From Oegoconia quadripuncta (lineage: Eukaryota; Arthropoda; Insecta; Lepidoptera; Autostichidae), in assembly GCA_949316235.1 (NCBI GenBank), contig OX438742.1, positions 13,143,315-13,207,314 on the forward strand: a stretch of DNA of 64,000 nucleotides, in the 5' to 3' direction. Shown in pieces: positions 1 to 64,000 of this stretch. How positions within the stretch are numbered: the first letter of the stretch is position 1; each line of letters starts with the position of its first letter. The position numbers and the translations under genes are program-made. Under the pieces are notes generated by a model. That model was given only the letters and a program-made list of their open reading frames with translations, made no database searches and was not told the DNA's origin.

Positions 1-3000
1 TTATAGGTAGATTATTGCAATATAAAACTTACATTTTATAATACAGCCTCAAATCGTATTATGTACTACTATTTCGATATTATTATTATAATGTTAATTT
101 TAGGTACAGGTATACTAAGCAACGAAGTATTATTGTTTAGTAAAACGCCACAGTGATAAAATAAGTTAGCGTCAAGTATGAGAACTGCGAACATATACAT
201 AACGAATATTTGTTCAACGTTGAGTATCTACATACTCCATTCGATTTAGAAGGGCAGGTGTGCTATTCTGTGGCTCTTAAGGAGGGCTCTCTAAGCGTCC
301 GTTACACCTGAGTTTTTGTTAACGTCTTTACGACTAAAGACGTAAACAAATGCTATAGTGTTTCGCGTCACAGTAATTCTTACTGGAACACATTCTTTAT
401 AAGTATTTACTCGTTGTTGTAAAGAGGATCAGAAACTACTGCTACTTTAATTGTGACGGTTCTATAAAATTTTAAACAACCGTATAATAATGTTTATCTC
501 GTTTTAACGCTATACTGATGATTGTAAGTGCCGCTCATCATATCAACTACAAGTCGTCCACTGCTGAACTTGGGCCACCAGCGTTTCCAATGCGACCGGT
601 TGAAAGCGGCTTAAATCCAATGACTTCGATTCAAGAATGAAGACTTCCGTAGAAGAAAGAAACGCCATAATCCCACGGACTTATTAGTTGCAGTGGCGTA
701 ACCCGTAGGACATGTCGTTGCCATCAGAAAATCACTGGACCCATAGAACTCAGGCGACTAAGAAAAAAATAATTACACTACACTATGTAATATTGCATTA
801 ATTTTTCGGTCAGCACTCTTGCAGTTGACAGGAAACTTCAAACGACGATAGCAGACATCGACTGTATTCGCTTGCCGTCAGTCGACCACCGACTGCCACG
901 GACACACCGCCGACTGCAATCGACTACAGCTAATGTTATACGAATCAAGCAAGATAGACAAAGAGATGGAATCAACGTGTGTGACTGGAGTTACAAAAAA
1001 AAACTAATTACGTAATCTGTTATTAAGATACAAGTCAAATAACGAAACTAATATATTTTCAATCACACAAAAATTACCCCCATTAGCGACATCCTGGGTC
1101 CGTGCCTGGGGGGCCTAGCAGGGGTGAGTACTGAGCCGTATTGAGAGAGTGAGTTTCTCACAATAAATGGGTATTTTGTTTTTGTTGCAGACTTGTGGAA
1201 CTTGTTCGGTCTAAATTTAGATGTTTGTACGGAAAGTGTTTGTAAATCTGTGCGGTTTGAGACTCTACTAAACTCAAGAACAACAATGACAATAACCTTA
1301 CTTAATGAATTCTATATGTTACTGATCCTCATATAAAGTATCATGGAATACTTTTTTAACAGTACACTAAGTATCTTCAAGATTTTATCAAGATGTCCGA
1401 TATAATACGAAAAACTACGTTCTAGTGATTAATTCGAAGGATGTGTACGGAAGTACGTAATGGTTGGGGAGTGAAAGTACTTATTAGTAGTGGAACTATG
1501 AATATCGATGTATTTGTTCGCTTTTATTTTCGATCAAGTAACGACAAGAAAAATACCATACAGAGGTAAATAATTACAAATTGTGCACTGACAAAAAAAT
1601 TAGTACATTACTATTTGCTTCAAAGTTTTCAGTACTTATTCAGTACAGTTAATCAGTTCACTCCATATTGCCATGCCTAACAAGGTACATGTGTACGTTA
1701 GTACTTACCATGTATTGTAACTATGACATGTGTAATGAAATAAATATATGAATATGAATACTTTAACTCATCGAAGTAGTACATATTATACAGCCGCCTA
1801 AGGTTGCATCCAAAAGTGAACCAATTCATTTCACACAAAATTTATAAACTTCCTACAGCCAAAATTTTTGCTTTTGTGATGGATGAATGATGATAGGTTC
1901 CAATACATTAGTCAATAATAATAATTTATATTTAGAAAGAATATGGGATTTTCTATTAGATTAGATTTATATTAAATAGCAACGCGCTCACTCGAAAGCC
2001 CCCGCCGCTATAAACAAAGAGATTTCAAACATTTAACAATATCTAAACATGCATTCTTCTCAAAATCTCACTCATTAACTATGGTAATATTCGTTGCGCA
2101 TTCTTGCTATAAGTTTTCATTTACTGAAGTCAGAATAGCATTTACATCTCTTGTTGCGTTTCTAAATTAACTTCACACAATTTCAATAGTCCCTAACTAA
2201 TTTATCATGAAGAATATAACGTTCTTGATGAATAATGACTGACCCGTGCATAGAGAGCACCTTGTGATAAACGTGACTGAATTAGAAAGAAATAAATATG
2301 CGTGTGCATTACAATAGATAAAATATTTTGTTCACAATATAAAATCTAATTGTACTCTTTTATTTCGAATAAACAGAATAATATATCGAAGTGTTGTCAT
2401 TGATTAGTCATTTTTAATTATTTATAATATAATATTCACTCGAACTATTGACATTTAAAATACGGCACACACAGAATTATATTATATTGTAGCACTAAAG
2501 TTCGATAAAATATTTATGCCTATAATATTGAGATAAGGCCATAAAAAATAACAAAAAAAAAAACAATACCAACAATAAGGAAGAACGAAAGCACGTAATC
2601 ATTACATAAAAATGATCTAATGTTAATCTTCCAAGAATAAAACTTATTATTACAATGCAGTATTTCCTCATCAACAATTTTACAAGATATTCGATTGCTT
2701 TCTGTCGCGTGTTTTAAATAGACAAAAGTCTAATTAATGCGCGATTAAGCTTAAATTTATGTATTGCCGAAACCCTATGTAGCGAACTCAAACTAACCAT
2801 AACACATATAGCATCTTCTGTACAAAAGTTATGTATACAATAACTCTCATTAATTACACATATACATATATTATTATAACAAGTTAATTACGTGATTAAT
2901 TTACAATTTGATATGTAACACTAAGTATTTACATTAATAAAACATTGTCAGTTTTATAATAAATAAAAATTTACAATATATAATATTTAAATACATAAAG

Positions 3001-3084
3001 CGTTATACATAAAAACATGTGTTGTACGCAAAATATACAGATTCAAAATGTACACTAAGTTAAATTAGCCACAAATATTATGTA
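1..3084. other. Downstream flank of DENND1, no gene seen
   Basis: AT-rich. Holds the RTE fragment at 536-735, a CGACT-rich patch at about 850-930 and a small GC patch at 1080-1135. Positions about 2340-3084 are probably DENND1 3' UTR. Confidence 0.6.
536..735 (-). mobile_element. RTE-like LINE 3' end fragment
   Basis: ATCAACTACAAGTCGTCCAC and GACCGGTTGAAAGCGGCTT are the reverse of the RTE 3' end seen at 6435 and 50880. Short and diverged. Confidence 0.6.
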
Positions 3085-3342
3085 CTAATTAAATGTGGTC
3101 CACCCTTTAGGCACAGCGGGGGCGGGGTCGAGTCGGGCGCTCGGCCCCTGCGCCGGCGGCGTATAATCCAGCATACCGAACTGGCTAAAGTCTAGCCCGT
3201 ATTCATGTAAGAGAGCACTGTCGGCAGTCGACTTGATTTGTTCAACTTTCTCATGCTTATCTCGACACTTGAGCGGGTCGAAATCTTCGAGGTTTGTCGG
3301 CGAATCGTCCAATTTTATGAGATCAGTATCTGAGCCATACGA
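3085..3342 (-). CDS. DENND1: DENND1 last coding exon 13 (aa 697-781, stop TAG)
   Basis: A 258-nt exon, acceptor tttctttttcag, stop TAG at 3085-3087. Starts SYGSDTDLIKLDDSPTNLED and contains FDPL, a peptide of the type used for AP-2/clathrin adaptor binding (inference). Ends LDYTPPAQGPS...PKGWTTFN. A TTTATT (AATAAA on the gene strand) at 2349-2354 is one possible poly(A) signal. Confidence 0.88.
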   Translation of the reverse strand, partial: SYGSDTDLIKLDDSPTNLEDFDPLKCRDKHEKVEQIKSTADSALLHEYGLDFSQFGMLDYTPPAQGPSARLDPAPAVPKGWTTFN

Positions 3343-6300
3343 CTGAAAAAGAAATACCTATGGTTAGGCACAAAGCGATATATACTGTGTTCACAAATTA
3401 CAATCCCTTTATTGATTCCTTTTTGATTTATTGGTCGACAAAAAACAAGAAACAGACAAATATGTACTGTTAAAAAAAAACCAGGATTATTTTTAGGATC
3501 CATTTACAAAATATACAGATACAGACTCAACTAAAATTACTATAGTTATACAAAATACGTGTGCTCATGCAACAACTAAAATGATCATATTATAAACAAG
3601 TGCAACAATATATCTATGTATGTACAGGTGCACCGCTAGTGTTATAGAATACATACGAGAAAAAGAAGAGACACAGATGGACTATGGGCATGCCTTATGA
3701 ACACGTAGTGTAATAGTCACCTACCTTCTATTTAACGAATAATCCAATCACATTTTACTTCATAGCTTATTTCGAATGACTGACACTAAACACACCTAAG
3801 TAACTAAACGCCTTAGGGGCGAAATGGCAGGATTAATTTTGTGTTTGAATTAATCAGCGTTAAATCAAGGTAACAATTATCTCGGGCCCGATTGCTAAAT
3901 TGTCGGCTACTCACCATTTATCATAAAGTGTTGTGAGATCTTAGAATATAATTCTGGCACAATTAATTAATTATTTACGAATCAAAACAGGTTTTAAATG
4001 GGAACCATTCCCTGTTCATATTACTTCAATATTTTGTTTGCACGAAAGTTTCCTCGCAAAGCAGCACTGAACATGGAACAGCTTAAAATTTCATGACATT
4101 AAAAAGTTAGTCCAATAAAAAGCATCTGGTCTTCAATATGTCCAGTTAATGTCTTCTCGGCAACTACGAGCGAAATAACTCTTTCAGGGAAAAAATCATC
4201 ATTCATTCATCAAATTAATTTGACCATCTTCTAGTAATCACTAGAACTTGATTGTGTCATTCATCATATGTATGACTTTCATAACGTACGAACAAATGAG
4301 TGTAGGTAATATTTGTTAGGTCAGCATTAACATCATTACATTAGCAGTCACGTGGTCAAATGTATTTTAGGAAAGATATTGCAATAACTTGTAAATCTAG
4401 TCTGATATAAAGAAGGAATAACAATATAAACTCGAGAGCATATTTTCGGTTTGCGGGCGTCATGTTGGATTTTTTAACATAAAATCTATAATCTAACGAA
4501 CCCTTGCACTTCAAAAATAGTAAAGCCGTTTAAGCCTAAGAATGTATCATATACACCCGAAAAGAAAACTCTCCTTCCTGGGCAACTCGGGTAAAGATGA
4601 ACGCCGTTGCAAACACTTAAGGTTAATTTGTAGATAAAACGTTTGTTTGTATAACACAGAAACATATAGAAAAATTCTGCTGAGCGTTAACTGTTACGGT
4701 TTACGAACTGTAGGATTATTTCACTAGTAATTTAAAAAAGAGATAAGTACGTACAGCATAGTGTTGTGTGTGTATGTGCTACAGATGGGCCATCGCTCAA
4801 TGTAGATCCGGATACCTTCGTTACCTTCTGGTATGGCATTGATTTTCAGCTAGTCCCCAGCGACAAAAAGCGAGGGTACTATTGCAAGACTTCGCAATAA
4901 TTTTTCATAAATACCTTTGGCCACCTTGACTGATGTACATTGTGTAGGAAGATTTATTTGCAAACTTTTTACAACGACAATACGTTCGCGTGACACCATT
5001 TACCGAAGGCTCATTTAAAAACCCGAATTGCATACTAAGATCTCACAGGCAGTAATATATTCCATCTTTCCTGATAGTTTGAGTGATCTGCGTTTGAGTA
5101 GGTATTTACTGCTTAGTTACTAACAATAAAAAAAAACATTTAAGTTGGAAACTCGGACAGCTTTCAACAAATGCTTATAATATCAAATATTTGACGATAT
5201 AATACCTCCTATTTCTACTCTTATGGCATAATTGTGTTCGTGTTTTATATTTACCGTAGTGCATTTATAAAAGAGAAGTGAGGGTTTTCAGTAGATAATA
5301 CCATAAGGAATGAAGGGACAACCTTGCAAATGTTAGAAATATATTAATCCATAATCATTAACAATAAATTAAGTATGTAATAGTGATGTTCATATAAATA
5401 CATATTACACTATCAATAATCATAATAACTTTTATGTGTTAGTGCATATCAAACTCCACACTTGCTGCTTTCAAGGTACGTATGCAATTGTATTGTTTTT
5501 AAAGAGATAATATAAAATCGCTATTATTACAAATGCACATATCACAATTACCTCTTGAAGTATCCCTTTGTCGGGGAGGTGGAAAGCCGGTCGGGTCCCG
5601 CCCCGGGCTAACCTACTGCTGTCTTGAGTCTGCCTAGAGCCTACGGGGGGTGCCGACAATTTTAACGCAGCGCCGTTGCAAGACGCCGGTGCAATTGTTT
5701 GCGGCAATTTTCTCTGGTTCGTAGACATAGTTAGCTTTAGTTTAGCCTTATCTTTCCCTTCTGTGAAGCGTATAGTGCTCGTGTGGAAGTCTGTCGACGC
5801 GTTAACATCGTTTTTTGTGATGTTACTGACAAAGTGCATATTGTTGTTCGGCGCAGGAGTGGACCTCGGCGGCGGCACTGGTGCATCAGATATATCGACT
5901 AGTTTCCTCGTGGAAATGATTGGATAGCGGAGTGGGAGTTTAGGACGTTCCGGTAACCGGGGTGGGAGGCTTGGTGACAATGTTTTCTGCAAAATAAAGT
6001 TTACGTAATGTGCCACGGTGCTCCTAGGAGCGTACATGCTAATAACGCATTCACATGGAACGCATAACTAAAAGACATTATGAACTATGACTATACTACA
6101 CAGGACATGAGTGAACGCAAGCTTAATGAAATAAGCGTATCAACCAAATATCTAGATAAGCGAAACTATGTGGTAGTACCTTTTCAAAGATTTGTAACGA
6201 TGATAACTCATTGTAAAACTAAAGATGCACAGCCGAATTCATAGATATTATTCACTGAAAGCTTACTTTTTAACTACCACAATCTTTACGTTTAAAGAGT

Positions 6301-9300
6301 ATTGCAACTTACGTTGATTCATAAACGATTTTTAGGTCTATATTTTATGTAAAGGCAACAGTGTACATCCTTGTACTACAGACAAATAGTATCATTACTT
6401 GAATATCCTACCAATTCAGTAGCTGCTAACTACATGCCTCAATCATATCAGCCGAAAGACGTCCACTGCTGGACAACGGCCTCCCCGGAGATCTTTGATC
6501 TCCACATCGTTCGGTCCTACGCTACCGGCATCAAGCGGCTTCTTTACCAAATCGTCGGTCCACCTCGTGGGAAGCCTGCCCACGCCCCGTCTTCCAGTGC
6601 GTGGTCGCCGCTCGAGAACTTTTTCGCTCCAATGCCCGTCGGTCCTACGAGCATTGTGCCCCAAGTTTGGCAATTCTTCGGGCTATATCGGTCACCTTGG
6701 TTCATCTCTCGTCATTTCTGATCAGACCCCAAGCTCTCTCCATTGCCCCTTGGGCAACCTTTAAAAGTTCATTGTCAGAGAATTGTAACTTCTATGAATT
6801 CTGCTGGTAGTATATAAATACCCCTTCCTATGAATTAATTCTCGTTTAACTTCGAAAAGATACTGTCCTTTATGTTGTAATGGATCTAAGAAATTATCAC
6901 AACTTACGGTGACAGGTCGTACATTTTTCTATTCAAAAAGTACATTTGATTCGAAACACAAAATTAATTAGTGCGAATGTATTCTATGTTACCGTAAGTT
7001 CTGACCAGGATTTGTAACAAGCATGACAGTTATAAAAATGAGGTCACATTCTACTAAAGTTGCTACGATTGTAATGAATAATAATTATCTACACGAGTCT
7101 ATTGATTGCGTATTGGAAAGTCACAAACACATAGAATTTCTTATAATGATCACGCGTGCAAGTAAAATATAGATATGTGTAAAATATTAGATGATCTTGA
7201 TTACGCGCGGGTCACAGTAGATGACAGAATTATTTACATCTAAATGTGAATTTGCAAATATCACAGCCTACCCACAAATTATAAATTAACACCACCATTG
7301 CTTTCATACTACAACTAAAACACTAGCATAAAGGGAAGTCATTTCCAATGCGGTACTTCTTTTCTGGAATTATTGTTCGATTTTGAAAACCAATAATTTA
7401 AAAAATCTTATCATCATCACACAAAGCGAAAATGTTTCAAAATAGTGACATCACACATTGGCGGCCGATTGGTTAAGAGGGTTGTGACCCTGCCTGCGAA
7501 ACCAACGGTTGCGGGGGTCGAATCCCGTTATGGGTAAAATTCTTGTGTCATAAATACGAACACTTATTTCTGAGTTATGGATGTTTATACAAATATTTAT
7601 GTAAATTTATAATGTCCATAGGCTTTTCCTAGTTTGGAATTAGATAAATGGTGCAAGTGTCCGAATTATTAATAATTATTTATCTGTAACTATTGTTTCG
7701 CAATTAAATGTGGTTGGCTGATAATTACAAGTCAATTCTTCTAGTACATGTTTCGTAATTAAATTATTTTACGAAATTATGCAAAAAATTAATTATCCAA
7801 TATTAGAACACGTATTCTGTCTAACAATGGCCATTTTCTTTCAACATACGCAACCAACAACTCACCGTTAAAACTACTGGATGTGCGTGCAACTTACAGC
7901 CTTGTCCGGTAGACTTATATCTGAGTTGTGCGAACTGTTAGGGAAGCTGTCACGCCTTTGTGCGTTATTGAAGAGGAACTCCATCTCGGTGAGGAGGTCG
8001 AGGGGAAGCGCGGGAGGCGGCTCGCGGGGGGGACCCTCGTTCGCTGGTGATGAGTCGGACGAATCAGAAGAAACCGGTGTTGCAGAGCCGCAAGAAAATC
8101 TGTAACGAATTTTATACAGAGAAGTAAGTCGAATGCAATCGCTTGCTAGCAGCGTACCTAATGGAAACGATCCGAATGTTTTCTGTTAAACATAGAATTT
8201 TTTTTTGGCCTTCATATTTTAGAAATTTAGATCTACCACGTTTGAACCGGTACGGGCATGTAATCATAAAGCAAGAAGCATCACGACAATGTATGTGAGA
8301 AATGAGTGAAATTACAGGCATAAGAATCCTCAGGGTGACAAAGCATCTGTTACCCCTGTACTTCAGCTCTAAAGCATCGTACTCTGATCTGGGACGTATA
8401 ATGATAAAGGCAGTAGAAATCACTTTCCACTTCGTAATCTGCTTCTTATTCGTCGATCATACCATGGCATAAAAAACCGAACCAGTGAGTCGTGAGCCGA
8501 AAGTTCCATCCATTATAATAAGAAATGAAAGAGTTAAATTTTGTTAATGCCAGGTCATAACATTAGATAAGTATTATATTGTTGCACTGATGCGGGACAA
8601 TGTATGCAAGAGTGTCGAACAATTCAAAAGATTTATTTTTCTAAACGCAAAATTAAACTTGTTTGTAGATGTTTTTGTGAATTTATGTGATAGTTCGGGA
8701 CAACCTAGCGGTACGAATTTTAAAGTTTCAAATCATCCTTTTAACTGTGTGAGCTGTCACCCACATGTATAACTGCGCCAAAGAAATCAATAAGTGAATG
8801 TAGTAGGCATAATACTTTGTACTTTTTTGGGAAGAAATATTACATTCATATTTCTGTAACAGTTGCGTGTACAATAGTGATATTAATGATCAACAGCCTA
8901 TAAAAGCCCATTGCCAAATACACAAGTCTTGAGGAGTTTAGGTGGATTGGTGATCATAGGTTCTCACCAATGACGCTGCTAATCACTGTAATGCTCATAA
9001 TACTTCATTGGTGACATACGGCAAAGGAATTGTAGCTTTTAAATGAAATAATAGTACATTACTGCAGCGGCCGGCGAAAAAAGACCTGATGGACGATCGT
9101 GCAAATGTAAACAGAGGCGCAACCGAGGCACACATTAAGTTCATCAATGCCTAGTTGCGGTTAAGGCTTGTATAGTACTTTTCTCAAATAATAAAGCGCG
9201 GAAATTCAAACTAAGTAGTATATTACCTATTACGTTCATCACACTCACCTTCTTCGCTTGAACTCATTTTGTCAAATTATCAACACAATTATTAAACTAC

Positions 9301-12300
9301 AAACAAATTCAATGACGACGAACAATAATTAAATCTTTAATTGAATTATTGTTAATTTTTCACTCGGCTAAAAATTTCATTTGTTTTTTTTTATCAAACA
9401 GCTTTCTATTCGCAAGCCAGTTCGAATTTAAATAAAACCTTGGATAAGTTACCTCCTTGGTTGCCTTGCCTCGGAGTAAAAATAAGTTCCATTGATAAGT
9501 TACACGGCAGTTAAGTGTTTGCATAGTAATTTCTTATAATTATAAGTATTTCTTTACAGTTTTGGCGGCCGCCGCTCGCATATGTATTTGACCAGTATGT
9601 ACAGCATTTTCGATTCATCTCAATGAAGGTTACCAAAATGATGCTCAAATTTCCAAACGTGTTTGAGAAAAACGTACCTGCTGTCATCCGTAGTATTTAT
9701 AGACGATGGCCTTGACCCAGTCTTCGGCATTTTATTTTTCAGCCCTTTTACCGCAGACTTGACATTTTTACCACCTTGTCGGACCTTAATGGAAAGAAAG
9801 ATATAGACGTGTAAAAATTATTTGCGACAAATTGTTAAATTGCGCCCATATGCGTGAAAGGCAATAGTAGTTACCAACAAGAAGAATGGGCGGGCTGTAC
9901 GGAAGTATTATAGGTAATATTCATGAGTACCAGTGTTAGGTTAGGTGTCATGAGAGACGAGGGAACGCCCCGTACTTTTTTTTTCGACACCGTACCTGTG
10001 AGGTTCACCCTTCTTGTGTTCTGACACCGCACCTAACACTAGTGCCACAAAGCTGGAGTGAAGCGAACATTTATTTATAATAATAAATATTTCAGACACT
10101 TACACCAACTAAGCAAAGCTTGTACTATGGATACGAGATAACAGATAAACATAAATATTTATATAAACATCCATGACTCGAGAATAAGTTCAATTCACCT
10201 AAACAATAAAACACGATTTACCAGCAGTTCATTGGTACGACGTTCCTTTCGTGGGAAGATTCATTACACTTATATGCGCTCTATTTATTGACTGTCCAGT
10301 TATGTTAAAAGTAATAACACGATGTTCGAACATTGACCAAATATATTCACTCAACAAAAAAATATATAACATAAAAAAGGATTTAAAAAAAACGACTTCA
10401 AAAAACCCGGAAAAAATAATTTAATTAAACTACTGCAATAATAATAACTGAAAAGTATGAAATAATAAACCAGAGCAGAATGTTCTTTATAGATAGATAT
10501 ACACTATTATATATAATGAGAATACAATACAATTTATATGCTATACAATAATAGTTAGGTATAATAATGAAATTAAAAATATATACAATAGGTACTTTTT
10601 GAAGTCGGTGCCTGCCTAGCCTATAAAATACACAATCAACAAAACAGTAAAAATACGCCCCGAATACAGAACCTCCTCCTTTTTTGAAGTCGGTTAACAA
10701 AGGAATTTTCATACAATTTAAATATTCAATTAATTAAGCTATTACTGTTTACTTTCATTAGATTGTATATTTTATAGGCTACGCAGGCACCGACTTCAAA
10801 GAGGAGTTCGCTAAGCAGCGTGAGCGCAGGCATGGCCTTATAATCATGAAAACCGGCCTAAAAATCTTGGACTAATCGATGTACATACATAAAGAATACA
10901 GAACCTCCTCCTTTTTAGAAGTCGGTTAAAAAAAGTTATTAGTATTTATCCGTGGTTGCTAATCTCCCTGATAATTTTTGTGCGATGGCGACCTTCTCGC
11001 TCCTACAGGTTAGATGGGCAGTTCGGGTGTACCAGCTGGACCTGATGATCTTCGATTGGCAAATTTATTGCTGATAATCACACCGACCTTCTCTACAGTT
11101 TTTCCATACAAACCCAAACTGTATCTACTTAGTTTCCCTGTGTAAAAACTACAAAATCGTCTAAATATGTAATGCCATTCTGATGTTTACCATGATTACA
11201 CAAAAACTACTGGACCAATTGCGCTGAAATTACAATGGGACCAACTCGACGGTATCCCCATTCATTTACAAAAAGAACCATGTGAATCAACCGCCAAATC
11301 TCGGAGATATCGGTGTACATACATAAAAAAAAAAAAAAATACGCCCCGAATACAGAACCTCCTCCTTTTTTGAAGTCGTTTAAAAAGTATACTTACTTTT
11401 GTTATATATTTTTTGTTGACGACCTGTTGGTGTAGTGGTTAGCAACACTGACCACTGTACTAAAACGTTGCGGGTTCGAGTCCCGCTAGGAGCATATGTT
11501 TGTATGATGAATACGGACATGGGTACCCGAGTTATGGATGTTTTCATTTATAATAAGTATTTATTTACAAAAAAATGTATTTATGTAGTATGTGGTGTAC
11601 ACGACACAAGCCGATAGTTGCTTAAAGTGGAACTAGATGGCGTTGTGTGTATGTGTAAAGATATTTTTATTTATAAAAGTAAAGTTCTGAAACATTTTAG
11701 TTTAAATCATTTCATATAAAACAAAAAATCTAATCGAACTAATATTATAAAAGCGCAAGTTTGGATGTTTGTTGCCTATTCAACGGATTTGGATGAAATT
11801 TGGTACATAGGTAGAACATACATAGATAGTTTTAGTTTTACATAGTATTTTTTATCCCGATAAAGTGATTAGGCATAAACAAATTTCCGCGATAAAGTTA
11901 TTCCACGCAGACGAAGCCGCGACCGGAGAGCTAGTAATAAAATAAATTAAAACACCTTCCTCAAAGGCCGGCAACGCATTTGTGACCCTTTTGGTGTTGT
12001 GTCCATGGGCGGCGGTGATTGCTTTCCATCAGGTGACCCGCATGCTCGTTTGCCGCCCTCTCATATCAAAAAAAACCCGAAACTTGGTCGATAAGATCAG
12101 TTGGTTAGTTACATATAATTGAGCTTCCATACGAACTACAACACTTGAAGTATGAAGACAGTGAACTTCTGAAAGAATATTCGAAGATTTGATGAGAAGA
12201 AAATACGCGAGAATAAACAGCATTGTCCCGTAGAGGGAATTAGATGGTTTAATCCCAGTCGTGAATCGACAGAAGCCCCACTATTATCACCTTAATCAAA

Positions 12301-15300
12301 CAATACATAGTTATAATACACGAAAACAAATCTGCTATTTCATACAAAAGTTTAATACCGAATCTAATTAAATGTGTGAAACCGCCGATTTAAACTGAAC
12401 ACAGTTTAATGGTCTGCAGTACCATAAAATATTTTGAATGTGATTAAATCTACACCTGTATATTGGTAAAACGTTTTTCGATGACTTAACTGGGGAAAGT
12501 ACTTCGGTAAAAGAAATTTTCAATGTCAAATAAACAAAACAACTCGAAATCGTAGAAATTAAATCGAGTGTTTCATACATTTTCCTCGAGTAAATAAAAA
12601 CTTTGCTATGGACCAGCAAGATTAATGCGTAAATGAATTGCGGATAAATTGGCGCACGACTTATATATCTCTCCCTTAATAACGTATAAGTGGGTCAGAA
12701 AGAGATTGAAATGGTAGGGCGCGGCTAATATTAATACGCAGTAGTCCCCCAGAATAGCTGATTACAGCTAAAGATTCTTCAGTCCGATGGTCTAAACCAC
12801 CTTGCAAAATTAAAGCATATCCTTACGCGATATATACTTAGGATTTCACAACTTCGTGGAGTATACATACTTTGTATTTACATTAGTTGTAATTTTGAAT
12901 TAGGCTGCGTATTCAGGATACCAAAATCCCGCGACACGTGTCGCTGGACACTTTGGGCGACATCATACATGTCCGGCAACAAAACTATATATTAGGTCCT
13001 TACCTAGGAAACCGGCATTTTATAACTGGCATATTAAGACTGTTTTCTCCATACAAACATTTTAGATTTTTTTTGGGAACGGCAAATCCAAATTTATAAT
13101 CCAAAATACTTTGTGTGTATTATCGGATAACATTAAGTTTCGGCGAATCTAAGAAATGATTATGGGAAGCACATGAAATGAGCTCTGTTCAAATTTTTTT
13201 TATTATCTTAGCCCAGAATTAAGAAATATTTCATGTGAAACCTTGAAATAATATTCCATTTTCCAAATAAAAAACAAATTTGGATATAGCTTTGAAAATC
13301 GCAGGAATTGGTACATATGATTGACGAAGAAAAAAAACTCCAATTTCATAGGTAAAGACCCAAAACTACTAAGACAAGATGTGTGTCGAAGTCGTGCAGT
13401 GTCCGGCGCGTTGTTGCTGGCGACCCAGCAACAACACCCAGACCCTGCGGGATTTGTCCCTTGAATACGAGACTAGCATTCCAAATTCGTGTCCATCACC
13501 ATGTTACCTGTAGGGTTTAAATTACATTCAGAGCATTTCAAATAACATTGGACAGAACAAAAACTTTTACTTTGGCAAGTTAATGGCCCTCTTCTGTTTC
13601 TGCCAACATGACAAGCACGTAATGTTGAATTCCGGCCTTATTGGTATACGAGGCATAAAAAGTCTTCAAGAAAACAACGTTAATGCAACCGTATTTGAGG
13701 TCCAAAATACCGATATTATTTGTTAAAGTGTACATTACGTGATCACTTTTGACCAGGAGACAGGTTTCCTGGTTCGTCATACTTTGAAAAGAAAAATGTT
13801 TTTATAAAGTAGTATTCTTAATATTTTGTCTAATGTCGTTTGTAATGAAAGGTATAATACTTATACCAGACGAAATAAGCCCATAACACCCTCAGACAAA
13901 TAAACTACTTCAAAGTTTAAATCTCATTCTTTATGAATACACCGATTATTGCTTCTTTATCTAGTACACAATAACATAACGTAATAAGATATATTACGTT
14001 ACATACCTCGTCATTTTTATTCAATCATGCAAACCTTGATGCAGTTTCTTTGGTTGCGAGTGTAGTAGATCATAAAAGTAATACCCAAATATTAAAAAAT
14101 ATTCGAAATTACAAAAGCGTATTTTTTTTCTTGCAACACTGACAAAATGCCAAGCGATACCAGAAAGCGAGCGTACAAACCAATATAATAATAAAAGAGC
14201 ACGGACTAAGATATTTTACATGTTTACAGTTCCTGTATTACAAATCCATTCATGTCGGGAGGTCCTTACATTCAACATTCTGAATAAAATATAATATAAA
14301 TTAAACGGACGGCGTTAAATTCTTATTAACTTTTTGGACAAATTATTTGAAAACGACGACGTGGCCAATAATTTGGGTTACAACTATGTAACAAGCTTTG
14401 TGAATTGGCAAGATTTATGCAGTAAGATACCAACCCACACTAGTTTCCCTGTGGAGTTAATCAACTCTTTATAAGTGTATTTGTTTTGCGCAAAAACCCT
14501 CTTAATGATAAGTCACGCAAATAGTTCAACATGGACAATGTCCCACATCAATCATTTTAAGGAATCACAAACCTTCATTTTTGTGAAAAATAACTTCGGC
14601 CAAGATCAAGAGACAATTCAGAATTTTTTGACTTTGTAGAACTGAATAATGGCCCTCGCCTGGTGCAGAAGGACTACAAATTATAGTCACGGCATCACTC
14701 AGTCTCCTAAGAAATAATTAGAGTAGCATTAGCTAATTTCCTCAAGGAGACAGTACTTTAACTCATACCATTGTGGTCAAAGAGATTAAAAGCCTTCATC
14801 AAAGACATAGGCGACGTACGAGTTATATTGTTATTACATGGTTTCTTTAAAAAGTATATGCACTTCAATTTGTATAAGTTTGTATGCACCCTATTTACTA
14901 GCGTTGCACTTTAAGCATCATGCATGTTAGTAATGTACATATTATCATTATGATCGCGTTCGCAAGGCAGTTTTCGGTCACATTGCACGTTGGCATCTAA
15001 TTAAGTCAGCATCAGAAGTACATGGTGTACCGACTTTCGAAACCATCTGAATTATTAGTGAAGTAAATGAATGTAATGTACAATGGTAAGTAATAAAAAA
15101 GTCAAGAATTTTGGATCCTCGACACAGCAACTACTTATAATGCTGACTGTACAAATAGCGCTCTCATAACAAATACAATAGTTAGACCCTACGAAGATAT
15201 CATACGTTAAATTATGCATAGGACACGCTACGTAAACTACTAAAATTTTATTATTATTGTAGAAAGAGAAACATTAACTATGAATATGACAAACACTTTG

Positions 15301-18300
15301 TACGAAACAATTAATTCATAAAAGCTATAATCATATGCTTAGTCGGGATCTCAAAACAATAACTAAAGCATAGACGATGTTTTTAAACGAATAACCACAC
15401 TCCACATCACATCCATAATCTCCTGGTAAGCAACTATACATAGAATAGTAAATATTAGAATAGTACATTCATAGCATTACAAGCAAATAAATTCCAAACA
15501 AACTTCGAAGTTCAAAATCTTCGAAATGAATACACCGCTTCTGATGAAATTTCATGCGCGTGAGCAAGATAAAGCTAGTAGAAAATACTCTTGAAAATTG
15601 TAACAAAATTAGAGCGATTTAATGTTTTCCGTATTAACAGAGAAATGCAATGAACTCTTCTTAGTCAGATATTTCCAAAATCTCTCTACAACTTCTAGAT
15701 TTATGTGTTTGTTTATGCGTATAAAGTTTCATCAGAGAAGGTTTCGTCATTTCGCCAATTTGAAAGTTTGTATAGAATGCCATGCGACGTAAAATATGCG
15801 TAACGCACTAGGAGTGCCGGTCTCTCCAAGGGTACACCATCATTAGGTCTTGATGAAGGAATTGAAAACCTATTTTATGATTACAACTCTATGCTTTAGT
15901 CAATACTCTTGAGGTCACACATTTTAAGTATGTTAATAATAATATTTTTATATTTTATGGCAATAGAATTTACACAACTAAATGCACCTATACGATAAAA
16001 TAAAGTTACTACAGAAGTATAAACATTGCAAAGTATGCTCCACTAAGAGGTAAAAAGACCATATACATTAGAAGTTGAACGGGCTAGAGTACTCCAGCGT
16101 ACCGAACTCACCGTATTAACAGCCGATTGAACTGCGGGGTTCGCCTGAAAATATTCATATTTTTAAGCAGAAAGATCAACTCAAGTACTTACAGCATGCA
16201 CGCATTAGATCACTCGTAAGCCAGCGTTAGTGTTGCCAGGTTTATGTCACATTTAGCTTCAGTGTATTCCTAAATAGTAAATGAATAGAATGTTTTCGTG
16301 TTGTGCGAGCGATGGGCTAATGGAATTTAAAATTGTAGTTTTCAAATAATAATTTAAACTTTAACACTGCAAACATACAAAATGATAGTGGCTTAGATTA
16401 GGATAAGAGCGAATCCAATTCAGATAAATCCAAGTAAAAATCCAAATAAGTAATAGGATGCGAGGAGACTGATGTAAACATGAACTTCCGGATAACCTCA
16501 AACACTATTTAATTACTTTATATTGTTTATAAAATTGCCATAAAACAAGAGAAAAAATCCCTATATTGCAAGAAATTTCAATTGCATAGCACCAGTAGGT
16601 GCAAAGGAACTGGAAGATGATATTTTTTTTTGTTATTATAGTCATATTAGTTATGCTTATTTTGTCGTTTTAATGTTATTCGTATGACACTCCAGTCATA
16701 TCCCGTTACTTCCCCGTACGAACAATATGGAAAAAATATGCCGGAAACTTGTTGTTTTACTCGTATTATAATCCAATCGCGAAGAAGTCGACGCGTGGAT
16801 GAAGGGCCTTAAATAATGAAAATTTCGTTTTACGAATTAGATTTCTTAAATCTTCTAGAAAACAAAGAACAAAAGTTTGGAAAGCTAAGTAGTGTGATTA
16901 ACAGTTCATTTAATTTTTCCTTCCTTAATGTGCATTGACATATTCATAAGTTGTCGCGTACATTAGAAACGTAGATGTAGTGATTTTGTTGGAATGCCAA
17001 CAATACAAGGTCATTTCGTTTACTTGCCGAGCACTTACTTATAAGTAAGTGCTCGGCAAGCGCCTATAACTTATTATAGGCGTTATGTATATTATAATGC
17101 TGTTGTTGGATTTAAAACATTTATTGCGTTAGTCTCAAAAAAATATATACTCGTTATAAATGTGTGTTATTTGTAAAGATGATTGTCTGAAATGAACTAT
17201 TAAAATATTTTTCATTAAAATTACTTAGTATGTCCGAAGCGTTAAAGCAAATTCTACAGGTGTATTTTAGTGATTATGATTCTAATGAAAAATAAAAAAC
17301 AACAGACTTCCAAACCGGCTCAAGTTTTACCTTGGCTTTTACTGTTTTGAAAAAAGCACCACCTTCTTTCTTGACAGTTTTGGCCCAATCTCTTACTTAT
17401 AAGTAAGTGCTCGGCAAGCGCCTATAACTTATTATAGGCGTTATGTATATTATAATGCTGTTGTTGGATTTAAAACATTTATTGCGTTAGTCTCAAAAAA
17501 ATATATACTCGTTATAAATGTGTGTTATTTGTAAAGATGATTGTCTGAAATGAACTATTAAAATATTTTTCATTAAAATTACTTAGTATGTCCGAAGCGT
17601 TAAAGCAAATTCTACAGGTGTATTTTAGTGATTATGATTCTAATGAAAAATAAAAAACAACAGACTTCCAAACCGGCTCAAGTTTTACCTTGGCTTTTAC
17701 TGTTTTGAAAAAAGCACCACCTTCTTTCTTGACAGTTTTGGCCCAATCTCTGTACTGTTGCTTTAGTCTTTGTCCGCTCCCCGTATTTAGCTTGTCTGCA
17801 TAATTATAGCACTCGACCTCGAACTCGTCGTTGAATCCTCTTCCAGAATTGAGCAAATCCAGTCTTTCGTCGATAAACTGAAGATAATAAGAATAATGTG
17901 GAGGTAATAGAAGATAGGGCGAGTAGGTACAGGTCCTTAACCAAGTTTAATGCAAACCGGATAAGCCGTTTTGAAGATATTAAGCTTTTAATACAGTCTT
18001 TTAGTGAATTTCAATGATATCATAGGCTTTCGAGGGTACACAATTCTATACACAAAAAACAAAATAAAAAGTATTTAATTTGACACATAAGCATGTAATA
18101 GATCAGTAGCAGCCCTGACTCTTTAAACTGGAAGGTAATAGTAGATTGTTAACCAAGGGCTGTATGACATCAATTGCATACGAGGTTGTGAGGGCGCTAA
18201 TTAGCCCGAGTATGCAATTGATGCTTCCACCCGAGATAAACACTCTGCTTTACATATCGATTGTGAGGTAAGTAAAAACAAGAAAGCAGGTTTCTATGAA

Positions 18301-21300
18301 CATTTATTAAAGAGAAACATGTGTATTTAATTAAAATTATGGCACGCAAGCGCGTCAAATCGTGCTGGCCAGTTTGATTTTTAAATCGATTTCAACTAAC
18401 ATACGATGTGACTGCGAAACAAATAATTCGATATTTAAAATAAAATCTTCATAAATTCTAATATAAATTGTCTCGATTCCGATTCGATACCGAGAAAATA
18501 TTCTTCTTGCAGTATGAGTATGACAGTTCTTTTTTCAAATTCCAAAACCTATGCTGTAATGCTAACATTACACGGTAGGTTTTGAAACCTATGCTGTAAT
18601 GATATCCATACACCCCGGCATTCAGGGAAGTAAGTGACTCACTAAATAAATATCGAAGTAAATATCGAACTATTTGTTTCGCAGTCACATCGTATGTTAG
18701 TTGAAATCGATTTAAAAATCAAACTGGCCAGCACGATTTGACGCGCTTGCGTGCCATAAAATCGTGAAGAGTAAAAAAGGCAGTCGACTAGCTAGGCGCG
18801 AAAGTAAATTTTTCGTGTTTTGGAGTTCTTTCTCAAAAGTTTTGAAAAATGTCAAGTGACGAAGACATGGTTCTAATCCCCGATTTTATAAAAGAACAAG
18901 CAAAAACAGTTTTAGAAAATTTATTACCGCCGAACTCGAAAGAAAGATATGTAAAGGCATACGACGAATTTATGAAGTGGCGGTCAGAAAAAAAAGTTAA
19001 ATGTCTTTTTGTTTCTTACTATTAAATTTGTTTTTTAAAATTGTTCTAATTTTACTATTAATTTTAATTAAATACACATGTTTCTCTTTAATAAATGTTC
19101 ATAGAAACCTGCTTTCTTGTTTTTATTTACCTCACAATCGATATGTAAAGCAGAGTGTTTATCTCGGGTGTAAGCATCAATTGCATACTCGGGCTAATTA
19201 GCGCCCTCGCTGTGCAATTGATGTCATACAGCCCTTGGTTAACAATCTACTATTACCTTCCCGCATTCTTTACAATATAGTGTCAGTATCGGTTATACAA
19301 AAAAAAAGAAACTAAAATAGTAACAGAAAATGGAAGGAATATAATAATACTGAATGAATAAATGAATGAATTATTTATTTATTTGCCAGAGTAAGGGTTT
19401 ACAAATAGATATTATTAACAGTTCCCTGCCGCCTACTCTACCGATAGTCAATAGTGTGCAAGTATTAATGAATACATTTTCACATTGTCAGTATCACTAA
19501 AAAAGTGCTGTGATTGCGAGTGAGTGAGCACAACCATATTTAATGGAAATTGGTTCAGACGTTCTAAACATACTGGGTCTTTACCTATGAAATTGGAGTT
19601 TTTTTTTCTTCGTTAATCATATGTACCAACTCCTGCGATTTTAAAAGCTATATCCAAATTTGTTTTTTATTTGCAAAATGGAATATTATTTCAAGGTTTC
19701 ACACGAAATATTTTTTAATTTCTGGGCTAAACCACATAATAAAAAAATTTTTAACAGAGCTCTTTTCATATTATTCCCATAATCATTTCTTAGATTCGCT
19801 GATTTATAAAGCGATTACTTTTAAAAATTAACGCTGCCTATACTTAACTTAAAGCTATCCGATAATACACACAAAGTTTAGCTAAATTTGGATTTGCCGT
19901 ACCCAAAAAAAAATCAAAAATGTTTGTATGGAGAAATGAAGTCTTAATGAAATTCTTCATACAAAACGACAATTTCATAGGTAAGGACCTAATATTTAGC
20001 TTTCGTCTAACTAGAATATATAATCATTTGTTTTCTCGGGGGTTTTCACTTTAAATTTATTACGTTTTTGTTTCACTTTCATTTGGTCTGTGGTCACTTC
20101 TCATGCCGTATCTTCTGTTTATTTTTAATTTTGTTTACAAATGAAGTAGGTATCGGTTATCAAGGTGACTGTATCGAAAAGATCGATAAAACATTGTTTA
20201 CCAACAGATAATGTCTAGCCATAAAACATATTGGGGTGCAGTGATAACAATCAATGAATCATATTAGTACAAGATTCTTACCTGTTGAAATATTTGAGAT
20301 TGTAATATTTTTTTAAGGAATGGTTGCATACTTTTTCTAGTTCTAATGAAAGCCTCAGGGTTGAAAGTAATTAGCTGACCCTTTTCGATTCTAGAACAGA
20401 AAAAACATAGTTATTTTGGAATGCAATTGGTTTTTTGGAAAACAATTACACACATATTGATATTGTCGTATACCGCATCCGTAGCTTAATGACATCGGGT
20501 TTCTATAACGCAGATTCCAGGTTCAATTCCGAGCATCTATGTTAAGTACTAAGTTGTTGGTGGTAGACCTATAAAATACTCGGCGACAGTGTATGTTATT
20601 TAATACACCATGGTACTTAGGCCCCAGGCCGGTGTATCACCATACACCGCAGCCGAATTTGTATAACACCCTATACACGCTATATTAAACGTGTATAGCC
20701 GATAAAGGGCCCTAGTTCTGGCAAGGGTCCGTGTGGTTCCCGTAAAGGAACAATCCGTGGATATCATAAAAGGCGTCTAAATGAGCTTAACCGCATAGAT
20801 GGGCAGTGCCATTGCTCTGAAGCTCTCGGAAAAATCTGCGATCGCCAAGCCACGGCCTAGCGTAGCGATTGGGGAAAAAACTCCCATCCAAATCGCTCCA
20901 TAGGAAAGGCTTATGTCAGTAGACGACTTTTGTTGTATTATGTCCATGTTGTCCTGGTAAGTCGTTGAAATTTTTGGACCATAAATGTGTCAATAATTGT
21001 GAAAGTCATAGACATTTCTTAAACAAAATCGATTAAGCCTTTGTTACACCGCCTTGGACAAAAGAAGCGAGATAACACTTGGCCGCCACGCACAATGTCC
21101 ACTTGGCTATCGACCGATTAATAGCAATTAACAGATAATCGGTTTCACAAAAAGTTTAAGGGTTCTTGTTACGCATTTGCACTTATGGTTCATTTTCATT
21201 TAACATCACCTGTAGTTGAGGGAAACCTTCAATCTATTCAGTATATTCAGGGTTCGTCTTTATTACCGTGTGGTAGCGATCAATCGGCAGAACCGATTTT

Positions 21301-24300
21301 AGTGCATAGAATTCGTAATGTAAAATATATATTAAAACCTCACCTAATAGCATCCCGATAGCCACCTATTAAACAAACTAATGCACGAAGGAATGCTCTG
21401 GAAACAGCATCTCCAAGAGCATTTTTATCACTTAATGCTTTTTTTAAACTCGCTACCTGAAAATAAATAATAGGTATGTATTAAATTTCAATTAGATATA
21501 AAGTGACATTGCAACTTATAGACCTTTTACGGCATTTATAAACATGTGCTTCGCTCTTACAAACAACTACATTTCCTTCTCTGGAAAGAAATGTAAGAAA
21601 AGAACTATTTTCTTAGATTTATTTTCCTATATATTCATTTACTTAAATAAAACAAAATAAGTATAGTGCACGCACATATCACAAACCCCAAGTACATTTA
21701 CTCATTTCATATCTTATGTCAAAATAAAACAAAACATCTGGCGAAACCAGGGAATTGAAAGTGAAGATGGAGATTTAATTTAGTAAAAATAAACGTTGAA
21801 AGCCAATCTACCGATTTTAATTTAAAAATGCCCAATTTCTGGATTATTTCTAACGATTTCTTTTATACATTGTACCTAACTGTGTACCTATCTCGCAGTA
21901 GTAACGCGAGGTACGATGTATATCCACATGAATCACCGTACTGTCGCCTTCATAGTCTATATTTATGACCGTTCGGACAGACGCAAGCATCTGTAAGTAA
22001 ACCCGTTTAATACGCGTCGTGACGCCTGCAAGATGTGACGGAATATATCGCACAGATTTTATTCGAGTAACGAGTTTACGAAGCGTTTGTTCTGTCGTCC
22101 CAAATGTGAAGGACGTTACGTGCCATGTACGAGTCGTAACAGGCTAAGCTGGATGGATACGTTACAGCTTACTGGGTGTTTTCTCATAGTAATTCATAAA
22201 ACCTATTTTTATCACAGCGAGTATGGTACGGTAATTGGTACGAATACCACAATGAATTTCTGCCACCCTGCTGTACAGATTTAGCTTTGTATTTCTATAG
22301 GCACACTTAATCCTTACCATATCAGGAGGAAGACTTTCTAAATCATGGAACGGAGATCTAAGTTCATTTGCGTCTACATCTAATATTACAACATCTCCTA
22401 TTTCTGACATTCTGACACTCTGCAACAAAAAAAAAACATACAAATTCAGATAAGAAAGTCATAAATAGTATCAAATACAACTTTCACGTACAGTGGAAAA
22501 GTGGTCACTCACCAGGAGCATGACCATATAATGTAACAATCCAGGATTCGATAGGGAGCATACATTATAGTGACGCGCACTGATCGGATGCTGGACTGGA
22601 TACTGATACACTGATACAATGCTCTAATCTGAGCTGTTACATTACATGCTCTGCTCTCGGTGAGTCATCACATGAATACTATAGTGGATATCCAGTTTAA
22701 AATAATTACTATAAATTACTTTTATGCAAATCTAAAATAAATAATAAATAAAACTATGTTCGAAGTAAAATGAAAAAAAAAAACTATCTCCGATGTTGAA
22801 CTTGTGCACAAATGTTACATCAGTAAGATAAGTTTTCTTCGTTTTTACTTCGAACATACATTTAAAGGACCATAATTTTAATGTTACCCTGATATTCAAA
22901 CGGTACGGGTTCAAATCATGGTTACGATTGGATATGTATTAAAATCGGCGCATATTCTTACCTCCATAACACTTCTAGGAACTCCAATGAGAAAGGGCAT
23001 GGGCGCAAGTAGGTAGTCCACTAGGTGTTTAGGTAGGATTGGTATGAAAATGTGCTGCCAGGACATGGGGAAGAGCGTCGCGTTAGCCGCCTGCACGCAC
23101 GCCGACAAACGCGACGGTTTCGACGCGACGATCGCGACTCGCCGCTCATGGAGTAATGCCGCCCATAGCCCAGACATGCATTTCGAGTCCATAGCACTGA
23201 AGTACTCCGTTAAGTTGCACTGTAAGTTAAACAAATGTTTTGTTAATTTTATCGGCTTGTGAAACACAAAGTCAAATATAGTATAAAAATGCAGTTGCAT
23301 AAATATATCTACTCTTTCATTCATTACAATATGTCCACCAATAATGTGAGTTAACCTTCGTTGGTCGTCGTCTATAGAGAGAATGATTGTGTTTGATTGC
23401 ATACTTCCGCGGGTGAGTGGTTTGCTTTACGAACACTGAACTGCAAGTCGTGCGTACAAATCAAATCAAAATATTTTATTTCATAGGATGAAATTATCAC
23501 TTGAAAACGTCACTATAATATTAATATTACATTTAAATTTACTGCTCATTCACAAAGCTGCCTCCCCGAAGAAGAACGAGCAAGAAACTCTAGGCTTGCT
23601 CTTTCATACAGATTATGGGTTACAATTTATGGTTTGATAATTATATGAATAATAAGACAGCTATATCCATGCTTGCTTATCATTCAAATAGTCAGTTATT
23701 TTATAATAGTTTTTATAAATAATTTCTGTTTTATGATTGCTTTAAATACGAATCGTTTGTCGACCTTTTGGCAAAATTTACCTCCTTTTCCAACGACAGA
23801 GGATATCCTTGCTGCATTTAGTCGTGACGCAATGAAAATCTTGCTATAGCTGTGAGGTGTTATTAATAAAAGCTATGTGGGATGATACTCAAACGACTTT
23901 GTTCCCATCACTGGCAATTCAACAATTTACTTATACAATATGTTCCTCAGCTCAATTAGACCAGTGGCCTACTTTGTTAACTTCAATGGCAATGCAGTTC
24001 GCCAGTCGTCGATATTGATATGACATTCGAAGCTTACCCATTGATTGAATTTGACCGTTGAAATATTTGCGAGATGGCCTAGTCACGCGGATTATATAAA
24101 AAATACTTACATTTTCTGGAATACTCGGCAGTTTTGCGTCAGGACTTTGGCAAGAAAACACACTCTGGCCAGCATTGTATGTGACCTTTAGAGTATGACC
24201 GGGCATAGGCGGCCTTATCCGACAGGCATCCAGTAGAGATGTAAGTTCGCTCCGCTCGGGGCCATTTATAAGATTTGCTATACAATTTAATAATCTGAAA

Positions 24301-27300
24301 TATATATATTACACTTAGTTAATATATTGGTTGATATTGCTAATAAATATGTTAATAATACATATCGAAATACTCCATGATTATATAGAATAGATAAGTA
24401 AGATACTAGGCTTTACCAATTTCAAGGGAGCAATCTAAAAGTTCCATATACTAACAACTCTTATTGAATATGAAATATTTTGAGTTATACACATTGAAGT
24501 ACACTGACTTAGCGCCCAGGCCTTATATTATACATTGTGTCTTTTCGGTAAGTGTTACAGATTTTTACGTTATGTGCCAACCACAGTTTAATGATACTAG
24601 TCGATTAAGGTTGAGTCAGAAAAGGCTTACTAACAATAATACCAACTAACGCCAGCAATTAAACCATTTTAAATCTTCTTGGGTTGTTCGTAGGAAAGTT
24701 GAGTTAGTTCTAAATTCTATCAGGATTTATATAGTGGAGGTTGGTCAATAAGCAATAAACATTCGCACCGCAAATAAGAGTACTAACGACAGTGAAGTAT
24801 AACGAGTCATCGTTTGGATCACCACTATGAACCATCACCACAAATGAACAAACAAAACGATTCATTAAAAAAACTTCAGTCAAATAACATCTTATTCACT
24901 CGAAAAATTACCGCCTCGCTTTTGTTTTCCCATGGTTAATATTAACTGATCAGCAGATATTAAAGGTTTTGTTGGTCTTTATCCATTAGTATAAAGGAAA
25001 CTCCTTCGCCAAGGGTCAATATATTTCACAACAGATACAGATGTTATAAATCATATAAAAAGTGGAAAAAATGCGGTCAGTGCAGGTACTATACATAAAG
25101 AAACAAGGTCCATTCTTTTTCTTTTTAAATTTTGTTTTTCAAACAATCCCTCCACTATCCGTTTTCCACCCAATATGTGTTACATATAGATTAAGGTACA
25201 AATTAGATGAATTTTCATATTCTATTCGCAATTGCCAGAATGGAGACTTGTACTGTACAGCCGACGGCACGAGGACCATAAGACTGATATGTAACCTGGT
25301 CGCGTAAAAAATGTGAACTCAGCGAAACATAAGCAGGTCTTAAGTGTTACGTTCGTCATCAACGTGTACAATCCATGTAAGATCAGGAATTTCATTCAAA
25401 ACATTTATATTCGCCATTTTATATCCACATTCACAAGGCAGAGTACCCAAATAAAAACAAGCCTCACATATAAAAAGACAGAAACCAAAATATTATATAC
25501 TTGAACTCAAGCAATTTTATTCATTAAATAGTACTTACTTGTAGAATTGATCGTGCCATGGTAAATGTGAGAGCAATACTAGTGCTGTGTTGGCTTTCGG
25601 ATCGTAACGACAAAAACAAAAGGTGTATTTAGAATCCACAGACGTCAACACAAAGGAGTAGTGTTGGACGAAGGAGCTGGAAAAGGGCATAAAATTAATA
25701 AGACTCCAACTCTACAGAGAGACGTGGCGTAGAGTGGGGGGAGTGAACTGGTATATACTTAGTCTTATCCAGGCTAGAATACAGTGACTAGTTTTCTTTG
25801 ATATTGTACATAGGTACTGACTATAAAACAGCCTTCATATAACAAAGCTAATATGTGATTTACCAAACATTTTTCGTCACAGAATTCGTACTTGTTAATT
25901 TTAAGCTGTAAAAGCATGGGCGAATGTGTGCAACACATGATAAAAAACATTGTCTACAGAACTGATAAATAAATAAATATTTCGGACACTTACACCAATC
26001 ACATAGTCCCAAACTAAGCAAAGCTTGTGCTATGGATACTAGGTAATGGATAAATATACATAAATATTTATATGAACATCCATGACTCGGGAATAAATGT
26101 TCATATTAATCACACACAAATTTACCCCCCGCGATTCGAACCCGCAACCGATGGTTTCGCAGACAGGGTGACTATATCCACTACACCCATCGGTGTCAAT
26201 ATTTCACTATATAACTCAATGTAGTTGATTTGACGGATGCTGGACAATAATTCCTACATTAATTAACTCAAAACACGCTCTATAATTTTTTTTTAAATAT
26301 ACACAGTAGTTTTAGCCTTAAACTATGTATTGTATTACTTTTTTTTTTTTTTTTTTTTTAATCTTGTTTTTATTTGAGGCTTTTGTACACCCTAGGTGAC
26401 TATGCCAGCCTCATTGATACATTCGCCTTTTTAATTGTATTACTTGAGTACAATTAAAAAAACGTACAAATGAAAAAAAAAACTAGCAAAAAAAGCGTTT
26501 ACTAGACACACGGGAAGAACGTTTTATTATATATAAAAATATTTACAATACAATATCTGTATGTAATGTAATGTATCTGTGTATATAAACATACAATTTC
26601 TGAGTTTAGTTAATCTGGGGGCACGGCCGTGCCCCCACCAAGTCGAGCAAAAAAGCGTCACGGCCGTACCATCCTTTTCTCGAAGCAATTCAGACCATTT
26701 TCGACCCCCTGTAACTTCGTTGTGGATAAAAATAGAAGACTGAAATTTTCAGTAACTATGCAGGCATTATAAAGACACGTATATTTAAAATTTCATTCAA
26801 TTTGAACCAGTATTTTTAAGAATTATAACGTGTCAAATTTCTTAATTTTGTCACTCACTGACTCACCGATCATCAAAATTCTAAGGCACTTCTAGCAGAC
26901 CTAGAAGCTTCAAATTTGGAATATAAGTAGTGTTTGGTGTATGAATCAAGGAAAAACTAAAAAATCTAGAAAAGACAGCAAAGAAAATTAAGCCCATACA
27001 GCCAAGTCTTCAGTTAATTAAATTTTTCAATATTGGCTTTATTCGTAACGATGTTTTATTATTTTACGGCAAAAATTGTAACATCAATGCCTCCCAGAAA
27101 AACCCATAGAGACAGGGAGTGGGCTCTTAGAAAAACTGTAGCTGAAGCTCAAGAAGTAGTACCGGAAAAGAGAAAACGGAAGGCTACCTACAAAAATAAG
27201 AAAAGTTCATAAGTCAGAGAGAGGGCTTTAAGAAAATTCGTTGCTGGTAGATATACATATATACAATAAGTAGAAGGTACCGAAAAGGAAAAAAGTAGAA

Positions 27301-28144
27301 CTGTCTACAAAATACAAAAAGAAATGAGATCCCATCAAAAACAATACTTGTCAAAAAAACCAAGTCTCGCAACTCAGTTGTTCTGCGGTAAAAAGTTGTG
27401 AGATCGGTAAAAATTTTACCGCAGAACAACTGAGTTGCGAGACTTGGTTTTTTTGACAAGTATTGTTTTTGATGGGATGAAATTGACCAATTACAACTGA
27501 ATTCCTTTTCTCTTTCTTCAAAATTACGATTTCTGTAAAAAATCGATCAGTGCTTAGGTATGTACTTGAATGCGCCATTAGGTAAATATCGATACAATTA
27601 AAAATAAGTATCCTTTTTTATGAACAACAGGTTAACGCTTAACCTCAATGTGACCTGTTAAGTGAAGATGGGGTCGAAGCTCACCCGGAACCTCTAACTT
27701 TTTTGGAGAAGCTATCTTATCTAACCGGTACACAACATTGTTATCAAAGTTACTGTTTTGTGGCAGACTTAAATAAGATGATGATATGGTATGAACATTT
27801 ATAAATGCTGGCAATCAAACTCGCGACTTCCTACTCCGTTTTCTAAGCCTTATTACAGTACATTGACTGACGAAAGTGTTACTTATTTTAAAATAGCTAT
27901 ATAATATTAAATTTATATGTACTTACTTTTCTAATTCACAAGGGAATGTAAATTTAGGTACATTTCTCAATTCTTCTTCATTCTTATATAAATCGGGATA
28001 CTTTCTGACAATATAGGGTTCTCTCACATTATCGCCAGGTGAAACTTCACAAAATAATTCAAATAAATAGCGGACCGTGTCTCTGGAAATGGAAACAAAC
28101 CGTGAATTTCGATCTAAGTCTTCAAACATAATTGGTACGTCCAT
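3085..28144 (-). CDS. DENND1: DENND1 (connecdenn) homologue, 13 coding exons, 781 aa
   Basis: Probable Rab35 guanine-nucleotide exchange factor that binds clathrin and AP-2 and acts in endocytic recycling (established for the family). Coding exons, in transcription order: 28144-27927, 25676-25539, 24294-24111, 23219-22962, 22419-22318, 21456-21344, 20390-20282, 17877-17689, 16144-16112, 9784-9678, 8099-7898, 5986-5552, 3342-3085. All junctions are GT/AG, phases agree, and the sum is 2346 nt (782 codons with TAG). The uDENN part is about residues 15-120 (FELFCEVSP, SFVLTSVDSKY). The cDENN part is about 170-300 (LPSIPEN, CNLTEYF, LLHERRVAI, MSWQHIFIPILP, APMPFLIG). The dDENN part is about 300-400 (VSRAFLRA, GGYRDAIR, FIDERLDLLNSGRGF). 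The tail from about 450 is rich in Ser and Pro. ATG 28144 has an in-frame TGA 18 nt upstream, but a strong acceptor-like TTTCCATTTCCAG lies inside the first exon, so a start in an upstream exon is possible. I infer DENND1 rather than another DENN family because of the order and identity of these blocks. Confidence 0.93.
5552..5986 (-). CDS. DENND1: DENND1 coding exon 12 (aa 552-696, Pro-rich tail)
   Basis: A 435-nt exon in phase 0 at both ends, acceptor actttattttgcag, donor gtaatt. Encodes proline-rich stretches (SPSLPPRLPERPKLPLR, APVPPPRSTPAP) suited to SH3 or adaptor binding, then a Ser/Thr-rich segment. No recognised domain. Assignment to the gene rests on phase, splice sites and composition. 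Confidence 0.85.
6435..6765 (-). mobile_element. RTE-like LINE 3' end relic
   Basis: Minus-strand translation ARRTDGHWSEKVLERRPRTG and RRGVGRLPTRWTDDLVK match the C-terminus of RTE reverse transcriptases. The 3' end reads CCAGCAGTGGACGTCTTTCG. Frameshifted upstream. DENND1 intron. Confidence 0.78.
7461..7620 (+). mobile_element. tRNA-derived SINE
   Basis: A-box-like GATTGGTTAAGAGGG, B box GGGTCGAATCCCG, tail TGAGTTATGGATGTTTATAC. Same class as the 11421 copy. Confidence 0.75.
7898..8099 (-). CDS. DENND1: DENND1 coding exon 11 (aa 484-551)
   Basis: A 202-nt exon, acceptor attcgttacag, donor gtaagttg. Encodes a Ser/Asp-rich run (TPVSSDSSDSSPANEG), a proline patch (PPREPPPALP) and FNNAQRRDSFPNSSHNSD. 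Low complexity typical of the unstructured connecdenn tail. Phase fits the exons on both sides. Confidence 0.87.
9678..9784 (-). CDS. DENND1: DENND1 coding exon 10 (aa 449-483)
   Basis: A 107-nt exon, acceptor ctttccattaag, donor gtacgt. Encodes VRQGGKNVKSAVKGLKNKM and PKTGSRPSSIN. It resembles the basic AKxGxKEVKxxLK stretch that follows the dDENN module in the family. Confidence 0.87.
10068..10190 (-). mobile_element. SINE fragment (tail half)
   Basis: Contains AAACATCCATGACTCGAG and GCAAAGCTTGTACTATGGAT, shared with 25975-26205. The tRNA-like head is missing. Confidence 0.65.
10391..11385. repeat. Cluster of GAAGTCGGTT-type repeats
   Basis: Three partial or complete units (10391-10697, 10770-10928, about 11321-11382) share inverted ends CCGACTTCAAA and GAAGTCGGTTAA and the internal CCTCCTCCTTTTTTGAAG. 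A shared ATACGCCCCGAATACAGAA precedes it. Non-coding. DENND1 intron 10 region. Confidence 0.75.
11421..11690 (+). mobile_element. tRNA-derived SINE
   Basis: A box TGGTGTAGTGGTTAGCA and B box GGGTTCGAGTCCC, then tail GAGTTATGGATGTTTTCATTT and GAACTAGATGGCG. It is not a true tRNA gene: the acceptor and anticodon arms do not fold. Confidence 0.8.
11739..11934 (+). mobile_element. Helitron-like short repeat (Lep1-type)
   Basis: Starts CTAATATTATAAAAGCG, contains GGATGAAATTTGGTACA and CACGCAGACGAAGCCGCG, ends CTAG. Matches the well-known lepidopteran repeat class. The Helitron assignment is from memory. Confidence 0.6.
11943..12075 (+). mobile_element. LINE 3' end (CR1/Zenon-like)
   Basis: GGCCGGCAACGCATTTGTGA, GGGCGGCGGTGATTGCTT, CATCAGGTGACCCGCATGC, then TATCAAAAAAA. 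This 3' tail is very common in Lepidoptera. Abuts the Lep1-like repeat. Confidence 0.62.
12994..13361 (+). mobile_element. MITE family GGTCYTTACCTA, copy 1
   Basis: Ends AGGTCCTTACCTAGGAAA and TTTCATAGGTAAAGACC. Whole length aligns, in inverse, to 19574-19992. DENND1 intron. Confidence 0.8.
13363..16111. other. DENND1 intron 9, no feature seen
   Basis: Unique-looking AT-rich intron. Only a small hairpin (TTGTTGCTGG/CCAGCAACAA near 13412-13435) stands out. Confidence 0.6.
16112..16144 (-). CDS. DENND1: DENND1 coding micro-exon 9 (33 nt, aa 438-448)
   Basis: Encodes only ANPAVQSAVNT between a good acceptor (ttttcag) and donor (gtgagt). Vertebrate DENND1 continues KANPAMKTVYKF at this point, so the match over ANPA and the in-phase length (11 codons) support it, although it is too short to be found by open reading frame alone. 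Confidence 0.85.
17023..17082. repeat. Two adjacent palindromes at the duplication edge
   Basis: 17023-17060 is a perfect 38-bp palindrome (CTTGCCGAGCACTTACTTA and its complement). 17061-17082 is a second hairpin with 9-bp arms (CGCCTATAA/TTATAGGCG). The left duplication breakpoint (17036) lies inside the first palindrome. Confidence 0.93.
17036..17393. repeat. 358-bp tandem duplication, copy 1 (downstream in gene)
   Basis: Identical by eye to 17394-17751. Holds a copy of the last 63 nt of DENND1 exon 8 (17331-17393) with its donor gtaaaa at about 17325-17330, but no acceptor of its own that looks usable. Confidence 0.92.
17394..17751. repeat. 358-bp tandem duplication, copy 2 (contains real exon 8 end)
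   Basis: Second unit of the tandem pair. Its right part, 17689-17751, is the true 3' end of DENND1 exon 8, whose 5' part lies outside the duplicated unit. Confidence 0.92.
17689..17877 (-). CDS. DENND1: DENND1 coding exon 8 (aa 375-437)
   Basis: A 189-nt exon, acceptor ttatcttcag, donor gtaaaa (a weaker +4/+5). Starts FIDERLDLLNSGRGFNDEFE, the end of dDENN, and finishes WAKTVKKEGGAFFKTVKAK. The last 63 nt and the donor are duplicated exactly 358 bp downstream at 17331-17393. Confidence 0.93.
18340..18756. mobile_element. Nested MITE with 97-bp inverted repeats
   Basis: 18340-18436 and 18660-18756 are inverted copies starting TGGCACGCAAGCGCGTCAAA, flanked by TA on both sides (18338-18339, 18757-18758). 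It carries no coding capacity and is inserted right at the inner edge of the outer element's left repeat. Confidence 0.82.
18849..19025 (+). pseudogene. Truncated tyrosine-recombinase-like N-terminus (58 aa)
   Basis: ATG 18849 opens MSSDEDMVLIPDFIKEQAKT, then LENLLPPNSKERYVKAYDEF and MKWRSEKKVK. The SKERY..AY..F..W pattern resembles the SAM-like N-terminal domain of Crypton-type tyrosine recombinase genes common in insect genomes. After about residue 51 the frame runs into inverted-repeat DNA (CLFVSYY) and stops at 19023-19025. The catalytic domain (R..H.R..Y) is absent. A short leader between the nested insertion and the ATG may be the original 5' UTR. The family call is from pattern memory only. 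Confidence 0.55.
19574..19992 (-). mobile_element. MITE family GGTCYTTACCTA, copy 2 (inverted)
   Basis: Reverse orientation of 12994-13361 with an extra ~50-bp segment near 19800-19850. DENND1 intron. Confidence 0.8.
20282..20390 (-). CDS. DENND1: DENND1 coding exon 7 (aa 338-374)
   Basis: A 109-nt exon, acceptor ttctgttctag, donor gtaagaat. Encodes RIEKGQLITFNPEAFI and MQPFLKKILQSQIFQQ, matching the family's PITF.EE.F and MKQFL...QLFKQ blocks. Confidence 0.92.
20600..20940 (+). repeat. LINE-like fragment
   Basis: GC-richer block ending GGAAAGGCTTATGTCAGTAG, like the plus-strand 3' end of an RTE-type element. The inner part (GCGATCGCCAAGCCACGGCC) is a common repeat motif. No frame survives. 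DENND1 intron. Confidence 0.45.
21344..21456 (-). CDS. DENND1: DENND1 coding exon 6 (aa 301-337)
   Basis: A 113-nt exon, acceptor tttattttcag, donor gtgagg. Encodes VASLKKALSDKN, GDAVSRAFLRALVCLIGGY and RDAI. This matches GVARAFLRAQ..LFGSYRDALR of vertebrate DENND1 at the start of dDENN. Confidence 0.93.
22318..22419 (-). CDS. DENND1: DENND1 coding exon 5 (aa 267-300)
   Basis: A 102-nt exon with acceptor tttgttgcag and donor gtaagg. Encodes DVVILDVDANELRSPFHDLESLPPDM, split here as DVVILDVDANEL and SPFHDLESLPPDM, which match the family's DVVxLNVDTNTLExPFxDL block. Confidence 0.94.
22962..23219 (-). CDS. DENND1: DENND1 coding exon 4 (aa 181-266, cDENN core)
   Basis: A 258-nt exon with the most conserved DENN blocks: CNLTEYFSAMDS, ALLHERRVAIVASK, LFPMSWQHIFIPILPKHLVD and APMPFLIGVPRSVME. 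Acceptor ttaacttacag, donor gtaagaat. Its GC content is clearly higher than the flanking introns. Confidence 0.95.
23455..23640 (-). repeat. Dispersed repeat shared with 30205-30370
   Basis: AATCAAAATATTTTATTTCA and GAAGAACGAGCAAGAAACTC. The 30205 copy has GAGAAGAACAAGCAAGAAACTC. Probably a LINE or SINE 3' end. Between DENND1 exons 4 and 3. Confidence 0.6.
24111..24294 (-). CDS. DENND1: DENND1 coding exon 3 (aa 119-180)
   Basis: A 184-nt exon, acceptor atttcag, donor gtaagt. Encodes KLLNCIANLINGPERSE, a linker, and SPDAKLPSIPEN, the conserved LPSIPEN block before cDENN. Ends in phase 0. Confidence 0.92.
25539..25676 (-). CDS. DENND1: DENND1 coding exon 2 (aa 73-118)
   Basis: A 138-nt exon between acceptor cccttttccag and donor gtaagtac. 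It encodes SFVQHYSFVLTSVDSKYTF followed by CFCRYDPKANT and LLSHLPWHDQFY, the second half of uDENN. No long open frame flags it. It was found by matching the family block FTFVLTD.DSK and checking phase (enters in phase 2, leaves in phase 2). Confidence 0.9.
25975..26205 (-). mobile_element. tRNA-derived SINE
   Basis: Minus-strand B box GGGTTCGAATCGC and A-box-like TGTAGTGGATATAGTC, followed by the GAGTCATGGATGTTCATAT tail and AGCACAAGCTTTGC. DENND1 intron upstream of exon 2. Confidence 0.78.
26341..26434 (-). mobile_element. Poly(A)-tailed repeat fragment
   Basis: T-run, then AATCTTGTTTTTATTTGAGG; on the minus strand this is GGCTGGCATAGTCACCTAGG...AACAAGATT followed by A's. A second copy is at 61401-61481. 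Confidence 0.65.
26616..26637. repeat. 22-bp perfect GC palindrome
   Basis: TGGGGGCACGGCCGTG followed by CCCCCA. GC-rich island in AT-rich DNA; a shorter echo (CACGGCCGT) occurs at about 26658-26666. May mark the end of a repeat running to about 27330. Confidence 0.8.
27087..27212 (+). other. Small Lys/Arg-rich ORF (41 aa) in a degenerate tandem repeat
   Basis: MPPRKTHRDREWALRKTVAE and AQEVVPEKRKRKATYKNKKS. The adjoining 27213-27328 is a diverged second copy (RERALRKFVAG ... EGTEKEKSRTVYK) with a stop. Not recognised. Probably a relic of a repeat, not a host gene. Confidence 0.4.
27329..27478. repeat. Perfect 2x65-bp inverted repeat, 20-bp loop
   Basis: Arms 27329-27393 and 27414-27478 are exact reverse complements around a 20-bp spacer. 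No clear target-site duplication. Lies in DENND1 intron 2 on genomic coordinates just left of exon 1. Confidence 0.93.
27927..28144 (-). CDS. DENND1: DENND1 coding exon 1 (aa 1-72, uDENN start)
   Basis: Encodes residues 1-72 and two bases of codon 73. Contains FELFCEVSP and YIVRKYPDLYKNEEEL, typical of the uDENN N-terminus. Donor gtaagtac at 27919-27926. The first ~20 residues (MDVPIMFEDL...) have no counterpart I know in the family. The conserved part begins just after an acceptor-like pyrimidine tract ending AG, before RDTVRYLF, so the true 5' boundary may be internal. Confidence 0.85.
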
Positions 28145-29887
28145 TATTGTGACTGGAGCAAATCAATAATTAAAATTTAAAATATTGACAAGCTAGATCA
28201 AACATGTGTGCCTTGCTCTATTGACAATAAATCAACTGAGCACGCCCTTTGTTCATTGATCAAGTGGGTTCCATTTGCCAATCACTGGTTATTGGATGAT
28301 TGGATTCGCAGTAGTGAAAAGATATATAGCACAGAAAGAGGCATATTACATGTGTTAGGCACAGGAGATGGTACTGCATTATGCATTTTATTATTAGAAC
28401 ATTGCGCCACTCTCGAACAAGACATGATATAGTATTGATCATGAACTGACACAACTAATAAATAATATAGCATTATTTTCACCAACACAGGTTATGTACT
28501 AATAATCATAAAAGTTTTGGAGAACTTCCAAATCGGACAATTTTTTGATGAAATATTCTATTACATATTTTTATTTAATTTTTTATTAAAATAATGTTAT
28601 GTGATACCTTTGGAAATATGAGTTTCACTAAACACAATAGTTAAAAATTAACAAATAAGTACTTGTACTGAAGTTTTTGTAACATTATTGTATAGACATA
28701 AGCTGTCAAATTATTTTACAAAATATATATATTATTTATATATTTAACTGAAATCTAAAGAGCTTCCAAGTGATTCAACACAATTTCATTCATCATCATC
28801 TTATCAGCCGCCGGCTGGGCATCGCTGAACACAGGCCTCCCCTTTAGATTTGCATAGCAACCGTAATTGAAATAAAATAACTCAGTGAAAATTGAAAGAA
28901 TGATGATGAAATCATGGAATCATTTGGATCGTTTTTCATGGGAGGTCGTTTCTTAAATTCCAGAAAAAGATGAGTTGGTCCTATTTTAGTTTGCCCTTGC
29001 ACACGTCTTAATAGAGCTATATTTGAATATTAATCGATATTGGTCGCCCTGGAAATTAATGTATTCAGCAGTAGACGTCCAGTGGATGATATGATGATCA
29101 ATAGAAAACTTCATTTAACTCATTACGAACTGGACAGGAGTATTACAGTTTGGTAAATCAATAATAAAATTCAGATCGATGGCCAATTGGTTTAGTCGCC
29201 AGTGACACCCCTTCGAAACCAATTAATCTAGTGTCAACAGTACAGATCTCGAAAGAAATAGAAATAAATGAACTGGTGACAACAGCTCTTTATAATCTAG
29301 GTTTGTGGTGTTCCACAACTTGTTCTTCAAAATATTTCTACCCACTGGGTGATCTGTGCATTTAACAGTGACTCATTAATTGCGGCTGTTTTATTGTTTG
29401 TTTTTTATTGGCAAGCTCATTCATCCGTTCTATGCTTATTCTTTTGAGTTTTTTTATATTTAACAATACACCAGCTTGAATATAGACACATCATTTCTTT
29501 TGCGTTTTCTACTCTTTATATCCAGCTGTTATTTTTTTTTTCAGACATTATTCGATCAGTTAGTTCTGATAAGGAAATCACTAATGTTCCTGAATTTAAT
29601 GGAATAGTGACCTTACCTTCCAATGAAGGGTAATTTTCATTGGCCATTTAAATAACAACATGTTAAAAAGACCAGCGGATTTATCACCTCTTACAAGCAT
29701 GTCAAACCTTGTATGAAGAGAAAATTTCTGGATGTATGGTCACAAATAAGACCGTTTTAAATTATCTGTCTGTATAGCCCTAGTAACAACAGGTAATTTT
29801 TGCTTAAGATCTCTGACTAACACCATAGTAAAATCCATTTATTAATACTACTTCCTCTAATTAATTAGCATTCTTTTATTAATACTA

Positions 29888-30100
29888 CTATCATTCTGCC
29901 TGTGGCTTCGCCGCATGGAAGAACTTTATCGAAGCTATGTTTAATTTGTTTACCTGTGGGAACTACTCACTTTATCGGGATAAAAAGTATCCTGTTTTAA
30001 TCAAATTACATCCAAATCCATTCATCCATTTCACCGTGATTGAGCAACAAACAAATAAACAAATATCCAAACTTTCACATTTATAATATTAAGTTAGGTG
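29888..30100 (-). mobile_element. Helitron-like short repeat (Lep1-type), minus
   Basis: Reverse orientation: TTATCGGGATAAAAAGTA, CATCCAAATCCATTCATCC, TTATAATATTAAGT. Diverged. Intergenic, upstream of DENND1. Confidence 0.58.
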
Positions 30101-30204
30101 ATGTTTATATCTATTATGCCATTCCCTCTAGTTAAACTTCTTTCAGTATCTCGGGAGGCGAAGAGTTTAAAGTAGCCTGGTGTGACATAAGCTCCCCCAG
30201 AATT

Positions 30205-30370
30205 GTCAAAATCAAAATCATCAAAATCAAAAAATGCTTTATTTTGTAGGTACATAGGGTACACTTAAAATAGTCAGATTTTACATTTTTAAAGCTACTG
30301 CTTGTTCAAAAGGCAATTTTCCCCTGAGAAGAACAAGCAAGAAACTCGAGAGGTCGCTCTTTTAAAAAAA
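30205..30370 (-). repeat. Dispersed repeat shared with 23455-23640
   Basis: TCAAAATCAAAAAATGCTTT start and AACAAGCAAGAAACTCGAG. Same orientation as the other copy. Confidence 0.6.
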
Positions 30371-32858
30371 GGTTTTTATATTACAAAATTATTATTTTAT
30401 ATTATAATATTTCATTATTAATTGTGAAATAGCCTGGTAATGGTCAGGATATGTATATGAGCGTACTCCCCCTCACCGCGAAGTCTACAGGTTGCAGTAT
30501 TGCTCAAGCAAAGCCGGTTCATGTGCTTCGTCAGTCTGCAATGTCCGGTCAAAGTCCTTACTGTATCCTTAGTTTAGTTATCTCAGATTGATAGGTATTA
30601 TTAATGTATGACTATAGGGTAAATTTAATTAGTTTGCATGTCAGTAATCACTTCAAACTGCAAGCTTTTATTTCTACGTAAGATGCACGATATCATTTGT
30701 GAATGTGAATTTAAACCTATTGGAAATAATAATAGGGCTCAAGCATTTCTCTGCCAGACAGTATATCCAACTACTACCACTTCGGGAAGGGAAATTAACT
30801 GTGGGAAAAGAAGCAGCACAAGAAAGGCATATGATCATTGTTGCTCTTTTTTTTAAATAAATGTATACAACTACTAAAATTTTATAATTTTTGGGAGCTG
30901 AATGCAATACACCATCTGCTCTTGTCATTCAAGTAGTCACTAATTGATACCTAGAGCTTTATTGGAACTGATTTCCCAATGTTCAAGCATTTAGCTGTAA
31001 GCCTAAGTGAGGGAATGAATGACGAGACCAAGCAGAGCCTCTTATATAGTGATTTTCAATTTAACCAGTCTACCTACCTACATTTTCTGTGTTTATTTTG
31101 ATTTGATGTAAATAAAACATTAAATAGGGCCACGGTATCTTTATCCATTCCAATAATTCAAAGGGATAAATTTTTGTACAATATTATTTTATTTCTAGTC
31201 ACATCACACAGATACATAAAAGTATTCATATGCATCTGAGTATTCATGCATTCAAGTACATAATATAAAACATCACCACCACAACCACCATTTTATTCTA
31301 TTTGAAATTGCTAACTTAAAAAAAAATATTTCCTATAATCTAGCTATACTGCTCTTGAGGTACCTACTTATTAAATCTATTTATTGTAGTTCTAAAAAAT
31401 AACATGTTGATTTTCAATAAGTGATATTTTTGTATCTTACATTGAGTAAAATATTTTTGATTTCATTAAGAACTTGAGGTATTTAACCTTGAAACATTGT
31501 CAAAGTAACTGATGTCTATCTCCGGACTGCGTCATCAGATCTTCACCAAATTTATATGGGACCATAATGGTGGTAAACTCGTTTAAACAAAAAAGAAATA
31601 TTGAAATAACACACATGTCAGTTGTCACTAAACCTGTATTAAAAAATACAGTTGAATTGCTAACCTACTTTTTGGAAGTTGATAAATAATGCTCAAAAAC
31701 TTAATAAAAAATTATGTTCAAAAACTTAATAAGGTTCAATCCATCTCTGTACAGTATTATGAACATGCTTTGTTATATAAATACCTAACAATATCTAAAA
31801 CAAAAGAACCCAAGGATTTCATGTGTGCTTTACAAATGTAAAAATAACAAAGTTTATCACACATGTGTCTCATGTGTTGGCAGAGACCTTTTTCAGTGAG
31901 CGTGAACACAGGAAATGATGCAGTCGGAATCGAAACTTATCAACCTAAGGGCATGGCCAAATGATGACAATAGAATTGAGATGTAAACAAAACAAAAAAA
32001 ACGGTATTGCAAATTGGTGTACTCATTCAAAACAAGAGGTTAGGTGAATTGGCGAAAAGCATTTTCCTCAATAAAAAAAAATATTAAATAGATATATTTA
32101 AAGTACAGCAGATACAACTGCATCTACGTTCTTATCATATTTATGAATGAGAGGAAATTAGTAATTACCTCAATCTGGAACCCATGTCTCGACGTGGACC
32201 TTCAGAAATTTAGATTTTTCTCCTTACATGGTACCTATTTCGATGTAACTATAGTAAAGTATCACACATTATGAGACATCACAAGCCATATAAGACTACT
32301 TTTGGTTCGCAACAATCATTTTTCTAGTGATTTTACTTTATTTCCAAACTATTACGAAAGCGACAGACGAATGTTATTGACTCAGTCAGTCGGACTTCAT
32401 CGAATAACGGTGTTGCCGCTTTCTGTAGCAAACACCAAAAAATGATATCTCGTACAAATGTCAAACATTTACTTTGAAACGGAGCCCCATGTCCGAAAAA
32501 GTAGTACCTAAATGTGTAATAATTAAAATAAATAATAATATAACGTCCCGGGTATTCTGGTTCAATAGGTAGGTACTCGATAAAAGTACATACAACAATA
32601 ATAATTCTATGCTGATGCACAGAGGTGCGTTCATACACGCCGATATCACAGATTTTATTCATTATGGACGGGTTATTTTCTGTGAAAGAGCACCAACCTT
32701 TAATTTCAAAGATAAAACCATAGCTTCCACAGGCACCGAAACTTGATAAAGCCTTTCATGATAGTTTGTGCTGACTGACATTATATTAGATGTGACGTGG
32801 CCTAATGCTGCGGTATTCCGCTGGGAATCGAACCCGCGATCTCCGTTTACCTTATATT

Positions 32859-33020
32859 GCGTGCAGACGACGTTTGGTGTATTGGTTAGAAACCTCAATG
32901 CAATACTACAAGATCGCGGGTTTGAATCCCGCTAGGGGCATATGTTTGGATAATGAATTCAAACATGTGTATCTGCGTTATGAATTTTTTCATTTATGTA
33001 GGTACCGTACCTATCATAAA
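32859..33020 (+). mobile_element. tRNA-derived SINE
   Basis: A box TTGGTGTATTGGTTAGAAA, B box GGGTTTGAATCCC, then TAGGGGCATATGTTTGG and a diverged tail. Intergenic. Confidence 0.75.
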
Positions 33021-33059
33021 AAATATTTTTTATTATTTTTATAGTGATTAAATGGATAC

Positions 33060-33303
33060 GCGTTTCACCACAATCTCACCTGATGGAAAGTGACGATGTG
33101 GTCGAAAATGAAGCACGCGATCTAAGTAAATGCGTATTCAGTCTGCTCTTGAAGTTCCCAAGGTTGTAGGATTCAGGAAAGACTGACGTCGGAAGGGAGT
33201 TCCATGCCTTGGCTGTTCGGATGATGAATGAAGAGTTGAAATTCTTAGTGCGAATATTCGGTATATTAACTCTCGACCTTAGAAGCATAAGGTCTGATGT
33301 CAA
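33060..33303 (-). mobile_element. Jockey/CR1-like LINE C-terminal end
   Basis: Minus-strand SDLMLLRSRVNIPNIRTKNF, then RTAKAWNSLPTSVFPESYNL, the W-N-x-L-P motif closing many Jockey/CR1 reverse transcriptases, and FKSRLNTHLL. The 3' UTR contains CACTTTCCATCAGGTGAGAT. 5'-truncated. Confidence 0.78.
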
Positions 33304-34289
33304 AATCTGACCTTTTTCTTTTTTTGCATAGGAAGGATAGTATTTCTACTTCTCTTTCTAACAAACTGACAACAGTATTTTTTACTTTCTTAGTTCCAAA
33401 GATGCACAGCTGCATAATATGGTTTGTAAGGAGTTTTGGAATTCATAACGACCCAGAAAGTCTTTGTATTTTTTATTTTTTTATTTATGCAGAAAGTATT
33501 TTTATCTCTTGCAATGGATTTCTTCTATGGAATGGATGCAACATTTTTCTATGGAAACTGGCTTATCCACCCACAGTCATTTCGATTTTTTTTCAAAGTC
33601 AAGACACGACATTCACCTTTTCTTTCACTTGGTCAAAGTAATTACGCCTAGGTCTTCCCCTTCCTCTTTCCATCAAGAGGATACTTATATGAACAAAAAA
33701 TGTCAAGTAATACGGTACCCTACAGTGTCACGTTCCCGAGATATTTGGAGGTAAAGATCACAAACCTATAAATCTATTTATCTCCTGAAAACCAGTTAAT
33801 TTACACATTAGACCTTATGCGTCTAAGGTCGAGATATACCTACGGGTGGAATCCCTCCCACGCCTAGTAGTTCGATTTGTGTAGTATATATATCAGCCAT
33901 CTGGTATCCATAATATAAGCCTAGTTGCTTAGTGTGGAACTAGATGGCGCTGCGTGTATGGGCAAAAATATGTATTATTATTATTTGCATTGAGCCACGG
34001 AGTTGGTTAAATTAGTCGACTGTCGCCCTATAGCTGATGATACTTGATTGGAGTTCATAGCAGCATGAGAAATAAAAATCAATTCAATTTATATCAGTTA
34101 TATTAAAATAAACGTCTATTCTCAATAAATTGCTTAAAATTCATTAGTAGTAATTTTAATAAATCCTTAACATAATCTCGTAGGCAGACCGTTGAATAAG
34201 CCGTTCAACTGAATGCCTGGGCATAGCGTAATAGCGAACATTTCCGCTTCTATGGATAACTGCTGCTAAGACCTGGTTAGGTTGTGCTA

Positions 34290-34302
34290 GGTTCCTTTGG
34301 AT
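34290..34302. repeat. Left target-site duplication of retroposon
   Basis: GGTTCCTTTGGAT, identical to 35708-35720 after the poly(A) run. One more A may belong to it. Confidence 0.9.
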
Positions 34303-34459
34303 GGGGTGCGATGTCAGACAACCTCCTCGTGTGCCTGATGGCTACTTGTCCCCCTGGATACGTCTGGGGGGAACGGTAGTCGTTGGGCCGGTGCACCCTG
34401 GGCATCGGTCAACAACTTCCCTTTAAGGGTTCTTGTTGACCGATGGCTAATAGTCTGAC
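34303..34459 (+). ncRNA. HDV-like self-cleaving ribozyme at retroposon 5' end
   Basis: Pairings seen: P1 GGGGTGC (34303-34309) with GCACCCT (34393-34399), giving the G.U wobble at the cut as in HDV. P2 GTCAGAC (34313-34319) pairs with GTCTGAC (34453-34459). P3 ACC (34321-34323) pairs with GGT (34390-34392). L3 begins TCCTCG as in HDV, able to pair CC with GG of the GGGC (34400-34403) that follows P1'. P4 is a perfect 12-bp helix, 34404-34415 with 34433-34444. J4/2 is GGCTAATA (34445-34452), with the expected catalytic C. L3 is unusually expanded, about 65 nt, with its own helix. Cleavage would fall between 34302 and 34303, the exact element boundary. HDV-like ribozymes are known at 5' ends of R2, RTE and other LINEs. 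Confidence 0.82.
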
Positions 34460-34749
34460 GGGGTGGGCTCCTCCGCGTGTCCCTCTGGTTTAGCAGAGGG
34501 CACTGCGGATGGAGCAGGAGACGCTCCCCTCCTAGCGGGGGAGTAAGGGTGGGCTCGGTGTGCACTCGCACTGCCGCCGAGCAGGCCTGGGGAGGAGGTT
34601 AGGGGGAACCTCCTACCCCTTGCCACCGCCGGGCTCGTAATCCGGGACCGCGGCTTTCAGCTGCACCCCGCCCGGACCGCGAGGAAGGAAAACCTCTATA
34701 AAAAACCAGCCCAAGTTTCGGCTCCGAGGCCCGCCTCGGCGCCGAAATG

Positions 34750-34801
34750 CCCTCGTCGTCCCACTCCCGAAAATTCGTTTTCGGGAGTGGAACGACGAGG
34801 G
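34750..34801 (+). other. 24-bp stem-loop with TTCG loop inside the retroposon
   Basis: Arms 34750-34773 and 34778-34801 pair with one mismatch around TTCG. Confidence 0.85.
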
Positions 34802-35707
34802 ATGGTGGAGGGCGAATTCCACCACAGCGGGCTGCGGCGAGGAAGCGGCGCTCCCTGAGGAATGCCCATCTGGGCAGGGGGCGCCGTGAAATCGTCTGCA
34901 GCACGTGGGCGACCTCTCCTTGACGACTGCAGCTAAGGCTGCGGCCGTCGACGAGAGGTCGTGGGGAGCGCCCCCCCCCCCCCCTCTGTTCGGGGGGGGG
35001 GGGGGGGGAGACGGCGGGCGGGTCGGAGGGGCGGTGTCAGCCAGCTGCCTCTACGGGCCTCCCGCTGTTGCAGGCCGCTATGGTAGGGGACGACCTCTCT
35101 GTTGAGGGGTCGTAGCCGTGCGGGACGGCCACTCTTTGCCGCCCGCAGCCAGGTTTGAGCTGCGGACGCCAAGGAGGGGCCGTGGAAAGCGGTCCTCTCT
35201 CTCTGCGAGGCGTGGAAACCTCTGCGAGGTCGGTCACTCGCAGAGGCCTCGCGGAGCGAGGGGAAATGCAGCCGCACGGGGGGCACGGAGGAGAGCTTAT
35301 CTTTACTGATAGGCGATCCTCTGCCCCCCTACCCTGCGGGGCCGTGGGTGGCGATCCGGGGGGATCACCGCCCACACATAGGCCCCGCGAGAAGGCGCGC
35401 GCGGTGTTTTCCGCGCGCCTTCTAGAGGTGGCTGGACCAGGCGATTCCTCCCTGCTCCAGCCCAGAGGTGGGCCTGCCGCCGCTTTTGCCCTGGCGGCGG
35501 GCACCGCGCTGGCGTGGCTGCGGACGAATACCAGATGGTACCCGTGGCCACGCCGTCAACGGCGCGCGCGAGGGAACACCCAGGAGTTTTTAGTCGGTAG
35601 GCCGGCACCTTCTGTGCCGGAGTCCGACATAATCCGCCCCCCTCCCCCGAGGAGGGCGGATAAGCATGAGCGTTTCTCCTGGTAAAAAAAAAAAAAAAAA
35701 AAAAAAA

Positions 35708-35720
35708 GGTTCCTTTGGAT
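35708..35720. repeat. Right target-site duplication of retroposon
   Basis: GGTTCCTTTGGAT directly after the A-run, copy of 34290-34302. Confidence 0.9.
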
Positions 35721-36507
35721 ACTACCGACAACCTTTTGGTAGGGCAGGTCACTATAATACAGGAATGTCTGCCATATTACGATCCATCCAGACATGCAAC
35801 TGAATTGCTAATTTAACCATCTGCCTACGACATATATATTCGGTACTTCGGTATAGAATAGGTACATACATTTTCGGTCTACCGTCAATCAAGATAGGAT
35901 TTGTTGTCTCATTCTGACACAATACTCACATAAGTTACTCATGTTGCCATTTTATTAATTTGATTTTTAAACAAGCAATCTGGTACAATGTTTCCGAATC
36001 AAATATACAATTTCCACGTGCACGCACACACAACAGATTGGTCCCCATCCATAATATTATTAAATTCAATGCAATAATAACAGCTTTTCCAAGTTACTAG
36101 GAACAAAACCATTAAAACATTCATGTAAAATACTCTTGTAACTATGATTAAACGAATCACGTACAGTATTCTTTTTGGAAAGTCAGATTTTTTTAAAATT
36201 CATTTTATTTATTATTTGAGCACTTGGTTATACGCATCATAACTTGATAAAAAACTGCAAAATGTAATTATTTATATTATGTAAAAAAGTATAATTTCTT
36301 AGCTAGCTAAGGAAGAACAGATAATGTCCAATTATATTAATAGTACATTTTAGTTTACGAAATAGTACAAAGTTCTATATATGAACCATAATTGTACAAA
36401 ACAGACTAATAACTTTAAATAGATTGTGACATTGCCTTTCGATGTATAGTACCAGATAAGGAAACCGGCTCGCAAAAGCCCATATTGCCAATTCGCAAAT
36501 GAACATA

Positions 36508-36666
36508 TACAGGACGTCCCAGGTCTATGCCACATGGAGGGAAAGTACCTTGAATATTGTAGATTTAACATTTTACTGAAACAAGACATTATTTTAATTT
36601 AAAAAACTATTTAAACTGCATTCATAGATTTTTAAATAATTACATGGTTGAACCGGGAATCGAACC
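36508..36666 (+). mobile_element. Solo end of a second mariner subfamily
   Basis: Starts TACAGGACGTCCC after TA and follows the left end of the 62070-63114 element (GCCACATGGAGG, TTTAAACTGCATTCATAG, ACCGGGAATCGAACC), then diverges near 36666. Only this end is present. It sits 135 bp left of the complete mariner. Confidence 0.8.
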
Positions 36667-36800
36667 CGCTTCACGAGAAAAAACGCTGGTAGTGCGCATC
36701 ATTGTATTCAGAATTCGAGGTCAATTGTGATCATAATTTACGTTTCTGGCACTACGCCTCGAAAGAGATGGAAAAGTTTCTTAACAACATTTCTGGACTA

Positions 36801-37070
36801 TACAGGGCGTCCCAAAGTTATGGGACATGAAGGGGAAGTACCTTAAATATCGTAGATAGTGAATTTTGCTCAAAGAAGACTTTATGTTATTTTTAAAAGT
36901 TAGTAATTCTGCATTCATAGATTTTCTAAAAATTACTTGCTTCGGCTGGGAATCGAACCGACTTAAATGTGAAAAAAAAAACACCCTACTTTTATGATGC
37001 CAATCGAAAGAATAGCTAAAAAATAATAACTCTGCCTAAGTAACATAGTATTTTAAAAGAAAGGAACAAC
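36801..37070 (+). repeat. Left inverted repeat of the complete mariner
   Basis: Matches 38655-38924 in reverse complement with few differences. Contains, at about 36944-36961, GCTGGGAATCGAACCGAC, which on the other strand is a tRNA T-arm/B-box-like GGTTCGATTCCCAGC. Confidence 0.9.
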
Positions 37071-37514
37071 ATAAAATGATTGAGTCAAATTTCAAGAAAG
37101 TTATTTATTGCCGACGACGTTCGAAAAGTAGCGATATTATCATTCCAAAGATAGCATTGATTATTCGTAAATAAGTACCCACTTCATAAAATAGGTACTA
37201 ACATAGTTTTCCTTATTATAAGTGCACGTGTAGATGAAATGATAAAACTTGTATTTCAATACGTCCTCTGTAAGCTAGACAGAAGGCAAATTAAAAACAA
37301 AAATAAATAATTTATAATTTGAAAATGGAACAGTTTATGACAGCGTTTGTTTGAATGCATACTTTTTAAGATATTTTAAAAAGAAGTGATATTTTTAAAT
37401 GTTGTTCTTAAATTTGAAAATGGAACAGTATGTGCGAGCGTTTGTTTTTCGGATATTGATCTGTTTAGTCTCAATTCACTTACACAAGTGTTATTGTGTT
37501 AATTTATTGCGAAC

Positions 37515-38576
37515 ATGGCATATCAAGTAAGTTTTGATCTAATGGAAGCATATTTTTTGAACGATAAAGATATCTCTAGAAGTTTGCGGTGGTATGGCGT
37601 AAAATATCCTGATAGACAAATACCGTCTCGTAAAGTTTTGAAAAGGCTTGTGAACAATTTGAAAACTCTGGGACGTTTCGATAAACGCCCAAGAGAACCA
37701 CAGCAAGAAAACCATACGATCAACGACGAAGAACTTGGTATTTTAATTTACTTTTCGGCTTTTCCGAAAGCATCGGTGAGAGAAGGAGAACATGAAATTG
37801 GAGTTTCAAAAAGTAAAATACACCGTGTATTAAAAAAACACGGTTTTAAGAGTTATGTTGAAGGACGATTGGTTCAAAAATTACTTCCGGGCGATACAGA
37901 AAGGAGAAAAAATTTCTGTCTTGATATCCAGGCACGATTGCTCGAAGATCCAAATTTTTTGGATAATATTATTTGGACAGACGAATCTAACTTTAGCAAT
38001 AACGGTATGTATAACCGCAACAATAATCGTATTTGGTCTAAAGAAAATCCCCTACGAGTGACTGAAACTAATAACCAAGTGCGTTTTTCACTCAACTGTT
38101 GGTGCGGACTTTTAAAAAACCGGGTTTTCTTAATCCATTTTTACCAAGGAACCTTGAACACAGAAAAGTATTTAGGAATACTTCAAATTTTAAGGGATAA
38201 GATAAGAAACCATTCCGCGGCGGAGCAAGAAAACTTAATTTTCCAACAAGATGGAGCTCCGGCTCATAATAGTCGGAGAGCAGCAGATTTTCTAAATGAA
38301 TGTTTTCCTACATGGATTGGTACAAATGGACCGATTAGATGGCCGGCCAGATCCCCGGACCTCACACCATTAGATTTCTTCTTTTGGGGATACGTGAAAG
38401 ATATGCTATACAAAAAGCGATACGAGAACGTAGGCGAGTTGCAAACAGAATTGTGCCATATCACATCGAGTGTTCACCATAAAATGATTAGAAAATCAAC
38501 AGGCAGCGGGCTCATTAAAAGATTGGCGATTTGCGTAAGACAAGAGGGATCACATTTTGAGCATTTAATTAATTAA
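37515..38576 (+). CDS. Mariner-type DDD transposase, 353 aa, intact
   Basis: Cut-and-paste transposase of the IS630/Tc1/mariner superfamily. The N-terminal ~110 residues look like paired helix-turn-helix DNA-binding domains (IPSRKVLKRLVNNLKTLG; SKSKIHRVLKKHGFKSY). Catalytic triad read from motifs: D156 in IIWTDESNF, D246 in FQQDGAPAH, D282 in RSPDLTPLDFFFWG. The D246-D282 gap is 35 residues, so DD35D rather than the 34 of classical mariner. The C-terminus ends GSHFEHLIN, common in a subgroup found widely in arthropods. ATG 37515 gives full family length, and the terminators TAA TTAA follow directly. No frameshift or stop was seen. Confidence 0.93.
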   Translation: MAYQVSFDLMEAYFLNDKDISRSLRWYGVKYPDRQIPSRKVLKRLVNNLKTLGRFDKRPREPQQENHTINDEELGILIYFSAFPKASVREGEHEIGVSKSKIHRVLKKHGFKSYVEGRLVQKLLPGDTERRKNFCLDIQARLLEDPNFLDNIIWTDESNFSNNGMYNRNNNRIWSKENPLRVTETNNQVRFSLNCWCGLLKNRVFLIHFYQGTLNTEKYLGILQILRDKIRNHSAAEQENLIFQQDGAPAHNSRRAADFLNECFPTWIGTNGPIRWPARSPDLTPLDFFFWGYVKDMLYKKRYENVGELQTELCHITSSVHHKMIRKSTGSGLIKRLAICVRQEGSHFEHLIN

Positions 38577-38654
38577 TTTACAAAAAAATACCTACTTAAT
38601 TGACTACGGCAGTTTCATGTATGTTTTTTATTTGATTAAAATGATTAATTTCAC

Positions 38655-38924
38655 GTTGTTCCTTTCTTTTAAAATACTATGTTACTTAGGCAGAGTTATT
38701 ATTTTTTAGCTATTCTTTCGATTGGCATCATAAAAGTAGGGTGTTTTTTTTTTCACATTTGAGTCGGTTCGATTCCCAGCCGAAGCAAATAATTTTTAGA
38801 AAATCTATGAATGCAGAATTACTAACTTTTAAAAATAACATAAAGTCTTCTTTGAGCAAAATTCACTATCTACGATATTTAAGGTACTTCCCCTTCATGT
38901 CCCATAACTTTGGGACGCCCTGTA
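38655..38924 (-). repeat. Right inverted repeat of the complete mariner
   Basis: Reverse complement of 36801-37070. Contains GGTTCGATTCCCAGCC at about 38765-38780. Confidence 0.9.
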
Positions 38925-39118
38925 TACATAACTATATCAAATATATTTTTGGTATACAAAATAGGTCCAAAGCATAACAATAACATTTATAAAAATAATG
39001 AAAAATATCTATATATAAAATAATATTATGTATTGATATCACGACATAACTTCATGACTTAACAACTACTTGCAATTTATAATTTCTTGTCTTACCGAGG
39101 AGTTGACCGTGGAGAGGA

Positions 39119-39203
39119 CATGACACTCACGTGTCATGACACGTAAGAAGACCGGTAAATGACTGGGCTGTGCATGCACAACCCAGCCATTTACCGGTCT
39201 TCT
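39119..39203. repeat. Twin hairpins
   Basis: CATGACAC/GTGTCATG at about 39119-39138, then a 58-bp palindrome 39146-39203 (AGAAGACCGGTAAATG arms, two mismatches, centre TGCATGCA). Confidence 0.85.
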
Positions 39204-39646
39204 CGCTGCTAGTCAAGTCTAAAATTTATTCTCCAATATACCAGACTGGTTCTTTTTAACGTAAGATAAAAAATAGGGCATACTAGGTAACTGAAATAGA
39301 AAGTATGGTACAGTTTTCTTTTTTTGTAATACCATCATCGCATAAAGCCATGTGTCATTTGACGGTCGCATTTGTAGCCTATTCCACATAATTACATCAC
39401 TAAATTAAATAAATAAAAAACTTGGAGAAAATATTAAGACTTCCAAATAAATTTCGCATGACCGGAACCTTACGAGTCTAGCCAGTCGCATATCAATCTC
39501 CGGCTGGCGCGAGCGTGGACGAGTCTTGAAAAAAAAAAATGAAACTACCTATGCCAATAACCTCTATTTCACTTACCTAATATGTCCTATGTTTTCCTTA
39601 CGGCAAAAAAAAAACTCATATGTTATAAAAATAACAGTTATTGCTG

Positions 39647-39789
39647 TCGATTCGGATGTGTACATCAACTAAACTAAAACCAGTTTTAGAGTGGTGCCGT
39701 CGCATCGTACTGTTAAAGAGAGAAAGAGACTATTACTATTACTTTAAAACTGGTTTTAGTTTAGTTTAGTTGGTGTACATCCGAATCGA
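39647..39789. mobile_element. MITE, TCGATTCGGATGTACA family, copy 1
   Basis: Inverted ends TCGATTCGGATGT...ACATCCGAATCGA continuing through AACTAAACTAAAACCAGTTTT, about 45 bp. Non-coding. Confidence 0.85.
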
Positions 39790-40329
39790 TAGCATTGACA
39801 CTTCAAGTCTGAATCTGGATTTATAGTATAGTTCATGTTATTGCACAAGTGAGCGTGCTTCCACCTTTGGCCTCATTTTCTAGTCAGTCTAGGCACATCA
39901 AACTTATAGATGCTCTCGTCAAATTATAAAACAATTTACAATTTATATCGTATCATCTACACACCACGAACGACCGATTGAATAAATACATAAAAAGATA
40001 TTTATTCAACACAAATATATTAGAATGAAAAGTGATTACATATAATCATGTACAGCTTAATTTAGATCACTAAATTACATATATTTTTCTACTTATTGTG
40101 AGTCGAATTCGTTATCGAACAAAAGGCATTTTAGCCGTTGTTGTTCCAACGTTTCGTCAATTAAGTACTGCCAGTATTACTGAGCTGCTTGCTGTATGGT
40201 AGATCGTTCACATAACGCGCGGACGGTCCAAAGGTTAAAAGTGTGATGTCTGATGTGCGTTTGACTAGACGTGGGATTCATGCATTTCTCTTTCACACAG
40301 TCTACTGCTGATATAGATTATTCCTATAT

Positions 40330-40645
40330 GTATTTCCCTCAGCCGGTAAACATCCCACTGCAGGGATATAGGCCTTCCCTTGTATAATGAGGGAGTATGG
40401 GCCATAGTCCACCACGCTGGTCCAATGCAGGTTGGGGACGTCATATGCCTTAGAATTTTTATTTCTCGGGCATGCAGGTTTACTCACGATCTTTTCCTTT
40501 ACCGTTTAAGAGCAGTCGGATAAATGCGCACAAGTAATTAAATTAAAATTAAAAACTTATTGGTCCATGGCCGCCCGGGAATCGAACCCGAACCTCTCAA
40601 AAACACTGATTGTCACGTGGCCAATAGTATGACACAACTCTACCA
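40330..40645 (-). mobile_element. Composite SINE, full length
   Basis: On the minus strand a tRNA-like head (B box GGTTCGATTCCCGG), a body with TTATCCGACTGC and GAGAAATAAAAATTCTA, and a tail ending CCTGCAGTGGGATGTTTACC. Same structure as 50490-50733. Any open frame across it is accidental. Confidence 0.72.
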
Positions 40646-41323
40646 ACAACCAGGGGGTTCCAGTGGTGGATCATGGCCCAAACCCTCTCCCAGTGAGAGG
40701 AGGCTGTGCCGTGCAGTGGGAACGTTTAAGGCTGATGATGATGAAGAAAAGAGCTACTGCTTGTGTACAGTACAGTCTAATGACTGTGATTACAGGAAAA
40801 TGCAAGAATGTGATAATTATTATCATTTGCAATCTCTTTCACACGCTAGAAAATATGAATTGATCTATATGCTTTTTAAATCTAGATTGCTGACAGTTTT
40901 TCTGTAAGACAAGCCTAAAAATCTTGAAAATAAATACTACATACCTCAAACGTACTAACATCTAGTAAATAGAAAATTTTAAGTAAACCTACACCAAATT
41001 GTTTTGATAAAATGGCAGGGCCACTGATCCTTTGTAAAGGCTAAAGGCAATATTACTTAATCTACATGGACTAAAATAGCACCTACTTAGACAATCACAG
41101 CTTTAAAAATACACATTAAGTACCCTATAAAACGTAGGTCCATAACCCTTATATTTAGGAACTTTACAACTTCTGTTCCTAGGTCACATCAAACAAAAAA
41201 CATTATTATGTCGAATCTATGCAACATCTAGAAATAACTTCCTAGTGGGTTCGTTCACACAAAATTCCCGGATTAAGTAAGTCCTCCATATGAGGGTAAC
41301 ATGTAATGCATAGGGGGCTTCAA

Positions 41324-41400
41324 TTAGCTTCCGTCTGTCATGTCTTCCAGAATGTACACCATATCGTTTGGCTGTTCATATCGGATTACTGACGAGTAAC
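41324..41400 (-). CDS. MFSD6: MFSD6 last coding exon 13 (aa 713-737, stop TAA)
   Basis: A 77-nt exon: YSSVIRYEQPNDMVYILEDM and TDGS, then TAA at 41324-41326. Acceptor catttacag. The short acidic cytosolic tail is not diagnostic by itself. It is supported by phase and by being the only fitting terminal exon seen before the next repeat cluster. Confidence 0.85.
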
Positions 41401-44400
41401 CTGTAAATGAGAAAAAATACAATCTATTTAATAAATACTAATAGGTAGTGGCCCACACGCTTAGGCAATACCAAAATGTTGTTTTTCTAATTTTTGAGAC
41501 ATGTAACCTTTGCGCAATGGCCGTGTACGTGCATGTCGTAAGCAGACGGATAAATAAACAATTCAAGTGAATATCTAGGTAGTTGGTTATGTATGGCGAA
41601 TGTTTCCTGCAGTATATTGATAACTGCTTTGAGCAGCATAGTTTTCGGTAAAAGCATGTCTGCCATACATACAACAAATCGTAATGTTCTCTAGTTTGTT
41701 TCCCTTGGGTTGTGTTTATAAAGAATATTTTGTTTGTGCCTAAATATTCAATTGAATAGCTAATTTAACCATCTGCCTACGACATATGTAATTCCGTAAC
41801 TTACCTAAACTACAACAATGGTATTATCAAGATGGTTAAATGCGTTTATGACCCTTTTATTGTAATGGTACTATAAAATTTAAGTATTCTGATATAGTAA
41901 TATACGATTAAGAATTCGTAACTTTAATTGCATCATGTCATAAAGATGGAAGATTGCTGGGCATATAAAAGTCGGTAACATTGTAGTCTATGGTTTAGAT
42001 GATTTAGGCTGGTGCCTTTGCTGAGTGCTAGTGTACATTGTCACCTAAGGTACATTTATTATAATATACAAGATAAAAAAAATAAAAAAATGTATAAAAT
42101 ATTTACACTGAATTTCTAGCTTTCATATAAATGCCCATACCCAACGTATTCGGTCAGTCAATTAAAAAAGTAACCAATTTCCGGCGGGTGTAGTGGTGGT
42201 GATTACAGGTGTTTGAAATTCATGCTACTTTATATGAAACTAAAATGTGTACTGCTGGTAAACATAGATTTTCGTGATAATTCAAAAAATTGGAAAAATG
42301 AATCGAGTAGGTAATATATTTTAGGTAGGTATATTTTATGCGTGTTATAGTGATAGGACAGTTTGGCGCTCCCAATAAATTAAAAGAAGTACACACATGT
42401 TCTGTCCTCTATACCATTTACCTCGATCACACGTGATGTTAAGTGAAGAAGAGGCCATAGGTGGTAGCGTACACACGAAACCCCGATATAATTTTAGGGG
42501 AAGTGACTATTTTATATTTAACAATCGCTATCAACGTCGTACTGGACCGGTAACCGTCATCTTATTTGGGGGACTGGCTATCTCATCTCTGACAACCGGA
42601 ACACAAAAATGCTATTAACATTGTTGTTTGGCGGCAGACTTAGATAAGATGGTGGTAGCTAGCCGGGCGGATATTTAAAATGCCCTACCGCCAACCAAAC
42701 CGAGTACTAAACACGATCGAACCAGCGCGGCGATGTCCGATCCGAAAGCCCTATATTGTTTATATTGAGCCTGGAGGCACTTGATTCATTTTTGCAAATA
42801 TTTTTTATCACGAAAACTCCTATAGGTCTTCATAGTAAATTTTAGATAAGGTGAATCATATGGACATTGCGCATATTTGCTGAACAAAGCACCAGAAAGA
42901 ATCTGAGAAGTATGTATACCAATAAAAATGAACTCAATTTTTAGACCTCTTGGAAACGTTTTTTTCAGTTGCTCTTTATGATAAATTCCAAATAACAAAA
43001 AAAACATCCAAAAAGGCCAATTTTATATTTATGAAACGATTGTGCAAGTTACTCGCTATAGCATGCGTTTGATTAGGTCAGATTAGTGATTCGTCATCTT
43101 CTCGCTCTGGTGTTAATTTAATTTTGGTCAAATATCCAATATTTGTCTTTGTAGGTAAAAGCAAAGTACCGTTTGATGAAAAACCAAAACTAGTTTTTTT
43201 AAAACAGCTTAACGATGTTTAGTTGCTGGTCGTTATTATGACTTACTGACCATTTGCAAAGTTACCTGACGAATAGTTAATTTGATGGATCGCTAAGCTG
43301 ACCAATAGCGAGAGGTACAAAAAGTGGCGGTGTTTACAAGCCCTGTAGAACCAGATTTGCTGATTCTCATAACTGTGCATTATTGTGCAGCTAAGTAAAA
43401 TTGCGTGCAGAGCTGGAGTGACACAAGCCAAGTAAAGACTACATGCAAGACTTGGTCAATATATAAAATAAAATAAAAAAATAAATAAATGTCTTTGCAC
43501 AAACACACAGCGCCGTCTAGGTCCACAGTAAGCATCTAGGCTTGTGTTAGGGATACTAGATGGTTGATAAACTACACAAATATTTTTTTTTTTTTGTAAA
43601 TAAATACATGTATAAATGAAAAACATCCATAACTCGGGAGCACATGTCTGTATTCATCATACAAACATATGCCCCTAGCGGGATTCGAACCCGCGACCAT
43701 TTGGTGTACTACACCAAATAGGTCGTCAATATATGAATGTTACGATTCCATGCTCTAGCTAGATTGTATACGAGTTTCGACATTGCGTGCACAACTTTAT
43801 CGTTTTAGTATTTCATTTATCTTTATTTTATTCCAATAGATATAAGCCAATAATCACATTTTAGTGAGCCCAGTTCAAACAATGAAATGCCTTTTAAGTA
43901 ATAAAATAATGTCTCACAGCAGACAAATTTATCGTAACAATAAAATCGCTATTAAGTATTACATCATTTTACAGATAAATCGGAGGATGATTAAATTAAA
44001 CACAGAACTTCTGCTAAATGTGGTTAATATATTTAATAAAAATTAAAACAAATTGGACGCATTATGGACGAATAACACAGTTTCGGTTTTATTTAAACAT
44101 AGACAATTTTTATAAAATATTTGTAATAAACAATAAATAATAGAAATCCTTTTATTTACGTTATACTTTACAATTGATTTATTGCTTACAAATCTATTTC
44201 GTTGTCAATTGAATGCACGAATGAAATGGGATGGTAAGTGGAGAAAGAGTAAAGTAATAATAGCGGAGATAAAAATAATATCAAAAGATGATAACATCCA
44301 AAAAAGAATGTTAATAGTTACATCTTACGTTACATAGAACGTGAAAAAAAATCATAATAAATTGACCCTTACAAGGCAAAATAGGAACTTGTATCAGGCT

Positions 44401-47400
44401 ATCACAGCACTCAAATTAATGGCAACGCTATATGGCGAAATATAATGGCTAAATTATATGGGTCATTTTGCAAAAGACCTACATACACATTGTGAAGAAT
44501 ATCTCAGTATTTTTTTTATTTGCATACCAAACAGACATCCATCATCTAGATTATTATTAAGAATATATTTTGTGACTTCCAGAGTTAGAGTTGGAATGCT
44601 TGTATAAAACCTAAGGTAGAAAAAAAATAAGAATGACGCAAATATGAGTGAATTATATTATGATAGTTATAATTTAATAAATCCACCACCTCATAAATAA
44701 AGAAATACCATTTTACATTATATTCATATTGCTATTCTTATATAAAAGTAAAACTAATAATTCCTATAACAATCTAGTTGTAATATCAAAGTAGTCAATT
44801 TTCTTGTATAATCCCATGTGTAGATAATTGTTTTAGTACTCTGCCATATTTACCATTGCTTATGCTAGGTATTTGTAAAATGCTATGCATCAAAATAATA
44901 ATTACGCTAATATACTTACGGAATGTATTCAAAATAAAATTATTAAACAACATACGCATTAGGCCGCGTAATCGCGGCCTAATTTAGGTAATCCTAAGAA
45001 AAAAAAAACAGGGATCGTTTGATGTCTCCTCTGCTACAATGTACTTTGTACTTGGCACATACCACACTTCTAGCTAAACGTCGATTTTCATATTACAACA
45101 TAAATATATTTAATATTCCATGATTCTAAACACTAACACCTACACCAAACGAATATCATCCATCACAGTATATTACGTTTACCTACATTAAAATAATCGA
45201 GATATCGTGCCACAGTCTATTGCCTTTATAAAGCAACATCAGTAATTTCTTTACCTTGTGAAAGTCCGTCATGTACACCCCTGCCCTTAAGTAGGTATTG
45301 AGCAACGAAATGCAGAGCGCAGCAAATAAGTGAACCGATGCCGAACCACCGGAAGGTTATCCATCCGCCGTAGGCTCCATACAGTTGACCTCCTATGAAG
45401 CTGCCCAGAGCAGTCCCCAGACCTTCGAATACGGCCCCTACCAGGCCCTGAAAAACCGGTCAAATCAATATTATTAGGGCTCGAGTCAAAAAGTGGCAGA
45501 CCCTCCTCTCTCACATGATACAAACAAGAAGTATAACGTGGAACGAGACGCCTCGATATGTTGGTTTCGCGTGTGATTTAACTTGTGCGAGTGCCAATAA
45601 AATTAAAACCTGCCCTTTTTACAGCTTAATATTGCCTGGCGGCGCTACTGTTGAGTATTCTTTATATATGTCATCACGATACAAGATAACTTACAGTTAA
45701 TTTTAACAATTTAGGAACGATGAATAATGTGTTAATCAAGCCATTTACAACTTTCCGTGTGTGCCATTTATAACAGTAGCGCCTGAACATGCTGAACACG
45801 ATAATGCCATCAACATATATCAAGAGATAGGTCTATAATTATCCGAAGCGAGGTTCCTCTTTTTTTTTCAAAGTCACAATGCTTATCTTTCTTGTCGCTG
45901 GAGTCCTTTATTTTGCAAGACGGATTTAAAGATTCTCTGAAGTTCTTTTAGTACAGTCCTCTTGCTTTTAGAAGTTTTAGCTTTGAGTTCTTAACCCCAT
46001 TAGAGTCGTAAGCGTAACTTGAGTGTACGATACGCTTATGTGCTTGTAAGAAACATTGCTTTAAATATAGTGACACAACACACATCAATATCCTATATCA
46101 GTTCACTCTTGGATTTAAGCCTCTCCCATAGAAAATTTTGCATAGCTATCCATGGGGGAATTAGCCTTAATTCTGTCTTGATGCCTAGTTTGGTAGTCGT
46201 AGGATTTCTGTCAGCTGACCATCACTGGTCAATGGTGTTATGCTCACTCTGTCAGTCGCCGTTTTCATGAGAAGAAAGGGTTAGTCCTATCCTATTCTAC
46301 CGGGGACCACATGGTAATGGCGCAAGTTGTCCTAATTAACAATGACAACATCTCCCTTGTATTTTATAATCTGAAGGCGAATTTTAGACTTCAATGAACT
46401 TATTACTAAACCATTATGAATGATAATTACCTGCACAGTAGTTTCAGTCCCGGGCGGAGATACGACGGTAGCGTATGACGTCATAGTTGGGTAGAACATG
46501 CCAAATGTGACTCCTTGCAACATTTCTATAGGCAGGACCCACCACATGTTGGTCAGGAATGAGTACAGTAAAAACCGGACACCGAAAGCAAATAATACTA
46601 AAGTCATCATGTTGCAGTGTCCAACTCTTTTAAGTATGTAACCTGGAAAGATAAATGTAATTATTAATTAGTTATAGTAAATATGGCTTCCGTTTTCGCT
46701 TTGATTCGAGATTACTTTTTTATTGAGTGGATTGCTGGATTTGTAACAAACTACTGGCCACCTGACATTCAGTGTTTTATGTCCCCACAGTAGGTCACCA
46801 ACTTGCCTAACGACTGCCTTTAATTGAAAACAACCGCGACCGACAGTTTAACGTGTCCATCAAAGCACGAAAAGACTCACAATAAAACGTCAATCCTTAA
46901 ATATTTTTTTTATGCACAACGTATTGGTACTTGACCTCAATCACACCTGATGTTAAGTGAAGAAGATGAGGTCGAAGGTTGAACCGTACTAACCGAAATG
47001 TGCATAGTCAACTTTATTATACAAATTTAAAAATTACCTTTAAGCTAAATCCAAGTCGGGTAACTTAAAGGAGAGCTACGAAAAATTTACTCGCATGTCC
47101 CAGGAAGGAGGGTTATGATTTATTTATTTATTTATTAGATATCAGGTATATCCAGTATATTAATCTAATTATGTTACATATAATGCATATTAATAGTGTA
47201 TTATATTGTGTGTGTGTGTTATGTTTGCATAAGTATTCTGTGTGTCTCATATTTTTCGCAAATGCAAAGATAGCCTTACGACAGGGTCTTGGGATCAGCT
47301 ACCTATTTCTATAAAATGCATGGTAGCGACTAAATCTGGTTTGTAGTGTGAAGATAAGGTACGAAAGAAAGAGCGGATGTATCTACTACTAGATATTACT

Positions 47401-50400
47401 AGACAGATTATTTGTGGCAATTATGTGTAATTAGGTTAATTTTAGATCAGTTATGTTTTTATTAATACTGTACTTCAGAGATGGGGAGCCTGGTGACTTG
47501 CCACAGAAGCAACATAGCTTAGTGCAAGCACCAATCACCACAAAAAATGTGCTACTAAATTGCTATATTCGTGTTCTATTCCTAAGACCTTATCCAGAAA
47601 GGGCGAATTCGCCGCGAAACGTTTTGCGGCAATTCATACGCGCGTTAGCGACGTACTGGATTACCAATACATCGCATCTACAAGCATCGCGCGAATTTAA
47701 AACTCGCGCGTAAATCGCGTGCAATGTGCTAGACTCTAGATACTAGAGATACCATATACGCCTTGTCGTAGCCTTATCAAATGCTCGCGCGTAGCCCTCT
47801 CTTTCTGGGCGCTACATACGTGCGTATACGCGCGAAACGAATCGCGGCGAATTCGTCCTTTCTGGACAAGGCCTAACATTTATGGTGAAAACAATAAAGA
47901 GATTATTATTACATAGAACCTATTTGTTTTACTCACCAGACACAAACATAAAAGGTATCTCTCCGCAGAATGTTTGGATGGCGCTGACTAAACCCTGAAG
48001 CGTCTTTATATACTCGGACCCTTCACAGGTCAGCTTTGATATATCCTCGAGATGCCAAAAGAGGAACTGCCAAATCAAGCCCGTACAAAGACCAACGGCT
48101 ATTGTCCATAGCATAAAGACAAATGTAGGCAGGGACGACAGCAACGCTCCCACATCCGCTAAGATATTCATTGACATTTTGGTAGATTCGATCTAGAAAT
48201 CAAATCGTTACGTTTTCATCTTTATTCAATAAATTAATTAAAAATCCCTATTTGCTAACTTTATAATGTTGTTATTTATATGTCAATATTTATCAATAAA
48301 TTTGGGGTTATAGGTATGCAAGATGTCATTTAAAATGGAGAGGCAGTAACAGCAAAAATTGTGAAAAATATTTCTGAACAAACAAATGTAAATCACCCGA
48401 GTATTAGACGAATTCAAGTAAGACAGTCTAAATTCTAGCAAAAGGTCGAAGATAATGGCATCACTTCAACTAAATAAGTATAAAATTGTATACAACATAT
48501 TAGAAACTGAACTATCTTAGAGTAAGTAATCATTTATTCACTAGAGAGAATAAACACCTGAAATACAGGTACTTATCCTACTTTGGAAGCTAAAGTTGTT
48601 GTTTGTTATATCAACACAGATTACTTACTTGTGCTGTGTGTTTCGGCACGTAAAAAGAATTGAACCAACCCGTCTCTTCCGGTGGGTGGCGCAAAGCGTG
48701 ATTCTGGGCCTTTCCATCAAAAAACATCTATAGATTTGCACGTTCGCATTTCTGTATATTTCGTAATGTGTAGATTGTCTCAAGCATAAAACTCTTAATA
48801 ATTGGAACATCCAAAAACTAATGTTTGGTATATCTCTGACCACCCCATTTGGGATAAAGGTCGTGACGTAATGTATGTATTACTTTGCGTTACTATGCGA
48901 TCGTGCGGACTCGGGTAAACTAAACTAAAAGGTGGCCGTCCCCATATTAGGTACATTAATATGTACCTAATATGGGGACGGCCACCTTTTAGTTTAGTTT
49001 AACGGTACGGTTATAATGCATAATTGTGGTTTAAATAATTAAAATTAAATCAAGAGGTGTATGTATTACTTACTTTTATAAAGCACGACACAATAATATC
49101 GCCGATCATAAAAACGAACATGAGTATAAATGCGACTGCATAGTTTTTGTAAGCTCCGTCGCTGTACAAATCAATGAGAGTACCAGCCAACAGAGAAAAT
49201 ATGCCCCATCCAACTGAACCCCATAGCCTCTGTTTACCGTACTGTGATATTTTGGTACCTGAAAAGAAATTCACAGGTAAACATCCATCCCACTGTAGGG
49301 ATATAGGCCTTCCCAAGTATAATGAGGAAGTATGGGCCATAGTCCACCACGCTGCCCCAATGCGGGTTGGGGGCAGGTAATATGTCTGATTAAACGCTAA
49401 AATATTTTATAGTTAACAAGTTTTCAGTCCAGATTCATTGCTTTTTTTTATTATAAATAAAAACTGTTTTATGGAAAAATTGAATATACACAATCACGTG
49501 TTCGATGGATTCGGACTAATAAATTACAACCTGGTACTGTATTTATATGCAGTACAGCAGGTTGCATTGCAGGTACAGGATATTGGTTATCCAATATCCA
49601 GCAGTAGGTGGAGGTGGGCTGTGCTTGATGATGATGATGATTGCATATTGGACTTAACTACACCAGATGAAGAACCATTTTTGTGAGTGTTACGGACGCA
49701 CGATCTCCTGATTATTCCGGTAGACACTGAAGCAAAGTGCAGCGCCTTATCTAGTTAGACTCTAGTCCACAAAATACAATGGTATTGGTTAATTTTTAAT
49801 TAAAAAAATATAATCTCCACCGACAAGAGCATGGCTCTTAAATCAGATGATGATGATTTAAATATCATGTGAAAACAACATTTTTGATAATCAGCAATTT
49901 TGATACAGGTTATTATAAAATTAATAACTATCGGAATGACATAAACGCTTGGAGTACTTCGAGCAGCTCCCAAATTATAAATTATATTATTGGTTATATA
50001 CTTTTCATGGCTTATTATTACTTTTTATTCCGGTCACTCCGGAATTCTATGGGGGAGGTCTATGGATGATGATGATATTTTTCATTTAAAAAAAGGACAA
50101 TGATCCCAAGGGTTTGTGCCGCTTCTTTTACCACAGATGATTTCCTTTTCCAAAGTGGTAGTAGCTTGGACGTGCTGACAGATAAATTCAATAAGCCCTG
50201 TTATTATTTCCAATAGATTTAAATTCATATTCAACAAATTATGTCAAGTATCTTAAATTCAAATAAATTGAAGTTGGTTAAATAATCCAATTTCGATAAA
50301 TTTACTTTTGGATTATTTGTCAATAAATTCTAGTTTATCACAGAATATTTCACTGATAGAGGAATTAGTGTATACATTCACCTCCTCGTTAATTGGAAAA

Positions 50401-53400
50401 GCATTATATAGTGGTAATAAGACTAAAACCATTTAATTCAGGACATGGCCAGCACTTTTACAAGCGTAGCAACTTGATCATCTACTTTCATCATCAGCCC
50501 GTAAATATCCGAATGCAGGGCATAGTCCACCACGCTGGCCCAGTGCGGGTTGGGGACTTCACATGCCTTCGAATTTTTATTTCTAGTTTCCTCACGATGT
50601 TTTCCTTCACCGTTTAGGCAGTCGGATAAATGCACATAAGTAATTAAATTTAAAAACAATGGCCTGCCTGGAAATCAAACCCTTACCTCCCAAATTGGGA
50701 GACCGCGTCTTAACCGCTGAGCCACCGACGTTCGTTCTGATCATCTACTTTAGATGGAGACTAATTTTTACAACATACAGGCTACGAAGGAATACTTCGT
50801 AGTATCGTAACATATCTAGTTACTATTGATTTTAGCTACACTTCAAGACTATCGACAAACAGGCTTGCGGATAGGTCAATAAGTGGCCATCAACACACCA
50901 ACCACAGGACGTTCACTGTTGAATAAAGCCAGATATAGATTTCCAGAGTGGCCGGTTGGAAGCGGCTAGCATCCAGCGACTTCCAGCGATGTGGGTGCAC
51001 CTACGCTGTAGGCATGTGGTTTCCAGTAGAGCATAGAACCAACCTATTTCCTCGTCTCGTATAAGGCGACAAAGAGAACGAAGGAAGTCTTTTAACACCT
51101 TGGTCCAGAGCTGGGCAGCAGCGTAACTGGCCTAAAGCCGTCAGTCCGCGATCGCCAACCGGTTTGCCTACGGCGATTGAGGTAAATCGCCCATGAAAGA
51201 TGGCAACTAAAAAATTAAACCTCAATTTTATTACGTTTCAGTGACTTACCAAGGAGACTGAAGCAGATAGCATCGGCAAACGTAACGACTACAGCTTGAC
51301 CAATCCAGCTTATTATCATCATCAGAAAGAACAGCCAAAACTGCGTCGTGTACTGAGAGGCTTCTGTATTGTGACTATCTGTTGCCTCTTGAAATATTTC
51401 GTTTACCTATTAAAAAGTAGACACGAGATAAGTATGATTATTGTTTAGTCCACGGCGGCGTAATACTACCAATGTTAACGGCCGTGTTACCGGAATACAA
51501 TATAGGTAAGCATAATTCATTAGTAATAGTTTAAGAACGACGGTCAAATGCGAATATAGGACTCGTGCCCAGAGTGTCATACTTAACATACTTTTTGCAC
51601 TGACAAACACCATTCGCGACCATACCTAAACGATGCTATTAATAAAAACAGCGAAATTAGAAATTACTGATAATCCGAATTTTATAACCTTTATAGAATT
51701 TGATGATCAGCCACTGTACCAGTTAGTACAGTTATTCTAAGAACACTAAGTTATAAACTTGAAGCTCTCTAATAATTTAGTCCTTAGAGTTAGCTTAGAA
51801 AGCTACTTCATCTCTATCGCAGTCATCTGAAATCAGCATGATTAAGCTCCCTGTTTCCACTTTACCGCATTTTGATAAACCGCAATTATTTTCTTCAACT
51901 TCATCATTCTAATAGCTCTAACCTATATACCTCCTTCACATTAACTATAGCGAAAATTTATTTATTTAAAAACAGTAACAAATAAAGGGATGGAATTTAA
52001 CTATAGTTATACAAAGAGATGAATTAGGAATAAGATGTACATACTATATTATTATCACAGCTTATTTTACAAGATGTGTGGAAAAGGCTGGCTTCCATCT
52101 GGTATTGAGCTTTCTCTATACAAATTGGGTAATGAGTTGAACCTGTAAAAGAAAAAGAAGCAATATCAAAAATAATATTCCGATTTATGAACGGTCAAAC
52201 TAAACTAACTTTGACAGCGCCAATTATAACAGAGTCCTTTTCTTTCCATTGAGGCTTAGGTCAACGTTCTTGTCTTAACAAGAACAATGGTGTCGATTCG
52301 GATGTACACCGACTAAACTAAAACCAATTTTAGAGTAGTACTGTCTGTTTCTCCCTGGAACATTACGATGCGAAGGCACCACTCGAAAACTGGTTTTAGT
52401 TTAGTTTAGTTGGTGTACATCCGAATCGACACCAATATAGTTTTATCAACGTTTGGTTTTGTAGGCGAACAAATGTAGTTCAATATGCATGCATTCAAGT
52501 AAATTATATGGGAATACCGATAAAGCTGCTTTCTTACAGGACTTAGAGGTGCATTATTGAGCAGGGAATCAAATTATCAATCCCGAAAACTGCCTGGAGC
52601 CTGCGTCCTTCTACTTTGGGGTTCCTTTTCACACATATGGGCCACCTGATATGAAGTCACCAGAGGATCTGCCGCATGTGTTGCCGACATTGGAGGGCTC
52701 TTCTCGCTTACGTCTTGAAAGATCTCATGTCGTTGCTTTGAGGGAAATGTCGGAGGGCAGTTCATTCCAAAACTTACACGTACCAGTACGCACAAGCTAA
52801 GGCGAACTAAGCCCCAGTGGTTGAACACCATTTATACACAAACCAACTGAATCGACTTTGCAAGAACACTAGTCAATCTTTTTATGTTATATTTGTTAAC
52901 CAAAATGAACCATAAAAATCAATGTTTATAACTAGCTTTACGTATTACTGTATCGCGAGTCTATGTCCTATTTCGGGTCCCAGGCTGACTATCTGCGTCA
53001 TTTCAGTATAATCAGTTCAGCGGTTTAGGCGTGAAGCTGAGAGGATTATATAAGAGAGCCCAGGAAAATTTTAAAAAAAGCTGTTAATCCATGTACAGTT
53101 CTAAAATACACGATTCAATTGTGTATAAGGTCAAACTTTACCCAATTGTGTTTAAAACAAGACAGTTAACTAACCATCAGGCAGCTCGATGTGATTTAGC
53201 TGCATATAGACGCATTCGTGTTCGGATATAGCAGTCGAAAGAAGTACGGTGCCCGTGAAAGAGAGGTTTGCTGGAAATGCTTCGTCCGCTTTCGTCTTCG
53301 GCTGGCAAGTATTCGCAGCGTCGGCTTGCCAACCATCGCATATCTCCATTAGCCGCCATGGGGACGTTCCATCGAGATCACATGACGCCTGAAATAAGAT

Positions 53401-56400
53401 ACAACATCACATAATAACTCCTTTATTTGTAAATATGCCAGATACTGAGGGTTGTATCATTACGTACATTATTACCTCCATCAAATATATTTAATAGAAT
53501 AGGTAACTGCCAAATAAAAGCGTTATTTAAAGTATCCGACGTCATACAATCCATTAGCTGCGATACTAACTTACCGTTACGATTTTTGAACATGTTTTAC
53601 ATTTTATCTACACTGGTATTAATACAAAAACGACACGAATAAGTAATACTCAAAGAGACATCTAAATTTTCCCGTATCGCTACATTTTGAGGAAACTTGT
53701 GCGATTTGTTAATTTATAGCATCTCGTTATTTACTGATTATTGTCGATATTGTTAAATTGACAATAACTTTATTTCATTCAAAGCGCAAGATATCTTTGG
53801 ATCTTTCATTTGCAAATGGGCCTTACTCAACCTTCACTGAACGTGAGATCACTCTTAACGGCCTTAAAGAACATTTTCGTCGTTTAGTAGATATACAACC
53901 GATCATGTTTATTAAAATCCTAAGGGCGAATTATTTTGTTCCCAAAATTGTTGTATAGATGAATGTAGATGTTGTTATGTAAATCAAGTAGACATCTAAC
54001 AACCTAATATATTTACGTAAACACACGCATTTAAAACTGGTTAGTCCTTCACACACACACATCAACAGCGTAAAAGTCCACTACAGGATATAAGGATTGA
54101 CTTGCATCGGTTTCCATGGGAGGGTTGGCCATATCCACCATGCTGAGTAGGCGGGTTGGCGATTGCCGATTTTGTCGGAGCTCCGCACCAAGAGACACGG
54201 CCAACCTTACTTACCCTTAAAGTTAGATAACTAGCTCCTTGATCTCCATTTAATAAATTCACAGAATGCAAAATGGCAAAATGAAAAAAGTATTGAGGCA
54301 TACCTTACATTCACTGGTCTGCGGCTCTTTAGCAAGTTCCGTGAATTTGCTAGTATCGTTTGGACATAACCTGTAGTTTAGGTAGTCGTTCACGCAAGTC
54401 ATGTTAGCTTTGGAGCCGCCGATTGCGGTAGACAGCTTCAGATTGCCGCAGTCCAAGGAGCAGGGCTCGTTGACGTCGACGAAACCACTGCCGATGCGAC
54501 ACCGAGGAGTGTATGAATACCCTTGAGAGAAACGTAAATTTAAAGGTGTATGTCGTCTGTCATTTTGTTTGTAGATATCAAAAATATCCCTTTCCTTTCG
54601 TTCAGTTCCCTGATCTTCCTGACCATAAATATATTTCCCCAAAAATGCGATGGATTTGTAGATTTATGTGATAAGGACACCTAACCGGATTCATCAATAT
54701 TTTCTGGAGATATGTATTACCCTAGTTTAAAATAATTCCATTCCAATCGTCCATCTTGCTCCATTGCGTGCATTTTTGCATAAGTCTATATCGCTCATTC
54801 CGCTTCTCGCGCACTCAAAAACTTAGGAATTTCCTTTTTAATGCGAAAATAATGCATATTTCAGAAATGTAAAACATATAATTTTAGACACATTTTAAAC
54901 ACATTATATTTAGTTTAATTATCACTCAAAGGTTCGTGGTTCTATCCGTTTATTGTTATTCTCAGATATAACTTTAGATTTTTTTCAATCGAGTTTTCAA
55001 GGAATCGTGTTTTCGGAACATATGATCAATAGTATTAGTACTGTTTTTTTATTATTTAATTAAGACAAAATCGATGATTCACGCATTGTTGATAAACCTA
55101 GGCTTGTCCTAAGCCAAGTGAGGTCTAGTCGACCCTTAAGGGGCAAAAATACTGAAGGTTATGCAAAATACTAGTAACCGGTAACCAAAATTATAGATGT
55201 GTACTAGTCGTTGTGAGTGAAACATGTTCTAAATTTTTGAAAACATTATAACCCTGAGCACTATTGCGTAACATAAATATAATTCATATGTATAATTAGG
55301 TAATTATACATTCACTTATCAGCGATCAGTCGAGCGAACTCTACAAAGGCAAATAGCAGGAGAACGAAATCAGTCCGCCTGGCATCAGCAACACGATCGC
55401 GAGTACAAAACGCAAAACGATTTATGATTGAAGTACCAGTTGGATCATTGTTCAAGTTCCATAGAAGTCTGTGGAACTTTTATACACGACTATCTTATGT
55501 GTAGAATTGGTAAAACTCTAATTCAATCGTGGTCGTAAACTTTCGATCACAGGAAAAACTAGATACAGCATTATTGAAAAGAATTGGGTTGGAGTGCGTT
55601 CCGAAGATCTAAACGCATGATTCAGAATGCCTTTCATGTTCCATACGCAACACACGTACCTACCTAATGTCTGGTCTTTTGGGAGAGCATTACGTTCAAA
55701 AAGCGAGTTTAAAAAATTTACGAGAAGATAGCCATACTGAAATTAGAATAAGCCACATACTTAATTCGTAGTCGCAGGCGGGCTGGCTTCAGTAACTAGA
55801 CATAAATATGTGTCTATACAGGGTGAATTTGAATTCGTGTAATTCCCATTAACTGGTGATTCCACTCTTGATTACGAACAACTTTTCCCATGGAACTATA
55901 GTCAAAATTTTCGATTACCCATACAAAGTAAACAATTCTGAATCCACCTTTAGTATAGAAGACCAACAATGTTCGACTGCTAACCTCATTCTTAATTACG
56001 AAAAACTTTCAACTAGGAACCTTAGCTGAATTCAGCCGAAATTTGTTGGACTTCCTTATTAGGTGGTTTCAGAATAGTTTACTTTGTATGGGTAATCGAA
56101 CGTTTTTTGATCCTTGGGGAAAGTTGTTCGTGATCAGGTGTGGAGTCACCAGTAAACAGGAATTACATTAATTAAATTTCACCCTGTATGGAAGTAAATA
56201 AAAATAATAGAATATCCCAACTAATATTATAAATGCGAAACTTTGTGTATGTCTAATGAAATATAATAAGAAATATCTTTGTACATCCAATCCTATAAAT
56301 GCGAAAGTTTATTTATGTGTGTATGTCTGTTACATATAGGCAATTTTTTTTGCTGAACCGATGTTGATAAAATCTTCTACGCGGACGAAGTCGCGGGCGG

Positions 56401-59400
56401 AAAGAAGTAATGAATAACCATTAAGAATAATTCTTACAATTACTGATGACGTCAATCACGTAATTATAATGTTAACGAAGCTCATCTACAATAAACTTAT
56501 TGAGTGGGCGCAAAAGGCCGGAAATTAACAATAACAATAGTCATTTGTGGAGCGATCAAATGTAATTGCCCACCGAAACAAACATTGATTTAATACCACT
56601 GTCTGACGACAGACTATAATGCAAGACATGATGGTAACCAGACGTATATTTTAAAACAGATACCCTACTGTTCAGCAAGCCGAGTATCTACAGTAAACTT
56701 TCATCGATCGGGACACGCGACCTACTCGTATATGTTGATACATATGCAGCTTTGGAACAGTCAAACCCGCCATTATCAATTTCAGCGATAATTCTTATCA
56801 ACGGTTAACTATATCAAACAGTAATACAAATATTATTTTCGAATCTGAATTCAGGTATTCTAAATTATTACTGCTTTGTTAACTTGTTATAATATAACTA
56901 TAGTTGTATGTGCGAGTAGCATAACATTATATGACTCTAAAAGAATGTCTCTCAGCAGTTATTTGAAAATATCCATATAAGATGTATCAAATAATATATG
57001 AATATTATTTTAAAGTACACATGGCGCACTCACTTTTCTTTGTCGGGTGGGAGGGGTAATTGATGCCACAATTTTAGTGTGCCTCGGAGGCCTACCCGGG
57101 ACGGCTTGAAACCTTCGACATGACATGTCGTCCCTGGATTACCACAAATCCGCCAGAACGCACAGCGCCCCCGTAGTGGATTATGGCCCATATCCTCTTA
57201 GTGAGAAGTGTGCCTCACCAGTGACGTCCGTTACGCCGGAATCCTCATAGTGGAAATTTACTTTTGAACAAGCACTAGCTTAAAAACATGCAAGATCATG
57301 TAAGAAAACATCTTTGACTTTGACTATTTTGATAGTGTAAAATAAATGTCGCGAACTTTATCTGAAACGGTTAGTCAGAGATATCCCAAACACTAATGTT
57401 TGGGATATCTCTGACTCTAGCCCAAAAATTGTGCCTAAACAGGGCCTCCGAATTTTATAAGTCCCTTAAATTGTACTCCAAAAACAACAAAGTTATTTAA
57501 GTGTTTTTTTTGTAAGACGTCGGTCAGTCTTCAATTTCGTCTCGGTAATGTTTAAATTTAATATAAACATCCAATGACTTTTTGCATTTCAGTAATTAAT
57601 ACAAATACAACTTACCATCCAAAGTAACATTATTTGAAGCTATGTAGACACACTTGTCATCTCTGAAAGTGACATTATTGACATACGACTGATACTGTAA
57701 TTGGTTTGTATTGCTGTAACAGTACTGCGGTATGTGCCAGTGTATGCATACTGTTTCCCACATTTTCGGTGAGGACATGTCACAATTCATCTAGAATAAC
57801 GTTATTTATCTTTAAATTTTATGTCATAATGCATATATATATATTGATTGAATAATATATGGCTAAGATTCGAACGAGAGATGTATTGAGTGATTTTGCC
57901 ATATTTACCTCACATGACGTTGACATGTTTTGGTTGCCGAGTATATTGACTTTGCATTCGTCTATTACACCCGCGTTCTGGAAACAACTTCTCAGCACAG
58001 TAGCACCATTGCCGCAATCCAATTCAACTGATAAACTTGGTCTATCGCCAGGTATAAAATATATAGCGGTGAAACTTAATATTGTTATTACTTGAAAAAA
58101 TATAAATAATGACTTTTGTATCTTGAACCTGGAAAATAAAGTAAATCAATCAGCTGTACAAAGGAGATTTTGTTTTATCCGACTGTGCAGAAGAGGGTTA
58201 TTTGGGGTGAGTGTATGCAAGTGGGTCTGTTTCTCTGACAGCTAGGAGCCTAAACGGATCAATAGATTTTAATGCAATCAGGGGGCGCCTTTGGACATTA
58301 GATATTTATCTAAAATATGTAAAGCAATTGTTAAAATAAATGGCAAAACAACCAACTTCAGTAGGGTTACACTCTCTATCTCCGGAGTGCATCATCAGAT
58401 CTTAACCAAAATATGGGACCACGCTGGTGATAAACCCTAAACAAAAAATATGAGTGAACATACATAAAAATATTACACACAGATGAATACCCAGTTATAA
58501 ATTAATTTTTACAAGTCAGTGCATACGAAATATTATGCTTCCACAAAATTAGATTAACACTCTCGCGGACACTGAACACCTATAGACGTAATAACAATAA
58601 CACCTCTATGGTGTCTGGTTCACTGTCCGTGAAAGTGTTAATTAATGTTTATTGTCATGTCAAAACCACGATCCAGCCGTGTATTGACGTGTTAGATAAA
58701 GTTATGTATGTCACGATATAATACACACAGTGGATAGTCGCGTGAAATCAAAGACAAAATTTTACATTTTTAAAGCTACGTATTATTTTACTCTTTGAGC
58801 TACTGCATGATCACTGGCACTCCACATGTTCAACAAGTATCACCATTATTTAATTAAAGGGGGGTAGGGACTCAAAATATCTCAAGTGATAACTCAAGTT
58901 CGATCTCAATCTTGATATCAAGCGATATTAACATAGGCCCAAGTTTAGGCCAAGGCTAAAATTTTACAATAGTATTTTTTGTACTTTTAATGTTTTATAT
59001 GTTTCTAAAATCGTACATAGGCGATTAACATTCATTATTCGGAGATATGGAGAGCTGATATTGGACAAAAGTGCCACATACGAGAAATCGAACGATGTGT
59101 TTTTTTTCCGAGAGTGCTAATACCTTGACCTTAAAAGACTTCATAGAAATTTTATGCTCCTTCTTATCAGTAAGAGGATCAAATAGGAAGTAAGTCAGTT
59201 TTTGTGTGAATGGCGTTGTACTCGATGACTATACACTTTTGAAAACTTCAACTTTGCTGAACATCATCGTGTCCAATTGGGCGATTCTCATCGCATTCCA
59301 TTTTGCCCAAACCGCCACACTGCCAAACCGCCTACCCAGACCACAAAAACGCAATTTTATAAAGCTCCACACCAAAGACGCTGTAGTACAAGACTGGTAT

Positions 59401-61953
59401 TTGCTGTATGGTCATGACGTTGAAGTCATCATTACAGCTTCGGAAATATTTCACTTCCTACAGGGCAAGTCAAGGTGACTTTATATGGGAACTCAATCAA
59501 TGATAATTTGCACTGATACATCAAACATAAGTCGTGTGAGTTTTCAGTAAATGCCTATTAAACTGCTTGAGCCATAGTGGTTATGCATGGTATAGATGCT
59601 AGCATGTGTTCATGTTAGCATTGTGAGCATAACAGCAAATTTTCCCATGAAATTTTAATTCTAATGACACCACGGAAGAGCATATGTCCAGGATTGGCTT
59701 TCTAAAGTAGTTGATGTGATATGGTAATTATAATTATTATTATCTGCTTCAAAGACAAGGTCCATTCATTATTAACTACTGTAACTCATGCCTTTGTATT
59801 AAGCATAGAGGCACAATTCGGCTTTGATCTAAATAATGTTACATAAAATGATAACATAAATGAGATTAAGATAAGCAATAGATAACATAAGTAATATATA
59901 GGATTAATACCATAAAATATGAAAGAGCCATTACAAATGGAGGTTGATTTATTATAATTCAGATTCCATTTCAATGCTGTAGCATTTCTAAACTTGTTAG
60001 GGTTCACACATACACACATCAGCAGCCTATTAAATTCCGCTACTGGACCAAAACCTCTCCAAGAATTACATTCTGTGGGAGGATTTGGCCTACCAGGCCT
60101 GCTGCGTAGACTGTTTGACGGTTGCATATTTTTTAGGCGCTTGCACCAATGACGCAGCTACCCATCAATAGTACTGATATGCTGTTAAGCTCACATTGGA
60201 CCTCTTAGTTGCCTTTTATACAGAAAGAAACAGTTGCTCCTATAATTTGCCATGCAATGCCATGTTAGGGTTCTATCAGTATTGATCATGCGCTGGAGTT
60301 ATCAATATGTACGGAAATTAATATAATGATTTCAACATACCTGTCAGCTATTACACCAAATAATGGTTTGGCTATAAGTCCAAATAGGGGCAGTACTGTG
60401 TAGATTAAACCAACTGTTGTTGGTGAGAACCCTAATTGTCTTGCATATGTTGATAAATAGGGAACCAATGGTGCAGTACCTACAAATATCAAATTACATG
60501 TTCAGATAACGGAATGTACAGAATATTAGAATAACCAGATGATATTTCAACAAACAGACAGCACAATGACAGACTATCAATAAAAAATTCAACTACTTAA
60601 ATGTATAATCATCATCAGTCTTTGTTACTTTAGTTCACTTCATCACTGTTCGGCAATTTCTAAATCAGTACCCACTGCTGAACTAGGTCAGGAGCCCTAT
60701 ACTTAAGGCAACCAAATGTCCCGGATTCTGTGGGACTGTCCCAATATTGTTGTTGTAATTCTGCACTGGAATCATTCATAAAATAGTCCCGCAAAACGTC
60801 TAATGCGACCCAGACGTCCTACATCCTAGCCTTGTTTATTTATTGAAAAAATTCACCCTTGATGATAGTATGATTTTAAAAATCCATATTTCTTTAAAAC
60901 TGGTGTATGTTATTTCGTGAATTTAAGGCAACCATTCCTACGTCCATTTGCTTGTGACCCCCACAAAAAAAATGCGCAAATGGTCAAATGTCCACCATTG
61001 ACTTTGAGCCTTATCTATACTTAATAAGCAGGAGGTAGCTGGAGTTGACGGTTCACAGCCATGAATTATACTGATATGACGTAATAATAAATTATGATTT
61101 AACTAACATACTCGTGGTGCATTCATTATTTGTTTTCGATTAGCAAAGTTAAGCAATGTCGGGGGCGGGCAGTGACCACTCCAGTAACATTTTAATTTGA
61201 GTGTTTTCATGCTCCGGAAGCCACGTTAAATATTCGGTCCAAGTTATTTTCAATTGAAGGCAGTAGTTAAATCAAGTCAGTGGATTACAGGGGCAGCTTC
61301 AAAACATCGACTGTCGGGTGGACACTGGTCTGACACAAATCCACCAATCTGGATTGGGCGTACGTGGTGGTTACAAATTTGAAGAGTTTCGTATTTTTAT
61401 TTTTTTTAATCTTGTTTTTATTTGAGGCTTTTGTACACCCTGGGTGACTATACCAGCCTCATTGATACATGCGCCTTTTTAAACCTCACTCTCTTTTTGC
61501 AATGGACAATCCAACAAATTTATACAGACTGACAGCACTCCAACAGAGCATATCAGCCAGAAGAGCATTCATAAATCAGCCAGGATGCTTATTAAGGGGC
61601 GGGCGGACATTGTGACATACATGTTGTTTTGCTTAATGGGCCAAAGTTATATAACTAACTAGTCATATTCTTAACTAACACTAATCTATTATAGGATATC
61701 CATTTCATCCTTGTTCAATCTTGAACATAATTAACAGTGTTGGCAATTATTAGGACTTTTTCACCGAGATAACTTGGAAGATTTTATGTAGCACTTGTTT
61801 AGCATTATGACCCAGTAAATAGAGAATGCTGTTATGGATAGGTGTAGTCAAATGATGGTAATATTTAAAAGTTAAGTACTCACCGGCATTGAAGAGGAAA
61901 AAGTGCCCTTTTATTGGCAATAGTTTCTTGTTTATTTTCATTTTGGCCAGCAT
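41324..61953 (-). CDS. MFSD6: MFSD6-like major facilitator transporter, 13 coding exons, 737 aa
   Basis: Multipass membrane transporter of the MFS_1-like family. The substrate is not established. Coding exons: 61953-61884, 60479-60341, 58128-57909, 57790-57616, 54521-54304, 53388-53175, 52142-52045, 51406-51250, 49258-49074, 48192-47937, 46642-46431, 45447-45255, 41400-41324. All are GT/AG with matching phases, total 2214 nt (738 codons with TAA). Family hallmarks: KGHFFLFNAGTAPLVPYLS and ARQLGFSPTTVGLIYT at the N-terminus; YGKQRLWGSVGWGIFS (residues about 436-451), the signature of MFSD6; MTLVLFAFGVRFLLYS and FGMFYPTMTSYATVVSPPG; GLVGAVFEGLGTALGSFIGG. Residues about 95-395 form a Cys-rich loop with N-x-S/T sites (NMS, NVT, NMT, NDT, NLS), as expected for the extracellular loop of MFSD6. 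An in-frame TAA sits 6 nt before ATG 61953, and an acceptor (tgcttgcag) ends at 61966, so a 5' UTR exon must lie upstream. Confidence 0.93.
41755..41792. repeat. 38-bp repeat shared with 35800-35836
   Basis: GCTAATTTAACCATCTGCCT plus ACGACATAT occurs in both places, about 6 kb apart. ATGTCTGCCATA lies a little upstream of both. Unknown family. Confidence 0.6.
43490..43735 (-). mobile_element. tRNA-derived SINE
   Basis: Minus-strand B box GGGTTCGAATCCC (about 43678-43692) with tail CGAGTTATGGATGTTTTTCA and CTAGACGGCGC. MFSD6 last intron. Confidence 0.78.
45255..45447 (-). CDS. MFSD6: MFSD6 coding exon 12 (aa 649-712)
   Basis: A 193-nt exon. GLVGAVFEGLGTALGSFIGG, YGAYGGWITFRWFGIGSLIC, then a cytosolic start. 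Acceptor cggtttttcag, donor gtaaag. Confidence 0.94.
46431..46642 (-). CDS. MFSD6: MFSD6 coding exon 11 (aa 578-648)
   Basis: A 212-nt exon. MTLVLFAFGVRFLLYSFLTN, PIEMLQGVTFGMFYPTMTS and VVSPPGTETTVQ are all conserved C-terminal MFSD6 blocks. Acceptor atctttccag, donor gtaatt. Confidence 0.95.
47586..47873. mobile_element. CpG-rich MITE with TAA duplications (PIF/Harbinger-like)
   Basis: Ends GACCTTATCCAGAAAGG and CCTTTCTGGACAAGGCC, followed inward by GCGAATTCGCCGCG on both sides. TAA occurs at 47583-47585 and 47874-47876. Dense in CGCG. Confidence 0.7.
47937..48192 (-). CDS. MFSD6: MFSD6 coding exon 10 (aa 493-577)
   Basis: A 256-nt exon. Membrane segments around LPTFVFMLWTIAVGLCTGLI and the block FLFWHLEDIS. 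Acceptor tttgatttctag, donor gtgagt. Confidence 0.93.
48916..49001. repeat. Perfect 2x41-bp hairpin repeat
   Basis: Arms 48916-48956 and 48961-49001 are exact complements around TAAT. The outer TAAACTAAACTAAAA also occurs in the MITEs at 39647 and 52289. Sits in an MFSD6 intron 73 bp from exon 9. Confidence 0.92.
49074..49258 (-). CDS. MFSD6: MFSD6 coding exon 9 (aa 431-492, signature exon)
   Basis: A 185-nt exon with ISQYGKQRLWGSVGWGIFSL, the strongest MFSD6 identifier in the window, and a membrane segment AVAFILMFVFMIGDIIVS. Acceptor ttcttttcag, donor gtaagt. Confidence 0.95.
49272..49378 (-). mobile_element. Composite SINE fragment (tail)
   Basis: Matches the tail of the 40330 copy (AGGGATATAGGCCTTCCC, CCATAGTCCACCACGCTG). 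Immediately upstream of MFSD6 exon 9 in transcription. Confidence 0.7.
50490..50733 (-). mobile_element. Composite SINE, full length
   Basis: tRNA-like head (GTGGCTCAGCGGTTAAGACG, GGGTTTGATTTCC) then the same body and tail as 40330-40645. MFSD6 intron. Confidence 0.75.
50880..51200 (-). mobile_element. RTE-like LINE 3' end relic
   Basis: Minus-strand HIAGSRWMLAASNRPLWKS is the VAGSRWM-AA--R--WRS block of RTE C-termini. The rest is degraded. MFSD6 intron, just left of exon 8. Confidence 0.72.
51250..51406 (-). CDS. MFSD6: MFSD6 coding exon 8 (aa 379-430)
   Basis: A 157-nt exon. VNEIFQEATDSHNTEASQYT, then the membrane segment FWLFFLMMIISWIGQAVVVT and FADAICFSLLG. Acceptor ttttaatag, donor gtaagt. 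Confidence 0.92.
52045..52142 (-). CDS. MFSD6: MFSD6 coding exon 7 (aa 346-378, end of loop)
   Basis: A 98-nt exon found by phase and Cys pattern: STHYPICIEKAQY, SLFHTSCKISCDNNI. Acceptor cttttacag, donor gtatgtac. The frame runs on to a stop if not spliced, so the donor position is required. Confidence 0.85.
52289..52433. mobile_element. MITE, TCGATTCGGATGTACA family, copy 2
   Basis: Same family as 39647-39789, ends GGTGTCGATTCGGATGTACA and its complement. In an MFSD6 intron. Confidence 0.85.
52560..52815 (-). mobile_element. Jockey/CR1-like LINE C-terminal relic
   Basis: In a frame other than the longest, the minus strand reads VRTGTCKFWNELPSDISL, the FWNELP motif, then degraded 3' UTR. 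MFSD6 intron. Confidence 0.62.
53175..53388 (-). CDS. MFSD6: MFSD6 coding exon 6 (aa 275-345, loop)
   Basis: A 214-nt exon. ASCDLDGTSPWRLMEICDGW, NTCQPKTKADEAF and EHECVYMQLNHIELPDG. Acceptor ttatttcag, donor gttagt (one departure from consensus). GC-richer than its introns. Confidence 0.88.
54304..54521 (-). CDS. MFSD6: MFSD6 coding exon 5 (aa 202-274, loop)
   Basis: A 218-nt exon. Loop sequence YTPRCRIGSGFVD, EPCSLDCGNLKL, ANMTCVNDYLNYRLCPNDT and TSECK. Acceptor tttctctcaag, donor gtatgc. Confidence 0.88.
55819..56186. mobile_element. Tc1/mariner-like MITE (CAGGGTGAA ends)
   Basis: TA-flanked ends CAGGGTGAATTTGAAT and ATTTCACCCTG with about 130-bp imperfect inverted repeats (both contain TACAAAGTAAAC or its complement). 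Non-coding. In an MFSD6 intron. Confidence 0.8.
56220..56405 (+). mobile_element. Helitron-like short repeat (Lep1-type)
   Basis: ACTAATATTATAAATGCGAA, a repeated ATAAATGCGAAAGTTTA, and CGCGGACGAAGTCGCGGGC. MFSD6 intron, directly right of the 55819 MITE. Confidence 0.58.
57373..57416. repeat. Perfect 20-bp-arm hairpin
   Basis: AGTCAGAGATATCCCAAACA and its complement around CTAA. Half of it recurs at 48818-48840 with one mismatch. Confidence 0.9.
57616..57790 (-). CDS. MFSD6: MFSD6 coding exon 4 (aa 144-201, loop)
   Basis: A 175-nt exon. Loop sequence with several Cys (MNCD, TVCIHWH, PQYCYSN, DKCVYIAS) and two NVT sites. Acceptor ttattctag, donor gtaagttg, phase 1 end. Confidence 0.88.
57909..58128 (-). 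CDS. MFSD6: MFSD6 coding exon 3 (aa 70-143)
   Basis: A 220-nt exon. A hydrophobic segment (SLFIFFQVITILSFTAIYF) is followed by the start of the Cys-rich loop (LDCGNGATVLRSCFQ, DECKVNI, NMSTSCE). Acceptor tttattttccag, donor gtaaat. Confidence 0.9.
58554..58641. mobile_element. TTAA-flanked hairpin MITE (piggyBac-type target)
   Basis: 88 bp bounded by TTAA. Inverted ends TTAACACTCTCGCGGACA with complement, including ACACC near the loop. TTAA at both ends fits a piggyBac-mobilised MITE. Confidence 0.72.
60341..60479 (-). CDS. MFSD6: MFSD6 coding exon 2 (aa 24-69)
   Basis: A 139-nt exon giving GTAPLVPYLSTYARQLGF and IYTVLPLFGLIAKPLFG followed by VIADR. These are the first two membrane segments and the MFS G-x-x-x-D-R-type loop. 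Acceptor gatatttgtag, donor gtatgttg. Confidence 0.94.
61401..61481 (-). mobile_element. Poly(A)-tailed repeat fragment, second copy
   Basis: Same 75-bp unit as 26341-26434, with three or so differences. MFSD6 intron/upstream. Confidence 0.65.
61884..61953 (-). CDS. MFSD6: MFSD6 coding exon 1 (aa 1-23)
   Basis: Encodes MLAKMKINKKLLPIKGHFF and LFNA, then one base of a glycine codon. The exon itself starts at 61965 after acceptor tgcttgcag; 12 nt of 5' UTR precede ATG. A second Met at residue 5 is an alternative start. Donor gtgagt. Confidence 0.9.
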
Positions 61954-62069
61954 TTGTTACAAATTCTGCAAGCATAAATACATAATTTATGTTCAAAGCT
62001 GAGTTTCAAAGAAATAAAGGAATGTTTGTAAAAACTAAGTGCAGACAAATAGGTTAATATTGTGGATTA

Positions 62070-63114
62070 TACAGGGCGTCCCACGGCTATGCCACATGGA
62101 GGAAAAGTACCTTGAATTTTGTAGATGGAACATTTTACTGAAAAAAGACATTATTTTAATTTAAAAAACAATTTAAACTGCATTCATAGATTTTTAAATA
62201 AGTACATGGTTGAACCGGGAATCGAACCATTTATTTATAAAAAAAAATTACCATGTAGCTTTATCATACCGATCGAAAGGCTTCATCATAAGGATTATTT
62301 TTTGCTAAATAACATATTGTCAGAAATAAAAGGAAGACCATGAATTTTAACATTAGATGTTCAATTTTGTTCAGAAAAATGAAAAGCTGACATTGCCGTA
62401 AGGACATACAACTGACATTATCATTACTAATACTAATTACCCACTCGAGAAGTATGCATCATTTCCCTATTATAATTTAAGTTCATGATAAAATGATAAA
62501 GAGATACGTAATTAGTAAGTATGACTATCTCAATGAACATTTTCTTTCCTGGATCGGGACAAATGGACGAAAAAATGGCCGCCGAGATCCCCAGATCTAA
62601 CCCCGTTAGATTTTTTTTATGGGGTTATGTAAAAAATTTACTTTACAAGAACCAGTGTCAAAGTGTCCACGAGCTACAAACTGAACTTCGACGTATTATT
62701 CTAAATATCCACCACAACATGATCAAAAAATCGACAGGGAGCGAAATAATCAACAGAGTGCGACTTTGTATTGAACAGGATGGGACTCATTTTGAGCATT
62801 TGATAAATTTGATTAATTTTGTATTAAAAATGTTAAAATTCATGGTCTTCCTTTTATTTCTGACACTATGTTATTTAGCAAAAAATTATCCTTATGATGA
62901 AGCCTTTCGATCGGTATGATAAAGTTACATGGTAATTTTTTTTTTATAAATAAAGGGTTCGATTCCCGGTTCAACCATGTACTTATTTAAAAATCTATGA
63001 ATGCAGTTTAAATTGTTTTTTAAATTAAAATAATGTCTTCTTTCAGTAAAATGTTCCATCTACAAAATTCAAGGTACTTTCCCTCCATGTGGCATAGCCG
63101 TGGGACGCCCTGTA
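62070..63114 (+). mobile_element. Internally deleted mariner, second subfamily
   Basis: A 1045-bp element with TA on both sides, ends TACAGGGCGTCCC/GGGACGCCCTGTA and inverted repeats of about 283 bp (62070-62352, 62832-63114). The interior keeps only the 3' third of a transposase. It lies just upstream of the first MFSD6 coding exon, in the inferred 5' UTR intron. Confidence 0.88.
62527..62822 (+). pseudogene. Truncated, frameshifted mariner transposase C-terminus
   Basis: Begins with LNEHFLSWIGTNG, aligned to residues about 260-272 of the intact transposase. The frame is lost in a short A-run near 62567-62574, and the family blocks KWPPRSPDLTPLDFFLWG continue in another frame. Then GYVKNLLYKNQCQSVHELQT, MIKKSTGS and GTHFEHLI follow. 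D1 and D2 are missing, so it cannot be active. Confidence 0.88.
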
Positions 63115-63479
63115 TATAAGTTTCTCGTGGCACAGTTAAGGAAAAATAAAGTTAAAAATGTCATACCTACTATTCTAGGCTAGTTTTAAAAAGGGAATAA
63201 TATATTAAGTTCTCACAATATAGCAAATACATCAAATTGCAATTAAAAACTTAAAAAGAAATTCACACACACTTTTAAACTTCTTGAAAACTTAAAAAGA
63301 AACTTGTGTTGATTCACATGGGGAACTAACTAACCATAAAATATGTACGAAATGTTTTTTTAAACTGTCTGGGAGGTTTTTGATAACGGCTGCTGCTTTA
63401 AGAATTTGTCTGACAACCGGTCAAATAAATCACGATTTTAGAACTTTGTATCGAGAAACAAAAATTAACATCCTATATT

Positions 63480-63700
63480 ATTATGACTGACGATCGCTTC
63501 ACGCTTCACGTCTTGCAATTGCACGTGTATGTGTGTGTTTCATTCGGCGGACTTTCAGTAACAAGGACAGCACATGAGCACAGGCGGGTAAGTAGGAGGA
63601 GAGAAAGGGAGAGTTGCTATCCAGCGAGATGCCAGTCCTCATGGTGTTACCATACCAGTTCTCATTCCGGGTAGCATTAGTCGCGCGCGCAATCAGTGTA
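63480..63700 (-). promoter_or_regulatory. Possible MFSD6 promoter / 5' UTR exon region
   Basis: GC-richer island with GCGCGCGCGA and a pyrimidine-rich stretch on the minus strand, upstream of MFSD6. MFSD6 needs a non-coding exon upstream of 61966. No TATA box or clear donor was fixed. Inference only. Confidence 0.25.
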
Positions 63701-64000
63701 GGTCAAAGAATTATTTGAAAAAGATAAGAATTAAAGAATTATTAGGTACATAGAAAGTTTAGCTGGTAGGTTGTTCCAATCCAACTCCAACTCTGAACAC
63801 CTTTTAGCTTCTGTTTTTTGTTCATCGCGTGGTGTCCTATTATTTCTGGAAGGTTTCCATACTACTTCCGGAATACTTTTAGTTTCATTTCTATTTCAAC
63901 TATCTTCTTCTTCTTATTTTTGAGGATGGCAACCAGTCAACCTCCTTGTCGAGGGACATTACTGCCACTTTCGAGTGAAAATTTTTATTTATCTTATTTC

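Follow-up and report, generated by a model that had tools for sequence, protein, structure and literature searches.

Within the 64-kb stretch of DNA analysed here (the window), positions 34303-35683 of the plus strand form what is probably a non-autonomous non-LTR retroposon of the SIDE type, full-length and the product of a recent insertion, which is released by an HDV-like ribozyme of its own and copied in trans by a LINE. As in SIDEs, the ribozyme stands at the first base of the element. Several other readings of the same stretch are weighed below; they overlap, and the confidence attached to the different readings need not sum to one.

A noncoding element with the ends of a retroposon

The element measures 1381 nt and is followed on the plus strand by an A24 tail (35684-35707), the whole being framed by two exact copies of a 13-nt target-site duplication (TSD), GGTTCCTTTGGAT, at 34290-34302 and 35708-35720 (14 nt with a single tail A included). 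Both the tail and the duplication are those expected of target-primed reverse transcription and, since both are perfect, we infer a recent insertion; the carrier has the appearance of a young retroposon. Its G+C content is 66.8%, as compared with about 32 to 39% in other 2-kb stretches of the window. The retroposon is hosted by a foldback element with inverted arms at 34175-34233 and 35775-35833 (73% over 59 nt).

A Pfam search of 7 of the 25 stop-to-stop ORFs of the element (at least 50 aa) returned no family at cut-off and a single sub-threshold match, to the SMN YG-box (E 0.07; 13.3 vs 21.3 bits). The longest sense ORF, 189 aa from stop to stop and containing an unbroken 139-codon ATG frame from 35266, has no relative at E 0.001 among 2193 word-sharing candidates. 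Reverse transcriptase and other known proteins are therefore absent as judged by Pfam in these 7 of 25 ORFs and by homology in the longest sense ORF, and a coding origin of the body finds no support in either search, although the 139-codon frame is unbroken. The 64-kb window contains no Rfam match at gathering score, be it to rRNA (unlike the 28S setting of the Drosophila SIDEs discussed below) or to tRNA, of which ARAGORN also found none; a SINE with a tRNA, 5S or 7SL head was rejected on these blank ARAGORN and Rfam results.

No convincing further copy occurs within the window, the top match being 16 nt long (E 0.07). Pattern searches for copies retrieved 40 stretches of viral_contigs with a 15-mer and none with a 19-mer, and at least 119 stretches of genome_contigs with a pattern from the 3' end; in a BLAST comparison of the element with 159 loci from these searches, only short matches were found (top 19 nt, E 0.033).

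Helices and motifs of an HDV-like ribozyme at the 5' end

The helices P1, P2, P3 and P4 follow one another in the nested-pseudoknot order of HDV at 34303-34459, all on the plus strand. P1 has 7 bp in the placement made by script, its 5' strand GGGGTGC (34303-34309) pairing with 34393-34399 and its first pair being a G.U at the predicted cut. After J1/2 (GAT, 34310-34312) comes the 5' strand of P2 (34313-34319), which forms 7 of 7 Watson-Crick pairs with P2' (34453-34459), the 3' end of the ribozyme, while P3 consists of ACC (34321-34323) and GGT (34390-34392), the latter strand running without interruption into P1' (34390-34399 together). L3 opens with the conserved TCCTCG (34324-34329) and P1' is followed by GGGC (34400-34403), both in agreement with the Rfam consensus; the GGGC is a candidate partner of the C's of L3 in a possible tertiary P1.1. 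The hairpin P4 (34404-34444) has 12 of 12 perfect outer pairs (34404-34415 with 34433-34444), and J4/2 (GGCTAATA, 34445-34452) carries the GGCTAA of the Rfam RF00094 consensus, with C34447 as the predicted catalytic C.

All of these helices and motifs (P1-P4, TCCTCG, GGGC and GGCTAA), which the first-pass annotation had read from the letters of 34303-34459, were placed in HDV order by script. The predicted cut at 34302/34303, just before G34303, is also the inner edge of the duplication, the copy at 34290-34302 ending there as had been noted from the start, so that the anatomy and the end position together back the assignment of an HDV-like ribozyme to the retroposon's first base, where it would be expected to cleave. 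For R4, Dong, baggins, L1Tc and Drosophila R2, cleavage is described as occurring at the first base of the element (PMC3774820). The same 5' end could be the start of an internal promoter lying in this stretch, with the ribozyme secondary, much as Pr77 unites promoter and ribozyme in the first 77 nt of an element (PMC4035085, PMC8256844); however, the cut site alone predicts the end to the base, and we regard a promoter start, a reading that overlaps both with release by an active ribozyme and with the relic ribozyme considered below, as quite unlikely.

The ribozyme fold is energetically allowed, as forcing it costs only 1.8 kcal/mol for P1+P3+P4 (-78.9 kcal/mol) or 2.8 kcal/mol for P2+P3+P4 (-77.9 kcal/mol) compared with the pseudoknot-free optimum (-80.7 kcal/mol), before any gain from the second pseudoknot helix. 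In that optimum P1' is taken up by L3-side bases, and the optimum thus competes with P1. The hexamer GGGGTG that opens the element recurs at 34460-34465, directly 3' of P2'; this repeat is a possible regulator, a candidate for pairing with P1' in place of P1.

Motifs and pairing exceed chance expectation

In a permissive search, RF00094 (HDV_ribozyme) scored 18.1 bits against its cut-off of 50, below the gathering score, with an E-value of 9.9 in 1501 nt and of 1.2 in 176 nt (both over all 4227 families), or about 0.1 for this single family over 64 kb by our own arithmetic (division by the number of families). Among the seven families found below threshold in the 176-nt stretch it came fourth, behind three unrelated ones that were likewise far below their own cut-offs. 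The alignment begins P1 on G34303 and misplaces P4 and J4/2; its low score may be due to the L3 insert and to P4 having been missed. The site has element order, L3 start, GGGC and GGCUAA in common with RF00094 and differs from the model, whose L3 is short, in scoring under the cut-off; because the gathering score is not reached, we call it HDV-like and not a member of RF00094.

A relaxed descriptor of the HDV topology gave 6 matches on the plus and 15 on the minus strand of the window (21 in total), 53 matches in 10 one-strand shuffles of the window and 172 in 300 shuffles of the element, of which 5 had TCC at L3 or GGGC. With matches so frequent in shuffled sequence, topology alone is weak evidence, and it was discarded as a line of support. 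The descriptor and covariance searches that the first-pass annotation had suggested as a check had a divided outcome: the covariance model starts P1 at G34303 at only 18.1 of 50 bits, and the relaxed descriptor is unspecific.

More specific is a motif score made up of three Rfam consensus stretches (TCCTCG, GGGCA and GGCTAA, 17 bases) plus the required pairing. The site at 34303, with the L3 start and the J4/2 C in place, has 17 of 17 motif bases and is the sole start on either strand of the window to reach at least 9 of 17 with the required pairing, whereas 117 of 1000 element shuffles contain some match of at least 9 and the top score among them is 13. The pattern search of viral_contigs for ribozymes with a long or a short L3 returned 98 and 16 stretches, respectively. 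When the same motifs and spacing were sought in 273 viral and bacterial loci, the 107 placements had at most 20 of the 23 checked pairs, all 23 of which are present at 34303, and the 16 placements with a short L3 had at most 17; none of the 107 long-L3 or 16 short-L3 placements was fully paired. A chance resemblance could appeal to the loose topology, of which shuffled windows contain about 5 instances per strand, but a full motif score at one start only, the absence of any score above 13 in 1000 shuffles and the exact coincidence with the end of the element make it extremely improbable. The small likelihood of a joint occurrence, as asserted in the first-pass annotation, is borne out by motif score, pairing (23 of 23 as against 20) and position.

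A 60-nt hairpin in the catalytic loop

L3 spans 66 nt (34324-34389), i.e., TCCTCG and then 60 nt (34330-34389) for which the Rfam model has 2 positions. Folded alone, these 60 nt reach -38.7 kcal/mol, and the predicted fold contains a hairpin of their own at 34333-34388 with 24 bp. The hairpin may constitute a peripheral domain that does not displace P3, P1' or the catalytic start of L3.

Large structured peripheral domains on an HDV core are also found in drz-Agam-2 of Anopheles, where they lie in J1/2 (P1.2) and P4 and not, as here, in L3 (PMC4908430, PMC4513843). R2 ribozymes are described with large J1/2 loops (PMC3774820), and a consensus legend for HDV-like ribozymes names J1/2 and P4 alone as expandable (PMC8256844). 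The nearest variation of L3 in the literature searched is that of the Nasonia R2, in which the spacing of conserved nucleotides deviates; this ribozyme differs in being part of a full R2, and no L3 helix is mentioned for it in the available text (PMC3774820). Likewise, the available portions of PMC10879173 and PMC4870747 name no L3 expansion. As regards the expanded L3 put forward in the first-pass annotation, the expansion is real in the sequence, with 60 nt and a helix of its own, and its novelty extends as far as no precedent was found in the literature searched, where L3 is not shown as an expansion site of natural HDV-like ribozymes; coverage of that literature being incomplete, we do not claim absence from print, and a 60-nt hairpin within the catalytic L3 may be new.

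The insert could impair catalysis. The ribozyme might accordingly be a relic, active in an ancestor and no longer cleaving in the family with the L3 insert, whose 5' end would come from a transcription start or another nuclease. The insert does fall in the catalytic loop, a single G-to-A change in L3 of a Nasonia R2 is reported to leave no detectable cleavage (PMC3774820), and the weaker cleavage of one R2/R1 SIDE may stem from L3 differences (PMC3414825). However, all core motifs and helices are intact, the end of the present copy coincides with the predicted cut, and the R2 ribozymes described include one from Nasonia in which L3 is unusually spaced (PMC3774820), for which reasons we think a relic unlikely. 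If, as we favour, the ribozyme cuts, the catalytic loop of the HDV core would tolerate a 60-nt hairpin, search descriptors would widen (Rfam gives only 18 of 50 bits), and ribozyme engineering would gain another insertion site.

A body of predicted hairpins

From 34460 to 35579 on the plus strand, fold windows and the list of hairpins describe the body as a chain of hairpins with no recognised protein. The RNA of the whole element has a predicted fold of -886.7 kcal/mol, for which 100 dinucleotide shuffles give a z-score of -19.2. The corresponding z-score of the antisense strand is -15.5, much of the folding signal thus being plain inverted repetition, but the excess of sense over antisense stability is itself greater than in shuffles (z -3.2), and the sense fold has 49 G.U pairs as compared with 21 in the antisense fold. 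When the element is divided into overlapping 250-nt windows, all 10 have z-scores between -3.7 and -11.6; in 96 background windows the mean is -0.37 (sd 1.40), and one lies below -3.5. The predicted fold comprises 24 unbranched hairpins of at least 7 bp, including those of L3 and P4, and such a body (z -19.2) may be new. At 34971-35008 a C-tract of at least 14 stands opposite a G-tract of at least 14 in a 17-bp hairpin.

Pairing is mostly local, with 449 of the 516 pairs joining bases under 100 nt apart, which makes the fold unlike a viroid-like rod. A 3'-terminal branched domain closed by CCAGGAG/CTCCTGG occupies 35580-35682 on the plus strand (-57.0 kcal/mol for 35575-35683) and is a candidate recognition end for the reverse transcriptase of a helper LINE. 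It includes a TTTTTAGT stretch at 35587-35594, which might hint at an R1-clade origin of the 3' end.

An HDV-type ribozyme, strong self-pairing and the lack of a recognised protein would also be expected of a delta-like or viroid-like RNA that had been captured and retroposed once by a LINE. Against this highly improbable origin stand the local hairpins in place of a rod, the absence of a minus-strand HDV match in the element (Rfam, to E 10), and the A24 tail with its distinct 3' domain. A deltavirus-like agent proper, with rod RNA and ribozymes on both strands, was discarded on the local pairing and the missing minus-strand match.

Relatives of the element and a proposed cycle

The closest published layout is that of the R2 and R2/R1 SIDEs of Drosophila, which have an HDV-like ribozyme, lack a reverse transcriptase and cleave in vitro (PMC3414825). 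They share with the present element the 5' position of the ribozyme and reliance on a LINE helper in trans, which here would be an analogous one; the R2/R1 hybrids, with 14-bp TSDs, are thought to rely on R1 machinery (PMC3414825). Poly(A) lengths of 14 to 38 A's in the R2 SIDE and the 14-bp TSDs of the hybrids (PMC3414825) compare with A24 and 13 bp here. By contrast, the Drosophila SIDEs sit in 28S rDNA and the R2 SIDE has 529 bp, as opposed to 1381 nt plus tail, and the available text mentions no L3 insert in them, whereas the present element has its 60-nt L3 hairpin (PMC3414825).

In trypanosomatids, NARTc, RIME and SIDER are truncated LINE derivatives with Pr77 as 5' HDV-like ribozyme (PMC4035085). 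They differ from the present element in their hosts and in the compactness of their 77-nt ribozyme/promoter, and no hairpin chain is described for them in the available text (PMC4035085). Retrozymes resemble the present element as non-autonomous, noncoding, ribozyme-bearing retroposons and differ in their hammerhead ribozymes and circular RNA intermediates (PMC7761336). A carrier without reverse transcriptase, presented as a novelty in the first-pass annotation, had hence already been published in the R2 and R2/R1 SIDEs (PMC3414825) and in NARTc, RIME and SIDER (PMC4035085), and a parasite RNA that uses a ribozyme is not new.

The cycle that we propose is based on one copy, at 18.1 of 50 bits in Rfam, and on the layout shared with published SIDEs, and builds on the observed anatomy, end-to-cut match, tail, TSD and lack of a recognised protein. 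The element would be transcribed within a longer host transcript, the first 157 nt of the element would fold as an HDV-like ribozyme and cut before G34303, and the resulting RNA would begin with the ribozyme. A reverse transcriptase acting in trans and supplied by a LINE would then recognise the poly(A) tail, the 3' domain or both, and target-primed reverse transcription would copy the RNA as far as its 5'-terminal base, such that new copies again begin with the ribozyme. More tentatively, and with less than even confidence, we suggest a noncoding retroposon family with an RNA of about 24 hairpins and an active ribozyme, in which a domain grown from L3 helps or gates folding as P1.2 in J1/2 does in the mosquito ribozyme. 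The carrier would show that noncoding parasites headed by a ribozyme are not confined to the rDNA and trypanosomatid cases cited above, and its hairpin-chain body would make selection on RNA structure itself testable in such parasites.

Other features of the window

A transposon at 36799-38926 has 279-bp inverted ends that are 98.6% identical and contains a Tc1/mariner-type transposase ORF (37512-38573) with DUF4817 above cut-off and DDE_3 just below. The top database protein is 97% identical to this ORF, and among the named relatives of the transposase is one from the beetle Acanthoscelides obtectus (38% identity). Together with the DENN-domain match given below, the transposase points to an animal host, perhaps an insect. 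A related transposon copy lies at 62068-63116 (inverted ends 97.6% identical). Two 358-bp tandem copies occupy 17034-17756 (99% matches), and a DENN-domain match on the minus strand at 22914-23426 (E 2.9e-27) probably marks a host-gene exon.
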